A DNA stretch of 64,000 nt from Niastella koreensis GR20-10 (GTDB lineage Bacteria > Bacteroidota > Bacteroidia > Chitinophagales > Chitinophagaceae), in contig NC_016609.1 in the NCBI RefSeq assembly GCF_000246855.1, positions 6,894,744-6,958,743 of the forward strand, given 5' to 3'. Each line of letters starts with the position of its first letter. The stretch's first letter is position 1. Of the stretch, positions 1-64,000 are shown piece by piece. The translations under genes and the position numbers were made by a program. Under the pieces are notes generated by a model. The model did no database searches. It saw only the letters and a program-made list of their open reading frames with translations, and had not been told where the DNA came from.

Positions 1-2
1 CA

Positions 3-452
3 GACAGAGATACGCGTATTAAATCGGCAACCGCCAACTCGGTTGCGGTACAGGGAGAAAACCTTGCGAAAATACTGATAGCCGATTCAGAAGCTTCCCG
101 CCGCGAAAGGGAAGCGGAAGCGAGGGGTATGTATGAGATCTTAACCAAACAGGCCGAAGGTTTAGAAAGGATCGTGAAGGCAGCAGGCAATAATCCCAAA
201 GATGTAGTGCTGTTACTCATCTCCGATAAATTACCCGAACTGGTGAAAATGCAAACAGACGCTATCAGGAACATCAGGATAGATAAAATAACGGTTTGGG
301 AAAACGGGCAGAACGGCCCGGGCAAAAGCTCTACCGCTAACTTTGTGTCGGGTCTGTATAAAGCAGTACCCCCATTGAAAGATATTTTTGATATGGCGGG
401 CATGGATCTCCCTGGCTACCTGGTAAACTCCCAAAAAGCAGAAGAGAGTTAA
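3..452 (+). CDS. Flotillin/SPFH-family membrane scaffold protein, C-terminal part
   Basis: Only the C-terminal 149 residues are in the window; the reading frame is open back to base 3, so the gene starts upstream. The visible part begins with an Ala/Glu/Arg-rich coiled-coil segment (alternating A, E, R and Q), then a short hydrophobic stretch followed by K-I-T-V-W-E-N-G. That order is typical of the end of bacterial flotillins. Flotillins are known to sit in the inner membrane through an N-terminal anchor and to oligomerise through this coiled coil, organising membrane microdomains. The tail after the K-I-T-V motif (about 45 residues) is weakly conserved. A hairpin terminator follows at 494-524, so this is the end of a transcript. 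Family assignment is fairly firm; the specific role is not visible. Confidence 0.75.
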   Translation, partial: DRDTRIKSATANSVAVQGENLAKILIADSEASRREREAEARGMYEILTKQAEGLERIVKAAGNNPKDVVLLLISDKLPELVKMQTDAIRNIRIDKITVWENGQNGPGKSSTANFVSGLYKAVPPLKDIFDMAGMDLPGYLVNSQKAEES

Positions 453-588
453 TCCGATAATGTGATAATCCGATAATGTGATAATGAAATACAGCTCACG
501 TGAATGCTTCGCGTGAGCTATTTTATTTACAGAAGCTGGCAGCTTTGCATTACATTAGCTAATTATCACATTATCGGATTATCACATT
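451..588. repeat. Tandem 16-bp repeat and 27-bp perfect inverted repeat around a terminator
   Basis: AATCCGATAATGTGAT occurs twice in tandem at 451-466 and 467-482. The 27 bases at 459-485 are the exact reverse complement of 562-588. The arms enclose 76 bases that include the hairpin terminator at 494-524. The right arm ends 5 bases before the ATG at 594 of the prenyltransferase gene. Transcribed from either side it would fold into a very stable long stem. Similar word-like inverted repeats occur at 7895-8043 and 14124-14240. Confidence 0.85.
494..524 (+). terminator. Intrinsic terminator after the flotillin gene
   Basis: GCTCACG at 494-500 pairs with CGTGAGC at 512-518 across an 11-base loop and is followed by TATTTTATTT. 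It ends the flotillin transcript and lies inside the larger 459-588 inverted repeat. Confidence 0.7.
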
Positions 589-593
589 GTTTT

Positions 594-1457
594 ATGCTAC
601 AGTCAAGTACCATTCAACTACTCAGGTTCCACTTTTCGTTCTTCCTGTTACCGGTGTACCTGTTTGCTGTAAGCCAGGTGCCTGTTATTAATACTACCCA
701 TGCAGTATTGATATTTTTCATCCTGCATTTCCTGGTGTATCCTTCCAGCAATGGGTACAACTCGTACATGGACCACGATGAAACGCCAATTGGCGGCATA
801 GAGCGTCCCAAACAGCCAACACGCCAGTTATTTTATGTAAGTATTGTCATGGATGTGACGGCCATCATATTAAGTCTTTTTATCAGCTACTGGTTTACTA
901 TTTGCATAATAGCTTATATAGCCGCCTCAAGAGCATACAGCTACCGGGGCATCCGGTTAAAAAAACACCCGATAGCAGGCTATGCAATTGTAATTATATT
1001 TCAGGGCGCCGTAACGTATTTTATGGTTTATCACGGAAGCAGCATTGACAAAACGTTAACAATACCACCGGCCAATATGGTGGCGGCGAGTTTACTTATC
1101 GGTGGCTTTTACCCGCTCACGCAAATTTACCAGCACGAAGCCGATAAAAAAGACGGCGTAATTACCATCAGCGCTTTATTGGGTTACCGCGGTACTTTTA
1201 TTTTTGTGGCACTAGTCTACACCCTGGCCATGAGTGTGCTGGCGATGTCGTACTTCGCGCATAACGAACAAAAAAAATTCTTCTTGTTAGCAACTGTAAT
1301 GCTGCCAATTCTCGTATATTTTTTCAGGTGGGCAGGTTTGGTGTGGAAAGACGTTGGCAATGCCAATTTTACCAATACCATGCGAATGAATATGCTGGCA
1401 TCTGTCTGTACCAACCTTGCATTCCTTACCTTATTAATCTGGAGGGGTTTTGAGTAA
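594..1457 (+). CDS. UbiA-family prenyltransferase of a type III PKS operon
   Basis: This is an integral membrane protein of 287 residues with about eight hydrophobic segments. It carries both Asp-rich motifs of the UbiA superfamily: an N-x-x-x-D-x-D motif at residues 56-62 followed by P-I-G-G, and D-K-K-D at 184-187. UbiA enzymes transfer an isoprenyl chain from its diphosphate to an aromatic or quinone acceptor, using Mg2+ held by these Asp residues. I chose the ATG at 594. An earlier in-frame start at 504 would put the terminator and inverted repeat into the protein. The stop overlaps the TTG start of the type III polyketide synthase by 8 bases, so the two are translationally linked. By inference it prenylates the polyketide made by the next gene; the donor is unknown. 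A role in menaquinone synthesis is less likely given the neighbours. Confidence 0.8.
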   Translation: MLQSSTIQLLRFHFSFFLLPVYLFAVSQVPVINTTHAVLIFFILHFLVYPSSNGYNSYMDHDETPIGGIERPKQPTRQLFYVSIVMDVTAIILSLFISYWFTICIIAYIAASRAYSYRGIRLKKHPIAGYAIVIIFQGAVTYFMVYHGSSIDKTLTIPPANMVAASLLIGGFYPLTQIYQHEADKKDGVITISALLGYRGTFIFVALVYTLAMSVLAMSYFAHNEQKKFFLLATVMLPILVYFFRWAGLVWKDVGNANFTNTMRMNMLASVCTNLAFLTLLIWRGFE

Positions 1458-2550
1458 AATTATTGCCATTGGTACCGCAGTGCCCGCATTCCGGCACAGG
1501 CAGGAAGACATTCTGCAATTCATGCAGCTTATTTATTCGTATTCGGATGCCGACAAACGCCGGTTACGTTTTCTGTACCACCAAAGCCATATAGATACCC
1601 GTTATTCCGTGATCCCCGATTACAGCCGGCCCTGTCCCGAATGGAAATTTTATCCGCATACCGAGAACCTGGAACCATTTCCGTCGCTTGAGCTGCGTAT
1701 GAGCTGGTATCACAAATATGCGCCGCAGTTATCGGTGAACGCTATCCGCGATTGTATGGATGGGAAATTACCAGAATCGGAGATCACGCATTTGATCACA
1801 GTGAGCTGTACGGGCCTCAGCGCCCCCGGGCTTGACCTGCAGGTAATGGAGCTGCTCGATCTGCCGCGGAATACTGCGCGTTCTTCCATCAACTTTATGG
1901 GCTGCTACGCCGGCGTTCACGCCCTGAAAACTGCCGACGCTATTTGCCAGGCCGATAAACAGGCAAAAGTATTGATCGTTTGCACGGAGCTGTGCACGTT
2001 ACATTTTCAACGGGAGGCAACGATGGATAACATTGCATCGAGCCTGTTATTTGCCGATGGCAGCGCCGCTGCGGTGGTTACTGCCGATGAACACCCGCTG
2101 AAAGGCCTGCACCTGGATGGGTTTTATTCGGAAGTGATCCCCAAAGGCAAAAAAGATATGGCCTGGGAAGTATCTTCCACCGGTTTTCTGATGACGCTGA
2201 GCAATTATATTCCCGACCTGCTCGAAGAAGATTTTGCCGAACTTACCAGCAGGGCGCTGGCCAAAAACGGGTTATCGAAACAGGAAATTTCGCACTGGGC
2301 TATACACCCCGGCGGAAAAAAGATCCTGGAAACCGTTCACAAAACCCTGTCGTTTCAAACAAACGAACTGCAGGCTTCGTATGACGTTATGCAGCAATAT
2401 GGGAATATGTCGTCTGCAACCATTTTTTTCGTACTCAAAAAAATGGCGCCTGCCCTCCTGCATAACCACAACGGAAAAGAACACATTTTTGCCGCAGCAT
2501 TTGGGCCTGGCCTTACTATGGAAACATTTGTAGCATCAACGAATTGCTAA
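1450..2550 (+). CDS. Type III polyketide synthase (chalcone/stilbene synthase family)
   Basis: The 366-residue length is typical of type III polyketide synthases. The catalytic triad is complete: Cys152 in F-M-G-C-Y-A-G, His286 in I-H-P-G-G, and Asn319 in Y-G-N-M-S-S. The family uses an acyl-CoA or acyl-carrier starter and several malonyl-CoA units to build triketide/tetraketide pyrones or resorcinols without an acyl carrier protein. The start is TTG at 1450, just behind GGAGGGG (1441-1447) and overlapping the end of the prenyltransferase gene. No ATG lies near the N-terminus, and the M-S-K-I-I-A-I-G-T-A-V-P beginning fits the family. Downstream methyltransferase and flavoprotein genes give the same set as the Streptomyces srsABC operon for methylated phenolic lipids, plus a UbiA enzyme. 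Starter and chain length cannot be read from the sequence. Confidence 0.9.
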   Translation: MSKIIAIGTAVPAFRHRQEDILQFMQLIYSYSDADKRRLRFLYHQSHIDTRYSVIPDYSRPCPEWKFYPHTENLEPFPSLELRMSWYHKYAPQLSVNAIRDCMDGKLPESEITHLITVSCTGLSAPGLDLQVMELLDLPRNTARSSINFMGCYAGVHALKTADAICQADKQAKVLIVCTELCTLHFQREATMDNIASSLLFADGSAAAVVTADEHPLKGLHLDGFYSEVIPKGKKDMAWEVSSTGFLMTLSNYIPDLLEEDFAELTSRALAKNGLSKQEISHWAIHPGGKKILETVHKTLSFQTNELQASYDVMQQYGNMSSATIFFVLKKMAPALLHNHNGKEHIFAAAFGPGLTMETFVASTNC

Positions 2551-2610
2551 TATTTCAACCAGTTAGCACAGGGGTTTCGCGGGTCAGGCAGAAAGTCATA
2601 TATTACAAAC

Positions 2611-3306
2611 GTGAATTTTCGCCACCGATCATATCAATCCGAATTGCTCGACCGCCCGGATATTCCTTTTGAAGACATAAAAAGGAATATGCAGGAGTTA
2701 AATTTCATCAACACCTGGCTGGGCGGACATGCCATTACCATCAAGGGCCTGGCCGCATTGTTGAAAACGAAGGGGCCGATCACTATATGTGAAATTGGCT
2801 GTGGCGGCGGAGATAACCTGGTGGCCATAAAAAAGTGGTGCGATAAAAGAAGTATTCCCGTCGCTTTTATTGGCATTGACATCAACCCGCATTGTATTGA
2901 AGTGGCGGCCAAACGGTTACTCAGTAATATTCAGTTGATCACCTCCGATTATAAAGATGTAGAACTGGAAACACCACCGGATATAATTTTTTCCTCCCTG
3001 TTTTGTCATCATTTCTCCGACCGGGAAATGGTAAAACAATTGCAATGGATGAAAACCAATGCCCGGCTTGGGTTCTTTATAAACGACCTGCACCGGCACA
3101 AGGCAGCTTATTATTCTATTAAAGTACTGACTAACCTGTTTTCGAAAAGCTACCTCGTTAAACACGATGCACCCTTATCTGTAGCCCGCGGTTTTAGCAA
3201 AGATGAATGGATCCAGTTTTTCAGCATAGCGGGTATTCCTGATTATTTTATAGAATGGAAATGGGCCTTTCGCTGGCTGATTGTATCAAAAAACAATTGT
3301 GATTAA
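2611..3306 (+). CDS. Class I SAM-dependent methyltransferase (PKS operon tailoring)
   Basis: This 231-residue protein has a Rossmann-type methyltransferase core. Motif I is E-I-G-C-G-G-G-D-N at residues 61-69, an acidic loop F-I-G-I-D-I-N follows, and the D-I-I-F-S-S-L-F-C-H-H-F stretch acts as motif IV. The predicted start is GTG at 2611, about 60 bases after the polyketide synthase stop and 8 bases upstream of the flavoprotein gene in the same operon. By analogy with SrsB it would O- or C-methylate the aromatic polyketide; this is inference. The family is large, so substrate specificity cannot be taken from the motifs. Confidence 0.8.
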   Translation: MNFRHRSYQSELLDRPDIPFEDIKRNMQELNFINTWLGGHAITIKGLAALLKTKGPITICEIGCGGGDNLVAIKKWCDKRSIPVAFIGIDINPHCIEVAAKRLLSNIQLITSDYKDVELETPPDIIFSSLFCHHFSDREMVKQLQWMKTNARLGFFINDLHRHKAAYYSIKVLTNLFSKSYLVKHDAPLSVARGFSKDEWIQFFSIAGIPDYFIEWKWAFRWLIVSKNNCD

Positions 3307-3314
3307 CCTGTAAC

Positions 3315-4454
3315 GTGAGCCTACAACCCAAATATGATATTGCCATCGTGGGTGGTGGACTGGCCGGGCTTGCTCTGGCCATTCAAAGCGCGCGTGCCGG
3401 TTATAAGACCGTATTGTTTGAACGGGAGAAATATCCCTTTCACAAAGTTTGCGGTGAATACATCAGCCTGGAAAGCTGGAATTTTTTACAGGACCTCGGT
3501 TTGCCGCTGAGCGATATGCAGCTGCCTATTATCAACCGCCTGCTTATTACAACGCCTAATGGGAATTACATTGAATCTACCCTACCCTTAGGCGGTTTTG
3601 GCATCAGCCGGTATTCCATTGATAAACTGCTGGCCGATATTGCCCGCCAGGAAGGCGTTACCCTGCTGGAAGAAACCAAGGTGGTGAATGTTGTTTATCG
3701 CAACAACAGCTTTTTACTGTTCACCAATAAAGGCGATTCAGAGGCAACTGTGGTAGCAGGCGCCTATGGTAAACGCGGCAACCTGGATATAAAATGGAAA
3801 CGACAATTCACAAAAGTTAAGCCCAATAAACTTAATCATTATATTGCAGTCAAATACCACATCCGCACCCATCACCCTGCCGACCTGATCGCCCTCCACA
3901 ATTTTGAGAACGGATACTGTGGAATTTCCCAAATTGAGGAAAACAAATATTGTCTTTGTTATTTGACTACGGCCGCTAACCTGCGTAAATGCCGGAACGA
4001 TATTAGTAGTATGGAAAAGGATATTCTCATGAAGAATCCTTTTCTTGAGAAAATATTTTCCAATGCCGAAATGTTATACGAGGAGCCGTTAACCATTTCC
4101 CGGATCTCATTCAATAAAAAAACACAAGTTGAAAACCATGTTTTGATGATTGGCGACACTGCCGGCCTTATTGCACCACTATGTGGCAATGGCATGAGCA
4201 TGGCGCTGCACAGCAGCAAACTCGCCTTTGAAGAGATCAATTCGTTTTTACAGGGACGAATTAACCGGTATGAAATGGAAATTCAATACACCGAGCAGTG
4301 GGAAAAATTTTTTGGCCGGCGCCTGCAGGCTGGTCGACTGTTACAAAGCTTCTTTGGAAGCCCAATCCTATCCAACGTACTCATAAAACTGGTCAAGCCC
4401 TTTCCAAAGTTTGTAGCGTTCCTAATTCGTCAAACTCATGGTAAACCATTTTAA
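3315..4454 (+). CDS. FAD-dependent oxidoreductase/monooxygenase (PKS operon tailoring)
   Basis: This 379-residue flavoprotein of the geranylgeranyl-reductase/PHBH type starts with GTG at 3315. The N-terminal ADP-binding motif G-G-G-L-A-G lies at residues 13-18. K-V-C-G-E-Y follows near residue 46, a spot that contacts FAD in this family. The second FAD motif G-D-T-A-G lies at 280-284, followed by the P-L-C-G-N-G-M-S-M-A helix. It has no clear membrane helix. In context it could hydroxylate the resorcinol to a hydroquinone/quinone, as SrsC does, or reduce the prenyl chain as geranylgeranyl reductases do. The sequence alone does not decide between these. It overlaps the following outer-membrane protein gene by 17 bases. 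Confidence 0.8.
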   Translation: MSLQPKYDIAIVGGGLAGLALAIQSARAGYKTVLFEREKYPFHKVCGEYISLESWNFLQDLGLPLSDMQLPIINRLLITTPNGNYIESTLPLGGFGISRYSIDKLLADIARQEGVTLLEETKVVNVVYRNNSFLLFTNKGDSEATVVAGAYGKRGNLDIKWKRQFTKVKPNKLNHYIAVKYHIRTHHPADLIALHNFENGYCGISQIEENKYCLCYLTTAANLRKCRNDISSMEKDILMKNPFLEKIFSNAEMLYEEPLTISRISFNKKTQVENHVLMIGDTAGLIAPLCGNGMSMALHSSKLAFEEINSFLQGRINRYEMEIQYTEQWEKFFGRRLQAGRLLQSFFGSPILSNVLIKLVKPFPKFVAFLIRQTHGKPF

Positions 4455-5892
4455 CAAAAAGTGGTTGTTGCACGCTCTATGGTTACTTCTGGTTCACATA
4501 AATGGTTACTCGCAGAATTACTATGCGCTTCAGGGTAGTAATTATGCAGGCAGCCTGGGCGTTGGCAATAACCCCGCCTCCATCTTGAATACTCCTTACA
4601 AATGGGATGTTACCATTTTAGGAGTACAGAAAAAGAATGCCACCAACAGCATCATTATTCACAACTGGTCGTTGTTCAGCAATCCCGCTAAATCGCAGTA
4701 TAGTATTAAGGATGGCGATTTCAGGCGGTTTGCCTATGACGATATTAATGTTAACCTGCTCAATACCCGCATTGCCCTCAACCGCAACAAAGCTATTGCC
4801 TTTGGGTTGAACCTGCGCAGTTACACAGAGGCAAGTACCAGTAAGCTCAACTATATAGATACCGTCACCAGCACCCGCGATTTTTTTGACCTCGGCAATT
4901 ACAACCGTAAACTGTTTGGCGATTTCACACACAGCGCCTGGATGGAATTCTATGTTACCTGGGCGCAAACCATCTGGGACAATGCCGATACCCGCCTGAA
5001 CGCCGGTGTTACAGCCAAAATATCCCGGGGCATCAGCGGCGGCTACATCAATATTCTGAACGGCAGCGCCACACCAACGGTGCATAACAATATCAGCGAT
5101 TATACCCTGCAGGATGTGTTTGCCGAATACGGCTACTCCAGCAATTACGATAACTGGAAAAAAGGAAAAAGCACCAGCCAGAACATGCGCGATTTTTTAA
5201 GCCATGCCCAAACCGGCTTTTCTTTTGACCTGGGCATTGAATACCTGGTTAAATCGCAACAGATCACTACCGTTTGGGACGATGATACGTATTACGATTA
5301 CGACTGGAAGATTGGCCTGTCGTTGCTTGACATAGGATTCAATCAATTCAACTATGGCATCCAAAGCCGCAAGGTCAGCGGCTTTCAGCCAAATGTGACT
5401 GACACGGTGGTGGACATCAGGTTCGCCGACATTCACAAACTGCAAGACTTTAACGACGACCTGCCCGGCATTGTCAAAAACATTCAACAACCCAGGGGAA
5501 TGTTTCATGTAATAAACCCTGCCCGGCTGGTGCTGAACGTCGATCGCTTTATTATGGGCGCCTGGTATATAAACGGCAATGCATCACTAAACCTGTCGTC
5601 GCTAACCGGCAGCCAATGGCGGCTTACTGAATTGAATATGTTAACCGTTACTCCCCGTTGGGAAACCCGGCAGATGGGATTTTTCCTACCCATCCAGTTT
5701 AACACCAAAGAACAACTATGGGTAGGCGGTGCAGTAAAATTCGGCCCCCTGTTATTAGGTATCCACAACTGGGCCAATGTATTCAGTAAAAATAAAATGC
5801 AAAACGGCGGCGCCTACCTGGCCCTGGTATTACGACCGAACAGCAATACTGCCAAACGCCTCGATAAAAGACTCGACTGTCCGCCAAGATAA
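4438..5892 (+). CDS. DUF5723-type outer-membrane protein
   Basis: The 484-residue protein begins with a signal peptide (K-K-W-L-L-H-A-L-W-L-L-L then a cut near Y-S-Q). The next segment, Y-Y-A-L-Q-G-S-N-Y-A-G-S-L-G-V-G-N-N-P-A-S-I, is a typical start of DUF5723 proteins. The rest is rich in alternating aromatic/hydrophobic strands that suggest an outer-membrane beta-barrel. Its start lies 17 bases inside the end of the flavoprotein gene, so it is co-translated with the polyketide operon. That raises the inference that it handles or is affected by the lipid product, but DUF5723 proteins occur widely in Bacteroidota without such neighbours. Function unknown. Confidence 0.7.
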   Translation: MVNHFNKKWLLHALWLLLVHINGYSQNYYALQGSNYAGSLGVGNNPASILNTPYKWDVTILGVQKKNATNSIIIHNWSLFSNPAKSQYSIKDGDFRRFAYDDINVNLLNTRIALNRNKAIAFGLNLRSYTEASTSKLNYIDTVTSTRDFFDLGNYNRKLFGDFTHSAWMEFYVTWAQTIWDNADTRLNAGVTAKISRGISGGYINILNGSATPTVHNNISDYTLQDVFAEYGYSSNYDNWKKGKSTSQNMRDFLSHAQTGFSFDLGIEYLVKSQQITTVWDDDTYYDYDWKIGLSLLDIGFNQFNYGIQSRKVSGFQPNVTDTVVDIRFADIHKLQDFNDDLPGIVKNIQQPRGMFHVINPARLVLNVDRFIMGAWYINGNASLNLSSLTGSQWRLTELNMLTVTPRWETRQMGFFLPIQFNTKEQLWVGGAVKFGPLLLGIHNWANVFSKNKMQNGGAYLALVLRPNSNTAKRLDKRLDCPPR

Positions 5893-5905
5893 TTTCGGTT
5901 AGGCC

Positions 5906-5936
5906 GGGCATTTGTTAAAAATTACTGCCCCTCGGT
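5906..5936 (+). terminator. Possible terminator after the PKS operon
   Basis: GGGCA at 5906-5910 can pair with TGCCC at 5926-5930 over a 15-base loop, with a GGTTTTTCTT tract just after. The stem is short and the loop long, so this is a weak call. Confidence 0.35.
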
Positions 5937-6006
5937 TTTTCTTGTTATTTTAGATCTTACCATCGAGATGCTGACCACATTAGTCAATCAAAAACCAGAT
6001 TATCGC

Positions 6007-6426
6007 ATGAAAAAATTATTGGCATCTATCTCTTTACTGTTTTGCATTTTCCTTTGTTCTGCACAAACCGATACGATTAAACGGGTAAATAAATCAGCCG
6101 ACGACTGGGATAAAACCTACGTAAAAGTGGAAAGGGAAGCCTACTTCCCGGGTGGCCAACGCGCCTGGCTCAGTTTTTTGCAGGAGCACCTTGAATATCC
6201 GGCTAAAGCAAAACGAAAAAACATTCAGGGCACTGTGGTAGTACAATTCATAGTAGATAAAGATGGGACCCTTAGCTACATAGAGGCCATCAGCGGACCG
6301 GAACAGTTAAGACAGGCCGCTGTGAACGTGATCAAAAAATCACCCAATTGGACCCCCGCTTCCCAGAACGGCTACAACGTAAAGTCTTATAAAAAACAAC
6401 CGGTTGGTTTTGCTTTACAACAGTAA
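6007..6426 (+). CDS. Small secreted TonB C-terminal-domain protein
   Basis: The protein of 139 residues has a signal peptide (M-K-K-L-L-A-S-I-S-L-L-F-C-I-F-L-C-S-A-Q) followed by a TonB C-terminal domain over roughly residues 45-135. The family pattern is clear: F-P-G-G, L-E-Y-P-A-K-A, N-I-Q-G-T-V-V-V-Q-F-I-V, and a final F-A-L. I chose the ATG at 6007 because it opens the signal peptide; an upstream in-frame ATG at 5968 would add 13 polar residues. Unlike classical TonB it has no Pro-rich spanning region, so it cannot reach across the periplasm by itself. Role unknown; it may bind TonB-dependent receptors as a periplasmic partner. A strong terminator follows. Confidence 0.75.
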   Translation: MKKLLASISLLFCIFLCSAQTDTIKRVNKSADDWDKTYVKVEREAYFPGGQRAWLSFLQEHLEYPAKAKRKNIQGTVVVQFIVDKDGTLSYIEAISGPEQLRQAAVNVIKKSPNWTPASQNGYNVKSYKKQPVGFALQQ

Positions 6427-6450
6427 TTAAATCCCACAGGAATAGTTGAA

Positions 6451-6497
6451 AAGCGTCCCATCCTTCGACTTCGCTCAGGACGGGACGCTTTTTTATT
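6451..6497 (+). terminator. Strong intrinsic terminator
   Basis: AAGCGTCCCATCC (6451-6463) pairs with GGACGGGACGCTT (6478-6490) with one mismatch, followed by a T-rich tract. The loop carries the CTTCGACTTCGCTCA word that recurs in many Bacteroidota genomes. Confidence 0.8.
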
Positions 6498-6573
6498 ATT
6501 TTAGCAGTATGTAATAAATAGTGATTATACATCACTGATATAAGATAAAATTCAACCCAACCTGATTTAAAGC

Positions 6574-7335
6574 ATGAAACCCTTACAACTGGTCCTGACC
6601 GCCCTCCTGCTAACAGGCACGGCCCTTAGTTACGGGCAGCGTAATAAAAAAGCAGCTGAGGCTTTTTTTTCATTTGATGAAAACTGGAAAGATGCCGGTA
6701 TAGATAAAGCGACTTATTTTATCCGGCGTACCAAAGTAAGCGATACCTGCTGGCAATTTGATACGTACAATATGTATGGGCCAATGATCAGATCTGAACA
6801 ATGTAGCGACGAGAAGGGCACTATTGCACATGGGAGGTTTACCATTTTCAACGCAAAGGGAAAAACAGATTCCATTTGCAATTACTCAAAGGGGCTCCCC
6901 CACGGCGACTGGTACATCTATAACGATCCCTTTTATGATATAAAGCTCACGTATGAAATGGGTGTGCTGGTAGATACTAAAAAAGCAGTGAAGGTAAAGG
7001 GTACTAAACCCAAAGACAGCCTGGCAAAGGGGGAGAAAGAATCTGAATTTAAAGGCGGACTCACGGCCTGGCAACGATACCTGACCAGGAACCTGGAATA
7101 CCCGCAACGTGCATTAAAAGCCAACATCCAGGGCGAGGTCACCGTTGCCTTTGAAATTGACACAACCGGTAATATCCCCAACTCCTATATTTGGCGTTCC
7201 GTTGAATTTTCCCTCGATGAAGAAGCATTACGCATCATTCGCAAATCTCCCCGCTGGGAACCTGCCGTTCAGGATGGCCAGTTGAAAAAATCATACAAGC
7301 ACCAACCCATGATATTCAGATTACCTGCACGATAA
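6574..7335 (+). CDS. Secreted protein with C-terminal TonB domain
   Basis: This 253-residue protein has a signal peptide (cut near S-Y-G-Q), a central region of about 120 residues with G-P-M-I-R-S, G-R-F-T-I-F-N-A-K-G-K and G-L-P-H-G-D-W-Y-I-Y motifs, and a TonB-C domain over residues 155-250. The central motifs look like toxin-antitoxin-type MORN (Y/F-x-x-G-x-x-x-G-x-W) repeats, which in Bacteroidota often precede TonB-C. It resembles a longer paralogue of the preceding gene, sharing L-E-Y-P-x-x-A and N-I-Q-G-x-V-x-V, so the pair probably arose by duplication. There is no membrane anchor beyond the signal peptide. Function unknown, probably periplasmic. Confidence 0.7.
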   Translation: MKPLQLVLTALLLTGTALSYGQRNKKAAEAFFSFDENWKDAGIDKATYFIRRTKVSDTCWQFDTYNMYGPMIRSEQCSDEKGTIAHGRFTIFNAKGKTDSICNYSKGLPHGDWYIYNDPFYDIKLTYEMGVLVDTKKAVKVKGTKPKDSLAKGEKESEFKGGLTAWQRYLTRNLEYPQRALKANIQGEVTVAFEIDTTGNIPNSYIWRSVEFSLDEEALRIIRKSPRWEPAVQDGQLKKSYKHQPMIFRLPAR

Positions 7336-7346
7336 CTTTCAATAAG

Positions 7347-7378
7347 TTTTGAAAATTCAGAAACACATCTTATCTTTG
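7347..7378 (+). promoter_or_regulatory. Bacteroidota-type promoter of the GbsR gene
   Basis: TTTTG at 7347-7351 and TATCTTTG at 7371-7378 are 19 bases apart. This fits the Bacteroidota -33/-7 consensus (TTTG, TAnnTTTG). The ATG is 10 bases after the -7 box, so the leader would be very short. Confidence 0.65.
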
Positions 7379-7388
7379 GATTGTAAAT

Positions 7389-7895
7389 ATGAAACTGGCA
7401 GAAGCGCAACAACAATTCATTGCTTCCTGGGGAGCATTCGGCACGCATTGGGGCATTAACCGCACCATGGCGCAGATCCATGCGCTGTTGATGATTAGTC
7501 CCGACCCTTTGAGCCAGGACGAGATCATGGAACAACTCAGCATCAGCCGCGGTAATGTGAATATGAACATCCGCGACCTCATAGACTGGGGGCTGGTAAG
7601 CCGGGTGCTGATACAAGGAGAACGAAAAGAATTCTTCTCTGCGGAAAAAGACATCTGGAAAGTGGCCACGCAAATTGTAAAGGAGCGTAAGAAACGGGAG
7701 CTGGACCCAATGCTGCGCCTGCTGGATCAGCTGGAAGATATCGAGGGCGATAAAAAAGATAAGCACGCCAAACAGTTTACCGAAACCATTGGCAACATCC
7801 GCAAGTTTGGTCAGCAGGCCGATAAAATGCTCGACACTATGGTGAAGGCCGATGAGAACTGGTTCCTTGGCAGTTTGCTGAAGTTCTTTAAATAG
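7389..7895 (+). CDS. GbsR/MarR-family transcriptional regulator
   Basis: The 168-residue protein has a winged-helix fold of the GbsR branch of MarR. The segment I-N-R-T-M-A-Q-I-H-A-L-L leads into the DNA-binding part L-S-Q-D-E-I-M-E-Q-L-S-I-S-R-G-N-V-N-M-N-I-R-D-L, with a wing at about 75-90 and a C-terminal dimer helix. GbsR proteins usually repress osmoprotectant or transport genes in response to a small ligand. The gene is alone, with its own promoter and a terminator at 7942-7966, so its target is not evident from context. It could act on the neighbouring DCC/epimerase pair; this is a guess. Confidence 0.85.
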   Translation: MKLAEAQQQFIASWGAFGTHWGINRTMAQIHALLMISPDPLSQDEIMEQLSISRGNVNMNIRDLIDWGLVSRVLIQGERKEFFSAEKDIWKVATQIVKERKKRELDPMLRLLDQLEDIEGDKKDKHAKQFTETIGNIRKFGQQADKMLDTMVKADENWFLGSLLKFFK

Positions 7896-8043
7896 GTTTG
7901 TGGTTTGTAGTTTGTTGTTGCTGGCGCACTTTGAGATCACTAAGCATTTGCATGCTTTATTATTTTAAATGTTTTGAATTTAGCATTAGTAGCGAACCTG
8001 ATTTAATAACAACCACAAACCTCAAACCATAAACTACAAACAG
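7895..8043. repeat. Imperfect inverted repeat of GTTTG words around a terminator
   Basis: A left arm built from GGTTTGTGGTTTGTAGTTTG (7895-7914) faces a right arm of CAAACCTCAAACC and ACTACAAAC words (8010-8041). The arms enclose about 90 bases that hold a hairpin terminator. The right arm is nearly the same as one at 14213-14240, so this is a dispersed element present at least twice in the window. Confidence 0.6.
7942..7966 (+). terminator. Intrinsic terminator after GbsR
   Basis: AAGCAT (7942-7947) pairs with ATGCTT (7952-7957) over a four-base loop and is followed by TATTATTTT. Confidence 0.55.
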
Positions 8044-8048
8044 TATTT

Positions 8049-8071
8049 AGCCGGTTCACCGGCTTTTATTT
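8049..8071 (+). terminator. Short hairpin with T-tract upstream of the DCC gene
   Basis: AGCCGG (8049-8054) and CCGGCT (8059-8064) form a six-base stem with a TTCA loop, followed by TTTATTT. It is a second terminator-like hairpin 30 bases before the next start codon, so it may also act as an attenuator. Confidence 0.45.
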
Positions 8072-8101
8072 GAGCCTATACTTTCACTAATTTCTGAAAA
8101 T

Positions 8102-8941
8102 ATGGAAACCTCAGACAAAATCCTTATCTACGATGATGATTGTCCGCTTTGCGCAGCCTATACCAGCGCCTTTGTAAAAACGGGCTTATTAACCACAGAA
8201 GGCCGCAAATCATTTACAGCCCTTTCGCCCGAACTGTTACATAGCATCAACTGGCAACGCAGCATAAATGAAATTCCTTTGCTTGACCCGGCTACCAAAC
8301 AGGTGTGGTATGGCATCGATGCCTTACTGGAAATACTGGGACAAAAATGCGCCCTCATAAAAACCATTGGCCGGGTTCGCCCCATAAACTGGTTCCTCAA
8401 AAAACTGTACAGCTTCATTTCCTATAACAGGAAAGTAATTGTTGCGGTTAAAACTTCGCCCCTGAAAGTTGATTGTACGCCTTCGTTCAATATATTTTAC
8501 CGGGTATTTTTCCTGGCCATATTTCTGCTGGTGAACACCCTCCTGATCTTACCGGTACATCAACACCTGTTAACGCAGCTCCCCGGTTACACGTTATCCC
8601 TTACCCAGCTGCTGGGCCTGCATGCCGGTATGGTTGTACTCAATTGTATGCTGGCTTTGTTCTTACCCAAACGAACTGCGCTGGAATACCTGGGCCAGGT
8701 GAACATGCTTACCCTGGTGACCAATTTATTACTGATACCACTGGTATTTACCGATGCCTATATACAACCAGGCAACTGGGTTAATTATGGATACCTGATA
8801 CTGGTATCGATCGTGTTCTTTCATGAATTCTTCAGGCGGATGATTTTCGCCAATATGCTCGACCGTTACTGGGTGGTGCTTACCATAAACCTGGCCTGTG
8901 TACTGGGCCTGTGCATTTGTTTGTTTATTCCTTTTTACTGA
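8102..8941 (+). CDS. DCC-family thiol-disulfide oxidoreductase with membrane domain
   Basis: The 279-residue protein starts with a DUF393/DCC domain: D-D-D-C-P-L-C at residues 11-17 gives the paired cysteines of this thioredoxin-related family. From about residue 125 onward it has four to five hydrophobic helices. DCC proteins are thought to be redox-active through the CxxC pair, but a clear reaction is not established. The gene is followed after 12 bases by a TIGR01777 epimerase, a common pairing in Bacteroidota, so they probably share a transcript. Which side of the membrane the redox domain faces is uncertain; no signal peptide precedes it, which suggests the cytosol. Confidence 0.75.
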   Translation: METSDKILIYDDDCPLCAAYTSAFVKTGLLTTEGRKSFTALSPELLHSINWQRSINEIPLLDPATKQVWYGIDALLEILGQKCALIKTIGRVRPINWFLKKLYSFISYNRKVIVAVKTSPLKVDCTPSFNIFYRVFFLAIFLLVNTLLILPVHQHLLTQLPGYTLSLTQLLGLHAGMVVLNCMLALFLPKRTALEYLGQVNMLTLVTNLLLIPLVFTDAYIQPGNWVNYGYLILVSIVFFHEFFRRMIFANMLDRYWVVLTINLACVLGLCICLFIPFY

Positions 8942-8953
8942 TAACCGGTTTAT

Positions 8954-10033
8954 ATGAAACACAAAAAGATCGTCATTGCCGGCGGCACTGGTTTTATTGG
9001 CCAGGCAATGGCGCGGCATTTTGGAAAAGATAACCATGTAATACTGCTGAGCCGCCATCCGGTAAACAGCCATCATAACAACCACGATCAAAAACTGATA
9101 GAAGCCATAGAAGGCTATAACATTACTTATTGGCGATGGGATGGCGTTCATGTAGAAAAACACTGGCTGCAGAATATAGATGGGGCCGATGTAGTGATTA
9201 ACCTCGCAGGCAAGTCGGTGAACTGCCGCTATACAGAAAAGAACAAACAACAGATCATCAACAGCCGCACCCGGTCAACCAAAACCATTGGCGACGCCAT
9301 CAGGCAAACAGTGGTTCCACCTAAATTATGGATCAACGCCTCATCAGCCACTATTTACCAGCATACCACCGACAAACCGAATGATGAATTTACCGGTGCT
9401 ATCAGCGACGCCAAGAATGATAATATGCCTTTTTCGTTTTTCGACAGGTTACGTTTTACCTGCAAAAAATGGCTGGGGGCTCAACAGGCTGTTCTTAACC
9501 AGGACTTCTCCGTACAGGTTTGTAAACATTGGGAAAAGGCCTTTTTTGAACAGCGCACCCCTTTTACCCGCAAGATAGCGTTGCGGGCTGCCGTTACCTT
9601 AGGACAGGGCGGTGTAATGAATCCATATTACAACCTGTTAAAGGCAGGATTAGGCGGCCACCAGGGCAATGGCAACCAGATGTACAGTTGGATACATATT
9701 GAAGACCTGTGCCGCATTGTTGAATGGTGTTATGAGCACAAAGAGGAAGAAGGTGTTATTAATTGCAGTTCGCCCAACGCAGTAACCAATGCCGATTTTA
9801 TGCATACCCTGCGCCGCATCACCGGCCATAAGATCGGGTTACCGGCTTTTGCCTGGATGCTGGAAGCCGGTTCGGCCCTGATAGGCACAGAAACTGAACT
9901 GATTCTGAAAAGCAGGTGGGTATACCCGGCCAGGTTATTACAATCAGGATTTTCATTCAAGTATAACGCATTGGAACAAGCGTTAACGGAGATCGTTGGC
10001 CAAACGCCCCGGAAAAAATACCATCTTTTCTAG
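8954..10033 (+). CDS. TIGR01777-family NAD(P)-dependent epimerase
   Basis: This is an extended short-chain dehydrogenase-like protein of 359 residues. The nucleotide-binding motif G-G-T-G-F-I-G is at residues 10-16. V-I-N-L-A-G-K-S-V follows, then W-I-N-A-S-S-A-T-I-Y, then Y-S-W-I-H-I-E-D-L, and a C-terminal DUF1731-like part with L-L-Q-S-G-F-x-F. The family is usually near 300 residues; here an insert of roughly 50 residues (about 125-185) precedes the V-C-K-H-W-E-K-A-F segment. SDR39U1-type proteins have no firmly known substrate. It is transcribed with the DCC gene. Confidence 0.8.
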   Translation: MKHKKIVIAGGTGFIGQAMARHFGKDNHVILLSRHPVNSHHNNHDQKLIEAIEGYNITYWRWDGVHVEKHWLQNIDGADVVINLAGKSVNCRYTEKNKQQIINSRTRSTKTIGDAIRQTVVPPKLWINASSATIYQHTTDKPNDEFTGAISDAKNDNMPFSFFDRLRFTCKKWLGAQQAVLNQDFSVQVCKHWEKAFFEQRTPFTRKIALRAAVTLGQGGVMNPYYNLLKAGLGGHQGNGNQMYSWIHIEDLCRIVEWCYEHKEEEGVINCSSPNAVTNADFMHTLRRITGHKIGLPAFAWMLEAGSALIGTETELILKSRWVYPARLLQSGFSFKYNALEQALTEIVGQTPRKKYHLF

Positions 10034-10067
10034 CAGGAGCTTGGTGCCCTGAACACATATTTCATTA

Positions 10068-10098
10068 TTTTGTTTACCCGGAAAATATTATAGTTTTG
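10068..10098 (+). promoter_or_regulatory. Promoter of the CoA-binding protein gene
   Basis: TTTTG (10068-10072) and TAGTTTTG (10091-10098) are 18 bases apart and fit the Bacteroidota consensus. The -7 box covers a possible TTG start at 10096, so translation should begin downstream at 10132 or 10138. Confidence 0.55.
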
Positions 10099-10131
10099 AA
10101 CCACAACCAATTGAGTAAAAAGGTTGTTGTA

Positions 10132-10509
10132 ATGGGTATGGAAACAGGTAGTAAAAAAACGATAGTACTGGGCGCATCCGCCAATCCCGCCCGCTATAGC
10201 TTTCTGGCAATAAACAGTTTACGTAAGCATCAGCACCCGGTAGTAGCCGTGGGTCGCAGGATGGGAAAAGTACTGGATGTAGATATTATCACCGAAAAAA
10301 AGCCCCAGGAAACAATTGATACAGTTACGTTATACCTGAACCCCGCCAATCAGAAAGAATACTACGATTATATACTAAGCCTGCGCCCAAAACGTATTAT
10401 ATTCAACCCCGGCACCGAAAATCCGGAGTTATCCGAGCTGGCCAAAAGCAATGGCATCCAACCCATGGAGGCATGCACTTTAGTGCTCCTGAGCACGGGT
10501 CAGTACTAA
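10132..10509 (+). CDS. CoA-binding domain protein
   Basis: A small protein of about 125 residues with the CoA-binding Rossmann-like fold: I-V-L-G-A-S-A-N-P-A-R-Y-S near the N-terminus, H-P-V-V-A-V-G-R, then Y-L-N-P-A-N-Q, I-I-F-N-P-G-T-E-N-P-E, and A-C-T-L-V-L-L at the end. Such stand-alone domains bind CoA or a related nucleotide; their cellular role is unknown. I chose the ATG at 10132 (10138 is equally possible) because the upstream TTG at 10096 lies inside the predicted -7 promoter box. Monocistronic. Confidence 0.75.
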   Translation: MGMETGSKKTIVLGASANPARYSFLAINSLRKHQHPVVAVGRRMGKVLDVDIITEKKPQETIDTVTLYLNPANQKEYYDYILSLRPKRIIFNPGTENPELSELAKSNGIQPMEACTLVLLSTGQY

Positions 10510-10605
10510 ATACCCATAGTAATAACTCTTAGTAGAGTTTACATTTTACACTAAGATCATTTGATTATATCCCCACTGTAAAATAACTGCATATCAGTTA
10601 CGTTA

Positions 10606-10613
10606 TACCTTTG
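10606..10613 (+). promoter_or_regulatory. Putative -7 box for the secreted-protein/protease genes
   Basis: TACCTTTG matches the TAnnTTTG -7 consensus. No clear TTTG lies at the -33 spacing. It would give an 80-base leader ahead of the ATG at 10699. Confidence 0.4.
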
Positions 10614-10698
10614 TATTGAATCAAGGAATCGTAGATTTAGTATATCCTTAAGACCCATACCAACGTAATCCAGATCCAAGCACTAAAACCCGTACATA

Positions 10699-11163
10699 AT
10701 GAAAAACCTGAATGCTGTAGGGCTCTTAGTGGTATGCAGTTTCGCATTCCAGTCAATAACCGCCCAGCAACAACCCGTAACCCTTAATCAAAAGCCTGCA
10801 TTAAGTAAGGCCACAACACTTTCGCAACTTCCCCCCAAGCTGGAATGTAACTTTTCAGCAATGAAAGGGCTTTCTGCCTATCGTATTTCAGACAAAATAA
10901 ATATGACGCTCGGCGACTTTGAATTTTCGGGCGAGTTGATTGAAAAAGTACAGTCAGCAGCCGGCGTGGTGAACATGAACATTAAGAGCATCAGTATGCC
11001 TGGCGCGCTGTGCACCGTATCGGTAATTACACAAAACGATAATACACAAAAACTGGTAGGCCGCATTGTCAATCCGAAGTCAGACGAAGTGCTGGTGCTA
11101 ACGGAAGAAAACAACCGGTATTTCTGGATAAAGAAGCCTAAGCAGTATTTCATGGTTGAGTAA
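10699..11163 (+). CDS. Secreted protein of unknown function
   Basis: I do not recognise this 154-residue protein. It has a clear signal peptide (N-A-V-G-L-L-V-V-C-S-F-A-F-Q-S-I-T-A-Q, cut after A-Q) and a Gln/Pro/Thr-rich stretch before a compact domain of roughly 105 residues. That domain contains two cysteines (in L-E-C-N-F and G-A-L-C-T-V) that could form a disulfide. It sits 69 bases upstream of a secreted metalloprotease gene on the same strand with no terminator between them. It could be a partner or inhibitor of that protease, but nothing in the sequence proves it. Confidence 0.6.
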   Translation: MKNLNAVGLLVVCSFAFQSITAQQQPVTLNQKPALSKATTLSQLPPKLECNFSAMKGLSAYRISDKINMTLGDFEFSGELIEKVQSAAGVVNMNIKSISMPGALCTVSVITQNDNTQKLVGRIVNPKSDEVLVLTEENNRYFWIKKPKQYFMVE

Positions 11164-11232
11164 TCATGTTGATCCGTACCCCCTGAAAACCTCAGAACAC
11201 TATTTAGACATCCAAATCCGCATTGAAATCCA

Positions 11233-12822
11233 ATGAAAACCATTTTTACCGTACTGTGTGGCCTTGCACTGGCCACAGGGGTAAAGGCACAAATCCCTCT
11301 GTTAAACAGTTATCCGGCAGCCAGAGCCACCATTTACATGGACTTTGACGGCCAGTACGTATCCGGCACTTCCTGGAACTGGAGCGGTCCCATTACCGCC
11401 CAACCTTCCGGCTTTACTCCTTCAGACATCAATGAAATGTTTAACCGGGTGGCTGAAGATTACCGCATTTTTAATGTAAACATCACTACCGACTCCAGCG
11501 TGTTCCTGGCTGCGCCGCAGTACCAACGCATTCGGGTGATTGTTACCCCAAGCTATCAATGGTATGGCAGTGGTAATGGCGGTGTTGCTTATGTGGGCTC
11601 CTTTACCTGGGGCGATGGTACACCCGCCTGGGTATTCAGCAGCCTGCTGGGTAACAACGTCAAAAGCGTGGCAGAGGCCATTTCACACGAAGCAGGTCAT
11701 ACCCTGGGCTTACAGCACCAGAGCGCCTATAATGCCAGCTGTGTAAAAACTGAATACAATCCCGGTACCGGTTCAGGAGAAACCAGCTGGGCGCCTATTA
11801 TGGGCGTAGGCTATTATAAAAATCTTACTACCTGGCATTATGGCACCAATACCTATGCCTGTAACTATTACCAGGATGACCTGGCTATCATCTCCGGCTC
11901 GCCCAATAACTTTGGTTACCGCCCCGATGATATTGGCGATACGCATGCAACCGCCACCAGTGTTGGGTTTTCAAATACCGGTTTTGCCACCAGTGGTTTA
12001 ATAAATTCCGGTACTGATAAAGACGTATTTAAATTCACCCTTACCACGCCAACCTACATACACCTGAACGCCATACCCGAGAATGTAGGCGTAAACAATT
12101 CAGGCGCTAACCTGGATATTAAATTAAGCCTGCTCGATCACAAAGCAGATACTATTGGACAATACAATCCCGCCAGCCTGGTAAGTGCGAGCCTGGACAG
12201 TAACCTGAACAGTGGTACCTATTATGTGGTGATAGAAGGTACTGCCAATGCAAACTTTGTAAAAAGCGAAAGCCTGGGTTATTATACCCTCAGCGCTTCT
12301 CCCCTTACTACCCTGCCCATCCACCGGTTTGCCTTATCAGGCAAAGCAACTGATGGCATGCACAACCTGAGCTGGACATATGAAACAGATGAACCGGTAA
12401 AAGCCATCGAGATTCAGAATTCAAAAGATGGGGTTCATTATGATGCACTGGCGCAGGTTGGTCCCGGCGCCAAAACATTTTCATGGAAACCGTTAACTGA
12501 TAACGCCCCCTTCTATCGCATCAGGATCATTACAACAGCCGATGAAAAATCATACTACTCCAACACTATTGCCATTCGCGATAAAGACGATAATAAAGCT
12601 TCTGTGAAAGTAATGAGTACGGTAGTAACCAACTCCATCATAACTAATGTTGATAAGGACTGCAACTACCAGGTGCTGGATGGAACCGGCCGTTTACTGC
12701 AACGTGGTAAAATGGTAACCGGCACAAATAACATCGATATAACAAATGCACAAAAGGGCCTGATACTCCTTCGGATTCAAGGCGATATGGAGGCTACCAC
12801 GCTGAAGTTAATAAAACAATAA
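11233..12822 (+). CDS. Secreted metzincin zinc metalloprotease with T9SS sorting tail
   Basis: The 529-residue protein has a signal peptide ending at K-A-Q (residue 20). The zinc site H-E-A-G-H-T-L-G-L-Q-H (152-162) has three His ligands and the catalytic Glu, and P-I-M-G-V-G-Y around Met190 fits the metzincin Met-turn. A pre-peptidase-like beta domain (about 235-355) and a fibronectin-like segment follow. The last roughly 75 residues resemble a type A T9SS sorting domain: Y-Q-V-L-D-G-T-G-R-L-L-Q-R-G, then K-G-L-I-L-L-R-I, ending T-L-K-L-I-K-Q. It should cross the outer membrane by type IX secretion, whose component PorT is encoded at 14974. Substrate unknown. Confidence 0.85.
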   Translation: MKTIFTVLCGLALATGVKAQIPLLNSYPAARATIYMDFDGQYVSGTSWNWSGPITAQPSGFTPSDINEMFNRVAEDYRIFNVNITTDSSVFLAAPQYQRIRVIVTPSYQWYGSGNGGVAYVGSFTWGDGTPAWVFSSLLGNNVKSVAEAISHEAGHTLGLQHQSAYNASCVKTEYNPGTGSGETSWAPIMGVGYYKNLTTWHYGTNTYACNYYQDDLAIISGSPNNFGYRPDDIGDTHATATSVGFSNTGFATSGLINSGTDKDVFKFTLTTPTYIHLNAIPENVGVNNSGANLDIKLSLLDHKADTIGQYNPASLVSASLDSNLNSGTYYVVIEGTANANFVKSESLGYYTLSASPLTTLPIHRFALSGKATDGMHNLSWTYETDEPVKAIEIQNSKDGVHYDALAQVGPGAKTFSWKPLTDNAPFYRIRIITTADEKSYYSNTIAIRDKDDNKASVKVMSTVVTNSIITNVDKDCNYQVLDGTGRLLQRGKMVTGTNNIDITNAQKGLILLRIQGDMEATTLKLIKQ

Positions 12823-12843
12823 TAATCATATGTTTTGGTGAAC

Positions 12844-12880
12844 AACGGGTTTTTCGGTAAATTCGAAAAACCCGTTTCAC
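12844..12880 (+). terminator. Strong hairpin terminator abutting the next start codon
   Basis: AACGGGTTTTTCG (12844-12856) is the exact complement of CGAAAAACCCGTT (12864-12876), a 13-base stem with a 7-base loop. It ends the protease transcript. The ATG of the next gene lies only 5 bases after the stem. Confidence 0.75.
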
Positions 12881-12881
12881 T

Positions 12882-13358
12882 ATGATGTTATGGAGAAAAT
12901 TTAATGGCGACCCGATTGAACTGCCAATTATCGATGCCGTTGAAAATGCTATCAAACGCGAAACTGAAAAGGGCTATCACCTTAAAGTTTGCATCGGTAC
13001 CGATTCGCAGGTAAAGGGAGTAGAAACAGAATTTGCTACGGTAATTGTTTTCCTTCGTGAAGGACATGGTGGATTCATGTTCATTCACAATGAAAAAACA
13101 AGAAAGCAGTACAGTATCAAAGAAAGAATGCTGGTAGAAGTTGCCAAGAGTATTGAAATCGCTTACGACCTCTGCCACCTCTTTAATTTGTACAATGTAG
13201 ACATGGAAGTGCATGCGGACATCAACACCAACCCGCATTTCAAAAGTAATGATGCGTTGAAGGAAGCCATGGGCTACATACTGGGAATGGGGTTTGCGTT
13301 TAAAGCCAAACCCGAAGCTTTTGCCAGTAGCAGCTGTGCCAACAAAGTTGTAAACTAA
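12882..13358 (+). CDS. YkuK-family ribonuclease H-like protein
   Basis: The 158-residue protein matches the YkuK/DUF458 family with an RNase H-like fold. It has V-C-I-G-T-D-S-Q-V-K-G in the first third (an Asp where RNase H enzymes place their first metal ligand), H-N-E-K-T-R, then E-V-H-A-D-I-N-T-N-P-H-F-K-S-N with a further Asp, and a C-terminal A-F-K-A-K-P-E-A-F-A-S-S-S-C-A-N-K-V-V. The family is conserved in spore formers and Bacteroidota but its activity is not established. The gene starts directly behind a terminator hairpin, which probably limits read-through from the protease gene. No own promoter is obvious. A terminator follows at 13361. Confidence 0.8.
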   Translation: MMLWRKFNGDPIELPIIDAVENAIKRETEKGYHLKVCIGTDSQVKGVETEFATVIVFLREGHGGFMFIHNEKTRKQYSIKERMLVEVAKSIEIAYDLCHLFNLYNVDMEVHADINTNPHFKSNDALKEAMGYILGMGFAFKAKPEAFASSSCANKVVN

Positions 13359-13360
13359 CG

Positions 13361-13392
13361 AACCCTCACGCTGTAAACGGAGGGTTTTTTAT
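13361..13392 (+). terminator. Intrinsic terminator between ykuK-like gene and engB
   Basis: AACCCTC (13361-13367) pairs with GAGGGTT (13380-13386), followed by TTTTATT. It lies between convergent genes. Confidence 0.7.
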
Positions 13393-13451
13393 TATTTGGT
13401 TGTGAATATTCACGCTTTCACAACTCAGGGCATTGTCACCTCAAAAATCAC

Positions 13452-14105
13452 CTACTCATTCCCTGCATTAGCCGCTTCTTTATTGCAGTCTTCAATAAAC
13501 GTAAGCATTTTATCTCTTCCCATTTTTTTCTCGGCACTGGTCACAAAACTCTGTGGCAGGAACTGCCAGGTTTTACGCATGGCGTCTAAAAAGTCCTTTA
13601 CATTCTTGCTCACAACTTTTTGTGTTTCCTTGTCGGCTTTGGTAAATGCCAAACAAAAAGGCACTTCCCACTTGCCCAGCTGATCGCAAAAATCAAGATC
13701 CAGCTTTTGTGGATTATGACGGCTGTCGATGAGCACAAACACACTTATGAGGTTTTCGCGTTTGCGCAGGTAATTCTCGATCATTTGCTCCCATTGTTTG
13801 CGCGTTGATTGTGAAACCTTGGCAAAACCATACCCGGGCAGGTCAACCAGGTACCAGGAATCGGGTTTAACCGAGCCACCCACATGTGCCTGGGGGTAGC
13901 TTTTTATATCAAAATGATTTATTAATTGTGTTTTACCGGGCGCAGAAGACGTTTTTGCCAGCTTTTGGTTATCACACAGCATATTTATCAGCGACGACTT
14001 GCCCACATTACTACGGCCAATAAAGGCGTATTCGGGCCGGTCGGCTTTTGGGCATTTGGTATAATCAGGGCTGCTGATGAGATAGGTGGCAGATTGAATA
14101 ATCAT
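13452..14105 (-). CDS. engB: Ribosome biogenesis GTPase EngB (YihA/YsxC)
   Basis: The 217-residue TRAFAC-class GTPase has all G motifs in order: G-R-S-N-V-G-K-S (P-loop, 30-37), a switch I Thr region near K-T-S-S-A-P-G-K-T, D-L-P-G-Y-G (G3, 88-93), T-K-A-D (G4, 155-158) and T-S-A (G5, 189-191). The length is close to the usual 200-210. EngB binds GTP and is needed for assembly of the large ribosomal subunit. It is the only minus-strand gene between the ykuK-like gene and menG. Its upstream region (14106-14257) is shared with menG and contains the second GTTTG-word inverted repeat. Confidence 0.95.
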   Translation of the reverse strand: MIIQSATYLISSPDYTKCPKADRPEYAFIGRSNVGKSSLINMLCDNQKLAKTSSAPGKTQLINHFDIKSYPQAHVGGSVKPDSWYLVDLPGYGFAKVSQSTRKQWEQMIENYLRKRENLISVFVLIDSRHNPQKLDLDFCDQLGKWEVPFCLAFTKADKETQKVVSKNVKDFLDAMRKTWQFLPQSFVTSAEKKMGRDKMLTFIEDCNKEAANAGNE

Positions 14106-14123
14106 ACTGCAAGATAGAACTAG

Positions 14124-14240
14124 TTTGCGGTTTCAAGTTTTTGGTTTGTGGTTCTGCCCCTTCATTATGCCCCGATTTTATTTAAACTTTCCGAATTTCG
14201 GCCACTCAACTTCAAACAACAAACCTCAAACTACAAACTG
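14124..14240. repeat. Second copy of the GTTTG-word inverted repeat
   Basis: The left arm (14124-14156) contains GTTTGCGGTTTCAAG and GGTTTGTGGTT; the right arm (14213-14240) contains CAACAAACCTCAAAC and TACAAACTG. The right arm closely matches 8008-8043, so both loci carry the same dispersed element. It fills the divergent engB/menG promoter region. Confidence 0.55.
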
Positions 14241-14243
14241 TAT

Positions 14244-14251
14244 TATCTTTG
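14244..14251 (+). promoter_or_regulatory. -7 promoter box directly before menG
   Basis: TATCTTTG is an exact TAnnTTTG match and ends 6 bases before the menG ATG at 14258. Transcription starting at the usual distance would give a leaderless or almost leaderless mRNA. No TTTG lies at the -33 position. Confidence 0.5.
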
Positions 14252-14257
14252 CCCCCC

Positions 14258-15010
14258 ATGTCTAAATATTCACACGATAATATAGTGCCCTTCAACGAGT
14301 CGCAGCAAAGCAAAAAAGAGCAGGTAGCGGCTATGTTTGACCAGATAGCATTCCGGTATGATTTCCTGAACCGCTTTTTATCGGGCGGTATAGATGTAAG
14401 CTGGCGTAAACGCGCCATCCGCGAATTGAAAGAAATTAAGCCCAATAAGGTACTTGATGTAGCTACCGGCACGGCCGATGTGGCCATTATGACCGCCAGG
14501 TACCTGAACCCCGAAAAAATAATTGGCATAGATATTTCGGAGGGAATGCTCAATTTGGGGCGTCAAAAGGTTGATAAATTATTGCTATCTAAGCAAATAG
14601 AATTGTTAAAGGGCGATAGTGAGGCAATAAACTTTCCCAACGGCACGTTTGATGCCATTACCGTGGCTTTTGGTGTACGGAATTTCGAAAACCTTGAAAA
14701 AGGGCTGGCTGAAATGTACCGGGTACTAAAACCAGGCGGTAAAGCAGTGATCCTTGAATTTTCAAAACCCCGCAGGAAGGGATTTAAAGGTTTATATAAC
14801 CTGTACATGAACATCATTGCCCCGCGTGCGGGTCAGTGGGTTTCGAAGAACAAGGACGCGTATCAGTATTTAAATCAATCAGTTAAAGCATTTCCTGAAG
14901 GCGAAACATTTCTACATATTTTACAACAAGTTGGGTTTAAGAATACGACACTAAAACGGCTGAGTTTAGGAATATGTACAATTTATTGCGGCTCAAAAAC
15001 CGCCAATTAA
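14258..15010 (+). CDS. menG: Demethylmenaquinone methyltransferase MenG/UbiE
   Basis: The 250-residue protein has family signatures Y-D-F-L-N-R-F-L-S-G-G-I-D-x-x-W-R near the N-terminus, SAM motif I V-L-D-V-A-T-G-T-A-D-V-A, G-I-D-I-S-E-G-M-L, F-D-A-I-T-V-A-F-G-V-R-N-F and Y-R-V-L-K-P-G-G. It methylates demethylmenaquinone to menaquinone, the last step of the pathway used by most Bacteroidota. I start it at ATG 14258: an in-frame TTG at 14249 overlaps the -7 promoter box. It overlaps porT by 37 bases, so the two are coupled; menG/ubiE next to porT is a conserved arrangement in this phylum. Confidence 0.95.
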   Translation: MSKYSHDNIVPFNESQQSKKEQVAAMFDQIAFRYDFLNRFLSGGIDVSWRKRAIRELKEIKPNKVLDVATGTADVAIMTARYLNPEKIIGIDISEGMLNLGRQKVDKLLLSKQIELLKGDSEAINFPNGTFDAITVAFGVRNFENLEKGLAEMYRVLKPGGKAVILEFSKPRRKGFKGLYNLYMNIIAPRAGQWVSKNKDAYQYLNQSVKAFPEGETFLHILQQVGFKNTTLKRLSLGICTIYCGSKTAN

Positions 15011-15723
15011 ACAGATGGGCAGCAGGGCTATTGCTTTTGATCGCCTCACAACAGGTAAATGCTCAATTAAGAGATGAGTTAAATCTACCTGACCATGATA
15101 GTAAAACCTACTATCTGGGTATCGGTCTTATTTATAATAATGCCAGGTTCCAGGTAAGCCAGCATCCGTCATTTCTTACGAGTGACAGTGTAATGGTGGT
15201 GGAACCGGAAAATACCGGCGGGTTTGGCCTGGCAGGTATGCATACCCTGCGTTTGTCGCCCCGGTTTGAGCTCCGGGCTATCTTCCCCCAGTTATTATTT
15301 GCCTATAAGAATCTCACCTACCACATAAAATATCCCGATCCTAACAGGAACGAAACCCCGGTGATGACCAAACGGGTAGAGAGTATCCTGATAGGGTTAC
15401 CCCTGCACCTCAAGTTCCGCAGCGACCGCATCAACAACTTCAGGGTGTACATGTTTGGCGGTGGCAAGATCGAGTATGACCTGGCTTCCAACTCAACAGC
15501 CCGTAAGGCAGAAGACCTGGTAAAGCTGAAGAAGTTCGATTATGGGGTTGAAGCGGGTGTGGGGTTCAATTTTTACTTCCCCGTATTTATTCTGTCGCCT
15601 GAGATCAAGATCAGTAACGGGCTTGGCAATATCCATTCCCGCGACCCGAATCTTAAATACTCCAGCGCTATCGACAAGTTGAATTCCCGCATGGTTGTTT
15701 TCTCGCTTATCTTTGAGGGCTAA
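14974..15723 (+). CDS. porT: T9SS outer-membrane protein PorT
   Basis: The 249-residue protein has a signal sequence ending at V-N-A-Q, then an outer-membrane beta-barrel of the PorT type. Segments include Y-Y-L-G-I-G-L-I-Y-N-N-A-R-F, L-R-L-S-P-R-F-E-L-R-A-I-F-P, I-G-L-P-L-H-L-K-F-R-S-D-R and a final I-F-E-G. PorT is required for type IX secretion and gliding in Bacteroidota. Location just behind menG, overlapping it, supports the call. T9SS cargo in this window includes the protease at 11233 and the large protein at 17459. Confidence 0.85.
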   Translation: MYNLLRLKNRQLNRWAAGLLLLIASQQVNAQLRDELNLPDHDSKTYYLGIGLIYNNARFQVSQHPSFLTSDSVMVVEPENTGGFGLAGMHTLRLSPRFELRAIFPQLLFAYKNLTYHIKYPDPNRNETPVMTKRVESILIGLPLHLKFRSDRINNFRVYMFGGGKIEYDLASNSTARKAEDLVKLKKFDYGVEAGVGFNFYFPVFILSPEIKISNGLGNIHSRDPNLKYSSAIDKLNSRMVVFSLIFEG

Positions 15724-15805
15724 GAAAAGGACACAGGAAAAGTAATCAGACAGAATTGTACAGGCATCAGAGGCCTGTACCTGTTATTACTTTAATCAGC
15801 CCCCA

Positions 15806-17383
15806 ATGAGAAAATCCCTACTCGTAATCGGTTTGCTGGCAGGCATCGTATATGCCTGTAACCAGCGAGACAAAACCGCATCGCATTTACTAAGTACCGG
15901 TAATTTACCAACCCAGGTCTTTAGCATTGACATTACAAAGGATACCGTGCTGCATACAAAGAAAGGCGCGTTGATCCGCATTCCGCATGGCGCGTTATCG
16001 TCTGCTACCAATCCGGTTCAACTGGAAATAAAAGAAGCATACACCATGCAGGACATCCTGAAGGGTGGATTAACCACTATGAGCAACGGCCAGCCGTTGA
16101 GCAGTGGTGGCATGATCTATATAAATCCTGTTGGTGATAATAAGGTAGCCATTAAACTGCCCATTTCAATTGCTACCCCTACCCCATTCCTTGAGAGCAG
16201 CATGCAATTATACAGGGGCGAGGTTAATGAGGACAGTAGCATTAATTGGGTTGAACCCAAACCACTGGGAGAGAACCTCCAGCTTACGGCATTAGACAGC
16301 GGGAGAATTTTGTTTAAAAACTGCGCCTCCTGTCATGCCCTGGGTCATGATCTTACAGGCCCCGATCTGGCCCATATTCTCACCCGGCCGGGTCCGCCCC
16401 GTCATTCAAAAGATGCTGGTAATATTTACAGTTTCACCCGCAATCCGGTAAAGACGCTTCATACCGCAAACCCTTACCAACGCTATTACCGCTGTTTGAA
16501 AAATAAGTTTGGCGGCGTTGTGATGACCACCTTTGATTTAACCGACAGAGAGCTTGATAATTTATACAACTATATCGAAAACGAATCGGAACGCTTGCAT
16601 TTACCTGCACCAGACAATGGCATTTTGAAATGCATGAAAGGATGTGAATTATATTTAAAAGCAACTGCTCACTGGAGAGATGTAAAAGCAAAACTGGAAA
16701 AAGAAGCTGTTGAGATGGCAGTAGAAAAAACAGCACCAACGGCAGATACTACAGGCCTGCCGGTAAAAGTTTCAGCCGAAACAAATAAATCGTTGTATTA
16801 TCAATTTACTGTAAAGGCATTTGGCTGGTATAATATAGATATGCTCTTAAAGAACACAACGGATGTTATACAAAGCGTACTTCGGGTAAAAATCCAGGGA
16901 CAATACAAAGAAAAGTTCAATTTATATTTAGTTATCCCTTCTGCAAAGGTGCTGCAATCAGGTGGCCCTGTAGAGGACCAGCAAGATTTGTATAGCTTTT
17001 ATACGATCGATGGCACTATTCCTCTGCCGCTGAATACCAGGGCCTTTATAATAGCTATGGGCGAACACGACGACCAGATCACCTTTGCAAAAACGGAATT
17101 CATTACAAAAGAAAAGCAGGAGTTTACGCTTGAGCTAACCACTATCTCCAAAGAAGCATTTCAGCAACAGATGGCTTCGCTGCCATTGAGCGATCTTACT
17201 ATTACCGCCAATGACACTAAACATTCAGCGGAGCTGAGAAAAGCGGTTAAAGAGTTGAAAAATGCAGAACAGCTAAAACCTAAAAATTGTGATTGCGATT
17301 GTTTTATAGACAACCCACCCGTTACAACAGATTCCGACCATGTAATAGAATATCAGGGCAAATTTGAAGGAAATGAATATTAG
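15806..17383 (+). CDS. Lipoprotein with single cytochrome c domain
   Basis: The 525-residue protein has a lipoprotein signal (V-I-G-L-L-A-G-I-V-Y-A-C, Cys18 lipidated). Residues 40-160 form a beta-rich domain with G-A-L-I-R-I-P-H-G-A-L and G-G-M-I-Y-I-N-P-V. A cytochrome c domain follows with heme motif C-A-S-C-H at 173-177, G-P-D-L-A-H, and a likely Met axial ligand in V-V-M-T-T-F. A long C-terminal part of about 260 residues without known motifs ends near C-D-C-D-C-F. It is probably anchored facing the periplasm or cell surface and can carry one electron. The redox partner is unknown. It stands alone between porT and a convergent gene. Confidence 0.75.
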   Translation: MRKSLLVIGLLAGIVYACNQRDKTASHLLSTGNLPTQVFSIDITKDTVLHTKKGALIRIPHGALSSATNPVQLEIKEAYTMQDILKGGLTTMSNGQPLSSGGMIYINPVGDNKVAIKLPISIATPTPFLESSMQLYRGEVNEDSSINWVEPKPLGENLQLTALDSGRILFKNCASCHALGHDLTGPDLAHILTRPGPPRHSKDAGNIYSFTRNPVKTLHTANPYQRYYRCLKNKFGGVVMTTFDLTDRELDNLYNYIENESERLHLPAPDNGILKCMKGCELYLKATAHWRDVKAKLEKEAVEMAVEKTAPTADTTGLPVKVSAETNKSLYYQFTVKAFGWYNIDMLLKNTTDVIQSVLRVKIQGQYKEKFNLYLVIPSAKVLQSGGPVEDQQDLYSFYTIDGTIPLPLNTRAFIIAMGEHDDQITFAKTEFITKEKQEFTLELTTISKEAFQQQMASLPLSDLTITANDTKHSAELRKAVKELKNAEQLKPKNCDCDCFIDNPPVTTDSDHVIEYQGKFEGNEY

Positions 17384-17393
17384 ATATAAACAA

Positions 17394-17425
17394 AACAGCT
17401 GTCCCGGTTCATCAGGACAGCTGTT
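17394..17425. terminator. Bidirectional terminator between convergent genes
   Basis: AACAGCTGTCC (17394-17404) is the exact complement of GGACAGCTGTT (17415-17425). The U-rich side faces the minus strand, so it best serves the 17459-20575 gene, but it can also end the plus-strand lipoprotein transcript. Confidence 0.6.
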
Positions 17426-17458
17426 GCTCTATTACAACATCCTCATTAGGCAATTACT

Positions 17459-20400
17459 TTATTTTACTTTCTGAACCTTTTGATTTAAGATCACTTCATT
17501 ATCTACGATCAACTGCAACACATATACCCCGCTTGCCAGCGCAGTGGAAGGATGCACCGGAATGTTATTGTTACCTGCCATCAGCACACTATTCAACCTA
17601 TACATTTCACGACCGGTTAAATCAACAATCCGCACAGTAGCCGGTGATACCTTATCTGAATTTACCTGTACCCGCAAGGTGTTCTCAAAAGGATTAGGAG
17701 TTACTGACAACACCGAAATGTTTCGGGTATTATTCACCAGCCTGATCACACTGGTGTATTTAATCTTTCCATCAATATCAACCATACGCAAGCGATACCA
17801 GGCGTATTTCGCCACCGCTCTGCTATCTGTATAATTATATTTAATGCGGAAATTGCTGTTGCCCGTTGCTTTTACGGTTCCTATTTCAGTAAACAAACGT
17901 CCGTCATCGCTGCGTTCCACCACAAAACGATCCACCTGGTCTTCGGTAGTTGTTTCCCAGGTAAGCTTTGATTGCTCCTCTTCATACCTGCCCGTGAAAT
18001 ACAACAACGTTACCGGCAGGGCCGTGCTCACTACAACGGTAGCCGCAGAACTGCTTACACAACCCGAGCCCGAAAACGAAATGGCGTTTACCTGAATATT
18101 ATAGGTACCTGCCGTATTGAACGGATAGGTGGTCATAGCCAGGTTACTTCCGGTTCCCCATTGCGATACCGTATAGTTGGTAGTAGTGGTGCTTGCATCT
18201 GCCACCGCATATAAAAACCCGGAAGTGGAAGGCGAAACTGTATAAGGAACTGTTTGCCCCGTATGTATGTTGGAGGAGGTAGGCGATATGGAAGGCGTTG
18301 GAATAGCCGGGCAACCTACTGTAGTACTCGAGCTGCAATCGGTTTTTTCGGCATTACCGGTTGCCTGCGACGTTACGGTTAATACCCCGCCGGCATATAT
18401 TATGCTCCGGTAATTGGAGTTTACAGTTATACTCCACGAAGTAGCGGCAGCAATGGAGGCTTCACCAATACTATCCCCATCTATATACAGGCGAACTTTT
18501 CCCGTAAAGGAGCTGGGGAAAGTTCCGGAAATCGTATTATCAGAGGCTTTATACGTACCGGTAATGGAAGGACAAACCGTGGTAGGTGCCAAGGCAGCCG
18601 CAGCGTTGGAGGACGGGCTGATACAGCCACCGTTTGTTAAAGTAGCCGTATAACTTTTTCCGGATACCGGCGTATAATTCAGGCTCCAGGTACCATTAGC
18701 CTGAACGGTAGTTGTTCCTACGCTTACCCCGTTTTCCAGTACGGTAATGGTTGAACCCGCTGCTTCACCCGATGTGCCGGAAATGGCAGTGGCGGATGAA
18801 CTAAGATTGCCGTTATTATCCGTAGTGATAACAGGAGAGGTTATAAAACAACTGACAGTGCGGGTAGCAGCTGCACTGGCACAGGCATCTGTAACAGTTG
18901 AAAGCGCCATTACAGAAACCACATCGCCTGTTGTAAGCGCCAGGTTGGTGAATGAATAATTTCCACCGGTAGCGGTTGTTGTTCCCTGCAATTTACCATT
19001 GGTATATAACCAAACTGTTGAACCGGCAACAGCCGTACCGGATACGGTGGTGGCGCCGGTATAGATCGTTGTTTGCGAAATAACGGGAGTGGCAGTCGTG
19101 ATAGGCGAAGCATCATTGACACAAACAAAGGTCCCAGCCGACTCACATTTTCCCGATTCTGTAACAGTGATGATGTAGGTGCCTTTATTCAAGTCCTTAC
19201 CGCCACCGCTACAGGCAGTTTGGCCACTTTGCGAGTTAACGTCGTCGTACCGGAAAGTGGTAGTAGTGGGATAGGTAACTTTATAAGTGGTAGTAGCATC
19301 ATCTGCAAACAGGGTAACGCCAGCTGTAGTTACCTGGTAAATTTTAACGCTGGTATTTAATGCGCGGGTACCCTCAAAGCCCCGCTCACTGGAACAGGTT
19401 ATTGCAAAACCGGTAGTAGAAGAGGTATTGGCCGGGGTACAATTAAGCACTTTCACACTCGATGATTGCAGACATTGCGATTCGCCTGTGGCCTGCGCCT
19501 TCGCATACAGCACATCTCCGCTTACTACAGTAATGCCACTGATGGTCCAGGTATTGGTAGAGGTAACAGTGGTAGTACCTGCAGCTATACCATTCTTAAA
19601 TAAAGTGATGGTGGCAGTTGAAGGTTTTGAGGCATCCAGCGCCGTCCAGCTACCCGAAACAGAAATACCCGCACCGGCCTGAATAGGACCGTTGAGGGTA
19701 GGTGCGGCTGTACAAGCGGGGCCTACGCCGCCACCGCCGCTGTTGATGCTGCTTAATGTATAAGTTGGCGTATTTGTTACGGCTGCTTCCCAGCTCTTCA
19801 TAGGATCTTTATACTGGGAATCATCTACTCCATAAATATCCGATTTAGGACCACCAATAGCAGGCTTTGGCGCCATTACCGTGGTAGCTACCATGCGCAA
19901 TGGTGTGCCGGCGGTAACGCCCAGCGCACTGATGGGCACATAAAAATCGTAAAAGTAATCCGGTGTACCAGATACGGTTGACAATGCTATCGAGATCTGC
20001 GAGTTGGAATTGATAGGATAGCTGCTCATCAGGGTGGGTGTGCTCGCCCCATCCACATTATACACTGCTACGCGAAAATTGGTTTCCAGTACTACTTCCA
20101 GTTCAAAACCCGGGTTACCATTAACGCCTGTAGTAGCAGCCTGGTAATTAGGGTCGGCGTAGGCGCCGGTACTGCCTATTTTCCCATCTGTATCAATCAG
20201 CACACTATACCCTTTTGAGCCACTCACTACGTTACCTACCCGCAGCCGGAACAACAGGTTGGTGCCATCGTTGTAAATATAAAAACCACTGCCGTCTACC
20301 TGGCGCACCAGGTCGCTGTACATTTGCGCAGGACCACGTAACAGATCGGAAGTGGGTTCCGGGAAAGCCGGCGGAACAATTTTATAAGGGACCTCACTTT

Positions 20401-20575
20401 CAGTGATATCGCTGCTTACAAAACCATTCGTGGAAGAAGAAGAAAAACCATCCCCGTTCGGGTTCAATGGCGTTGCGCCCGCACCAGCTGCAGGACGAAT
20501 AATGATGCCGGGCGATTGTGCAAAGCTGTTTCCAATAAATAATAGCAAAAACAAAAAGAGTAGACCTGATCTCAT
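17459..20575 (-). CDS. Large secreted Ig-repeat protein with T9SS type A sorting domain
   Basis: The 1038-residue protein has a signal peptide (L-F-L-F-L-L-L-F-I-G-N-S-F-A-Q) and an N-terminal region to about residue 290 resembling surface beta-sandwich domains. Several bacterial-Ig-like modules of 80-90 residues follow, recognisable by A-G-S-T-x-x-x-L-x-x-N-G-x-x-x-G-T-T-T-V-x-x-x-x-T-W. After a fibronectin-like stretch, the C-terminal sorting domain runs from T-P-N-P-F through V-R-I-V-D-L-T-G-R-E to G-V-Y-V-L-Q-L, ending in K-V-Q-K-V-K. It should be exported by T9SS and attached to the surface. The modular Thr/Ser/Gly-rich composition suggests an adhesin. The ligand is unknown. Confidence 0.8.
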   Translation of the reverse strand: MRSGLLFLFLLLFIGNSFAQSPGIIIRPAAGAGATPLNPNGDGFSSSSTNGFVSSDITESEVPYKIVPPAFPEPTSDLLRGPAQMYSDLVRQVDGSGFYIYNDGTNLLFRLRVGNVVSGSKGYSVLIDTDGKIGSTGAYADPNYQAATTGVNGNPGFELEVVLETNFRVAVYNVDGASTPTLMSSYPINSNSQISIALSTVSGTPDYFYDFYVPISALGVTAGTPLRMVATTVMAPKPAIGGPKSDIYGVDDSQYKDPMKSWEAAVTNTPTYTLSSINSGGGGVGPACTAAPTLNGPIQAGAGISVSGSWTALDASKPSTATITLFKNGIAAGTTTVTSTNTWTISGITVVSGDVLYAKAQATGESQCLQSSSVKVLNCTPANTSSTTGFAITCSSERGFEGTRALNTSVKIYQVTTAGVTLFADDATTTYKVTYPTTTTFRYDDVNSQSGQTACSGGGKDLNKGTYIITVTESGKCESAGTFVCVNDASPITTATPVISQTTIYTGATTVSGTAVAGSTVWLYTNGKLQGTTTATGGNYSFTNLALTTGDVVSVMALSTVTDACASAAATRTVSCFITSPVITTDNNGNLSSSATAISGTSGEAAGSTITVLENGVSVGTTTVQANGTWSLNYTPVSGKSYTATLTNGGCISPSSNAAAALAPTTVCPSITGTYKASDNTISGTFPSSFTGKVRLYIDGDSIGEASIAAATSWSITVNSNYRSIIYAGGVLTVTSQATGNAEKTDCSSSTTVGCPAIPTPSISPTSSNIHTGQTVPYTVSPSTSGFLYAVADASTTTTNYTVSQWGTGSNLAMTTYPFNTAGTYNIQVNAISFSGSGCVSSSAATVVVSTALPVTLLYFTGRYEEEQSKLTWETTTEDQVDRFVVERSDDGRLFTEIGTVKATGNSNFRIKYNYTDSRAVAKYAWYRLRMVDIDGKIKYTSVIRLVNNTRNISVLSVTPNPFENTLRVQVNSDKVSPATVRIVDLTGREMYRLNSVLMAGNNNIPVHPSTALASGVYVLQLIVDNEVILNQKVQKVK

Positions 20576-20893
20576 AGCATGGGGGGTTAAATTTTATTTG
20601 CTGAGATGGTCCTTCAATATTGCAGGTAAACAGGTCAGAGATACGTTTATAAACGTATTGAAGTTTGCAAGTTATATAATGATATTCATATATTTATTAT
20701 TGTTTTAATTTAGAAATAATAATCCAGTATATGCAATTGTAAATCAAACAAATAATTTATCATAAATAAATAATCAGCCCATTCCACAACAACTTATAAT
20801 TTAACCATATACTTTCTGCATTTCAATTACTTTTGCAGACAAACCCTTTTCTTCCTGAAATGTAGCCAAACATACCTGCGGATAATAACCCTG
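20576..20893. other. AT-rich divergent intergenic region
   Basis: These 318 bases separate the minus-strand T9SS gene from the plus-strand kinase gene. They hold the 18-base palindrome at 20641-20658 and, after it, AT-rich DNA. TACTTTTG at 20828-20835 matches a plus-strand -7 box. The last 39 bases or so (from about 20855) are probably coding for the kinase signal peptide. I see no further gene. Confidence 0.6.
20641..20658. promoter_or_regulatory. 18-bp perfect palindrome, candidate operator
   Basis: ATACGTTTATAAACGTAT is an exact palindrome, 66 bases upstream of the start codon of the minus-strand T9SS gene. Its length and AT-rich centre suit a dimeric repressor or activator. Confidence 0.5.
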
Positions 20894-22699
20894 TTGCTGG
20901 TGTATTATGGTTTTTCTCCAGCGCATGCACAGGAACGCCTGAAAAAACAGGATAGTCTCAAAAAACTGTTGGCTGTTCAACACGACGATACCAATAAAGT
21001 CAAACTGCTTAACAAGCTTGCCAACACCTATTTTCAAAACAATAAAGATTCTATTTATTATTATTCTTCCCAGGCTGTTCAACTGGCAAAAAAACTCTCC
21101 TATCGCCGGGGTGAAGCAATGGGCGAAGCCCACCTGGCTTCTTATTACCGCATGCAGGGCGAATACACAACCGCCGTTAATAAACTACTGTACAGTATCT
21201 CCATTAATGAACAACAGCATGACCTTCTTGCAGCCGGTGACCGGTATGTAGATCTGTCACAGATTTATAAAGACATGGTAGGCGCTACCAGTACGCTTGA
21301 GTACATCAATAAAGGAGTATGGTACAGCCAATATGCTTATAACCTGTTTAATAACTTACACGATACATTGGGCATGGTGGAAAGCCTGAACCAGACTGGC
21401 ATTTTGTACCGCGACCGGGCAAAAATAAAAGGCCAGGAAAAATATTATGATTCTGCTTATGCCGCCTATATAAAGGCAGTGGCTATGGTGGAACGATCAG
21501 GAATAAACAGGGGCGCTTTAAGCAAATTATACAACAACATCAGCCAGGTATATAATGAGTACTGGAAAAATTATCAAAAAGCGTTGGATTACCTGCTCAA
21601 GGCCGAAGAATTGAACAGAAATGCCCATAACCTTTCGGGCCTCTCTTTCAATTATGGCAACATTTCACTGGCTTATATTAAACTGAACCAGCCGGCTCAG
21701 TCGTTGGTATATGCCCGCAAAACGCTTGAAACAGCCCGGCTGCTCAACGTGCCCGAAAGATTGCGGAATGCCTATAACTCCATGTCAAATTCTTTTGCAG
21801 CTACTCACCGGTACGACTCTGCTTTATATTATTACAAACAGGCTGATGCACTCGACGACTCGCTGAATAACGTGGCCAAGACCAATGAGGTGATGGCCTT
21901 ACAAACTAAATTTGAAACCAGAAAAAAGGAATCGGAGATACAGCAACTGCATACAGACAGCCTTGTCAAAAACAGGCAGATCGTTTTCCTGGTTTCGGCA
22001 CTGGTGATCTTTGCGCTGTTGGCAGTATGTATGGTTTGGTTGTATTATCGTATAAGAAAACAACGGGAGCAAATAACGGGGCAATCAAAAAAACTGGAAG
22101 TAATGATGAAGGAGCTGCATCACCGGGTTAAGAACAACCTGCAGATCGTGAGCAGCCTGCTGAGCCTGCAAACCTATAAGGTACAGGATGAGGAAGCCGT
22201 GCTTGTTTTAAAAGAAAGCCAGCAACGCGTACAGGCCATGAGCTTTATTCATCAACGCCTGTACAAAACTGAATCGCTCACCGCCGTAAATATGAAGGAA
22301 TACCTCACCGACCTGGCGGAATCGCTGGTATCGTCATACGGGTTTAACCGCGACGATTTTGACCTGCACATTACAGTGGATAAAGAAATGCTGGATATTG
22401 ACAAGGCTTTGCCCATTGGCCTCATCATCAATGAGCTGATGACAAATTCCCTGAAATACGCTTATAGCGGGGTTTACCGGCCCGCCCTGAACATTACCCT
22501 CACCGAAGAAGATACAAAACTGGTTTGCACTATAAAAGACAATGGAGTTGGCCTTGACGAACAGCAATGGAAAACAACAAAAAAATCCTTTGGCAAACAG
22601 CTGATAACGGCACTATGTAAACAGCTGCGGGCGCAGCAATCGCTGGTGGTGAATACCGGTACGCAGTTTACGATAACCATTCCAAAACAAGCAGCTTAA
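20894..22699 (+). CDS. TPR-containing sensor histidine kinase
   Basis: The protein of at least 601 residues has a secreted TPR region (about 40-330, with N-K-L-A-N-T-Y and Y-N-N-I-S-Q-V-Y-type helices) and one membrane helix at about 363-389. A HisKA_2 domain follows with L-H-H-R-V-K-N-N-L-Q (His409/His410) and a HATPase domain with N-E-L-M-T-N-S-L-K-Y-A and D-N-G-V-G-L. It senses a signal with its periplasmic TPRs and phosphorylates the regulator encoded three bases downstream. The listed start is the TTG at 20894, but reading upstream in frame gives a much better signal peptide (Y-L-R-I-I-T-L-L-L-V-Y-Y ... A-H-A-Q). Coding therefore probably begins at a CTG near 20855. Confidence 0.85.
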   Translation: MLVYYGFSPAHAQERLKKQDSLKKLLAVQHDDTNKVKLLNKLANTYFQNNKDSIYYYSSQAVQLAKKLSYRRGEAMGEAHLASYYRMQGEYTTAVNKLLYSISINEQQHDLLAAGDRYVDLSQIYKDMVGATSTLEYINKGVWYSQYAYNLFNNLHDTLGMVESLNQTGILYRDRAKIKGQEKYYDSAYAAYIKAVAMVERSGINRGALSKLYNNISQVYNEYWKNYQKALDYLLKAEELNRNAHNLSGLSFNYGNISLAYIKLNQPAQSLVYARKTLETARLLNVPERLRNAYNSMSNSFAATHRYDSALYYYKQADALDDSLNNVAKTNEVMALQTKFETRKKESEIQQLHTDSLVKNRQIVFLVSALVIFALLAVCMVWLYYRIRKQREQITGQSKKLEVMMKELHHRVKNNLQIVSSLLSLQTYKVQDEEAVLVLKESQQRVQAMSFIHQRLYKTESLTAVNMKEYLTDLAESLVSSYGFNRDDFDLHITVDKEMLDIDKALPIGLIINELMTNSLKYAYSGVYRPALNITLTEEDTKLVCTIKDNGVGLDEQQWKTTKKSFGKQLITALCKQLRAQQSLVVNTGTQFTITIPKQAA

Positions 22700-22702
22700 A
22701 AA

Positions 22703-23491
22703 ATGTCGGCCGAGAAAGTAAACATCCTGATAGTAGAAGATGAAAGCATAGTGGCGCTGGACCTTGCCAGTGGCCTGGAGCATGATGGGTATAACATTGC
22801 TGGTATTGCCGATAATGCGGAGGAAGCGCAACAGTTGTTTACCGAAAACGACGTTGATATTGTTTTAATGGATGTAAACATCATCGGCGAAAAAGACGGC
22901 ATCGATACTGCTATAGAAATACTGAAACAAAAAGCGGTTCCCATCATTTATCTTACAGCATTTACAGATGCCACCACCATTGAACGGATAAAACAAACCC
23001 ATCCCGCTGCCTTTTTATCAAAGCCTTACAGCCTCACCAATGTACGCATAGCCATTGACCTGGCGGTGAACAATTTTGCCGTTTCACGCGAACAACAATC
23101 CACCGGAAAGATCATTCCCCTCGATAAAGATGGCAGCCGCAGCACCGGTTCGCCCGAGAAGGAAATGATTTTGCGGATGCACGATCATATTTTTGTAAAG
23201 CACAATTACGCCTTTGTAAAATTAAAGCTTAGCGAGCTGCTGTATATTGAAGCCGATAACAATTACACCTCTATCGTTACCATCGATAAGAAATTCCTAC
23301 TGCGTTTATCCCTGAACCAGTTACAGGAAAAGATCAACTACAAGGCGCTGGTGCGCATCCATCGTTCCTATGCGGTAAACATCAACGCTATACAGTCCTT
23401 TAACGAGCAGGAGGTAGAGGTGAACCAGCAGCACCTGCCCATTGGAAGAAATTACAAGGAAGAATTCCTGAAGCAATTCGATTTCAGGTAA
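22703..23491 (+). CDS. LytTR-family response regulator
   Basis: The 262-residue protein has a receiver domain with acidic pocket E-D-E, phospho-acceptor Asp57 in V-L-M-D-V-N and Lys in L-S-K-P-Y-S, then a linker and a LytTR DNA-binding domain from about 155 (I-F-V-K, L-L-Y-I-E-A-D-N-N-Y-T, V-R-I-H-R-S-Y-A-V-N, L-P-I-G-R-N-Y). It starts three bases after the kinase stop, so the pair is a two-component system. No LytTR target gene is evident nearby; the palindrome at 20641 is a candidate site but LytTR sites are usually direct repeats. Confidence 0.92.
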   Translation: MSAEKVNILIVEDESIVALDLASGLEHDGYNIAGIADNAEEAQQLFTENDVDIVLMDVNIIGEKDGIDTAIEILKQKAVPIIYLTAFTDATTIERIKQTHPAAFLSKPYSLTNVRIAIDLAVNNFAVSREQQSTGKIIPLDKDGSRSTGSPEKEMILRMHDHIFVKHNYAFVKLKLSELLYIEADNNYTSIVTIDKKFLLRLSLNQLQEKINYKALVRIHRSYAVNINAIQSFNEQEVEVNQQHLPIGRNYKEEFLKQFDFR

Positions 23492-23579
23492 TTACCCATC
23501 CCTCCCCCCCTTCAGGGGTCCATTCACATACAAAATCCTGTCGTTTACATACAAGCGATCCTATTATCCCCAGCCAGGC

Positions 23580-23756
23580 TATAGTTTAGCACCCGGTTAA
23601 AACAACGGTGTCCAAAAGGAAAAGGAAACATAAACGGGAGTTCTGATTAGTAAACAGGTCTATTAAAAAGGTGGTTCCACGGTGATACCCTATAAACCCG
23701 GTCGGTGTATCACCGATGAAAAAAAGCAGGTGGCAATTATGCCGCCTGCCTTTTTA
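23580..23756 (+). ncRNA. Candidate small RNA ending in a terminator
   Basis: CGGTGATAC (23680-23688) is the exact complement of GTATCACCG (23707-23715), and a GC-rich intrinsic terminator follows 10 bases later. The structured block lies about 190 bases beyond the regulator stop, further than a usual 3' end. The 5' end is a guess placed after a weak TATAGTTTAG box. A long 3' untranslated region is the alternative. Confidence 0.3.
23726..23756 (+). terminator. Intrinsic terminator
   Basis: GCAGGTGGCA (23726-23735) pairs with TGCCGCCTGC (23740-23749) with a single mismatch, followed by CTTTTTATTT. Confidence 0.75.
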
Positions 23757-23821
23757 TTTAAGATTGACTTGCTTTTGTATTTCGCGTTAAGCGTTTTGCG
23801 TTAAGCGTTCCGCGTTCAGCT

Positions 23822-25525
23822 TTAGTAATCGTATTCTCTTCTGAACATATTCCACCGTACTCCGGCTGTAAATACCGAAACGTTTCTATTGCTTATTTCA
23901 GGCACGCCTGATTTATAATTCCTGATCAACGCCGATCCTTCGAGGAACAGGTTTTCCTTTACTTCATAAGATACCAGTACCTGCGCATTTACACCGGTGG
24001 CTTGTGGGCCATTGGGTATTTTGTAACCATAATCACCTGCCGGGCGGTACATATAATTCATGAATATATTGGAACCTACATTGCTGTTAAGCGTATCGGT
24101 ACCTTGTTTCCAAACGATCAGGCGGGCGCTGGTTGTCCATTTGGGATGTGGCTGATACCGGATGATACCGATTGCCTCTATAAAATTAGCGCCTAAAGGA
24201 TGCGCCAGCGGTTGATTGTAATGGGTATAATTAGCTATGCTATCGAAGTGAGTATAAGTAAAGGGCCGGGTAAGGTTCAGTTCGCCCTGCAGATCGAGGT
24301 TCTTCACCCCAAATGCATTGATGTATTTAGCGCCGGCCTGAATGCCAAACTTATTGCCCCACCAGCCATTTCCTGCCTTTAATTCTTTTGTAACCAGTTC
24401 ATCCAGCAACAATTGACCATATAACTGTACCCGTTTGGCTATATTGGCTTTCAGGTCAATACCCACAAAGGCATTGTCGGGACTGCCATTCTCCTGCTCG
24501 GCCAGGCGTAAAAATATGACGGGATTCAAATAGCTGAATTCAAAATGATTCTTCCGTCCAAAGATCACCGATTCGAAAACTCCGATATTCAACCATTTGG
24601 TAACGTCCATACTCAAATGATGCATGGCCGCATATTTCTTATCGAGCAGTTTATTACCGGCGCTGATATTCACCGTTTGTGGTACTAACTCGGTGAACAG
24701 GTTCATATAGTTGAATTTCCAGATGCGGGTATTGATCTTCAGGAACAGGTAACTATTGCCAAAGTCGCTCAGGAATAAACTGCGATAGCCATTACCGATA
24801 AAGTTCTTATCGTAACCAAATTGAAAATCCAGGTATTTGATGGCGGTGAAATTGATCGACCCACGGGCATCCAGGTAATCATTACCGGTTTTATTATACG
24901 CTTTATAAAATCCGGCACCCGGTACCGCATCAAACGTATGTACCCTTTCCTGTACAAAAAGCGGCCCCCGCTCCTGGTTATCGGTCATGTAGGCACTAAA
25001 GCCCAGTCTTTTGGAGATCATGCCCCTTACCGATAATCCTTTTGAAGTAAAGAAAACCTGGTCGGGCGATTTATCACCGCTTTCCCCTGAGAATGTTGTC
25101 TGAAATACCGGGTTCACCACAAAGAAAAAATCCTTTACATTGACCTCAATTAAATTGGCCTTTGTTTTATAAAATACATTCCAGATACTCTTTTTACTTT
25201 TAAAATCGCTGGTATCTGTACTGGTTACCCATTCGGAATTGTTCATGAATAAACTACGCAGGTTGTATTGATCTACTTTGGAGAGCGAAAGGCCACCTGC
25301 TTTTTGTAAAGAATCGGCATATTCCCCCACCCGCACCGCAAATTTCCGGCTCATGGGTTTAACCGTAGAAAGATTCAGATCATCGTTACTTTGCAGCATT
25401 ATTTCAAGACGGTTCAAAAAAGGCTGGTGTTTGGAGCCCTGAGGCAAATAAGTTGATTGTGCAAACAATCCGAAGGGAAATAATAAAAACAGTAAGCGGA
25501 CAATAGTTTTTACAATATATTGCAT
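23822..25525 (-). CDS. Wzi/RemB-like outer-membrane beta-barrel protein
   Basis: The 567-residue protein has a signal peptide ending at F-A-Q. An N-terminal alpha-helical part carries N-R-L-E-I-M-L-Q and N-L-R-S-L-F-M-N-N-S-E-W. A long series of amphipathic strands with G-Y-D-K-N-F-I-G-N-G-Y-R-S-L-F-L-S-D-F and a final aromatic V-R-W-N-M-F-R-R-E-Y-D-Y suggest an outer-membrane barrel. The pattern recalls capsule-anchoring Wzi and the Flavobacterium gliding protein RemB. Either reading would fit an organism with the polysaccharide locus found further right. The start is 33 bases from pyrC, which is divergent. The exact function is uncertain. Confidence 0.6.
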   Translation of the reverse strand: MQYIVKTIVRLLFLLFPFGLFAQSTYLPQGSKHQPFLNRLEIMLQSNDDLNLSTVKPMSRKFAVRVGEYADSLQKAGGLSLSKVDQYNLRSLFMNNSEWVTSTDTSDFKSKKSIWNVFYKTKANLIEVNVKDFFFVVNPVFQTTFSGESGDKSPDQVFFTSKGLSVRGMISKRLGFSAYMTDNQERGPLFVQERVHTFDAVPGAGFYKAYNKTGNDYLDARGSINFTAIKYLDFQFGYDKNFIGNGYRSLFLSDFGNSYLFLKINTRIWKFNYMNLFTELVPQTVNISAGNKLLDKKYAAMHHLSMDVTKWLNIGVFESVIFGRKNHFEFSYLNPVIFLRLAEQENGSPDNAFVGIDLKANIAKRVQLYGQLLLDELVTKELKAGNGWWGNKFGIQAGAKYINAFGVKNLDLQGELNLTRPFTYTHFDSIANYTHYNQPLAHPLGANFIEAIGIIRYQPHPKWTTSARLIVWKQGTDTLNSNVGSNIFMNYMYRPAGDYGYKIPNGPQATGVNAQVLVSYEVKENLFLEGSALIRNYKSGVPEISNRNVSVFTAGVRWNMFRREYDY

Positions 25526-25558
25526 GGCCCGTATTTAAAAATATAATTTTTTCAAGAT

Positions 25559-26947
25559 ATGCAAAATTACCTGATAAAAAATATAATGGTCGTGAATGAA
25601 GGAGTGTCAGCCGTGAAGGATGTATTGATCAAAAACGGCCGCATTGAAAAGATTGATAATAACATTCAACCAGATATATTAGTTACTGAAATAAACGGCC
25701 AGGGATTGCATTTATTACCTGGCGCCATCGACGACCAGGTTCACTTCAGGGAGCCTGGCCTTACCCACAAAGCTACCATTTATACTGAATCGAAAGCAGC
25801 TGTTGCCGGCGGGGTAACTTCCTTTATGGAAATGCCCAATACCATGCCACCTGTGTTTACCCAGGAACTGCTGGAACAGAAATACGCCATTGGCGCCAAT
25901 AGCGCCCTTGCCAATTACTCATTTTACATGGGCACCTCCAACGACAACGCTGAAGAAGTGCTGAAAACAAATAGCCGGAAAAAAGATATTTGCGGCATCA
26001 AGATCTTTATGGGTTCGTCTACCGGCGGGTTACTGGTTGACAACTACCTTACACTTAATAAAATTTTCCAGGAGAGCGAAGTGTTGATCGCCACCCATTG
26101 TGAAGATGAAAAGATCATCAAATCGAATTACGAAAGAATAAAAACCGAAAAAGGCACCCTGGACCCGGCAGATCATCCAAGAATAAGGGATGAAAATGGT
26201 TGTTTTGAAAGTTCACTGGTTGCCATTCAGTTTGCCAAAAGGTATAATACCCGTTTGCACATCCTGCACATTACCACCGAAAAAGAGCTGGCTTTATTCA
26301 GCAACATGAAACCCCTGGAGCAAAAGAATATTACAGCCGAAGTGTGCGTGCATCACCTGCATTTTACCAGTAATGATTACGATCGCCTGGGCAATTTAAT
26401 AAAATGCAACCCGGCCATTAAAGCGCCTAACAACCGCGAAGCGCTTTGGCAGGCACTGCTCGATGACCGCCTGGATGTAATTGCTACCGATCACGCCCCG
26501 CATACCCTGGAGGAAAAGGGTGTTAGCCGCAACGCAGCCGGTTTGTTAACCCTGCCGCCTGTAGAACCCGGCAGTTATGAAAAATCCCATGCCGGTCTAC
26601 CACTGGTGCAGCACAGCCTGCTGTTGATGTTGCATTACGTAAAAGAAGGGCGTATCACCATTGAAAAAGTGGTAGAGAAAATGAGCCATGCCGTAGCCAA
26701 ATGCTACCAGGTTGCTGACCGCGGCTACATCAGGGAAGGCTATAAGGCCGACCTGGTTATTGTTGATATGAATGCAACTACCACAGCTACAAAAGATAAC
26801 GTATTGTATAAATGCAGCTGGAGCCCCCTGGAACAATTTACATTTCCCGCAGCCATTACCCACACTTTTGTAAATGGCAACCTGGTTTATGGAAATGGAC
26901 AGTGGAATGAATCTAATAAGGGAGAACGATTGTTATTTAATCGGTAA
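25559..26947 (+). CDS. pyrC: Dihydroorotase
   Basis: The 462-residue amidohydrolase matches class I dihydroorotases: D-D-Q-V-H-F-R-E-P-G at 58-67, E-M-P-N-T-M-P, K-I-F-M-G-S-S (carboxylated-Lys region), T-H-C-E-D, H-I-L-H-I-T and I-A-T-D-H-A-P-H. It closes carbamoyl-aspartate to dihydroorotate in pyrimidine synthesis. The first metal motif, usually H-x-H, here reads Q60-V-H62; I recall this Gln form from other Bacteroidota dihydroorotases, so it may be a lineage trait and not a sign of inactivity. It is followed after about 30 bases by the MutS-like gene, probably on the same transcript. Confidence 0.9.
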   Translation: MQNYLIKNIMVVNEGVSAVKDVLIKNGRIEKIDNNIQPDILVTEINGQGLHLLPGAIDDQVHFREPGLTHKATIYTESKAAVAGGVTSFMEMPNTMPPVFTQELLEQKYAIGANSALANYSFYMGTSNDNAEEVLKTNSRKKDICGIKIFMGSSTGGLLVDNYLTLNKIFQESEVLIATHCEDEKIIKSNYERIKTEKGTLDPADHPRIRDENGCFESSLVAIQFAKRYNTRLHILHITTEKELALFSNMKPLEQKNITAEVCVHHLHFTSNDYDRLGNLIKCNPAIKAPNNREALWQALLDDRLDVIATDHAPHTLEEKGVSRNAAGLLTLPPVEPGSYEKSHAGLPLVQHSLLLMLHYVKEGRITIEKVVEKMSHAVAKCYQVADRGYIREGYKADLVIVDMNATTTATKDNVLYKCSWSPLEQFTFPAAITHTFVNGNLVYGNGQWNESNKGERLLFNR

Positions 26948-26976
26948 CTTACGAAAACCCAAGAAGGAGCAACAGC

Positions 26977-28290
26977 ATGGAACTGGACAATACCACCTAT
27001 AACGACCTGTCTGTATTTCAACATGAGGAAGAATTTTCAATATTCCACCGGCTTTGTTTTACCCGTACCTCCCAGGGGCGCGACTGGCTGTTGAAATTTT
27101 TCAGTAATCCTTTTAACGATCTGAAGCCGATCCTGGATACCCAGCAGATAGTTAGGTCAATCATCGAACACCTCGATAAATGGCCCAATGAAATCAGCAA
27201 TGGTACCCTGATGGTAATTGAAAAATTCTACGATAGCAATGTAGATGCTATTCCCAATGCCAACTTATTTCATGCACTCACCTATAAATTTTTGAATGGG
27301 GCCGATTTCTCACTGGTGCGGTATTCCATTTCCCACTTTGCAGACCTGTTAAAAGGAATGCACAAACTGGTGGAGCTGCTGGATAACGACCGGGCGCCCC
27401 TGATGATTAGAACATACCTGCGCCGGGCAGCCGATTTAATGAACAAACCGATCCTGCACGAACTGCGCCAGCGGGAACGGGGTAAGGAATTTACCTGGCG
27501 GGAAACCCTGTATTATGGGGGTTACATCAGAGACCAGTTCAGGCTGTCGGCACATGACCTTATAGCCATTTATGGCCGCATCGATGGGTGGTACTCCATG
27601 GCAGTAGCGGTGCAGAAAATGGGACTTAGTTTTCCTGAGTTTATAGACCAGGAACAACCCATTATAGAGGCCCGTAAGTTGTATCATATCCTGCTGTCTA
27701 CACCCACTCCATACGATGTGCAGTTAAGCCCCGGTAATAATTTCCTGTTTCTTACCGGGGCTAATATGGCCGGTAAAAGCACGTTCATTAAGGCCGTGGG
27801 CAGTACGGTATTCCTGGCCCACCTGGGTATGGGCGTACCTGCAGAGCATATGCGTTTAACGTTGTTCGATGGGTTGCTGAGTAATATCAATGTAGTTGAT
27901 AACATCATTAAAGGCGAAAGCTATTTCTTCAACGAAGTACAACGCATAAAAAATACCATCACTAAAATTAACGATGGCCGCAAATGGCTGGTGCTGATAG
28001 ATGAATTGTTTAAAGGCACCAACGTGCAGGATGCCATGAAATGCTCTTCGGTGGTTATACAGGGTTTGATAAAAATAAAGAGCTCCCTTTTTATCTTATC
28101 AACCCACCTGTACGAAATAGGGGAAGAGTTAAAACAATACCCCAATATTTCCTTCCGCTTTTTTGAAACCTCGGTTAATAACGATCAACTGGAGTTCAGT
28201 TATCAATTGCGGGAAGGCATAAGCAATGACCGTTTGGGTTACCTGATCCTTAAAAGGGAAAAGGTGGTGGATATGCTGGAGAAGTTGTAA
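26977..28290 (+). CDS. MutS-like ATPase lacking the mismatch-binding domain
   Basis: The 437-residue protein has the MutS lever/core helices (about 1-235) and the C-terminal ABC-type ATPase: P-loop T-G-A-N-M-A-G-K-S-T at 260-269, the V-V-D-N-I-I-K-G-E-S-Y-F segment as signature helix, Walker B W-L-V-L-I-D-E-L-F-K-G-T-N and the switch S-T-H-L-Y. Full MutS proteins have about 850 residues and start with a mismatch-recognition domain with a conserved F-x-E; that is absent here. Such short MutS-like proteins are common in Bacteroidota and their DNA substrate is unknown. It lies between pyrC and the M1 peptidase gene, all on the plus strand. Confidence 0.85.
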   Translation: MELDNTTYNDLSVFQHEEEFSIFHRLCFTRTSQGRDWLLKFFSNPFNDLKPILDTQQIVRSIIEHLDKWPNEISNGTLMVIEKFYDSNVDAIPNANLFHALTYKFLNGADFSLVRYSISHFADLLKGMHKLVELLDNDRAPLMIRTYLRRAADLMNKPILHELRQRERGKEFTWRETLYYGGYIRDQFRLSAHDLIAIYGRIDGWYSMAVAVQKMGLSFPEFIDQEQPIIEARKLYHILLSTPTPYDVQLSPGNNFLFLTGANMAGKSTFIKAVGSTVFLAHLGMGVPAEHMRLTLFDGLLSNINVVDNIIKGESYFFNEVQRIKNTITKINDGRKWLVLIDELFKGTNVQDAMKCSSVVIQGLIKIKSSLFILSTHLYEIGEELKQYPNISFRFFETSVNNDQLEFSYQLREGISNDRLGYLILKREKVVDMLEKL

Positions 28291-28314
28291 GTTCATGGCA
28301 GCAAAAACGCCTAC

Positions 28315-29910
28315 ATGAAGAAGATCCTGCTGCTTTTTATTGCCATTGGCTTTGTTATTAGCGTACAGGCCCAGCGCCCGGGCGCCGCTATAGACATACA
28401 GCACTATACATTTTCAATCTCCCTTAGCGATACCAGCAACCTGGTAAAGGGAAATGCTGCTGTAGATATATTATTCATAAAAGAGGCGCCTGCCATTACG
28501 CTTGACCTGGTATCCAAAGACAATAACAACAAAGGCCAGGCGGTGTTGCAGGTTACGGAAAAAGGCAAACCACTCACGTTTACACATACCAACAACCAGT
28601 TAACCATACAATTTGCGGCCCCGGTCAAAAGCGGAGAACGCAAGACAATCGAGATCACTTATGAAGGTATTCCAGCCGATGGATTGGTGATTACCAAAAA
28701 CAAATACGGCCACCGCGTTTTCTTTGCCGATAACTGGCCCAACCGCGCGCGCAACTGGCTGCCCTGCGTTGACCACCCGGCCGATAAAGCCTCCCTTGAT
28801 TTTATAGTAACCGCTCCTGCCCATTACCAGGTAATCGCAAACGGCGTTAAGGCCGAAGACACTACTTATAATATTCAGTTGCGGCGTACACACTATACCG
28901 AAACCACTCCCCTCTCCACCAAAATAATGGTGATAGGCGTTGCAGAATTTGCCGTTCAGCAATCAGGAACAGTGAATAACATTCCGGTGTCCAGCTGGGT
29001 GTACCCCGAAGAAAAAGACAAAGGCTTTTACGACTATGCCCTGGCCGTTGACATTCTTCCCTGGTTTATAAAAAATGTGGGACCTTATGCGTTTAAAAAG
29101 CTGGCCAATGTTGAATCTACCACCATCTTCGGCGGTATGGAAAACGCCAGTGCCATTTTTTATTCCGATGAAGCTTCTATTACCGGTACCCGCAAAAGCG
29201 AATCGTTATTGACCCATGAAATAGCGCACCAGTGGTTTGGCGATATGGCTACCGAAGCCGACTGGAGCCATTTGTGGTTAAGTGAAGGCTTTGCCACCTA
29301 CATGACTGTTCTGTACTTTGAACAAAAGCATGGCAGTGACACCGCAAAAAAAATGCTGGCAAAGGACCGCGAAAAGGTAATTGATTTCGCCAGAAAGAGA
29401 ATGCGTCCGGTGGTTGATTCCTCCGTTACCAACTATATGGAATTGCTGAACGCCAACTCCTATCAAAAAGGCGGCTGGGTATTACATATGCTGCGGCGGC
29501 AGTTGGGCGATGAATTATTCTGGAAAGGCATTCAAACTTATTACAGCCGCTTTAGCGGTAAAAATGCGGTTACCGGCGATCTGTGCAAAGCAATGGAAGA
29601 TGTATCGGGCAAAAGCCTGCAACCCTTTTTTCAACAATGGTTGTTCAGGGCCGGCCAACCCAAACTCGATCTCACCTGGACATACAATGCCACTAAAAAA
29701 GAAGTAAACATTACAGTTATACAACAACAAAGTGAACTGTACCAGTTCCCCCTTGAGCTGCAAACGGGGAATAACGAAATAAAACAGGTGGCTATCAGCA
29801 ACCGGGAAACTACTGTAACTTTTCCGGCAACCATAAAACCGGCCGCCTTAACTGTTGACCCCAACGTAAACCTGTTGTTTGAAGGCACCATAAAAGAAGC
29901 AAAGCCCTAA
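28315..29910 (+). CDS. Secreted M1-family metallopeptidase
   Basis: The 531-residue protein has a signal peptide (L-L-L-F-I-A-I-G-F-V-I-S-V-Q-A-Q), a beta-rich N-terminal domain, the exopeptidase motif G-G-M-E-N at 273-277, zinc motif H-E-I-A-H at 301-305 and the third ligand Glu324 in L-S-E-G-F-A-T-Y. The C-terminal domain is short compared with the 850-900 residues of PepN; leukotriene-A4-hydrolase-like forms are nearer in size. It removes N-terminal amino acids from peptides in the periplasm or outside. No sorting domain is visible. The start is 25 bases after the MutS-like gene. Confidence 0.9.
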   Translation: MKKILLLFIAIGFVISVQAQRPGAAIDIQHYTFSISLSDTSNLVKGNAAVDILFIKEAPAITLDLVSKDNNNKGQAVLQVTEKGKPLTFTHTNNQLTIQFAAPVKSGERKTIEITYEGIPADGLVITKNKYGHRVFFADNWPNRARNWLPCVDHPADKASLDFIVTAPAHYQVIANGVKAEDTTYNIQLRRTHYTETTPLSTKIMVIGVAEFAVQQSGTVNNIPVSSWVYPEEKDKGFYDYALAVDILPWFIKNVGPYAFKKLANVESTTIFGGMENASAIFYSDEASITGTRKSESLLTHEIAHQWFGDMATEADWSHLWLSEGFATYMTVLYFEQKHGSDTAKKMLAKDREKVIDFARKRMRPVVDSSVTNYMELLNANSYQKGGWVLHMLRRQLGDELFWKGIQTYYSRFSGKNAVTGDLCKAMEDVSGKSLQPFFQQWLFRAGQPKLDLTWTYNATKKEVNITVIQQQSELYQFPLELQTGNNEIKQVAISNRETTVTFPATIKPAALTVDPNVNLLFEGTIKEAKP

Positions 29911-29994
29911 CACTTGCGGACTTACATACACATTAAACAAAACGAATACTGATTTTTCTTTATCTTTCCATACGTATAACCATAAACTTTATTC

Positions 29995-31539
29995 ATGCTT
30001 GTCAAAACGTATGGAAGTGCCGTATATGGCGTGGAAGCTATAACCATTACGGTAGAAGTAAATGTAATGCCGGGCAACATCCATTACTACATTGTAGGGT
30101 TGCCCGATAATGCGGTAAAAGAAAGTCTGCAACGGGTAGAAAGCGCTATCAAGACCATTGGCTATCAAATGCCCCGCACCAAACTGGTGATTAACCTGGC
30201 GCCGGCCGATATAAAGAAAAGCGGCTCCTCCTTCGACCTCGCCATCGCCATTGGCATACTCGCCGCCAATAATCAGTTGAAAGATCCCCAGCGATTAAAA
30301 GATTATGTAATTATGGGTGAGCTTAACCTCGATGGAACGGTTCATCCCATAAAAGGCGCCCTGCCAATTGCCATTACCGCCCGCCAAGAAGGCTTTAAAG
30401 GACTGATAGTTCCCAAACAAAATTGTCGCGAAGCAGGCATGGTGAACGCATTGCCGGTATACGGTGTTGAACACCTTACCGAACTGATAAAGTTCCTGAA
30501 CGATGAATTAAGCATAGAACCGGTAGCCATCAATACAAGGGAAGAATTTTTTGAAGCCCAGGAAGATTTTGAATATGATTTCTGTGAAGTAAAGGGACAG
30601 GAAAACATCAAGCGAGCGCTTGAGATAACAGCCGCGGGAGGTCACAACGCCATTCTTATTGGGCCGCCGGGATCCGGTAAAACCATGCTGGCTAAACGGT
30701 TGTCAACCATTCTGCCGCCCCTGTCGTTAAAAGAAGCATTGGAAACTACCAAAATACATTCCGTAGCAGGCAAGCTTCCGGCGCATGCAACGCTGATAGC
30801 GAAAAGACCGTTCCGCTCCCCCCATCATACCATCAGTGATGTGGCGCTGGTAGGTGGCGGTAGTTTACCCCAGCCCGGCGAAATTTCGCTGGCGCATAAC
30901 GGTGTTTTGTTCCTCGACGAACTGCCCGAATTTAAACGAAGTGTGCTGGAAGTGATGCGGCAGCCATTGGAAGAACGGCGGGTAAGTATAAGCCGGGCCC
31001 GGGTAGTTATTGATTTTCCGGCCAGTTTTATGTTGATCTCGGCCATGAACCCCTGCCCCTGCGGTTTTTATAACCATCCCGAAAAAGAATGTACCTGTGC
31101 ACCTGGCATCGTTCATAAATACCTGAATAAAATCTCGGGGCCCTTACTCGATCGTATCGATCTGCATGTAGAAGTAACACCAGTACCCTTCAACGATCTG
31201 AGCAGGCCCCGGCCGGCAGAACCTTCATCGGCCATCAGGGCAAGGGTGATAGAAGCCCGGGCCATACAAACACAGCGTTTTAAAAATAACGCCGGCATTT
31301 ATTGCAATGCACAAATAACCAGTAAGTTGTTAAAAGAAGTATGTACGCCTGATGCTGCGGCATTAAACCTGTTGAAAGCGGCCATGGTAAAGCTCAATTT
31401 ATCGGCGCGGGCGTATGATCGTATTTTAAAAGTGAGTCGTACAGTTGCCGATCTGGCGGGAAGTGAAGCTATTTTAACCGAACACGTGGCGGAAGCTATA
31501 ACCTACAGGAATCTTGACAGAGATAGTTGGGGCGGGTGA
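29995..31539 (+). CDS. YifB/ComM-family AAA+ ATPase
   Basis: The 514-residue protein has an N-terminal Lon-like (ChlI) domain (Y-G-V-E-A ... I-V-G-L-P-D-N-A-V-K-E-S), a Mg-chelatase-type AAA+ core with Walker A G-P-P-G-S-G-K-T at 223-230 and Walker B V-L-F-L-D-E-L-P-E-F, and a C-terminal helical domain with four cysteines around P-C-P-C-G-F-Y and C-T-C. ComM is a hexameric helicase that promotes branch migration in natural transformation of Gram-negative bacteria. It ends the housekeeping part of the window and converges with the sugar transferase gene. An A-rich purine stretch follows the stop. Confidence 0.9.
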   Translation: MLVKTYGSAVYGVEAITITVEVNVMPGNIHYYIVGLPDNAVKESLQRVESAIKTIGYQMPRTKLVINLAPADIKKSGSSFDLAIAIGILAANNQLKDPQRLKDYVIMGELNLDGTVHPIKGALPIAITARQEGFKGLIVPKQNCREAGMVNALPVYGVEHLTELIKFLNDELSIEPVAINTREEFFEAQEDFEYDFCEVKGQENIKRALEITAAGGHNAILIGPPGSGKTMLAKRLSTILPPLSLKEALETTKIHSVAGKLPAHATLIAKRPFRSPHHTISDVALVGGGSLPQPGEISLAHNGVLFLDELPEFKRSVLEVMRQPLEERRVSISRARVVIDFPASFMLISAMNPCPCGFYNHPEKECTCAPGIVHKYLNKISGPLLDRIDLHVEVTPVPFNDLSRPRPAEPSSAIRARVIEARAIQTQRFKNNAGIYCNAQITSKLLKEVCTPDAAALNLLKAAMVKLNLSARAYDRILKVSRTVADLAGSEAILTEHVAEAITYRNLDRDSWGG

Positions 31540-31615
31540 AAAAAGAAGCAATCGATGGCAAAAGAAAAGAAAGCAATAGAAAAAAAGGTGGCAAGCAAAC
31601 ATTAGAATCGTTCAA

Positions 31616-32398
31616 CTAGTTCTGAATCGTTTTAAGCGAAGGCGTGTTCCATTCTTCAGTAGAAACTTTGTTCTCGCTTTTGCTTTTAAAGACCCTGGTA
31701 AAAACTTCTCCGATGATCTGGGCAATTGTTTTACGAACAATCCGTACATCTAACCAGAAGTTTGCATTACGAACATAAAAAGCATCAAACTGGTAACGGT
31801 GAAAAATGCTTTCAAAATCTTTGGTAGGACCGCGATAGCCTTTGATCTGGGCCAAACCGGTAATACCGGGTTTTACCAGGTTTCTGAATTTATAACCGCT
31901 AACAGCGTTGGCGAATTTATTGCAGTCGGCATTCATATGCGGGCGTGGGCCAACAATACTCATCTGACCCATTAATACATTGAAGAACTGAGGGAATTCA
32001 TCCAAACCGGTAACGCGTAAAAATTTACCGATACGGGTAATGCGGGGATCATCTTCACTGGCCTGACGAATATCAGCCTCCCTATTAATGTACATTGTAC
32101 GCAGCTTATAACACCAAAAAATACGTCCCAGAAACCCTACACGCTTTTGTTTAAAAAATACGGGGCCTCTGGAATCCAGTTTTATAGCCAGCATTAAGAT
32201 GGGTAATAACCAGGAAAGAACCAGCACAATGATCATCAAAGATGTCACAATATCAAAAACACGCTTGGCAACAAAATATCCATGCTTGCGCTCCAAATAC
32301 AGCCTGAGTGATGGCGTCTGCTCTGTAAAAAACTTAACTCTCTTATATACTAAATTTTCGGGTTGCTCGATCATAGCACAGGTATTATGGTTCTTCAA
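31616..32398 (-). CDS. Initiating sugar transferase (WcaJ/WbaP type)
   Basis: The 260-residue protein has one N-terminal hydrophobic helix (T-S-L-M-I-I-V-L-V-L-S-W-L-L-P-I-L) preceded by K-R-V-F-D-I, then the catalytic domain with P-V-F-F-K-Q-K-R-V-G, K-L-R-T-M, the D-D-P-R-I-T-R-I-G-K-F-L-R segment, L-D-E-F-P-Q-F-F-N-V-L-x-G-x-M-S-I-V-G-P-R-P and K-P-G-I-T-G-L-A-Q. These enzymes move a sugar-1-phosphate onto undecaprenyl phosphate, the first step of polysaccharide assembly. The N-terminal multi-helix half of WcaJ is missing, as in short PglC-like forms. It is divergent from the glycosyltransferase run and shares a 403-base regulatory region with it. Confidence 0.9.
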   Translation of the reverse strand: MKNHNTCAMIEQPENLVYKRVKFFTEQTPSLRLYLERKHGYFVAKRVFDIVTSLMIIVLVLSWLLPILMLAIKLDSRGPVFFKQKRVGFLGRIFWCYKLRTMYINREADIRQASEDDPRITRIGKFLRVTGLDEFPQFFNVLMGQMSIVGPRPHMNADCNKFANAVSGYKFRNLVKPGITGLAQIKGYRGPTKDFESIFHRYQFDAFYVRNANFWLDVRIVRKTIAQIIGEVFTRVFKSKSENKVSTEEWNTPSLKTIQN

Positions 32399-32621
32399 GG
32401 ACTTTGTTAACGAAATTAATGCCGTATTAGTGCCTCACTCACACTTTAACATCACATTTAATATTAAAACAACAAAATCACTTAAACCCCTAAACAAATA
32501 ATTTTTTAAATGTATAAAATCCCACCATTGACAACGCAAACTTAAGAAAGGTTGCACCAAAAAAGGTTTAAAATAATTTTGCTATTTTCTTTTATATCAA
32601 CACTTTTCACGGAAAACTCTC

Positions 32622-32657
32622 AAAACTGCACGCTTATTGCTAAAACTGCACACTTAT
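32622..32657. promoter_or_regulatory. Direct repeat, candidate operator
   Basis: AAAACTGCACGCTTAT (32622-32637) and AAAACTGCACACTTAT (32642-32657) differ at one base and are 20 bases apart, about two helical turns, so a protein dimer could bind the same face. Confidence 0.45.
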
Positions 32658-32757
32658 CGATTCAGGTACACATTTTTTTAACTTTTTATGGTGAGGTAAA
32701 GCAACGTTTACGGGCATTTTTACACTCCTTTAGCAGTCGAATGTTTAAAAATGCGTT

Positions 32758-32765
32758 TACATTTG
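32758..32765 (+). promoter_or_regulatory. -7 box for the GT2 gene
   Basis: TACATTTG fits TAnnTTTG and is 37 bases before the start codon. The -33 element is not clear. Confidence 0.4.
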
Positions 32766-32801
32766 CAGAATTAATTAAAAACTACTGTCAGCGAAGGTTG
32801 T

Positions 32802-33647
32802 ATGTCATATAACCGCAATCAGAAAATGAAATCTTGCCCCCAAAAATTTGATTTTTACCTGTTAATACCCTTTTACAATAATCTACCGGGGTTGCTTCAT
32901 TCATTGCAAAGCGTACAGTATGATGCGGACAAATATGCAGTAGTAATTGTTGACGATGGTAGCCTACAACCCGTTACCCTGGAAGATGTGTACAGGCAGA
33001 TTTCCCGGGATATATCCGTTGAAATAATACAATTGCCTTGTAATAAAGGAATTACAATTGCCCTAAACACCGGGCTTCAGTGGATCAGGCAGCAGAACAA
33101 TGCCAGTTTTGTTGCCCGGCTCGATTGTGGTGACATTTGTTCGCCGGAAAGATTTTACCGTCAGGTAATTTTTTTAAAAGAGCATACACAAATAAACCTG
33201 GTTGGCAGCTGGTGCGTTTTCAAGGACTTTACAACCAATGTAGCTTTTAAATATATTACCCCATCCCAACCTAATAAGATAAAAAGGGGTATGTATTTCA
33301 GGAATCTTTTCATCCATCCTACCGTAATGTGGCGATGTGATGTTATGGGGGAGAACGAACTGTACCCCGAAACCTACCCGGATGCCGAGGATTATGGCTT
33401 TTTTTACCAGTTCCTGTCGAAGGGCGAATGCGCCATTATTCCTGAATACCTGGTAACCTGCGAAATAAATCATAAAGGTATTTCGCTGAATTCCAGAAAA
33501 AAGCAGCTGAATAGCCGGATTAAAGTGGTGAGAGAATACGGAAAAAATAGGGTTTTACGTTATTTGGGGGTTTTTAAACTGAGGTTGCTCTTAATTATCC
33601 CATATAGCCTGGTTTTTGCGATGAAAAGGGCTTTGTATGGAGTTTAA
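32802..33647 (+). CDS. Family 2 glycosyltransferase
   Basis: The 281-residue GT-A type protein has L-L-I-P-F-Y-N-N near the N-terminus, V-V-I-V-D-D-G-S, N-K-G-I-T-I-A-L-N-T-G-L, A-R-L-D-C-G-D as the D-x-D equivalent (D-C-G-D), H-P-T-V-M-W-R and D-A-E-D-Y-G-F-F. It transfers a sugar from a nucleotide donor to a lipid-linked acceptor in the cytosol. The start may be ATG 32802 or 32826; the second is nearer the conserved fold. First gene of the right-hand plus-strand run. Confidence 0.85.
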   Translation: MSYNRNQKMKSCPQKFDFYLLIPFYNNLPGLLHSLQSVQYDADKYAVVIVDDGSLQPVTLEDVYRQISRDISVEIIQLPCNKGITIALNTGLQWIRQQNNASFVARLDCGDICSPERFYRQVIFLKEHTQINLVGSWCVFKDFTTNVAFKYITPSQPNKIKRGMYFRNLFIHPTVMWRCDVMGENELYPETYPDAEDYGFFYQFLSKGECAIIPEYLVTCEINHKGISLNSRKKQLNSRIKVVREYGKNRVLRYLGVFKLRLLLIIPYSLVFAMKRALYGV

Positions 33648-33745
33648 TAAAATACAGATCAGATGCCATATGATAAAGACAGGGCTTATTTTTATATAAG
33701 CACCTGAAAACAAATGAGTTGCTGTTACCATTAAATCCATTTATT

Positions 33746-34873
33746 ATGAAAATTGTACATGTGGCAGAGGCTTTTGCGGGTGGGATCGTAGTCTTTGTAA
33801 AATCCTTGGTTGAGAATATGCCTGATGATGAGCATATTATTGTTCATGGTGAAAGAGCCCATGTAACAAGATTTACTGATATTAGAAAACAGTTTGCCCA
33901 AACCAATGCCCGTTTTGTGCGGTGGCATTCAGCCCAACGGAGCATCAAAGTATCGAAAGATTTCGCGGCATTTTTTGAATTATATAAGGTTTTAAAACGG
34001 CTGAAAAAGCAACACCAGATCGACGCCGTTCATTTACACTCTTCAAAAAGTGGGTTTATTGGTAGACTTGTATGTAAGGTACTGGGGATCAATAATGTAA
34101 TTTATACTCCCAATGGAGCTCCCTTCCTGGTGAGCACCAGTAAAATATCTAACTTTTTGTACAAGCAACTCGAACGCCTGGGTAATAACTTTGGCGGCCA
34201 GGTGGTTTGCTGCTCCCCCTCAGAACAGGAGGAATACGAAAAAGCTGGTATTCAGGCCATTACCATTAATAATGGGATCAAATTCGACCGGTTCAACCAC
34301 ATCGAAACAGAGCCTGCCAATAAAAAATTCTGTATTGTAACCAGCGGCCGGATCATCAATCAAAAAAATCCCGCTTTATTCAATAGCATTGCCCAGTACT
34401 TCCAGGAATTTAAACAATTTGAGTTCATCTGGATCGGCGATGGACCCGAGAGAGCATTATTAACTTCTTCTAATATAACGATTACCGGCTGGATGCCCGG
34501 CGAGGAAGTAGCCCGCCTGATTTCCTCGGCAAATGTGTATTTATCTACTGCAAATTTTGAAGGCCTCCCTTATGCCGTACTGGAAGCCCTGGCATTAAGA
34601 AAACCGGTTCTGCTCACCGACAGCGTTGGGAACCGTGACCTGGTTAAGTCATGTTTAAATGGTGACCTGTTTAAACATCATTCAGAAGCCATAGTCAAAC
34701 TGCTGCAATATTTTAACAATACCAGCATGCTCAGCATTATGGGAGAATTTTCTGCCCTTCATGGCAAAGAATCATTTAATGTAAATCATACCTTTACCCG
34801 GTACAGGCATCTGTATGCCGGCAATCATATTGAAAATGATCGTTATTTAAAGCCGGCACTGGTAAATGCCTGA
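33746..34873 (+). CDS. Family 4 glycosyltransferase
   Basis: The 376-residue GT-B protein starts M-K-I-V-H-V-A-E-A-F-A-G-G-I. It then shows H-L-H-S-S-K-S-G-F-I-G-R, I-Y-T-P-N-G-A-P-F, I-N-N-G-I, V-T-S-G-R-I-I-N-Q-K-N-P, W-I-G-D-G-P-E and the donor-binding block S-T-A-N-F-E-G-L-P-Y-A-V-L-E-A-L-A. I chose ATG 33746; an in-frame TTG at 33719 would add nine unconserved residues. It is retaining by family (GT4). The gene is followed after 17 bases by a small coiled-coil gene. Confidence 0.88.
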   Translation: MKIVHVAEAFAGGIVVFVKSLVENMPDDEHIIVHGERAHVTRFTDIRKQFAQTNARFVRWHSAQRSIKVSKDFAAFFELYKVLKRLKKQHQIDAVHLHSSKSGFIGRLVCKVLGINNVIYTPNGAPFLVSTSKISNFLYKQLERLGNNFGGQVVCCSPSEQEEYEKAGIQAITINNGIKFDRFNHIETEPANKKFCIVTSGRIINQKNPALFNSIAQYFQEFKQFEFIWIGDGPERALLTSSNITITGWMPGEEVARLISSANVYLSTANFEGLPYAVLEALALRKPVLLTDSVGNRDLVKSCLNGDLFKHHSEAIVKLLQYFNNTSMLSIMGEFSALHGKESFNVNHTFTRYRHLYAGNHIENDRYLKPALVNA

Positions 34874-34890
34874 TAAAATCGATTTCAACC

Positions 34891-35259
34891 ATGGAGAAGC
34901 AACTCAACGGGGCTATTAGTCAGGATATGATCAGACAGAACCTCGACCATATAAGAAACTTTATTGAAATTGAGCTGGCCGAAAAAAAAGCAACGATAAA
35001 AGAGCAGACAGCAGAAATTGATGAGTTAAAAAAACAATTGCAACAAAAAAATATTGCCATCAGCATGTTTGAAGCCAACACCCGTGAGTTTCAGGAAACA
35101 GCTGAAGGTAACAGACAACTGATCAATAAATTATTAGGCGATATAAGTCGACTGCAGAATGATATTGACTGGTACAAAAGAACTTATGAAAAAAGAAGCC
35201 TATTGGGTGTATTAAGGGAAAAACTGGCAGGCGGAAAAAAGAACAGACAACCACGCTGA
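34891..35259 (+). CDS. Small coiled-coil protein of the polysaccharide locus
   Basis: The 122-residue protein has no catalytic domain. Residues 25-95 form a coiled coil rich in Glu, Lys and Gln, followed by D-I-D-W-Y-K-R-T-Y-E-K-R-S-L-L-G-V-L-R-E-K-L and a basic end. The W-Y-K-R-T-Y-E-x-R-S-L-L-G tail resembles linkers attached to glycosyltransferases in Bacteroidota surface loci. It could be a free-standing adaptor that tethers glycosyltransferases, or a remnant of a larger fusion. No signal peptide. Function unknown. Confidence 0.6.
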   Translation: MEKQLNGAISQDMIRQNLDHIRNFIEIELAEKKATIKEQTAEIDELKKQLQQKNIAISMFEANTREFQETAEGNRQLINKLLGDISRLQNDIDWYKRTYEKRSLLGVLREKLAGGKKNRQPR

Positions 35260-35484
35260 TTAAGCATTATTAACCAAACGCCTAATTATAATCCTAATGA
35301 ACCAAAGCTATCAAAAAACATCGCCAGACCTTATCCTGGGTATTGAGAACATCCCCATTGGTACAATAATGGCATGAATATTATGCCTAATTCTGTTACC
35401 TGTTTAAACATACGTGTACCATTCAAAACTCAAAAACCATAAGTAGCAACCTATCCTGGGTCAACTGCTACAAATACAATTTGT
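35260..35484. other. Intergenic region with repeated and palindromic words
   Basis: TATCCTGGGT occurs at 35332-35341 and 35452-35461, exactly 120 bases apart. TGTTTAAACA at 35401-35410 is a perfect palindrome. ATACAA-T-TTGTAT at 35474-35486 covers the start codon of the next gene. A promoter is likely here but no clear -33/-7 pair is visible. Confidence 0.4.
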
Positions 35485-38400
35485 ATGTTGCAATTTACGG
35501 GGGAAAGATTCATCCCAACCAACGAGCTTATCAATGATGAAATCGGCTTTGAGCACCTGCACCGGTATCACTCCATTATACCATTCATTCAAAATAAATC
35601 TGTACTTGATATTGCCTGCGGCGAAGGTTATGGCACCGCTTTAATAGGAAAATACGCACAAAAAGCTGTGGGTGTTGACATTGATGATACCTGTATTCAA
35701 TGGGGTACCCAACACTATGCCGCCGCCAATAATAAACTGGAATTCAAAAAAGGAACTGTTGACAATATCCCACTCGCCGATAATTCAGTAGATGTAGTAG
35801 TATCTTTTGAAACCATTGAACACCTTGATGCAGCCATTCAACAGCGATTTATGGCCGAGGTAAAAAGGGTGTTGCATCCAGATGGAATACTCATTATTTC
35901 CACACCCAACACCGCCAACTATTCCGAACGGTATAACTTAAATAATGAATTTCATAAAAAGGAATTTGAGAAAGAAGAATTTCATGAATTTCTAAAGGCA
36001 CATTTTGCATACGCTTATCACTTTGAACAAGGGTACGAAATAGTAAGTACAATCACCGGAAGTGAGATCAAAGACGTACATCAGTTAACTGTACTCAATT
36101 GGGAAAGAAACCTGAAAAAGGCGAATCGCAAATATCTTATCAGTATCGCCAGCAATAAAGAAGTGCAGCAAACAGACCGGCTATCCTCTGTTGTACTGCA
36201 GGTAGATAAAGATTTTTTAGGGTTGATAGATTACATAGTTGTGTTGCAGAAACAGGAACAACAGCTTCAAACAACGATTGAACAGGTAAAGGTTCTGGAG
36301 CAAACCATACAGCAGTTACAACAAACCATACAGCAACAGAACGAAGTGAACAATCAACTGGCTGCTGCTTTGATAGATAAGGACAATGTCATTACCGATC
36401 AAAACTACCGCGTTACCACCGTACAGCAGCAGGTTGACCAGTTGAATGGCCGGTTGTCTGAAATATATTCTTCAGATGGCTGGAAATTGTTGTCGGTTTA
36501 TTATCGCCTGAAAGGCAAAATACTGCCCGAAAATTCCGGCAGGTATAAAAAGGTAAAAACCCTGATCAATAAACTCCGGAATAAAAAAGCTGACTCGTTC
36601 GTTGTTGAAGATTTTACCGCCGCTCATACATTTGAGATCGAAGAGATCACTTCCTTTGACAAAATAGAATTCCCGGTTTTTGATCAACCCAAAGTTTCGA
36701 TCATAATACCAGCTTATGATGGCTGGCAAATGAATTACAGATGCCTCCGGTCTATTTTCAAAAATACCCACGGCGTAAGCTATGAAGTTATTTTCGCCGA
36801 TGATGGCTCTTCAGATGAAACGGCAAATATAACCGAATACATAAAAAACGTTGTTTTAATCCGCAACCCTGCCAATTTAGGGTTTCTCAAAAACTGCAAC
36901 AACGCAACTAAGTTTGCCAAAGGAGAATATATTCTCTTCCTGAACAATGATACAGAAGTTACAACAGGCTGGTTGCATTCCTTAACCCAATTGATGGATA
37001 AGGACCATACCATTGGCATCACAGGCTCCAAATTGATCTACCCTGATGGCCGTCTTCAGGAAGCTGGTGGTATCTTCTGGCAGGATGCTTCGGCATGGAA
37101 TTACGGGCACAAAAGAAACCCCGGAGCACCGGAATATACTTATGTAAAAGAAGTGGATTATATCTCCGGCGCCAGTCTTATGATAAGGAAAAGCGTGTGG
37201 GATAAAATAGGCGGTTTCGATGAAAGATATTCACCTGCCTATTGTGAAGATGCGGACCTCGCTTTTGAGGTTAGAAAAATGGGCCTGAAAGTAGTTTACC
37301 AGCCATTATCGGTTGTAATCCATCACGAAGGATTTTCACATGGCTCAGATAATAAGCCCAAAGCGGGGTTAACTACCATTAAAGAGTACCAGAAATTAAA
37401 TATTCTTAAGTTTAAGAGTAAATGGAAGGATGAACTAAAATTACAATTTCCCAATTCCACCAATATTTTTTGGGCCCGCGACAGAAGCCAGTTAAAAAAA
37501 ACCATCCTGGTGATCGATCATTATGTACCTCATTTTGATAAAGACGCGGGATCAAGAACAACCTTTCAGTACCTTCAGTTATTTACCTCCCTGGGCATGA
37601 ATGTTAAATTCATAGGTGATAACTTTTATAAACATGAGCCCTACACCACTGTTTTGCAACAGTTGGGTATAGAGGTATTGTTTGGCAGCCATTATGCAGA
37701 AAACTGGCAAAAATGGATCCTGGAAAACGAAAAGTATTTTGATTACATTTTATTGAACAGGCCGCACATTTCCTCAAAATATATCGACTTCCTGCGAAGC
37801 AATACAAAGGTGAAGATCTATTACTATGGTCATGACCTGCACTTCTACCGCGAATTAAAGGAGTATGAAATAACAAACGATAAGAAAAAACTGAACTCCT
37901 CCCGGGAATGGAAAAAAATTGAATACGACCTGTTTAAAAAAGCAGATGTAGTATTAACACCAACCCTCAAGGAAAAGAACATAATACAGGCTGACTTTAC
38001 CAATAAAAGAATTGAGGTAATGCCTGCATTTTTCTATCCAACCATTCCAGCGCCCATAGATAATTTCGATAACAGGAACGATATCATGTTTGTTGGTGGA
38101 TTTGCGCATGGGCCCAACCTGAATGCGGTATTATGGTACATTGAAAAAATTCATCCCCTTGTACTGGAAAAAATGCCCCGTACCAGGTTGATCGTTGTAG
38201 GATCAAATGTGCCGCCCCAGATCCAGAAACTAGCCTCTGCCAGTATTGTTATTAAAGGGTTTGTCAGCGACCAGGAGCTGGAGGACTTATATAAATCGGT
38301 TAAACTGATAGTTATACCTTTACGTTACGGAGCGGGTTTAAAGGGAAAAACGGTTGAGGCAATGGTAAACGGGCTTCCTATTGTAAGTACCTCTTTTGGC

Positions 38401-38592
38401 CTGGAAGGGCTGCAGGTAGAAGACTGGCTGCAACCACATGATAATGAACAGGATTTTGCAAAAGAAATAATCTCCCTTTACAACGATCGGGAAGCATTGA
38501 AAAAGATAAGTGCAAAGATGAATGAATATGCCAGGGAAAATTTCACCAGCGAGGCAGCAGCCATTACATTCAAAAAGATATTTAACTTATAA
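35485..38592 (+). CDS. Methyltransferase-coiled coil-GT2-GT4 fusion protein
   Basis: One 1035-residue chain carries four parts. A class I methyltransferase (1-220) has L-D-I-A-C-G-E-G-Y-G at 41-50 and I-I-S-T-P-N. A Gln-rich coiled coil (about 250-325) ends in a W-K-L-L-S-V-Y-Y-R-L linker. A GT2 domain from about 402 shows S-I-I-I-P-A-Y-D-G-W, A-D-D-G-S-S-D and L-N-N-D-T-E-V. A GT4-like domain from about 671 shows F-V-G-G-F-A-H-G-P-N, G-S-N-V-P, P-L-R-Y-G-A-G-L-K-G-K and E-A-M-V-N-G-L-P. It probably builds and methylates, or caps, a repeat or chain end. Methyl capping is a known way to set polymer length in ABC-exported O-antigens. The substrates are unknown. Confidence 0.85.
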   Translation: MLQFTGERFIPTNELINDEIGFEHLHRYHSIIPFIQNKSVLDIACGEGYGTALIGKYAQKAVGVDIDDTCIQWGTQHYAAANNKLEFKKGTVDNIPLADNSVDVVVSFETIEHLDAAIQQRFMAEVKRVLHPDGILIISTPNTANYSERYNLNNEFHKKEFEKEEFHEFLKAHFAYAYHFEQGYEIVSTITGSEIKDVHQLTVLNWERNLKKANRKYLISIASNKEVQQTDRLSSVVLQVDKDFLGLIDYIVVLQKQEQQLQTTIEQVKVLEQTIQQLQQTIQQQNEVNNQLAAALIDKDNVITDQNYRVTTVQQQVDQLNGRLSEIYSSDGWKLLSVYYRLKGKILPENSGRYKKVKTLINKLRNKKADSFVVEDFTAAHTFEIEEITSFDKIEFPVFDQPKVSIIIPAYDGWQMNYRCLRSIFKNTHGVSYEVIFADDGSSDETANITEYIKNVVLIRNPANLGFLKNCNNATKFAKGEYILFLNNDTEVTTGWLHSLTQLMDKDHTIGITGSKLIYPDGRLQEAGGIFWQDASAWNYGHKRNPGAPEYTYVKEVDYISGASLMIRKSVWDKIGGFDERYSPAYCEDADLAFEVRKMGLKVVYQPLSVVIHHEGFSHGSDNKPKAGLTTIKEYQKLNILKFKSKWKDELKLQFPNSTNIFWARDRSQLKKTILVIDHYVPHFDKDAGSRTTFQYLQLFTSLGMNVKFIGDNFYKHEPYTTVLQQLGIEVLFGSHYAENWQKWILENEKYFDYILLNRPHISSKYIDFLRSNTKVKIYYYGHDLHFYRELKEYEITNDKKKLNSSREWKKIEYDLFKKADVVLTPTLKEKNIIQADFTNKRIEVMPAFFYPTIPAPIDNFDNRNDIMFVGGFAHGPNLNAVLWYIEKIHPLVLEKMPRTRLIVVGSNVPPQIQKLASASIVIKGFVSDQELEDLYKSVKLIVIPLRYGAGLKGKTVEAMVNGLPIVSTSFGLEGLQVEDWLQPHDNEQDFAKEIISLYNDREALKKISAKMNEYARENFTSEAAAITFKKIFNL

Positions 38593-38660
38593 CTCCTTCA
38601 ACCCTTATTCTATCCCGGTCATTATAGTATTCCAATTTTTAGTTTTTACAACTATATAAA

Positions 38661-39422
38661 ATGCTAATTGAAAAAAGAAATAGTGTAAGAGACAGATTGA
38701 TCAGGATGTACAAACAGGCCAATGCAGGGCATGTGGGATGTTCATTATCCTGCCTCGACATGGCTGTATTCATTAAGTTTGAATTGATGAAGGTTGCCGA
38801 TGAACTTATTTTATCAAAAGGGCATGCAGCAGCCTTATTATATAGTTTATTTGCGGAGGATGGCACTATTTCAGCGGCTGAAATTGAGACCTTTTATAAA
38901 AATGGCACCCATTTATCGGCCCATCCCCCGGTTAACAAGATCAAAGGGATACCTTTCGCAACAGGAAGCCTGGGGCATGGTTTATCCATAGCCGCCGGTT
39001 TGGGCCTTGCAAACAAATTAAAGAAGACCGACAAAAAAATATACTGCATTACTTCCGATGGCGAATTGAATGAAGGCAGTACCTGGGAAGCGGCATTATT
39101 TATGGCCCACCATAATTTAAGGAACGTGATCTGGTTTATTGACCGCAACTATTTGCAGGGTTTTGGCAGAACGGAAGACACCATGAAAATGGAGCCGCTG
39201 GATAAAAAACTCGAAAGCTTCGGTTTTAACGTGGCCATTGCCGATGGACATGATTTCGATTCCCTGCGACAGGTAACAGCCCAATACAGTACCGATAAAC
39301 CAACGGCTATCATTTGCAAAACCATTAAAGGGAAAGACCTCAAATTAGCAGATACAGTGGATTGCCATTATCTGCCGCTTACCGAAGAGGACTTTCTTAA
39401 ATTAACAACTTTACCAGGATGA
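38661..39422 (+). CDS. Transketolase-like subunit, N-terminal (TPP-binding) half
   Basis: The 253-residue protein covers the thiamine-diphosphate-binding domain: S-K-G-H-A-A-A-L-L-Y, S-A-H-P, T-G-S-L-G-H-G-L-S-I-A-A-G, then the Mg-TPP motif T-S-D-G-E-L-N-E-G (132-139) with F-I-D-R-N-Y. Classical transketolase is one chain of about 660 residues; here the halves are two genes with ATGA overlap, a form found in some bacteria and archaea. Position inside the polysaccharide locus and next to an epimerase fusion suggests a sugar-modifying task and not central metabolism, such as moving a two-carbon unit onto a sugar. This last step is inference. Confidence 0.85.
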   Translation: MLIEKRNSVRDRLIRMYKQANAGHVGCSLSCLDMAVFIKFELMKVADELILSKGHAAALLYSLFAEDGTISAAEIETFYKNGTHLSAHPPVNKIKGIPFATGSLGHGLSIAAGLGLANKLKKTDKKIYCITSDGELNEGSTWEAALFMAHHNLRNVIWFIDRNYLQGFGRTEDTMKMEPLDKKLESFGFNVAIADGHDFDSLRQVTAQYSTDKPTAIICKTIKGKDLKLADTVDCHYLPLTEEDFLKLTTLPG

Positions 39423-40345
39423 GAAAAGAATTTGCGGAAGCAGTTATACAATTGGCTAAAGCAAACGATAAGATCGTTTTTCTTACCGGCGACCTCGGCT
39501 TTATGGCACTGGAAGGCGTTAAAGACTTTTTAGGCGAGCGTTTTATAAATGCAGGTGTTGCCGAGCAAAACATGGCAACCATGGCTGCTTCGCTGGCTTA
39601 TGAAGGCTTTACGCCCATTATCTACAGCATATCTCCCTTTATTACCTTAAGACCTTATGAGCAAATAAGGAACGATATATGTTTACATAACATGCCCGTA
39701 AAGATCGTGGCCAATGGCGGCGGCTACGGGTATGGCATTATGGGTGGCACCCATCACAATATTGAAGACATAGGATCGATGCGTTTGCTGCCCAACATGA
39801 AGGTGTTTGTGCCATTTACAAAACAGGATGTGCTTTCCTCGCTGCAGGAAATGATGCAGGATGCATCGCCCAACTATTTACGGCTGAATTTAGCATCGGC
39901 ACAGGAAAACCTGCCATCCTTTTCTCAATGGAGAAAATTAAAAGCGGCCAGCTCAAAAACATCCCGGGCTATTATTATCAGCACTGGTACAGTTACCGAC
40001 AACTTATTCAAATTACCCGAATACCTGTTGAACGACATCGAGATCTGGCTTTTAAGCCAGTTCCCGGTATACAGTATACCGCAGGAGTTGCTGGAAAAAA
40101 TAGGCGCCGTAAAAAATGTAATAACCATGGAGGAGCACCAGGGTCAATGCGGTTTACACGAAACCCTGGCCAGCCTTCTTTTAAAGAACCTTACAACCCC
40201 AATTAAATATAACACCCTTTTCGCTTCAGGATATCCCAGTGGCAGATATGGCTCCCAACAGTGGCACCAGGAAGAGAATAACCTGGCCGGGAAAAATCTT
40301 GAAACTAAAATCGAAGAATTTTTAAGTATAAAGCATGCTGTTTAA
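39419..40345 (+). CDS. Transketolase-like subunit, C-terminal half
   Basis: The 308-residue protein covers the pyrimidine-binding and C-terminal domains. G-V-A-E-Q-N-M at 46-52 contains the catalytic Glu49 that activates TPP. It continues with A-N-G-G-G-Y-G-Y-G-I-M-G-G-T-H-H, D-I-G-S-M-R, I-S-T-G-T-V-T and M-E-E-H-Q-G-Q-C-G-L-H-E. It should form a heterodimer pair with the 38661 product. It overlaps the previous gene by 4 bases and the next gene by 11, so all three are made together. Confidence 0.85.
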   Translation: MRKEFAEAVIQLAKANDKIVFLTGDLGFMALEGVKDFLGERFINAGVAEQNMATMAASLAYEGFTPIIYSISPFITLRPYEQIRNDICLHNMPVKIVANGGGYGYGIMGGTHHNIEDIGSMRLLPNMKVFVPFTKQDVLSSLQEMMQDASPNYLRLNLASAQENLPSFSQWRKLKAASSKTSRAIIISTGTVTDNLFKLPEYLLNDIEIWLLSQFPVYSIPQELLEKIGAVKNVITMEEHQGQCGLHETLASLLLKNLTTPIKYNTLFASGYPSGRYGSQQWHQEENNLAGKNLETKIEEFLSIKHAV

Positions 40346-42275
40346 TCAAATAAAATCCGAAGTTCAAAAATTAGAAGGCCCCATTGTAATATTTGGCGCA
40401 GGCGGCTTTATTGGAAGCAACCTTTTCAGACAGATCTTACAACACCGGGATGATGTATATGCAATAACATCCAAAGAACCATTCATTCCCTGGCGCATCG
40501 ATGATTTAAGAGCTGACAGGATCATACATGCTGATATAACAGATATTCACAGCCTGAACCGGCTTTTTTCACAGCACCGGTTCAAAACTATCTTCGATCT
40601 GGCTGCCTATGGCGCTTATTCAAAACAAAATGATGTAAAACAAACCTACCAGACAAACGTAATAGGGTTGCTCAATTTGCTCGAAGTGTCTTCTGCATAC
40701 AACATCAAGGCATTTGTACACGCCGGCAGCTCTTCGGAGTATGGATTAAACTGCAAAGAACCCCTTGAAAGTGCAGAGCTGATGCCTAACAGCCACTATG
40801 CTGTTACAAAAGCTTCAGCAGCTAACATGATAAAATACTATGGCACTATTTTACAATTTCCCATAGTTAACCTGCGGTATTATTCCATTTATGGCGAATT
40901 TGAAGAGCCCGACAGGCTGATCCCGCAAATCATTGAAAAAGGGATCAAACAGGAATACCCGCCATTGGTGCAACCCGATATTTCAAGAGACTTTGTTTAC
41001 ATCGATGATGCCATCTATGCCACCCTGCTGTCGGCCAATGCCGACTATAAAGTGATAGGCGGCCACTCTATCAACATAGCCTCCAACAAAAAAACAACCA
41101 TCAGAGACCTGGCCAAAGTTTCTGCAGAAATTTTCAGCATCTCCGGCGAACCCGCCTGGGGAGAATTTGCCAACAGAAAATGGGATTTAAAAGAATGGTA
41201 TGGCAATGCAGGCCTGGCAAAAAAAGTGTTGAACTGGGAAGCCACTACCAGCCTGAAAGACGGTTTAATAAAAACATACGAATGGCAAAAGGAATACTCA
41301 AAACCACTGTATGCTAAAAAGCTTTACCAGGACCAGATCAAGCATAAAATCACCGCCATCATTGCCTGTTACAAAGATGCCCAGGCAATGCCTATTATGT
41401 ATGAACGCCTGGTAAAGACATTCTATAAGATCAATGTTGATTACGAAATAATTTTTGTGAACGATTGCAGCCCCGATAATACGGCGGACGTATTACAAGG
41501 ACTGGTTCAAAAAGATAAACACGTTATAGGCATCGAACACTCCCGCAATTTTGGCTCACAAAGCGCTTTTATGAGCGGTATGGAAATCTCCACCGGAGAT
41601 GCCATCGTGTTGCTGGATGGCGACCTGCAGGACCCACCGGAACTGATTGAACAATTCTACGCCAAATGGAAAGAAGATTTTGATGTAGTGTATGGACAAC
41701 GAATAAAGAGGGAAGGAAATAAAGTTCTGGTACGTTTGTATAAAGTATTTTACAGGGTATTCAGGAACATGTCTTACATCCCCATGCCATTGGATGCAGG
41801 AGACTTTTCTATGATCGACAGAAAGGTTGTAGACGAATTGGTAAAGCTGCCCGAAACAGACCAGTTCCTACGGGGTTTGAGGGCCTGGGTTGGCTTTAAA
41901 CAAACAGGCGTGCCTTATATAAGACCGGAAAGAATGTTCGGTGTTACCACCAACAACTGGCGAAAGAATTTAGGCTGGGCCCGTAAAGCCATCTTCTCCT
42001 TCAGCTATGTTCCCCTGGAATTATTAACCTACCTGGGCTGGACGCTTACGGCCGTTTCATTCCTGGCCATTCTGGTGCAGATAATTTTATACTTTACCGG
42101 CTCGCCGATACCCCATGGCATTACCACTATTATTGTATTGATATTGTTCTTTGGCGGCCTGAATATGCTGGCTATATCGATCCTTGGTGAATACCAGGCT
42201 AAAATATTTGAGGAAGTAAAAAAGCGGCCTAAATTCATCAGAAGACAGATAATCAAAAACCAACAAGATGCTTAA
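40335..42275 (+). CDS. NAD-dependent epimerase/dehydratase fused to a GtrB-like GT2
   Basis: The N-terminal 330 residues are a sugar-nucleotide SDR: G-A-G-G-F-I-G at 21-27, S-S-S-E-Y-G, Tyr155-x-x-x-Lys159, R-Y-Y-S-I-Y-G and D-F-V-Y-I-D-D. From about 338 a GT2 of the dolichol-phosphate-mannose-synthase/GtrB type begins: A-I-I-A-C-Y-K, D-G-D-L-Q-D at 428-433, R-x-R-E-G-N-K and two C-terminal membrane helices (about 560-625). The first part would make or modify an NDP-sugar; the second would load it onto undecaprenyl phosphate. I know these as separate proteins; a single chain could channel a rare sugar. It follows the transketolase pair with overlap. Confidence 0.88.
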   Translation: MLFNQIKSEVQKLEGPIVIFGAGGFIGSNLFRQILQHRDDVYAITSKEPFIPWRIDDLRADRIIHADITDIHSLNRLFSQHRFKTIFDLAAYGAYSKQNDVKQTYQTNVIGLLNLLEVSSAYNIKAFVHAGSSSEYGLNCKEPLESAELMPNSHYAVTKASAANMIKYYGTILQFPIVNLRYYSIYGEFEEPDRLIPQIIEKGIKQEYPPLVQPDISRDFVYIDDAIYATLLSANADYKVIGGHSINIASNKKTTIRDLAKVSAEIFSISGEPAWGEFANRKWDLKEWYGNAGLAKKVLNWEATTSLKDGLIKTYEWQKEYSKPLYAKKLYQDQIKHKITAIIACYKDAQAMPIMYERLVKTFYKINVDYEIIFVNDCSPDNTADVLQGLVQKDKHVIGIEHSRNFGSQSAFMSGMEISTGDAIVLLDGDLQDPPELIEQFYAKWKEDFDVVYGQRIKREGNKVLVRLYKVFYRVFRNMSYIPMPLDAGDFSMIDRKVVDELVKLPETDQFLRGLRAWVGFKQTGVPYIRPERMFGVTTNNWRKNLGWARKAIFSFSYVPLELLTYLGWTLTAVSFLAILVQIILYFTGSPIPHGITTIIVLILFFGGLNMLAISILGEYQAKIFEEVKKRPKFIRRQIIKNQQDA

Positions 42276-42987
42276 AAACAATACCTCTATCGTAGATGAC
42301 AGAGGCTATAACCAGGGATTTCGCGAAACGAAGGCATTGCTGAAAAGAATGGAAAGAAGGGCTGACTGGATGATAGAAGCAATGGATAAACAACCAGGGA
42401 GAAAAGTGTTGGAAATTGGGTGTGGTACCGGTTATCTGTCGTATGTTATTGCCTCTAAAACCAAAATGCAGGTACTGGGGTCCGATCTGTGCGTTCCCTT
42501 TATACAAGGAGCGAAAGAAAAATACCTGCTGCCAAATCTTGACTTCGATGTGCTTGACTTTAATAAGGCAGCCGAAACCGTTTCTCAAAAATTTGATTAT
42601 ATAATAGGCAATGGCATCCTGCATCATCTTTATTACCACCTCGATGCTGCCCTGCTTGCTTTTAAAAAGATCCTGAATGAGGAAGGTAAGATAGTTTTTA
42701 TGGAGCCGAATATTTACAATCCCTATGTGGCTACCATTTTTAAAAACAAAACCTTTCGTAAATGGGCAAGGCTGGAACCCGATGAAATGGCATTCTCCAG
42801 GTCTTTTATTTCTGAAAAACTACAAGCTGCAGGTTTCAAAAATATAGAGGTAACCTATAAAGATTTTTTATTGCCAGGTGTGCCCAACTGGATGATCAAC
42901 CCATTGATTGTAGCAGGAAATATTTTAGAAAAATCGCCCGTAAAATACATAAGCCAGTCAATATTGATCAAGGCGTCTACAGCGTAA
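42268..42987 (+). CDS. Class I SAM-dependent methyltransferase
   Basis: The 239-residue protein has V-L-E-I-G-C-G-T-G-Y-L-S (motif I), G-S-D-L-C-V-P, F-D-Y-I-I-G-N-G-I-L-H-H and I-V-F-M-E-P-N. It overlaps the epimerase-GT2 gene by 8 bases. The W-M-I-E-A-M start and the C-terminal hydrophobic end do not reveal a substrate; a sugar or the lipid-linked intermediate is likely from context. Confidence 0.82.
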   Translation: MLKNNTSIVDDRGYNQGFRETKALLKRMERRADWMIEAMDKQPGRKVLEIGCGTGYLSYVIASKTKMQVLGSDLCVPFIQGAKEKYLLPNLDFDVLDFNKAAETVSQKFDYIIGNGILHHLYYHLDAALLAFKKILNEEGKIVFMEPNIYNPYVATIFKNKTFRKWARLEPDEMAFSRSFISEKLQAAGFKNIEVTYKDFLLPGVPNWMINPLIVAGNILEKSPVKYISQSILIKASTA

Positions 42988-43017
42988 TAATTCATTTTGC
43001 AGGTAAATAGTATAAAT

Positions 43018-45993
43018 ATGTATCAAGCCAGGCCTTTAGCGGATGTACTTAAACGCGATGGCAATAACTTTGATCTTCTGAGATTAATGGCAGCTATAGC
43101 TGTAATTGTTGGTCACGCTTATGCCCTTGCGCCACAGCCCCCGCTTCAGGATAAGGTATTAAGCCTTTTGCATTTTGATTACTCAGGCTCCCTGGCTGTG
43201 AAGTTCTTCTTCTTTCTGAGTGGTTTATTAGTTACTAATAGTATCATTACCAGGCCATCTCTCTCCAATTTCGTTATCAAAAGGATTTTTCGCATTTTCC
43301 CTGGCCTGCTGGTTTGCCTGTTAATTTCAGTGCTTATAATCGGGCCCATCTTTACCGATCTGTCAATTGGCAGCTACTTTTCAGAGGGTCAAACCTGGCA
43401 ATTCCTTTTTCATAATTTTTTTCTGTATGATATCGTTTGGAGGTTACCAGGTGTGTTTTCACAAAGCAAGTATGGCGTGAACGGCTCCCTGTGGACTTTA
43501 CCATACGAGGTTTTATGTTACATCTACCTGGCTGTATTTTTTGGCCTGGGGTTAATAAAAGATAAAATCATAGGCACGCTGGTTTTTGTAATAATCATTG
43601 GGCTTTCTTTTGCAGGGCCAACCTATCTGCCAACTTTTTTTGCATCCAACCCCGATTCATTTATGCTTCCCGGTTGTTTTGCACTGGGCGGGCTTTTTGC
43701 CGTTCATAAAGATACGCTGAGAATGCAGGTTGTTTCGCTTGTGCTGCTTTGGATGCTGGTTTACCTGTTAAAAGGCACAGGCGCCTATCAACTGTCTTTT
43801 TACATCGCCTTGTTCTATTCAGCTATCTTCTTTTCAACGCTTGAGTTTGTCAGAAAAAAACTCATGCTGCCGTTTGATGCTTCCTATGGCGTATATATTT
43901 ATGGCTTTGTTGTTCAGCAATGCCTGCATGCCATGTTCCCATCCATGGGTGTATATGCAAACCAGTTTTTCTCCATAATAATCGCATTTACCCTTGGAAC
44001 GTTGTCCTGGTTCTTTGTAGAAAAGCGGTTTATTGATTATGGACATCAGCTTGGCAAGGCAGATTTTCCCGCTTCATGGAGGCAAACCTTTGTTGCTAAA
44101 GGAACTACTGATCTAAATAACAGTCTTTTAAATCGAATAAAGGAGAACTATTTTTTCCTTTTTATTCTCTTTTTTCTTGTTTCTCTACTCACGCACGTAT
44201 TGGTTTTAAAAGAGATCTTTCCGGGTTATTACAGGCCTTTTACCCCGCAGCACTCCGATTTCTACATCGCTGCTGCATTTGCTCATTCAAACTTATCTTT
44301 CTATGATTTGCTTTTTTGGCCTCGCCCGGTTAACCTGCTCTTCGCAAAACTTGTTGGGTATACAGGAATAAAAGGAAGTATAGCCAGTGTGGTAGTAATT
44401 ACCATAGCCAACAGCGTGTTCACAGCTCTTTTAATTAAAAAGCTCCTTAACCTGCGTGCAAACTGGTTCTTATTCTTTTCCTTCTTTCTGTATTGTTATT
44501 TACTTTACTCTCAGCCTTATTTCTATACCTTCTATGCGCAGGATATGGGCGCGCAACTCGCCTATTTTTTATTAATTACAGGCGCTTTTATTTTTGCGTT
44601 TCAATATAAGAAGCACTTCATCCTGTCATCTGTATTGTTTTTTATATTCGCCCTGCTTGCCTTTCTCAGTAAAGAAACATATGCATTAGCAGCACTTTTC
44701 TTCGCAGGGCTTTGGTTTTTGTGGCATTATAAAAGCTCTGTTGTTAAAGCCCTTACTCCGGGTTTTATCATTGCCGGTTCTTTAGTTATTTCCTATTTGA
44801 TAGGTGTATTGGTTAAGTCAGGATTTATTGATACCAATGCGGATGCATCTTCCGCCTATCATATAAGCTTTAATCCACTAATAGTATTCAGAGAATGGCT
44901 CTCCTACGCGCGGGAGGGCCTCAACCTTATACATGTACTCATTTTTGCTCTTATAGCCTATCTGTTGTGGAGCCTTAAATCAAAAGAATTTAAGCTGGCC
45001 AAATTTTTAGCTATCGGCCTGGTACTGGGCATTTGCCTGTCGTGGCTGCCTAATGCCCTCCTGCCAAATCACCATTATAAGGGATATTCTTTTAACGGCG
45101 CCTACATGCTTTTTGCACTCCTTTGCTTTCTGCCTTTATTTTTTAAAATTTCAAGAACTGGTCAGGTCTTAATGGGACTGGTTATTGCAGGCACCTTACT
45201 TTCGCCAGTTTTGAATAAGAAAAAATATGAGGACAATACCTGGGTGCTTATCCAGGAAGAAACGCAACGCAATCTGCTCGCCGGCCTTAATACGACTATC
45301 GGTAGTTTACCCGAAACCAAAACACCTTACAAAGTACTGATCAAAGGCATCAGCTTTCCTTTTCATCCATTTGCATTTCCGGAGGCATTGAGGGTTTATT
45401 CACATGCTGTTTATGGCACCTATGATGTTATGTTAGACAACCCTTCCATGACCTATAATACAAAGAAAGACCTGGTGACGTTTATCCATCCCAATGACAG
45501 TGCGCGTGTACAATACGATTATGAATGGACATTTGGGGATGATGGTTCCTTATTAGCTGATAAGAACCTCATGGCAACGCGTGCTTTGAAGAATTTCTCA
45601 GATAGCACAACCCGATTTAAAGTAACCGCTAAAGATCTGACTTCTTATAACCCTGAAGGTTTTTACCCGTTGGAAGGAGATATTTCCTGGACAAATGGTA
45701 ACGCCAGCCTTTCAGTAAATCAAACGTTTTCCGCTGACACGCTCCTTGTTGCCATGAATACTTATTTGCCTCCCATTAGCCAGAATGTTAATCCTGAAGT
45801 AAAATTAATCAGCCAGGGCAAAGAGTATACAGCTTATCAGAAGATGAGAAACGATAACCTGTTCTATTATCTATTTAAAATTCCTAATGGGTTAAAAGTA
45901 GACAAGGTATTTATTAAATCAAATACGATTGATGCAACACCTGATCAACGAACGTTGTCATTCCCCTTTATAAGTCTGGAAATTAAAAGATAA
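43018..45993 (+). CDS. Acyltransferase 3 fused to a GT-C-like membrane domain
   Basis: The 991-residue protein starts with an OafA-type acyltransferase domain: F-D-L-L-R-L-M-A-A-I-A-V-I-V-G-H-A-Y with the catalytic His, F-F-F-L-S-G-L-L-V and about ten helices to residue 340. A second block of about ten helices (roughly 375-735) starts with a loop P-F-T-P-Q-H-S-D-F-Y-I, which resembles the Asp-bearing first loop of GT-C transferases, and a soluble C-terminal domain of about 230 residues ends the chain. It may O-acylate and glycosylate the polymer on the periplasmic side. ATG 43018 was chosen over TTG 42997. The next gene starts at the stop. Confidence 0.75.
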   Translation: MYQARPLADVLKRDGNNFDLLRLMAAIAVIVGHAYALAPQPPLQDKVLSLLHFDYSGSLAVKFFFFLSGLLVTNSIITRPSLSNFVIKRIFRIFPGLLVCLLISVLIIGPIFTDLSIGSYFSEGQTWQFLFHNFFLYDIVWRLPGVFSQSKYGVNGSLWTLPYEVLCYIYLAVFFGLGLIKDKIIGTLVFVIIIGLSFAGPTYLPTFFASNPDSFMLPGCFALGGLFAVHKDTLRMQVVSLVLLWMLVYLLKGTGAYQLSFYIALFYSAIFFSTLEFVRKKLMLPFDASYGVYIYGFVVQQCLHAMFPSMGVYANQFFSIIIAFTLGTLSWFFVEKRFIDYGHQLGKADFPASWRQTFVAKGTTDLNNSLLNRIKENYFFLFILFFLVSLLTHVLVLKEIFPGYYRPFTPQHSDFYIAAAFAHSNLSFYDLLFWPRPVNLLFAKLVGYTGIKGSIASVVVITIANSVFTALLIKKLLNLRANWFLFFSFFLYCYLLYSQPYFYTFYAQDMGAQLAYFLLITGAFIFAFQYKKHFILSSVLFFIFALLAFLSKETYALAALFFAGLWFLWHYKSSVVKALTPGFIIAGSLVISYLIGVLVKSGFIDTNADASSAYHISFNPLIVFREWLSYAREGLNLIHVLIFALIAYLLWSLKSKEFKLAKFLAIGLVLGICLSWLPNALLPNHHYKGYSFNGAYMLFALLCFLPLFFKISRTGQVLMGLVIAGTLLSPVLNKKKYEDNTWVLIQEETQRNLLAGLNTTIGSLPETKTPYKVLIKGISFPFHPFAFPEALRVYSHAVYGTYDVMLDNPSMTYNTKKDLVTFIHPNDSARVQYDYEWTFGDDGSLLADKNLMATRALKNFSDSTTRFKVTAKDLTSYNPEGFYPLEGDISWTNGNASLSVNQTFSADTLLVAMNTYLPPISQNVNPEVKLISQGKEYTAYQKMRNDNLFYYLFKIPNGLKVDKVFIKSNTIDATPDQRTLSFPFISLEIKR

Positions 45994-45994
45994 T

Positions 45995-47605
45995 ATGAAT
46001 TCCGATCCTTCAGGTGATTATACAGGTGCACCTTTTTTTAAACCCGGTGGCTTGTCCGGCCGAAAGCCTAAACAACAGCGGTTACAGCTGATAATAGCTG
46101 TGGCGGCTGTACCTGTTATAATTTTTTTTCACTTCTTAAAGTGGAAAACAGCTGAGATCTATGGTGATGACCTGCACATGTATTTTACCCATGAGGGATT
46201 AACCAGTCTGTGGAATAAATTGAATCTGCCTGTATTTTACGGCAAATTCCGCCCGGTTCATGGCGTTATTACACATATTTTAATAGCGATCTTTAATAAA
46301 CATACCGGCGCTTACTTCCTGTTCAATATTGCGATACAATCACTGAATACCGTGTTGTTTGCGATGCTGGTGAATTTATTGCTACAATCGCCCTTCCTGT
46401 CTTTATTGTTAGGCATGCTGATAGGACTTTCAAGATTTGCATTCTTTAATGTCACGCAATTCTTTAATGGAGGTTCATTGGAAGGCCTGGCGTTGACGTT
46501 TTTCCTGATCGCATTATTTTTTATAATCCGGGTATTGTTGTTGCACAGCACTGTTTCCCGGAAACAACGGGACCTTATATGGGCTTTTGTAGCTGCCAAC
46601 CTGAGCCTGTATACACATGAAAGGTATATTGTGCTCATTCCCTTCATGATCTTATTGATCCTGCTCTATCCCGGTTTGCGCGTATTTTCTGCAAAGCAAA
46701 AATTGATCTTCAGCCTTATAGGAATTGCTTCTATTGCTTTAAATATTGCCTTAAAAAAATATGTTTACGGAATGCCTTTCCTGGTAGGCACGGGCGGGGT
46801 AAATATTTCGTTATCCTTTTCTTCCATCCTGACTTATTTCACAGAAGGCTTTTTATCCATCTTCCAGGTTAATTACGGCCCCGAATACCTGATAGGTATT
46901 AAGTACACTGCATTACCGGTATTTGATAAAATATTAGTATGGGCATTACTGGGTAGCTTTGTAATTATATTGGCATTATATATAATCAGGATACGAAAGG
47001 CTTTCCTGTCAAAGCAAAAAGACGAGATCGCTGTTTTTATAATTTTCCTGTCATTAAGCGTTTTGTTCTTTATATTTTTAATTCCTGCCATCATCACTAT
47101 ACGGCTGGAACAAAGATGGCTTCAGGCCTCCTTTGCCGTTTTTATTTTAATGATCGGGCTGGCATGGAGCCGCCTTCCTCTTAAAAACAAGAGGACCAGA
47201 ACCTTGGCCATGGCAGCGTTTGTGCTTGCCTTTTCATTAGTGAATTTTTCCTATCTCCAAAATGGCGATAAATATATGTACCTTGTAAATGCAGGACATA
47301 TTGCCGGTTCTTTTAAGCAGGCGATAAACAATGGTACTATACCGGCCAGCGCCGGTAAATTATATATCCGGGAAGATGAAGATTCGAAAGTAGTAACTAA
47401 CTGGGCTTTACAAGGCGGGTTATTTTTTAAATTCTATCAGGATAAGCCAAAAGAAGTAGTCTTTATAGATTCCACTTTTAAATTGAATACTGCCCAGGAT
47501 CCGGATACTCTGAAAGAACGTGTGTTGAATTTTAATGATGCGGTTACTGATATTACTAACCGCTATTTAAAGGCTCCAATGCCCGATTCTGTACTCAGAA
47601 AATAA
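45995..47605 (+). CDS. Polytopic GT-C-like membrane protein
   Basis: The 536-residue protein has a basic N-terminal tail, one helix, then a loop with Y-G-D-D-L-H-M-Y-F, whose paired Asp sits where GT-C glycosyltransferases carry their catalytic acidic residue. About ten further helices follow, and a soluble end of about 110 residues. It shares its overall plan with the second half of the preceding protein, so the two may be paralogues. GT-C enzymes use lipid-linked sugar donors on the outer face of the inner membrane, such as the one the GtrB-like domain at 40335 could make. Function by inference. Confidence 0.6.
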   Translation: MNSDPSGDYTGAPFFKPGGLSGRKPKQQRLQLIIAVAAVPVIIFFHFLKWKTAEIYGDDLHMYFTHEGLTSLWNKLNLPVFYGKFRPVHGVITHILIAIFNKHTGAYFLFNIAIQSLNTVLFAMLVNLLLQSPFLSLLLGMLIGLSRFAFFNVTQFFNGGSLEGLALTFFLIALFFIIRVLLLHSTVSRKQRDLIWAFVAANLSLYTHERYIVLIPFMILLILLYPGLRVFSAKQKLIFSLIGIASIALNIALKKYVYGMPFLVGTGGVNISLSFSSILTYFTEGFLSIFQVNYGPEYLIGIKYTALPVFDKILVWALLGSFVIILALYIIRIRKAFLSKQKDEIAVFIIFLSLSVLFFIFLIPAIITIRLEQRWLQASFAVFILMIGLAWSRLPLKNKRTRTLAMAAFVLAFSLVNFSYLQNGDKYMYLVNAGHIAGSFKQAINNGTIPASAGKLYIREDEDSKVVTNWALQGGLFFKFYQDKPKEVVFIDSTFKLNTAQDPDTLKERVLNFNDAVTDITNRYLKAPMPDSVLRK

Positions 47606-47611
47606 AGATTG

Positions 47612-47653
47612 CATCAGACACATCAGACACCTATCCTGTGACGCCACAGGATA
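47612..47653. repeat. 9-bp tandem repeat and perfect hairpin
   Basis: CATCAGACA is repeated at 47612-47620 and 47621-47629. TATCCTGTG (47632-47640) is the complement of CACAGGATA (47645-47653) with a four-base loop. No T-tract follows, so it is a stem-loop between genes and not a typical terminator. Confidence 0.5.
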
Positions 47654-47730
47654 AACGCGTATGGAAATAAAGAAGAACTGAAAATTTTAACCAGGCATTC
47701 TCTTTATTGTTAACCATATTTACACCATTT

Positions 47731-48486
47731 ATGTTCACCCATCAAATTGACCCGCTTGTAAAAAACAGCCTTAGTTACTTTGAACCGTTTTCGCCTGTAA
47801 AGATCAATAACAAACGTGATGATCTGATAAAACTGTACTGGCAATATCACCAGCGCTTTAAAGCAATCAAAACTTTCCCTGTACAAAACGGCAGCGTGCT
47901 GGATGTGGGAAGCGGCAGTGGTGGCCTTTTTTTCTGGAAAGAATATATGCTGCCAAACAGAAAAGACATGAAAATGACGGCCGTGGACCTGCAAAAAGGC
48001 GAGTACTTCGACCGGTATGAAAAATATGTGATCCTGAACCTCGACGATAAAACCCTTCCGTTTGAGGATAACAGCTTTAACTTCATTATGCTTTCGCATC
48101 TGATCGAACATGTTAATGACTGGAAGTCGCTGCTTGACCAATGTAGCAGGATCTTAAAGAAATCGGGTGTTATGTATATCGAAACTCCTTCCTTACATAC
48201 ACGCGATCTGCCAGCAAGCAAAAAGTTCAAAGACATGGGGCTTCCCTGTCAAACGATTAACTTCTTTGATGATGGTACTCACGTAGAGCCTGTTAATTTA
48301 GATGAAGTAGGTACTTATGTAAATGCCATTAACTGCATGACACTTGAAAAAGGCTATTGCAGAAGCGTTTACCTCGAAGATCAATTACTTGCTTACGGCC
48401 ACAAACACAGCGACATGGAAGTAGCTCAGTACGGCCTCTGGTCAAAATTGTTGTTTTCGTCCTACATAGTTATTCAAAAAATGTAA
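47731..48486 (+). CDS. Class I SAM-dependent methyltransferase
   Basis: The protein of 251 residues has V-L-D-V-G-S-G-S-G-G-L-F-F (motif I), T-A-V-D-L-Q-K-G, F-N-F-I-M-L-S-H-L-I-E-H-V and G-V-M-Y-I-E-T-P-S. The ATG at 47731 (M-F-T-H-Q-I-D-P) is preferred over an in-frame TTG at 47707. It differs from the other methyltransferases of the locus in the H-L-I-E-H motif, typical of methyltransferases of polysaccharide clusters. Substrate unknown. Confidence 0.82.
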   Translation: MFTHQIDPLVKNSLSYFEPFSPVKINNKRDDLIKLYWQYHQRFKAIKTFPVQNGSVLDVGSGSGGLFFWKEYMLPNRKDMKMTAVDLQKGEYFDRYEKYVILNLDDKTLPFEDNSFNFIMLSHLIEHVNDWKSLLDQCSRILKKSGVMYIETPSLHTRDLPASKKFKDMGLPCQTINFFDDGTHVEPVNLDEVGTYVNAINCMTLEKGYCRSVYLEDQLLAYGHKHSDMEVAQYGLWSKLLFSSYIVIQKM

Positions 48487-48587
48487 TACTTTCACCGCGT
48501 TTCACCAAAACAGTAAAATAGCTGGAAAAGTCATCGCCCATATTATCAGTCTTCTTTCACAATTACTACGGTAACGACCAGGAATGG

Positions 48588-49265
48588 ATGAACTTCTTTT
48601 CCCGGGAGCTTACCCTGCCCTATTATTTATTTTACAATGGGGTGGCCGACTCTTATTACCGGCTTACCCAAAACAGCGAGCCGGTAACAACCACGGGCGC
48701 CAGCCTGCAAGGTGTATACAAAAGAGAAAGCAGCAATAAAGGAAAAGACATTGGCGGTAAACTCATCCTTACGGACGCCTGGTTACAAACAGGCGTTCAA
48801 AGCGATTATATCCTGCTGTTACACGACAAACACAGCCCTTACCATAGCCACAGCGGCAGCTGGAAAAAAGACCTGTTGCGCATAGCGGAAAAAGAGTATC
48901 AGCAGGCTGTTCTCCAGCTTTTCACCGATGCGCAAACCGGCATAGTAGCTTCTAAAAATGCCATCAGGAACGAGGAGGATAATGAACAAAAAAGAAATGC
49001 CTATATAGATTCGCCCCTGATACAATCGTTGAAAAGCAAATACCGGTTGCAGCCTCCACACCTCCAATACGTGGCAGGCACCATGTTTTGGGTAAGGGCA
49101 TCACTGTATAAAGAATTTTTTACACAATATCCGCCACTGCAAATACGCAGTGAACTGGAAGCCGGTAATATTACCGATATTGAAGGCCCAACCATTACCC
49201 ATGCCTGGGAACGGTTGCTGTGCTGGATCGCCACCAGTAAAGGATATCAAATCAAGGGAGTATAA
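48588..49265 (+). CDS. RgpF-like rhamnan synthesis family protein
   Basis: The 225-residue stretch carries RgpF-family marks: Y-I-L-L-L-H-D-K-H-S-P-Y, G-T-M-F-W-V-R-A-S-L-Y, then E-G-P-T-I-T-H-A-W-E-R-L-L-C-W. RgpF proteins are GT-A-like enzymes of rhamnose-rich polymer synthesis. In-frame translation upstream of the ATG at 48588 gives L-S-V-F-F-H-N-Y-Y-G-N-D-Q-E-W, which looks like the family's first strand. The true start is therefore probably earlier, and the only plausible codon before the stop at 48519 is CTG at 48522. The stop overlaps the next ATG by one base. Confidence 0.65.
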   Translation: MNFFSRELTLPYYLFYNGVADSYYRLTQNSEPVTTTGASLQGVYKRESSNKGKDIGGKLILTDAWLQTGVQSDYILLLHDKHSPYHSHSGSWKKDLLRIAEKEYQQAVLQLFTDAQTGIVASKNAIRNEEDNEQKRNAYIDSPLIQSLKSKYRLQPPHLQYVAGTMFWVRASLYKEFFTQYPPLQIRSELEAGNITDIEGPTITHAWERLLCWIATSKGYQIKGV

Positions 49266-50101
49266 TGCTATACGATATATACTATATTGTAACACCTCAA
49301 ATCCTGCAACAGCCGGTTAAATCAACCGCTGATGCTACCCTTGTGCTGGCTATTGACCCCGCCAATAAAAATGAGCTCAGTTCCTGCTTTCAGGCGGCAG
49401 AACAATATATAAACAATCCCTTTTGCCTGTTATTAACCCTGCAGGCAGCATTAACTCCTGAGCAGGCAACAGCACTCATGGCGTTTTTCTTCTTCCCAAA
49501 TTATCTTAAACCTGCAGTTATTCCACAAATTTTTGTAACCGGTAACAATGAGGGCATCGTTGCCGCTGGTATTGAAAGCCTTCAGCAAAGCGCCGCGGCG
49601 CAGGCATTTTCAACCATCGGGGTCATGCCCGCCTCAAACCTTGAAAACAGTTATGAAGCCCGGGATACTTCCGTAATAAAAGAAGCTTATAAAACCCGGT
49701 TACTATCGCCTGTAATGACTACGGAAGCTGTTTATATCAGGATAGCGAGGGAGGAAGAAATAGCCGGGGTTCAACAGTTGTTAACAACAGAAGAAACCCT
49801 TTTTGAGCAGCAGCATGCCGTTCTTTTTACGCTGAAAAAACAGAACCGGCAACTGCAGCAGCAGGTACTACAACTGGGCTTTTTATACCAGGCGGCCCAA
49901 CAGGAGATCAGTAACCAGGTATCCCATAACCAGATCCTTCGCTCCTCGTCACAGGCCACTGCCCTGCAAAACTATTACAACAATGAATACGAGGTGCTTC
50001 CCCTCTGGTACAAGCGGATGGGTCATATTATAAAGGTTTTAATGGGAAAACGCTCGTTTAAGTCGCTGTACAGCGACAGCTCCAAAAAGTACCGCAACTA
50101 G
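49265..50101 (+). CDS. Coiled-coil protein of the polysaccharide locus
   Basis: I do not recognise this 278-residue protein. The first 190 residues form a compact domain with L-V-L-A-I-D-P-A-N and C-L-L-L-T-L, perhaps a degenerate GT-A-like fold. A Gln-rich coiled coil (about 190-235) follows, and an end with W-Y-K-R-M-G-H-I-I-K-V-L-M-G-K-R-S-F-K. The end resembles linkers seen in glycosyltransferase fusions of this locus. It is coupled to the RgpF-like gene, so it may assist that enzyme. Confidence 0.55.
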   Translation: MLYDIYYIVTPQILQQPVKSTADATLVLAIDPANKNELSSCFQAAEQYINNPFCLLLTLQAALTPEQATALMAFFFFPNYLKPAVIPQIFVTGNNEGIVAAGIESLQQSAAAQAFSTIGVMPASNLENSYEARDTSVIKEAYKTRLLSPVMTTEAVYIRIAREEEIAGVQQLLTTEETLFEQQHAVLFTLKKQNRQLQQQVLQLGFLYQAAQQEISNQVSHNQILRSSSQATALQNYYNNEYEVLPLWYKRMGHIIKVLMGKRSFKSLYSDSSKKYRN

Positions 50102-50266
50102 CCTTTATTTCAACATTCTGCAACCTTAAGCCTATAATAACAGTTTATTAAAAGATAAATCAGGAAATTGCGCCCGTTTACATGTACCTGGCCCCTCCTG
50201 CAATGTGGAGATGCCGGGTATTATATTACATATTTTATTACATTGCGGGCAATCAAATAATTAGCG

Positions 50267-52405
50267 TTGAATTACTGGCTACTAACAACAGAATATCCTC
50301 CCTTTCACGGTGGTGGCATCAGCACCTACTGTTACCATACAGCCTGCATGCTGGTTGAGCAGCATATCAACATCACCACGTTTGTACCTGACGACAGTGT
50401 TTCCGATTTTAAAATAACCAATACACCCGAAGGCAACCGGATCATTCATTTTAATACAAACCGTTCCAACAGCGCCGGGTATTTTGGCTATACCGCCCGG
50501 CTCAGTTACGAGTTTGCCGGTATAGTGCAACACTTTATTCAACTGGAAGGCCAGCCCGATATCATTGAAGCGCAGGACTACCTGGGTATTGCTTATTACC
50601 TGCTGCAATACAAACATCTGTTGTCTCCCGGGGTAAAGGATGTTCCGGTAGTGATTACCCTGCATTCGCCCGCCTTTTTATATTTGGAATTTAACCGGGT
50701 GCCCACCTACCGGTTCCCCGATTTTCAGACCTGCCAAATGGAAAAAGAGGCCATCAGGATGGCAGATGCCCTGTATGCACCTACCCAATTCATCATAGAT
50801 GCAATTCAACCATATGTAGATGTTTCCACCAGTAACACCGTGGTCATCCGCAATCCATATATAGTTCCCGACCATCAACCGGTTCAAAACATTGAACGGA
50901 ACAAGATCGTTTATTACGGTAAGCTTTCCCCGCAAAAGGGAAGCTTTGAACTGTTGGCTTATTTCAAAACTCTTTGGGATGGTGGATTTAAACACCCGCT
51001 GCACATTTTCGGGGGAACCGATATCGTATTTCACCCCGAGCAATTAACCATGGGTCAACTGGCCAACAGTAAATATGAAAAATATATTAATAATGGGTTA
51101 TTGCAGCTGCATGGCAAAATAAAACCGGCAGCCATTGAAAAAGAACTTAACAGCGCCCATGTGATAATAGTCCCAAGTATTGTAGACAACCTTCCATACG
51201 TAGTCATAGAAAGTATGGGGCTGGGCAAGGTGGTACTGGCCTCGGTACAGGGCGGTCAACGGGAAATGATAGACCACGGGGCGAATGGCTTTTTATTCGA
51301 TCATACAATCGAAGGCGATTTTGAAGAAAAATTACAATATGTGCTGGCGCTTTCCAACGAACAGATAGCTGCCATTGGTAATGCCGCCAAAGAAAAAGTA
51401 ACCAGCCTGTACCATCCTGCCGTAATAAGAAAACAAAAGCTTCCATTACTGGAAACCCTTATTAACAAAAAACATAACAACTCAACCTTCCCCTTCTTAT
51501 ACCAGAATGAGCATAAACCCGTTACTGCCAACGGGAATCTGTTAAGTGTAGTTATACCCTTTTACAATATGGGTAAATACATAATGGAATGTGTGCAGTC
51601 GGTAAAAGCCTCCACCTACCCTGAAATTGAGATCCTGATTATCAACGATGGTAGTACCGACGCGGAAAGTTTGACTGTACTAAAGCAGGCAGAGCAGATA
51701 GCAGGGGTTAAAGTGTTGAACAAACCCAATGAAGGACTGGCTTATACCCGTAACTATGGCGCTGCAAAAGCAACCGGCGACTGGCTGGCGTTTCTGGATG
51801 CAGACGATACCATAACGCCCGATTATTACGAAAAGGCATTGCGGGTTTTGAAACAGTATAAGAACGTATTTTTTGTGGGAAGTTTTGTACAATACTTCGG
51901 TGATACCAATGTGAAGTGGGCCACTTATACACCCCAGCCGCCCTATGTACTGGTGCATAACCCGGTTAACAGCAGCGGACTGGTATACAAAAAAGCAGCC
52001 TTTCTGGCAGCCGGGCAAAACGACAAAACAGTAGATTACGGCCTGGAAGATTACGAAAGCGTAGTTCACTTATTATCAAAAGGATACAATGGAATTGTAC
52101 TACCTGAGTTCCTCTTTAATTACCGGGTGCGGGGCGACTCTATGATCAGGAAAATTACCCGGGAAAAACTGCTGTATTCCTATAAATATATTGCAGAAAA
52201 ACATAGCTCTTATTATGCTACCTTTGCCACCCAAATAAACAATTTGTTGAATGCAAACGGCCCTGGCTTTCTTTTTGATAACCCAACCTTTGCAGTAACA
52301 GTTGTAACAAATTCCGAAAGCAACAGCTGGTTGTTCAGAAAAGCAAAGGCATTTATAAAAAAGAATAAAACATTAAAGAATATAGTTCTCAGGCTAAAAA
52401 AATAA
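50267..52405 (+). CDS. GT4-GT2 glycosyltransferase fusion
   Basis: The 712-residue protein has a GT4 domain first (W-L-L-T-T-E-Y-P-P-F-H-G-G-G-I-S-T-Y, I-T-L-H-S-P, V-Y-Y-G-K-L-S-P-Q-K-G-S, V-P-S-I-V-D-N-L-P-Y-V-V-I-E-S-M). A GT2 domain follows from about 426 (V-V-I-P-F-Y-N-M-G, I-N-D-G-S-T-D, F-L-D-A-D-D). Start TTG at 50267 is well supported, because the conserved fold begins right at that codon and no ATG lies near. The two domains may add successive sugars of one repeat. It ends 7 bases before the ABC permease gene. Confidence 0.88.
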   Translation: MNYWLLTTEYPPFHGGGISTYCYHTACMLVEQHINITTFVPDDSVSDFKITNTPEGNRIIHFNTNRSNSAGYFGYTARLSYEFAGIVQHFIQLEGQPDIIEAQDYLGIAYYLLQYKHLLSPGVKDVPVVITLHSPAFLYLEFNRVPTYRFPDFQTCQMEKEAIRMADALYAPTQFIIDAIQPYVDVSTSNTVVIRNPYIVPDHQPVQNIERNKIVYYGKLSPQKGSFELLAYFKTLWDGGFKHPLHIFGGTDIVFHPEQLTMGQLANSKYEKYINNGLLQLHGKIKPAAIEKELNSAHVIIVPSIVDNLPYVVIESMGLGKVVLASVQGGQREMIDHGANGFLFDHTIEGDFEEKLQYVLALSNEQIAAIGNAAKEKVTSLYHPAVIRKQKLPLLETLINKKHNNSTFPFLYQNEHKPVTANGNLLSVVIPFYNMGKYIMECVQSVKASTYPEIEILIINDGSTDAESLTVLKQAEQIAGVKVLNKPNEGLAYTRNYGAAKATGDWLAFLDADDTITPDYYEKALRVLKQYKNVFFVGSFVQYFGDTNVKWATYTPQPPYVLVHNPVNSSGLVYKKAAFLAAGQNDKTVDYGLEDYESVVHLLSKGYNGIVLPEFLFNYRVRGDSMIRKITREKLLYSYKYIAEKHSSYYATFATQINNLLNANGPGFLFDNPTFAVTVVTNSESNSWLFRKAKAFIKKNKTLKNIVLRLKK

Positions 52406-52412
52406 TCGCTTA

Positions 52413-53210
52413 ATGATCATAGCAATTTTAACGGACTGGTTTAGGCGCTCAAATAAATCTGAGCGTTTGTGGTTGCTGGCCAAAATTGAATTCAAGTTAA
52501 GGTATTACGAAAACAAGCTCGGGCTTTTGTGGGCATTGATTAAACCGTTGATGGATATTGCTATTTATTATGTAGTATTCCAGGTTATAATGCGGCAGGA
52601 TGTACCTGCATTTGCTTCTTATTTGTTCATAGGGTTAATAATCTGGAATTTCTTTATTGAATCAACCGGCGGTACCGTTCAGATCCTGAACACCAAGAAA
52701 TATTTATACGAATACAGCAACATGAACAAGCTGGAAATATATGTTTCCACGCTCATGAGTAACGCCATCGGGTTCTTCTTTAACTTCGTTATGTTCCTGT
52801 TGTTCTACAATTTGCTGGAAAGAAACACTGCTTACAGCAATTTACATACGCTGTGGATACTACCGCTTTTTGTAAATCTCTATATATTATCATTAGCCAT
52901 TTCACTGATCCTTTCCAACATCTATGTGATCGCAAAGGACATTACCCAGGTTTGGACGGTATTTACCTCTTTCCTGTTCTTTCTTTCACCAATTTTTTAC
53001 AAACTGGATACGTTTAAAGATAGACTTCCAGCGTTCGACTACCTTAATCCTTTAGCTGGTATTATTATCAATGCCCGGAAAGCTACAATGGACGGGACCG
53101 TTCCCGATTTTAAATTGTTTTTATGGGATTTCACCTATTCAATTGCTTTGTTGCTTCTTGGCATATTTCTTTTAAATAAATTAGGATCTAAAGCCGCTGA
53201 AAAACTATAA
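52413..53210 (+). CDS. Polysaccharide ABC exporter permease (Wzm type)
   Basis: The 265-residue ABC-2 permease has six hydrophobic helices, with W-L-L-A-K-I-E-F-K-L-R-Y-Y-E-N-K-L-G-L-L-W at the N-terminal amphipathic helix and L-N-P-L-A-G-I-I-I near the end. It forms a channel dimer that moves undecaprenyl-linked glycan to the periplasm. It pairs with the ATPase gene two bases downstream. Confidence 0.88.
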   Translation: MIIAILTDWFRRSNKSERLWLLAKIEFKLRYYENKLGLLWALIKPLMDIAIYYVVFQVIMRQDVPAFASYLFIGLIIWNFFIESTGGTVQILNTKKYLYEYSNMNKLEIYVSTLMSNAIGFFFNFVMFLLFYNLLERNTAYSNLHTLWILPLFVNLYILSLAISLILSNIYVIAKDITQVWTVFTSFLFFLSPIFYKLDTFKDRLPAFDYLNPLAGIIINARKATMDGTVPDFKLFLWDFTYSIALLLLGIFLLNKLGSKAAEKL

Positions 53211-53212
53211 CT

Positions 53213-53947
53213 ATGACAAAGGCGCTGGCGATACAGGCAAAAGGGATCAGTAAAACATTCAACATTTCAGAAGATAGTCATAATACGGTTAAACACCGGT
53301 TATTTAATCTGTTTAACCCACCCCGTAAAAAAAAGGTAGAAGCCCTGAAAACTATGGACTTCGAAATTTACAAGGGGGAATGCATTGGCTTGCTGGGCCG
53401 GAACGGTTGTGGCAAATCAACCCTAATTCGTGTGCTGGCGGGTGTGTTTCCTACCGATACCGGTAAAATAAACATTTTCGGTTCTACCCTGCTCATGAAC
53501 CTGGGTGTTGGTATGAGCCATCAGCTCACCGCCCGGGAGAATATTTATGTATCAGCTTCTGTACTGGGATTAAAGATCAAGGAAATTGACGCCATCTTCG
53601 ACCAGATAGTGGATTTTGCTGAACTCCGTGAATTCATTGATACCAAGATCAAATACTTTTCATCAGGTATGGTTGCCCGCCTGGGCTTTTCCATAGCCGT
53701 AAATGCCGGCGCAGATATCATGTTCCTCGATGAAATTTTTGCCGTAGGTGATATGAAGTTCCAGGAAAAAGCCATCAAGGTATTTGAATCGAGCTGGATT
53801 GCCGGCAAAACAGTTATCCTGGTAAGCCATAGTATGGATGTGGTGCAGAAATACTGCAGCCGTACTGCGTTTATGAAAAATGGCAGCCTGGTTTATTTTG
53901 GCGACACGGCAAAGGCGGTGCAGATGTACATCGAGGACAATCACTAA
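53213..53947 (+). CDS. Polysaccharide ABC exporter ATPase (Wzt type)
   Basis: The 244-residue ATPase has Walker A G-R-N-G-C-G-K-S-T at 62-70, a Q-loop region N-L-G-V-G-M, a signature K-Y-F-S-S-G-M-V-A-R-L in place of L-S-G-G-Q (typical of KpsT/Wzt), Walker B I-M-F-L-D-E and the switch V-S-H-S-M-D. It has no C-terminal carbohydrate-binding domain, so polymer length would not be gated by a Wzt reading domain. The end overlaps the stop of the convergent O-antigen ligase-type gene by four bases. Confidence 0.9.
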   Translation: MTKALAIQAKGISKTFNISEDSHNTVKHRLFNLFNPPRKKKVEALKTMDFEIYKGECIGLLGRNGCGKSTLIRVLAGVFPTDTGKINIFGSTLLMNLGVGMSHQLTARENIYVSASVLGLKIKEIDAIFDQIVDFAELREFIDTKIKYFSSGMVARLGFSIAVNAGADIMFLDEIFAVGDMKFQEKAIKVFESSWIAGKTVILVSHSMDVVQKYCSRTAFMKNGSLVYFGDTAKAVQMYIEDNH

Positions 53948-55272
53948 ACAATTGCAGCTACAGGCTTCCTGTAGCTGACAATAAAAGCAATAAAGAAGGC
54001 AAACACCATATTGCCCATACTGCGGTCGAAATAGGTTTCGGGGATGAATGAGAGCATAAAGGCCGCAATTACAAACACGCCAAAAAAGTCTTTATGGCGA
54101 ATACACTGGCGCAGGGGTTCAAATATAAATCCCCACAGGAAAAGCAGTAACCCGGTAAATCCAAAGGCCACCATTATATCGAGGTAATTGTTATGCGTGT
54201 TCCGGCGGGTTTCATAAGCAAAATCAAAATCCCTTGCTTTATACGTTTCCATCATCCTGTCTACCTTATCCCCTACCTGTACGCCAAAAGCGGGGTGTTG
54301 TTTTACCAGCGACCATCCACAATGCCATATCGCCAGCCTGATGTTGGCGCCATTCCACTGATCGGCTGTAACCGGCATATCAAAATGACTTTCCTCTCCC
54401 TTGTGTGCATATTCGTAGTGGGTGAACCCCAGCTCTTCAAAACGGTTCCATGTTTTTGGGAAAACAGTTATCAGCAACACCAACACCAACGCAATACCAG
54501 CCCCCACCAAACCCAGCAGCTTCAGCTTTCTCTTGTGAATAATATACCATACCGCCACACATACAGTACTGCCCAATAAGGTTATCAACGCAATACGGCT
54601 GGCTAAAAAGAAAATAGCCATCAGTAAAATAAACAAACTCGCATACAGCAGTCCCTTTTTAGCCACCAGCGGCGATTTTATATACAGCAGGTATGCAAAA
54701 CTGAAAATGGCTATATTGGCCAGTAAGGCAATATAGATCGATTGTTTATCTATTGGGGCGGTAAGATTATCATTATACACCAACGAGGAGTCGTTATACA
54801 CCAGGCTTGCCACAATACCCCAGATAAAACAGAACAGCACCGTAATGGTAGTAATAACCGCATAGGCAAACAGGATCCTTTCTTTAAGTGCCTGTTTTAT
54901 ATACACAAGCCCCATGGAAACGGGGAACACGAATAAAGGCATGCGGATCACCGTCCAGGAAAAACCCTCGGCCACATTTTTTGAGCAAAGCGAACTTACT
55001 ATATGCAGCAAATAAAAAGCAGCCATCGCCAACACCTCTTTTCGCTGGCGCAGCAGTTGCCATTTTTCGCGGAAGGACCCATAAATAACAAAGCTGTATA
55101 ACGACAGAATAACCAACGCCACAACATTTACTGCGGAGATATGTGACGGATAAAAGGTGATAAAGAAAATGACCACCAGCACATATAATAATTTATCCTT
55201 TATAGTCAATAAACCCGCCTGTTCATCCATCAAAAACAAGGATCGCATATAAGGTATCTTCTTTGCGGGCAA
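53944..55272 (-). CDS. O-antigen ligase/polymerase family protein
   Basis: The 442-residue protein has about ten membrane helices and a large periplasmic loop (about 275-360) with G-W-S-L-V-K-Q-H-P-A-F-G-V-Q-V-G-D-K, then N-T-H-N-N-Y-L-D-I-M-V-A-F-G. That is the Wzy/WaaL signature with a conserved His. Ligases join the finished glycan to lipid A or another acceptor; polymerases join repeat units. The sequence alone does not separate the two. It is transcribed against the ABC genes, which it meets tail to tail. Confidence 0.8.
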   Translation of the reverse strand: MPAKKIPYMRSLFLMDEQAGLLTIKDKLLYVLVVIFFITFYPSHISAVNVVALVILSLYSFVIYGSFREKWQLLRQRKEVLAMAAFYLLHIVSSLCSKNVAEGFSWTVIRMPLFVFPVSMGLVYIKQALKERILFAYAVITTITVLFCFIWGIVASLVYNDSSLVYNDNLTAPIDKQSIYIALLANIAIFSFAYLLYIKSPLVAKKGLLYASLFILLMAIFFLASRIALITLLGSTVCVAVWYIIHKRKLKLLGLVGAGIALVLVLLITVFPKTWNRFEELGFTHYEYAHKGEESHFDMPVTADQWNGANIRLAIWHCGWSLVKQHPAFGVQVGDKVDRMMETYKARDFDFAYETRRNTHNNYLDIMVAFGFTGLLLFLWGFIFEPLRQCIRHKDFFGVFVIAAFMLSFIPETYFDRSMGNMVFAFFIAFIVSYRKPVAAIV

Positions 55273-55305
55273 AAATACGGCTACCCGGTTACTTACAGAA
55301 TAATA

Positions 55306-55418
55306 GTCGACAGTTTAACGAATTCATTCTGCCTATGTTGCGCAGGTTTGTCGACAAAATAAAAATAATGGCAGGCAACTTCGGAGCTTTTCCCTACGAA
55401 TTATAGGGAAAGGGTCTC
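55306..55418. promoter_or_regulatory. Divergent control region with hairpin next to the GT4 start
   Basis: GTCGACA (55306-55312) and TGTCGAC (55349-55355) are inverted, 36 bases apart. TTTCCCTA (55389-55396) and TAGGGAAA (55404-55411) form an 8-base stem ending 7 bases before the ATG at 55419, so it could mask or expose the ribosome site. Confidence 0.4.
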
Positions 55419-56498
55419 ATGAAAATTGCAGTCATCACCAGATCAACATTATATACGGTCAAAGGCGGAGACACCTTTCAGATCATCAATACGACCCGGC
55501 AATTAAAAGGGCTGGGAATTGATGTGGACATTAAATTAACCAATGAACCGGTTCAATACCAACAATACGATCTGCTGCACTTTTTTAATATTGTGCGGCC
55601 GGCCGACATCGTATACCATATTAACAAATCGGATAAGCCTTTTGTGGTATCGCCTAACCTGGTAAACTACCACGAATACGATCAACTATACCGGAAGGGT
55701 ATGGCAGGCCGGTTGTTTCGCTATTTACCCCAAAACAGCATCGAATACATAAAAACCATAGCCCGTTGGGTGCAGGGGAATGATGTACTGGCAACAACAT
55801 CGTATTTGTGGAAGGGGCATAAACAAAGTATAAAAAAGATCCTGCAGCAGGCCGCCCGGATTTTACCCAACTCAAAAATGGAGTACGAGCAACTGGGGGA
55901 GTTTGGCGCCCCCCTGCCCGGTTATACCATTATTCCCAATGGTATTGACCCGGCATTATTTACCTGGAACAGCAATTTGCCCAAGGATCCCGGCCTGGTA
56001 TTGTGCGTGGCGAGAATTGAAGGACTGAAGAACCAGCTGAACCTGATAAAAGCCCTGAACAATACGCGGTACCACCTGGTGATCATTGGCAATCCGGCTC
56101 CTAACCAGCTCAGTTATTATGATGCCTGCCGCAAAGAGGCGGCCGCTAATATTTCCTTCATCAACCAGCTGCCGCAGGAGGCTTTGACAACCTGGTACCA
56201 GCAGGCAGCCATTCACATTCTGCCCAGCTGGTTCGAAACCTGCGGACTATCCACTTTGGAAGCGGCCGCCATGGGTTGCCGGGTAGTAATTACCGATAAA
56301 GGCTATACCCGCGAATACTTTGGCAATGAAGCCGCTTATTGCGATCCCGCTTCACCGGAGAGTATGCTGGCAGCTATAGAAAAAGCAGCCGGCACACCTG
56401 ATACAGATACACTGAGAAGAAAAATATTTGAACAATATACCTGGCAGCAGGCAGCCAGTAAAACAGCTGCCGCTTACAAACAAGTATTACAACAATGA
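55419..56498 (+). CDS. Family 4 glycosyltransferase
   Basis: The 359-residue GT-B protein has V-K-G-G-D-T-F-Q-I in the N-terminal loop, I-I-P-N-G-I-D-P-A-L-F, C-V-A-R-I-E-G-L-K-N-Q, and H-I-L-P-S-W-F-E-T-C-G-L-S-T-L-E-A-A-A-M-G-C. It is closest in pattern to capsule or exopolysaccharide transferases. It overlaps the next gene by four bases (ATGA), so both are expressed together. Confidence 0.88.
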   Translation: MKIAVITRSTLYTVKGGDTFQIINTTRQLKGLGIDVDIKLTNEPVQYQQYDLLHFFNIVRPADIVYHINKSDKPFVVSPNLVNYHEYDQLYRKGMAGRLFRYLPQNSIEYIKTIARWVQGNDVLATTSYLWKGHKQSIKKILQQAARILPNSKMEYEQLGEFGAPLPGYTIIPNGIDPALFTWNSNLPKDPGLVLCVARIEGLKNQLNLIKALNNTRYHLVIIGNPAPNQLSYYDACRKEAAANISFINQLPQEALTTWYQQAAIHILPSWFETCGLSTLEAAAMGCRVVITDKGYTREYFGNEAAYCDPASPESMLAAIEKAAGTPDTDTLRRKIFEQYTWQQAASKTAAAYKQVLQQ

Positions 56499-57655
56499 CA
56501 CTACGGATAGGCATATTAGGTACCAGAGGCATTCCCAATAACTACGGCGGGTTTGAACAATTTGCAGAATACCTGTCAACAGGGTTGGTAGAAAAAGGAC
56601 ATGAGGTGTTTGTTTACAACTCCCACAATCACCCCTATACTGAAACATCCTGGAAAAACGTACAATTGATCCATTGCTACGATCCCGAGTACCAATTGGG
56701 CAGCTTTGGACAATTCATCTACGACTTCAACTGCATTTTAGATGCGCGACGCAGGAACTTCGATGTGATCCTGATGCTGGGTTTTACCAGCAGTTCGGCC
56801 TGGGGTTGGTTCTACCCCCAGCAAAGCACGCTCGTCTTTAATATGGACGGGCTCGAATGGAAGCGCACCAAGTATTCAAAACCAGTACAGCAATTTTTAC
56901 GACTGGCCGAAAAACTGGCCGTCCGGTTCAGCCATTATCATATTGCCGATTCAGTGGTTATTCAATCGTACCTGAAAAACAAATACGCCATCTCCAGCGA
57001 GCACATCCCCTATGGTGCCGAAATACATGACCATGAAGAAGAAACCCTGTTACAGGATTTTGGGGTTAAAAAGCACCAGTACTTTTTATTGATGGCACGC
57101 ATGGCGGCTGAGAACAATATCGAAATGATCCTGGATGGTTTTCATGCCAGCAACAGCAACTATAAATTCCTGGTGATAGGTTCGGTTAATAACAAGCTGG
57201 GACGGCACCTGGTACATAAATTCAAACACGATAACCGGATCATCTTCACCGGTGGTATTTACAACGATCCGCAAAAAATACATTCACTCAAGATCTTTTC
57301 TACCCTGTATTTTCATGGCCACAGTGTGGGTGGCACCAACCCCTCCCTGCTGGAAGCCATGGCCAGCCGCTCACTAATTGCGGCCCACGATAACCCCTTC
57401 AACCGCGCAGTTTTACAGCAGGATGCCTATTATTTCTCCTCCCACCACGAGGTAAAAGAAGTTATTGAAAATACCTGTCGCAACGGCCGCGAAGCAGCCA
57501 TGATCAACAACAACCTGAAGAAAATACAGGAGCAGTTTAACTGGGATAACGTTATCAGTAAATACGAAAGTTTTTTACAACGATGTGTACGGGAGAAGGT
57601 TAGCAGAGAGCTAAAGAGCGATCCTTCCATTAAAGTGGAGAGTTCGCGATATTAA
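56495..57655 (+). CDS. DUF1972-type glycosyltransferase
   Basis: The 386-residue GT-B protein has the DUF1972 start I-G-I-L-G-T-R-G-I-P-N-N-Y-G-G-F-E-Q-F-A, W-K-R-T-K-Y, H-I-P-Y-G-A-E, H-G-H-S-V-G-G-T-N-P-S-L-L-E-A-M-A-S and A-H-D-N-P-F-N. DUF1972 proteins are often rhamnosyltransferases, which would go with the RgpF-like protein at 48588. The final 30 residues are low in conservation, and the gene is followed by low-complexity repeats. Confidence 0.88.
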   Translation: MTLRIGILGTRGIPNNYGGFEQFAEYLSTGLVEKGHEVFVYNSHNHPYTETSWKNVQLIHCYDPEYQLGSFGQFIYDFNCILDARRRNFDVILMLGFTSSSAWGWFYPQQSTLVFNMDGLEWKRTKYSKPVQQFLRLAEKLAVRFSHYHIADSVVIQSYLKNKYAISSEHIPYGAEIHDHEEETLLQDFGVKKHQYFLLMARMAAENNIEMILDGFHASNSNYKFLVIGSVNNKLGRHLVHKFKHDNRIIFTGGIYNDPQKIHSLKIFSTLYFHGHSVGGTNPSLLEAMASRSLIAAHDNPFNRAVLQQDAYYFSSHHEVKEVIENTCRNGREAAMINNNLKKIQEQFNWDNVISKYESFLQRCVREKVSRELKSDPSIKVESSRY

Positions 57656-57804
57656 GTTGACGGGTTAACAAGTTGACAGGTTTACACGTTAACAGGCAAA
57701 CTGGGTAGAAGAGGGTTAAGTGCCTAAAGTTGGAAGTTGATAGCGTTGAAAAAGGAAGGCCGCGACGCCGATTGCAGATTGCCGATTCACGATTGCCGAT
57801 TGCC
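57656..57804. repeat. Low-complexity words and a 7-bp tandem repeat
   Basis: 57656-57700 repeats GTTGAC, GTTAAC and ACAGG words. From 57770 to 57804 five 7-base units of GATTGCC (with changes to GATTGCA and GATTCAC) are joined head to tail and run into the 3' end of the minus-strand polymerase-like gene. Confidence 0.65.
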
Positions 57805-58986
57805 GACATCATACTCCTTAAACACTGCCGTAAACGCCATTATCCAAATAACATACTCCGCTACATTGGTAATAAAGCTGCCCGTAAACTGGTATATAAA
57901 CATAAACACAAATAACAGCAGCCGGTAATAGTTACTCCATACTTTTGTATACACAAACAACATGCACTCCGCCAATATGCGAACCGACAAACCAACCCAG
58001 CCAAAAATAGCCAGGGTTTCGGCGGCTGCATTAGGAATAGCTACCCGGGTTGTATCGCGCCCATAACCATAAAAATCGCGTATCAGGTCAAAGCCCAGTA
58101 TTTTGATCTGCCCGGGTCCTATCCCCCACCAATAACTTTTCTTCGCCAACAGTTGATCGGCCAGCCAAAAGGCTTCAAAGGTTCTGCCCTTGCCTGAAGG
58201 GTCTTTACCGGTAATAACATTAGCAAGGCGTACAAAAAGAATATTATCGGGAAAGAACACCAATCCAATTCCCAGGGCGCCCACCACTATTATACCTGTA
58301 AGTCCCAGCAGGCCGAGAAATCGCTTATTGCGCAGGAATTTTTTATAATGCAGCACCACCGTTACAACAATGGCCATTACAATAGCACTGATAACCCCTA
58401 ATGAAAAAGACAAAGCCAGTGGCAGCAGCAACATCGCCAGCAACAGCCAGCCATTGATGGTATTCCTGTAAAAAAGCAACTGCAACAGGAAAAAGAAAAA
58501 CAGGGGTGTAAACAACAATGCATAATAGGAAGGCTCGTACGTAAGCAGGCTCAATCGCCTTACCTCTTCCACCCCGGTGGTGAGGAATTGTTTCGTCCAT
58601 AAAACCGGGTAAAGCGGTGTAAAGAAAAGCGGGATAGCTACCAGGCAACAAATAAAATTGATGACCAGTAACTGGTGAAAGATCCTGCCCGGCTGCTCGC
58701 ATCTGATAAGGAAAGTATAAACAGCCTGGCAAAAAATATACACCAGCGTCATATTTAGGACTGAAACAAAATAACTCTTCTCATCAACCCCAATAGCAAG
58801 GTGTATTATCACCAGGGGCAGCATAATTAACAGGAATGGCCATAACACTTCCCGCTTGCGGGTCATTATCATCCACAGGTACAAAAGCGGACTTAACAAC
58901 GCGGTATAGGTTAACCCAAAAGGCAACCCGAACGAATTGATAAAAAAGTAAATAAAAACAACCGGAAAGAATTTATTGATCCGCAT
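57787..58986 (-). CDS. Wzy-like polysaccharide polymerase
   Basis: The 399-residue polytopic protein has about ten to eleven helices and a periplasmic loop with G-R-T-F-E-A-F-W-L-A-D-Q-L-L-A-K-K-S-Y-W and G-I-G-P-G-Q. That order matches O-antigen polymerases and EpsG-like proteins, which join repeat units on the outer face of the inner membrane. The last five or six codons lie inside a 7-base tandem repeat, so the C-terminus depends on the repeat count. It is 13 bases from the flippase gene on the same strand and probably cotranscribed with it. Confidence 0.65.
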   Translation of the reverse strand: MRINKFFPVVFIYFFINSFGLPFGLTYTALLSPLLYLWMIMTRKREVLWPFLLIMLPLVIIHLAIGVDEKSYFVSVLNMTLVYIFCQAVYTFLIRCEQPGRIFHQLLVINFICCLVAIPLFFTPLYPVLWTKQFLTTGVEEVRRLSLLTYEPSYYALLFTPLFFFFLLQLLFYRNTINGWLLLAMLLLPLALSFSLGVISAIVMAIVVTVVLHYKKFLRNKRFLGLLGLTGIIVVGALGIGLVFFPDNILFVRLANVITGKDPSGKGRTFEAFWLADQLLAKKSYWWGIGPGQIKILGFDLIRDFYGYGRDTTRVAIPNAAAETLAIFGWVGLSVRILAECMLFVYTKVWSNYYRLLLFVFMFIYQFTGSFITNVAEYVIWIMAFTAVFKEYDVGNRQS

Positions 58987-58999
58987 TCGTTGTTATAGT

Positions 59000-60271
59000 T
59001 TAATGAGCCCGGGCCCTGAGGTAGCCAGCCAGTTTATTCCTGTACATTTCCCGGTTAAAGCCTGCCGTTATAAACAGTTCTGTCAGTAACACACTGATGG
59101 TGGTACCCAGCGAGCCCCATACCTGTACCAGCAACAGGTTACAAATAACATTCAGCACCGTCCCCCAGCTTAGCACGCGCAGGTAACTTTTTTTATGATT
59201 AGCGGCCATCAATAACTGGCTGGCCGGTACATGCAAACAAACAATAACGGGCCCCAGGCAAAACAACCGCAATAACAACACTGTATTGCCGCTATTGGCC
59301 CCTAAAAAAAAGGTAACAATAAATGAGGAAAAACTACACAACAATACCGCGCCCAACAGCACCAGTAATAAAAAAGGCACATACACCGACTTGAAAAAAG
59401 GCCGGGTAACTTCCTTTCCTTTTTGCAACAACTGGCAAAGCGGCGGATAGATCACCTGCGAAAACATGACCGGTACCTGCCGGAAAGCCAGGAATATTTT
59501 TTCTGCAACACTGTAATAACCTGCCATCAGGTCGTTGGTAAACAGCCGTAAGATGAACACGTTTATGCTTAGAAAGGTGTTTATTGAAATATTGGAAAGC
59601 ATTACCGGCCACCCTTCTTTCAGCTCCTGCACAATATCACGCCACAATGGCCGCACTATTGGCAATTTACACAACCTGATTGCCTGAAAAATACTGGCTA
59701 TTCCGGCTACCAGGCTGCCAATGCCCATAAATAAAATAAAAAACCTGTTATCAGCCCGCTCTCTGATGAAAGCAAAAACGAGCGCCACAAACAGCAGCCG
59801 CGCCAGCAGGGTGTAGATGGTGATGTACTTCATTTTTTCTACCCCCTGAAAAAACCAGCTTACCAGCAATGATTGTCCCAATACCCAGGTAAATCCAAAT
59901 AGGTACAATTGAAAATGTTGTTTAAAAAAGGGGACCGTTGTAATAAGCAATAACAATACGGCAAACAGAACTGCGCAGATGATCATTTTGGCCGCCAGCA
60001 CCGTAAAAAAAAGCCGGGCATTTTTTGCCACATCATCCCCGTGCAGGGCAAGGGCACGGGTGGCGGTTAAATTGAATCCATAATCAGAAACGGTACAAAA
60101 AATAAGCAGTATTACCTGGGCCACCGCAACAATGCCATACCCATCGGCTCCAATGCGATTGATAACAAAAGGCATTACCAATACCGGAAGCAGGAAATTG
60201 GTTCCCTGCAAAATGCCCAGGGCCATAAAGTTCGAAAAAATACGGCTGCGTCTGCTGCGGCTTTCCTCCAT
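59000..60271 (-). CDS. Wzx-type oligosaccharide flippase
   Basis: The 423-residue MATE-fold protein has twelve hydrophobic helices. The beginning F-S-N-F-M-A-L-G-I-L-Q-G-T-N-F-L-L-P-V-L-V-M-P-F is a typical start of RfbX/Wzx proteins. It flips undecaprenyl-linked repeat units to the periplasm. It has no soluble domain. The upstream Wzy-like and this gene give a Wzx/Wzy pair, opposite in strand to the neighbouring genes and separate from the ABC exporter at 52413-53947. Confidence 0.88.
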   Translation of the reverse strand: MEESRSRRSRIFSNFMALGILQGTNFLLPVLVMPFVINRIGADGYGIVAVAQVILLIFCTVSDYGFNLTATRALALHGDDVAKNARLFFTVLAAKMIICAVLFAVLLLLITTVPFFKQHFQLYLFGFTWVLGQSLLVSWFFQGVEKMKYITIYTLLARLLFVALVFAFIRERADNRFFILFMGIGSLVAGIASIFQAIRLCKLPIVRPLWRDIVQELKEGWPVMLSNISINTFLSINVFILRLFTNDLMAGYYSVAEKIFLAFRQVPVMFSQVIYPPLCQLLQKGKEVTRPFFKSVYVPFLLLVLLGAVLLCSFSSFIVTFFLGANSGNTVLLLRLFCLGPVIVCLHVPASQLLMAANHKKSYLRVLSWGTVLNVICNLLLVQVWGSLGTTISVLLTELFITAGFNREMYRNKLAGYLRARAH

Positions 60272-60351
60272 ATGAATTAGTTCAAAATACTAAATGTCAA
60301 ATTATAACAATTAACGCAACCCATATATATAATTTTCCGTAGTGGTCTTTC

Positions 60352-61194
60352 ATGAAACAGGTTAAATTAATATCCAATCCTACTGATGAGCTGGACATAG
60401 CGGCGCTATTCCAACAGGCTACTGCTTTTTTGAGGCAGTACGGAAAATTATTACTGCTAGTTGCTTCCATAGGCCTGGTGGCAGGGCTGGTCCGTTACTG
60501 GAAAACACCTAACCTGTACACCTCCTCAATCGTTTTACAACCAACCATTCTCACCGAACCCGAACAGATAGCAGTGATCAACAACTGGAGCGAGCTGATT
60601 CACAAAAAAGAACGCCACCTGCTTGCCAAACAATTTAATATAGATGTTTCCCTGGTAAGAAAGATAGAATCGATCAAGGTTGAAGAGCTGCAAAAGTTTT
60701 TTGCGCCCCAAAATTACACCGCGTTTACCGTTACTGTAATTGTACGCGATACTACCATTTTACAACCGCTGCAAAAAGGAATGTTGTACGCGTTAGAGAA
60801 CAGTGGATATGTAAAGGAAAAGCTGGCCAGCCGGAAAAACATTTTGCTCTCGATGATCCAAACCGTACAGGGGGAAATGAACCGCCTGGTTAAACTGCAA
60901 CAGACAGTTGAAACCAGCTTTCAGCAACCTGGTACTTCAGGCGGCCGTCTTATGTTGAACGTTTCTGATATAAGTACCCAATTTGCCAACCTGGAAGAAA
61001 GAAAACTGAACTATGAAGCAGAATTTTCATTTCTCTCAGCAGTAAACGTGCTGCAAACTTTTTATACGCCTGCTAACCCAACTTTCCCGGTATTGATAAA
61101 ACAACTGGCGCTGGGGCTTTGCGGCGGGTTGTTTGTGGGTGTTCTTATAAGTTTCTATTTACATTATAAAAAAAAACCGTGGAATAATGTTTAA
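60352..61194 (+). CDS. Wzz-like chain-length/polysaccharide co-polymerase protein
   Basis: The 280-residue protein has two membrane helices, one near 35-50 (L-L-L-L-V-A-S-I-G-L-V-A-G-L-V) and one near 255-275 (L-A-L-G-L-C-G-G-L-F-V-G-V-L-I). The periplasmic part lies between them, ending in P-A-N-P-T-F-P. This hairpin layout is that of Wzz proteins that set O-antigen length; no kinase domain is present, so it is not a full Wzc. It begins about 80 bases from the divergent flippase, so both may share a control region. Confidence 0.75.
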   Translation: MKQVKLISNPTDELDIAALFQQATAFLRQYGKLLLLVASIGLVAGLVRYWKTPNLYTSSIVLQPTILTEPEQIAVINNWSELIHKKERHLLAKQFNIDVSLVRKIESIKVEELQKFFAPQNYTAFTVTVIVRDTTILQPLQKGMLYALENSGYVKEKLASRKNILLSMIQTVQGEMNRLVKLQQTVETSFQQPGTSGGRLMLNVSDISTQFANLEERKLNYEAEFSFLSAVNVLQTFYTPANPTFPVLIKQLALGLCGGLFVGVLISFYLHYKKKPWNNV

Positions 61195-61327
61195 GTTACA
61201 GAGCCTGCCCCGTGACAACGGGGTTGCAAGTTGCAGGTTCCAGGGGTTCTGAAATTTGTGAATCCCGCAATTGTTCAGCATGCCAGCCATGTAACCTGTA
61301 ACCCGAAACCTACAATCTGTTTCATGC

Positions 61328-62614
61328 ATGAAGCAAAAAAACACTATAATTAATAACCTTATCTACCTATTTTACCTCGGCTTTCTGTTAACAGCAGTAG
61401 CCGCCTTCAGGTACTATAGCAGTATAGCCATCGGCCTTATAGCAGCTGCCTCTTTTTACTATAACAAGCTTACTACCGGTTACTGGTTTAATAAAGCATT
61501 ACGCAACCCATTTGTGATCTGTTGCAGCCTGTTTTTCTTACTGCAAATAATTCCCCTTGCTTATACCGATGATTGGGCCTTAACCTGGCGGCATATTGAA
61601 GTAAAAAGCGCCTTGCTGTTTATCCCGCTTTGTTTCTTCAGCAGTGAGTATTTGAATAAAGTGCGGTTCCATTCGCTAATGAAGGGGTATGTTTTTATCC
61701 TGGTTGTCCTCATAATCTGGTGTTTGGGCGTTAGTTTTATTAAATACAAATACCACCACGCGCCCATTTATATTTTCTTTTATCACGAGTTATTGAGCGA
61801 TCTGGGGCACCACGCCATTCAGTTCTCCATCCTCGTTTTTGCCGGCCTCATCTTCCTGTTGCAGGAAACCACACAGGAACGTTATGTTATTAATAAGGGC
61901 ATTCATTTTTCACTGCTGGCTTTTTTAATTGGCAGCATGCTGTTGCTGTCGTCAAAACTGGTAATCAGTTTTACGTTGTGCAGCCTGGCTTATTACGCCG
62001 TTATTGAATGGCGGAAAAATGTAAATACCCGTTGGGCTATTGCCACGGTGGCCATTACGGGCTTAGTTATAAGCAGTATCATCCTCTTCACAAAAAACCC
62101 TATCAGCTACCGTTTTAACGACATCATGCATAACAACATGATCGTTATGGAGAAAAAGACTTTTGAACCGAGGTATTACTTCAACGGCGTGGCTTTTCGC
62201 TTACTGCAATGGCGTTTTGTAAAAGAGATCATCCGGGAGCACCGGGCCTGGGTAATGGGCGTAACGCCTGCCCATGCTCAACCCTTGTTAAACCAGAAAT
62301 ATCTGTCAGCAAATATGTACGCCGGTCAGCCCGGCACCGCCGATCATGGGTACCAGGGTTTCAATACGCACAATGAGTGGCTGGAGTCGTTTTTACAAAC
62401 GGGACTTATAGGACTGATACTCTTTTTCAGCATCTGTTTTTCCATGGTTGCCATGGCCGTTCGGCGAAGGAGCCGCCTGTTATGGGCGATTGTACTTTTA
62501 GTGCTTGCCTATTCTTTCCAGGAGGCAGTATTTGAGTCGCAGTATGGGCTGGTCGTTTTCCTGTTTTTGCCGCTGTTCTTTTACTTTGGGGAGAAGGAAC
62601 CTGAGAAACAATAG
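61328..62614 (+). CDS. O-antigen ligase/polymerase family protein
   Basis: The 428-residue protein has about ten helices and a periplasmic loop containing R-E-H-R-A-W-V-M-G-V-T-P-A-H-A-Q and G-F-N-T-H-N-E-W-L-E-S-F-L-Q-T-G-L, the WaaL/Wzy pattern with the H-N-E-W core. It is the third protein of this kind in the locus. Upstream lies a spacer with a short CCCCGT/ACGGGG hairpin (61208-61223). Downstream is the 42-bp tandem repeat array. Ligase or polymerase function cannot be decided. Confidence 0.82.
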   Translation: MKQKNTIINNLIYLFYLGFLLTAVAAFRYYSSIAIGLIAAASFYYNKLTTGYWFNKALRNPFVICCSLFFLLQIIPLAYTDDWALTWRHIEVKSALLFIPLCFFSSEYLNKVRFHSLMKGYVFILVVLIIWCLGVSFIKYKYHHAPIYIFFYHELLSDLGHHAIQFSILVFAGLIFLLQETTQERYVINKGIHFSLLAFLIGSMLLLSSKLVISFTLCSLAYYAVIEWRKNVNTRWAIATVAITGLVISSIILFTKNPISYRFNDIMHNNMIVMEKKTFEPRYYFNGVAFRLLQWRFVKEIIREHRAWVMGVTPAHAQPLLNQKYLSANMYAGQPGTADHGYQGFNTHNEWLESFLQTGLIGLILFFSICFSMVAMAVRRRSRLLWAIVLLVLAYSFQEAVFESQYGLVVFLFLPLFFYFGEKEPEKQ

Positions 62615-63082
62615 GTTAAGAAAAAAGACTATAATTATTCCCATCCCATTTTCAGTTAGAAACGATACGCTACCAACTGAAATCATATCATTTTCAGTTT
62701 AAAATGATATGCTACCAACTGAAATTACCCTGTTTTCAGTTTAAAACAGCACGCCACCAACTGAAATCACCCTGTTTTCAGTTAGAAACAGTACACTACC
62801 AACTGAAATCGACCTGTTTTCAGTTAGAAACAATACGCCACCAACTGAAATTACCCCGTTTTCAGTTAGAAACAGTACGCCACCAACTGAGAGCATCCTT
62901 TTTTCAATTTGAAACCTGGCAACTAAACCTGGAACCTGGAACTTGAAACGGGTTGTACTAATCCCGGTTTTACCTGCACTCTTCCCTGTCGGCAAAGGCC
63001 ATTCAGGTAACTTTATATAAATTGTATATTAATTCCCCAACCCCCGACAAACATTCCCTTTGATTAACTGTTAATTGCAATT
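62615..63082. other. 468-base intergenic region dominated by tandem repeats
   Basis: After the ligase stop there are about 34 bases, then six 42-bp repeats (62649-62900), then a stretch of AACCTGGAA-like words (to 62950) and an AT-rich leader for the ABC gene. Open frames on both strands in the array come from the repeat length being a multiple of three. No gene is supported. Confidence 0.65.
62649..62915. repeat. 42-bp tandem repeat array with nested inverted repeats
   Basis: Six full 42-base units begin at 62649, 62691, 62733, 62775, 62817 and 62859; a decayed seventh starts at 62901. Each unit opens with TTTTCAGTT and carries CCAACTGA near its middle, so TTTCAGTT/AACTGAAA half-sites are inverted within a unit (17-base gap) and across unit borders (9-base gap). 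Border stems differ in sequence but stay paired: CATATCATTTT/AAAATGATATG between units 1 and 2, CTGTTTT/AAAACAG between 2 and 3. 42 bases is four turns of DNA. Confidence 0.9.
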
Positions 63083-64000
63083 ATGAAGATTTTACTAACG
63101 TATTTAAAACCATACAGATGGCTGGTTGGTTTAACGCTCTTTCTGGCTGCTGTAAATACCGCTTTTTCCTTATTTGATCCTATTATATTAGGGAAACTTG
63201 TCCGGCTCGCCGGTCAGTATTTAAATACACCGAAAGATAAAAGACCTGGTACAGAATTCTTTACTGCTACCACTCCTTATTACGGTGTTATCTGGCTGTT
63301 ATTAGCTTCCATTTGCGTAGCCATGGTAAGCCGGATAGCCAAAAACTTCCAGGACTACTTCCTGAACGTGATCATCCAGAAATTTGGCGCCAAAGTATTT
63401 ACCGATGGCTTAAAACACGCTATGCGGTTGCCTTACCAGGAGTTTGAAGACCAGCGCAGTGGTGAAACCCTGAGCGTGCTCACCAAGGTGCGGGCCGATA
63501 CCGAGAAGTTCATGAATTATTTCATCAATATAATGTTTGGTGTGCTGGTAGGTGTAACCTTTGTTATGATCTATGCTTCTATCTGGATCAGCTGGACAAT
63601 CGCCGTTGCCTATGTAGTGGGTATTTTACTGCTTACAACGATCACTAATATACTCAGTAAAAAAATCAAGACCATTCAAAAGACCATTGTAGCACAAACC
63701 ACTTCGCTGGCAGGTTCTACAACGGAATCACTCCGCAATATAGAGTTGGTAAAAAGTCTGGGCCTTACCAACCAGGAAGTTACCCGACTGAATAAAAATA
63801 CCTACAAGATCCTGGGGCTTGAACTTACCAAAGTAAAACGCGTACGCAGCATCAGCTTTGTACAGGGCACCTTTGTGAACACTTTGCGTCAGGTGATTTT
63901 GTTCATTTTAACGTGGCTGATCTTCCATGATAAAATGGATTTCGGACAATTGGTAACTATGCAGATCTTCTCCTTCTTTGTATTTGGACCCTTGCAGGAG
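63083..64000 (+). CDS. ABC transporter, transmembrane part (partial)
   Basis: The reading frame is open from ATG 63083 to the window end, 306 codons, with no stop, so the gene is cut by the window. It begins with a basic start and a membrane helix (W-L-V-G-L-T-L-F-L-A-A-V-N-T-A-F-S-L-F-D-P-I-I-L-G), then the exporter-type six-helix fold with Y-Q-E-F-E-D-Q-R-S-G-E-T-L-S-V-L, S-T-T-E-S-L-R-N-I-E-L-V-K-S-L-G-L and Q-L-V-T-M-Q-I-F-S. This is the membrane half of a type I exporter of the MsbA/ABCB kind; its ATPase should follow beyond the window. The substrate is unknown and it may be outside the polysaccharide operon. Confidence 0.85.
   Translation, partial: MKILLTYLKPYRWLVGLTLFLAAVNTAFSLFDPIILGKLVRLAGQYLNTPKDKRPGTEFFTATTPYYGVIWLLLASICVAMVSRIAKNFQDYFLNVIIQKFGAKVFTDGLKHAMRLPYQEFEDQRSGETLSVLTKVRADTEKFMNYFINIMFGVLVGVTFVMIYASIWISWTIAVAYVVGILLLTTITNILSKKIKTIQKTIVAQTTSLAGSTTESLRNIELVKSLGLTNQEVTRLNKNTYKILGLELTKVKRVRSISFVQGTFVNTLRQVILFILTWLIFHDKMDFGQLVTMQIFSFFVFGPLQE

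Follow-up and report, generated by a model that had tools for sequence, protein, structure and literature searches.

The window analysed here, a 64,000-nucleotide stretch of the Niastella koreensis GR20-10 genome, carries a tightly spaced set of four genes on the forward strand (positions 594-4454), encoding in this order a UbiA-superfamily protein, a type III polyketide synthase (PKS), a methyltransferase (MT) and an FAD-dependent oxidoreductase. We consider the chances about even that this operon is the Bacteroidota version of a widespread hierridin-like cassette to which a dedicated UbiA protein has been added.

The UbiA gene (594-1457, +; 287 aa) matches PF01040 at 59.3 bits (cut-off 34.2); a longer start at 504 is possible, and the relatives align from the start at 594. 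The PKS gene (1450-2550, +; 366 aa) has a TTG start and scores over the cut-offs of PF00195 (100.5 bits) and PF02797 (94.2 bits). The methyltransferase and the flavoprotein of the first-pass annotation are both present, as a class I SAM-dependent enzyme (2611-3306, +; 231 aa; PF13649, 39.3 bits) and an FAD protein of the geranylgeranyl-reductase superfamily type (3315-4454, +; 379 aa). The genes had been called overlapping, which holds for UbiA and PKS (8 bp) and for the FAD gene and its downstream DUF5723-like neighbour (17 bp), whereas 60 bp separate PKS from MT and 8 bp separate MT from FAD. That neighbour (4438-5892, +) had been counted as part of the operon. It gave no Pfam match at E 1; a scan of four relatives found PF18990 in L079 (78.1 bits) and no Pfam match in the other three. 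The DUF5723 gene is peripheral: FAD is followed by it in 24 of the 80 loci, and in 23 of the 67 with room for it. The proposal that the product belongs to the cell envelope drew its support mainly from this gene.

Conservation of the operon and its relatives without UbiA

The first-pass annotation had conceded that its pathway would be in doubt if the genes were rarely adjacent in related genomes. A gene-order survey removed this doubt, because UbiA, PKS, MT and FAD are all present, in this order, in 65 of the 68 named loci with room for four genes. The predicted product, a methylated, oxidised and possibly prenylated polyketide, survives as a reading, although the UbiA protein is less canonical than had been claimed.

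Across the phylum, the UbiA subfamily and the PKS clade were found in the same 26 of 395 Bacteroidota genomes, and neither was found in the other 369 at the scores used. In six of the 26, UbiA lies elsewhere in the genome, outside the fetched stretch around the PKS, and four of these six distant genes adjoin a methyltransferase-like gene (two were scanned, one with a Pfam match). Among 195 Chitinophagaceae genomes, both genes occur in 83, PKS only in two, UbiA only in two and neither in 108, some of which are incomplete. Fisher p-values for this family-level co-occurrence ignore relatedness and are not taken as proof. Furthermore, the UbiA and PKS search scores are partly circular, because the underlying alignments A1 and A2 overlap in part of their loci; the six standalone UbiA genes (L282-L287) are outside A1. 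Of the 12 family genomes in which the PKS search gave a lower-scoring match only, none had UbiA. The PKS clade was bounded in each search where the gap between scores is widest, and the cuts therefore differ between phylum (484 versus 444 bits) and family (424 versus 234 bits); four family PKSs (424-436 bits) rank lower than the best f24-type PKSs of the phylum search, and the first PKS profile left a narrow gap (388 versus 374 bits). In the PKS tree the clade is one starred branch (99/92) that holds 33 of 80 sequences, 32 of them from UbiA-bearing genomes. A connection between the family-f24 UbiA and the mevalonate pathway was also considered and is unsupported, because the two neighbour types scanned were a thioredoxin-like protein and a protein with no Pfam match.

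Outside the phylum, plasmid-borne PKS-MT-FAD cassettes without an adjacent UbiA occur in Deinococcota, Planctomycetota and Proteobacteria. All three genes, with no UbiA in the fetched stretch, are present in Psychrobacter, Deinococcus, Roseomonas, Paludisphaera, Falsirhodobacter and Sphingobium, and a search confined to the plasmids gave no UbiA match at E 1e-3. Two family genomes (G447 and G454) likewise carry PKS-MT-FAD and no UbiA match. UbiA is therefore not strictly needed, because these two genomes gave no match to it and because the plasmid that carries the Psychrobacter PKS, a member of the clade, is without one.

The logic of a PKS, a methyltransferase and a flavoprotein is also that of Streptomyces srsABC, a likeness of gene functions; srsB is a membrane methyltransferase of another family, and srsABC is not known to include a UbiA. 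Prenylation of a type III PKS resorcinol by a UbiA enzyme is likewise the scheme of the Cannabis cannabinoid route, with which the comparison covered the PKS fold (6gw3). That route, however, uses plant enzymes and another flavoenzyme and is not known to include a methyltransferase. The Deinococcus radiodurans plasmid cassette matches ours in its three functions and in their order, PKS-MT-FAD, but PHBH/UbiH-type monooxygenase models give the best scores for its flavoprotein, its PKS groups with the family-f24 type and no UbiA lies in the stretch. In Paludisphaera (L260) the three functions and the best flavoprotein model are shared, and PKS positions C120, A125, C182 and H185 are alike, whereas identity is 34% for PKS, 24% for MT and 23% for FAD, the PKS falls outside the Bacteroidota clade, the order is MT-FAD-PKS and there is no UbiA in the stretch.

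Among published systems, the picocyanobacterial hierridin operon hidABC, which encodes a methyltransferase, an oxidoreductase and a type III PKS, yields a methylated, hydroxylated alkylresorcinol according to the available parts of two reports (PMC10896814, PMC8086630). It resembles our operon in gene functions, on which the likeness rests; in those parts the set has another gene order and no UbiA, and one Raphidiopsis cluster includes a prenyltransferase (PMC8086630). As far as the available text of the planctomycetal study goes, MT-oxidoreductase-PKS operons hold 58 of 96 PKS genes, the PKSs made C15/C17 alkylresorcinols, expressing the MT and FAD genes of Gimesia together added one methyl group, and Paludisphaera is not among the named expressed species (PMC10896814). 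The Niastella PKS gene indeed adjoins class I MT and FAD oxidoreductase genes, in the order UbiA-PKS-MT-FAD rather than MT-oxidoreductase-PKS. Because the closest published set that we found is this three-gene operon, three of the four genes do not constitute a new pathway in kind. What remains of the newness first proposed is the UbiA protein. In line with the first-pass annotation, full-text literature searches, judged on the listed titles and abstract openings, showed no characterised product for the Bacteroidota gene set.

An atypical UbiA protein

Canonical UbiA prenyltransferases have two Asp-rich motifs, NDxxDxxxD and DxxxD, and the operon protein had been credited with both. It does have the UbiA domain and the membrane helical fold: its predicted model (pLDDT 95.8) best matches 4tq4_A (Z 24.1, rmsd 3.4, 271 residues aligned), and ranks 1-11 of the fold search are UbiA-type membrane enzymes, followed by polyprenyl synthases at Z 15.0 or less. 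Its motifs, however, are NSxxDxD (codons 759-779, +; N56-S-Y-M-D60-H-D62) and QxxxD (codons 1131-1145, +; Q180-H-E-A-D184). No substitution occurs at N56, S57, D60, D62, Q180 or D184 in any of the 116 sequences, all from PKS-bearing loci. Y115, S116, R121 and K123 are likewise kept in all 116 and align with the YS...LKLK stretch of chlorophyll synthase in a profile alignment; in such an alignment, read by eye, Q180 stands opposite the first Asp of the second motif in Aeropyrum UbiA (4od4). The second motif lacks this Asp, and activity could therefore be lost or changed.

Conceivably, then, the product is a hierridin-like methoxylated or C-methylated alkylresorcinol or hydroquinone, with UbiA in some other transfer or binding role and no prenylation. 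The invariant non-canonical motifs and the cassettes without adjacent UbiA, including those of G447 and G454, speak for this alternative, but the fold and most diphosphate-side residues are retained, and the second motif is altered as well in the haem-O-synthase-like protein that this genome encodes, with no DxxxD at that position. We regard it as unlikely, if the strongest of the competing explanations.

We think it improbable that the operon makes a polyketide-headed respiratory-type quinone, in which a PKS-derived ring would receive a long polyprenyl tail from UbiA and be modified by ubiquinone-style MT and flavoprotein steps to give a membrane electron carrier. UbiA, methyltransferase and flavoprotein are the enzyme set of prenylquinone pathways, the membrane prenyltransferase fold is shared, and other routes have UbiA proteins of their own in this genome. 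On the other hand, the UbiA/PKS pathway is not essential, because 108 of the 195 family genomes, some incomplete, have neither gene. In addition, the flavoprotein seems independent of a prenyl chain, because it also accompanies PKS and MT where no adjacent UbiA was found. The genome has four further UbiA-like places, one of which scores under the cut-off. Judged by motif, L267 is read as haem-O-synthase-like, L268 (NRYLDREFD) as MenA/UbiA-like and L269 (NDYFDLNID and an Asp-rich second stretch) as of the NDYFDxxxD type. Because of these four places, the operon UbiA is unlikely to be the respiratory quinone enzyme of the genome. It is probably an atypical UbiA protein dedicated to the PKS cassette, for which ring prenylation is predicted.

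The polyketide synthase and the tailoring enzymes

The PKS, the sole PF00195 match in the genome, has the chalcone/stilbene synthase domains and, as first annotated, the complete Cys-His-Asn triad: Cys152 (codon 1903-1905), His286 (2305-2307) and Asn319 (2404-2406; all +) do not vary among the 25 aligned sequences. Its predicted model (pLDDT 92) best matches 4b0n_A (Z 49.3, rmsd 2.1, 361 residues aligned), and since ranks 2-50 follow at Z 48.9 to 46.6, these nearly tied neighbours do not separate product classes; starter specificity is not readable from sequence. T121, A125 and C182 align with T144, A148 and C205 of Pks18 (structure 1tee is its C205F mutant). These shared residues are compatible with long-chain alkylresorcinol formation, short of proof.

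For the MT, the NCBIfam match PRK06202 (120.5 bits) is under its cut-off of 243. The flavoprotein scores lower with the UbiH model (36 bits) than with TIGR02032, its nearest model, of which it is not a member at 98.1 bits against a cut-off of 158.8. The reaction it catalyses could be a reduction and not a hydroxylation. Halogenases are among its PDB matches, but the halogenase motif WxWxIP was not found by eye, and we rejected this role. The role of the flavoprotein in the planctomycetal operon is likewise left open in the available text of that study (PMC10896814). The geranylgeranyl-reductase match recalls chlorophyll and archaeal lipid synthesis and would suit a phenol prenylated by UbiA whose chain is then saturated by the flavoprotein, but the score is under the cut-off and TIGR02032 is also the best model for the cassette flavoproteins of Paludisphaera, Paenibacillus, Sphingobium and Falsirhodobacter, with cassettes that have no adjacent UbiA, including those of Paludisphaera and Sphingobium, among its matches; we give this route little credence. 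Equally doubtful is a route like that of the actinobacterial naphthoquinone meroterpenoids, in which the PKS would make a malonyl-primed ring of tetrahydroxynaphthalene or 3,5-dihydroxyphenylacetate type that is then prenylated. Two features point that way: Cys120, at the position of Thr132 in chalcone synthase and of a Cys in tetrahydroxynaphthalene synthase, and the best NCBIfam match of the PKS, DpgA (NF042429). A DpgA-like function, however, is rejected on the score (157.2 bits against a cut-off of 425) and on the tree, in which the Streptomyces DpgA (L265, on a long branch) lies outside the PKS clade.

Predicted pathway and its meaning

In the hierridin-like pathway with a dedicated UbiA that we propose, the type III PKS would lengthen its acyl starter, which is probably derived from a long-chain fatty acid, by malonyl units and cyclise it to an alkylresorcinol-type ring. 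The MT would then methylate a ring carbon or oxygen, and the flavoprotein would hydroxylate the ring to a hydroquinone or quinone. Finally, the membrane-bound UbiA would use a prenyl diphosphate to attach a prenyl chain to the ring, giving a membrane meroterpenoid lipid. The starter, the ring type, the order of the steps, the prenyl donor and UbiA as an active prenyltransferase are all predicted. Going further, we tentatively suggest, while holding it somewhat unlikely, that Bacteroidota have kept by vertical descent an old pathway whose product is a prenyl lipid or quinone with a polyketide head. The PKS instead of chorismate would supply this aromatic head, and a dedicated UbiA subfamily with a rewired metal site (NSxxDxD and QxxxD) would prenylate it.

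UbiA serves as a gene marker that divides the type III PKS clusters of Bacteroidota into a UbiA-linked clade and several groups without an adjacent UbiA of that kind. Should the proposed pathway prove true, it would extend the bacterial meroterpenoids or quinones by one class, provide for study a UbiA subfamily whose metal site is changed, and be a source of bacterial resorcinol prenyltransferases. A polyketide-headed prenyl lipid would amount to a bacterial cannabinoid-like or plastoquinone-like meroterpenoid that routine lipid work has missed. The prediction is that cultured Chitinophagaceae, such as Niastella, should hold a lipid that depends on both PKS and UbiA.

Gene content and conserved order of the operon

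The Niastella koreensis genome is a single contig of 9,033,684 bases, and the operon lies on its forward strand. It starts with a UbiA gene (594–1457; open reading frame and Pfam domain match), followed by a type III PKS gene (1450–2550; TTG start, Pfam domain match), a class I methyltransferase gene (MT; 2611–3306; Pfam domain match), an FAD protein gene (3315–4454; open reading frame) and a gene for a DUF5723-like protein (4438–5892), the latter named from a relative's match. These genes had been described as overlapping, which is true of UbiA/PKS (8 bp) and FAD/DUF5723 (17 bp), whereas gaps of 60 bp and 8 bp separate PKS from MT and MT from FAD. The complete Cys-His-Asn triad ascribed to the PKS was confirmed, with C152, H286 and N319 invariant in 25/25 aligned sequences. 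A whole-genome profile search returned this PKS as the sole PF00195 match, and its nearest named relatives in a genome-collection search were from Niastella. Directly 5′ of the operon lies the C-terminal part of a flotillin-like gene (3–452); among the named loci, flotillin-like matches occurred in Niastella, Longitalea and one Chitinophagaceae isolate.

Gene order was compared in the best 80 of 338 confirmed PKS relatives from the genome collection, a set biased to close kin because only these 80 were taken. Their record titles mostly name Chitinophagaceae or its genera, and otherwise Bacteroidetes, Sphingobacteriales or uncultured bacterium. Among these 80 loci, UbiA was directly 5′ of PKS in 79, the lone miss being a contig end. 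MT was located 3′ of PKS in 74 loci (four of the six misses had room for it), FAD was likewise present in 74 (room in one of six misses), and all four genes were found together in 65 of the 68 loci whose flanks were long enough on either side. DUF5723 followed FAD in only 24/80 loci, or 23 of the 67 with room. Judged by these frequencies, the core therefore consists of four genes and DUF5723, previously counted in the set, is an extra. The operon and its outline reading in the first-pass annotation were upheld, and its conservation is wide. Downstream of the operon, the window also holds genes for a MarR-like regulator (7389–7895) and a CoA-binding protein (PF13380; 10096–10509), which stay downstream in many of the same 80 loci.

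Association of a UbiA subfamily with one PKS clade

PF00195 scored above the Pfam cut-off in 208/395 genomes of the phylum and 105/195 of the family, counts that probably include some FabH-like proteins because control genomes also match (3/14 above cut-off, with signal also in E. coli and others). From these lists, 120 stretches were fetched, picked to cover genera. The window kind of PKS was present in 43 (profile score at least 388 bits; next, 374), and 37 of these had UbiA in the same stretch, while a profile search detected no UbiA in the remaining 77. UbiA>PKS>MT>FAD is the arrangement of the window's family; in most other families of the class, and also in family f13, UbiA and PKS>MT are divergently oriented, and in family f10 the PKS has no adjoining MT or FAD. 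The 77 other stretches comprised 39 with MT and FAD matches (FAD>MT>PKS or PKS>MT>FAD), 6 with MT only and 32 with neither.

Co-occurrence was scored across genomes, some of them incomplete, with profiles that contain some of the loci they score, using first-look candidates only (at most six per genome in the phylum UbiA search). The UbiA subfamily reached at least 335 bits in 26/395 phylum genomes (next, at most 156) and the PKS clade at least 484 bits in 26/395 (next, 444); the two lists were identical. When the family PKS list was split at its own gap (424 versus 234 bits), 83 of the 195 genomes had both, 2 PKS only, 2 UbiA only and 108 neither. Among the exceptions, G447 and G454 kept PKS-MT-FAD with no UbiA match, G420 had PKS fragments on two contigs, and G546 lacked any PKS match, its UbiA lying 551 bases from the start of a contig. 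Of the 12 family genomes whose PKS matches all scored lower, none had UbiA. Since the genomes are related, p-values for co-occurrence mean little.

In 6 of the 26 phylum genomes (G146, G158, G166, G190, G072 and G387), UbiA was located elsewhere, outside the PKS stretch. The tie of UbiA to a single PKS clade thus persists where the two genes are unlinked, which speaks for a role of UbiA in the pathway of that PKS. A methyltransferase-like protein adjoins the standalone UbiA in four of the six (loci L282, L284, L285 and L286); of two such neighbours scanned against Pfam, one matched and the L284 copy matched nothing, the label of this Pfam-negative type being read by eye. In three genomes of one genus this neighbour lies at 7024–7818 (L284), 5370–6155 (L285) and 7123–8034 (L286).

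The confident AlphaFold model of UbiA (pLDDT 95.8) was nearest to Archaeoglobus UbiA (4tq4_A; Z 24.1, rmsd 3.4, 271 aligned). The protein had been credited with both Asp motifs. Its motifs read NSxxDxD and QxxxD and are unusual. D60, D62 and D184 were each identical in 116/116 aligned sequences, as were N53, N56, S57, Q177, Q180, Y115, S116, R121 and K123. The residue of Aeropyrum UbiA that matches Q180 is the leading Asp of its second motif. Chlorophyll synthase has an Asp at the position of Q177, and its YS...LKLK stretch aligns with Y115, S116, R121 and K123. An altered second motif is compatible with activity: DxxxD is likewise absent at that place from the haem-O-synthase-like protein that this genome encodes. 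A second UbiA group scored 120–156 bits in 34 genomes of family f24, perhaps Flavobacteriaceae. Six of these proteins were inspected (L288–L293); all carried the NSxxDxD and QxxxD pattern of the window UbiA, and no PKS profile match was found in the 10-kb stretches around them (0/6). A type III PKS was present elsewhere in 34/34 of the f24 genomes with a UbiA match in this score range, a count that covers only the genomes with that match.

Relatives of the PKS-MT-FAD cassette

In an 80-row PKS tree, the window kind grouped in a single branch (support 99/92) made up of 33 rows, of which 32 came from UbiA-bearing genomes and the remaining one from a Psychrobacter plasmid. The f24-type and Deinococcus PKSs formed a neighbouring group and the FAD>MT>PKS group lay far away, several rows outside the window branch having long branches that leave their placement unsure. 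The signature E-L-C-T/S-L/I-H at 180–185 is common to the UbiA clade, the f24 type, Deinococcus and Paludisphaera. T121, A125 and C182 align with Pks18 T144, A148 and C205, which line its acyl tunnel; 1tee is the C205F mutant of Pks18. Rows 2–50 of the PKS fold comparison (Z 48.9 to 46.6) mixed lipid-type and plant enzymes. On the Psychrobacter urativorans plasmid (L257, 5995–8818), the PKS falls inside the Bacteroidota UbiA clade, MT and FAD are on the opposite strand, and UbiA had no match; this PKS perhaps reflects cross-phylum transfer.

PKS, MT and FAD also occur together on plasmids of Psychrobacter, Deinococcus, Roseomonas, Paludisphaera, Falsirhodobacter and Sphingobium and, by profile, on an unannotated Paenibacillus replicon, with differing strands in Psychrobacter and Sphingobium. 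UbiA was not found in the 13-kb stretches of these cassettes, nor in any plasmid record, in a search confined to plasmids. A Microbacterium stretch was fragmented in appearance, and the Streptomyces DpgA and R. etli stretches held no such cassette. The best flavoprotein model was the geranylgeranyl-reductase superfamily for the window, Paludisphaera, Paenibacillus, Sphingobium, Falsirhodobacter, a divergent-UbiA locus (L150) and a FAD>MT>PKS locus (L164), with a weak match in Psychrobacter, and a PHBH/UbiH-type monooxygenase for Deinococcus and the f24 locus L180. Retention of the FAD gene beside PKS and MT where no adjoining UbiA was found speaks for the polyketide, and not a prenyl chain, as the substrate of the FAD protein.

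Proposed pathway and its published relatives

In the most likely scheme, the PKS would convert an acyl starter into an alkylresorcinol-type ring, MT would then add a methyl group, the FAD protein would oxidize the ring, and UbiA, as a putative prenyltransferase, would prenylate the product in the membrane. A planctomycetal study (PMC10896814) places 58 of 96 PKS genes in an MT-oxidoreductase-PKS operon, reports that PKSs, when expressed, made C15 and C17 alkylresorcinols, and describes one methyl group, thought to be on carbon, added upon co-expression of the Gimesia MT and FAD genes, with the FAD role left open. Hierridin clusters have also been described, one with a prenyltransferase (PMC8086630), as has a conserved alkylpyrone cluster in myxobacteria (PMC12766979). 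Among titles and abstract openings in the full-text literature, most subscription journals being outside, no paper on the Bacteroidota gene set was found. The operon had been regarded as a probable new phenolic-lipid or quinone pathway. The pathway is not wholly new, since three of its four genes are of a type already published; the new element is the dedicated, atypical UbiA, which is directly testable.
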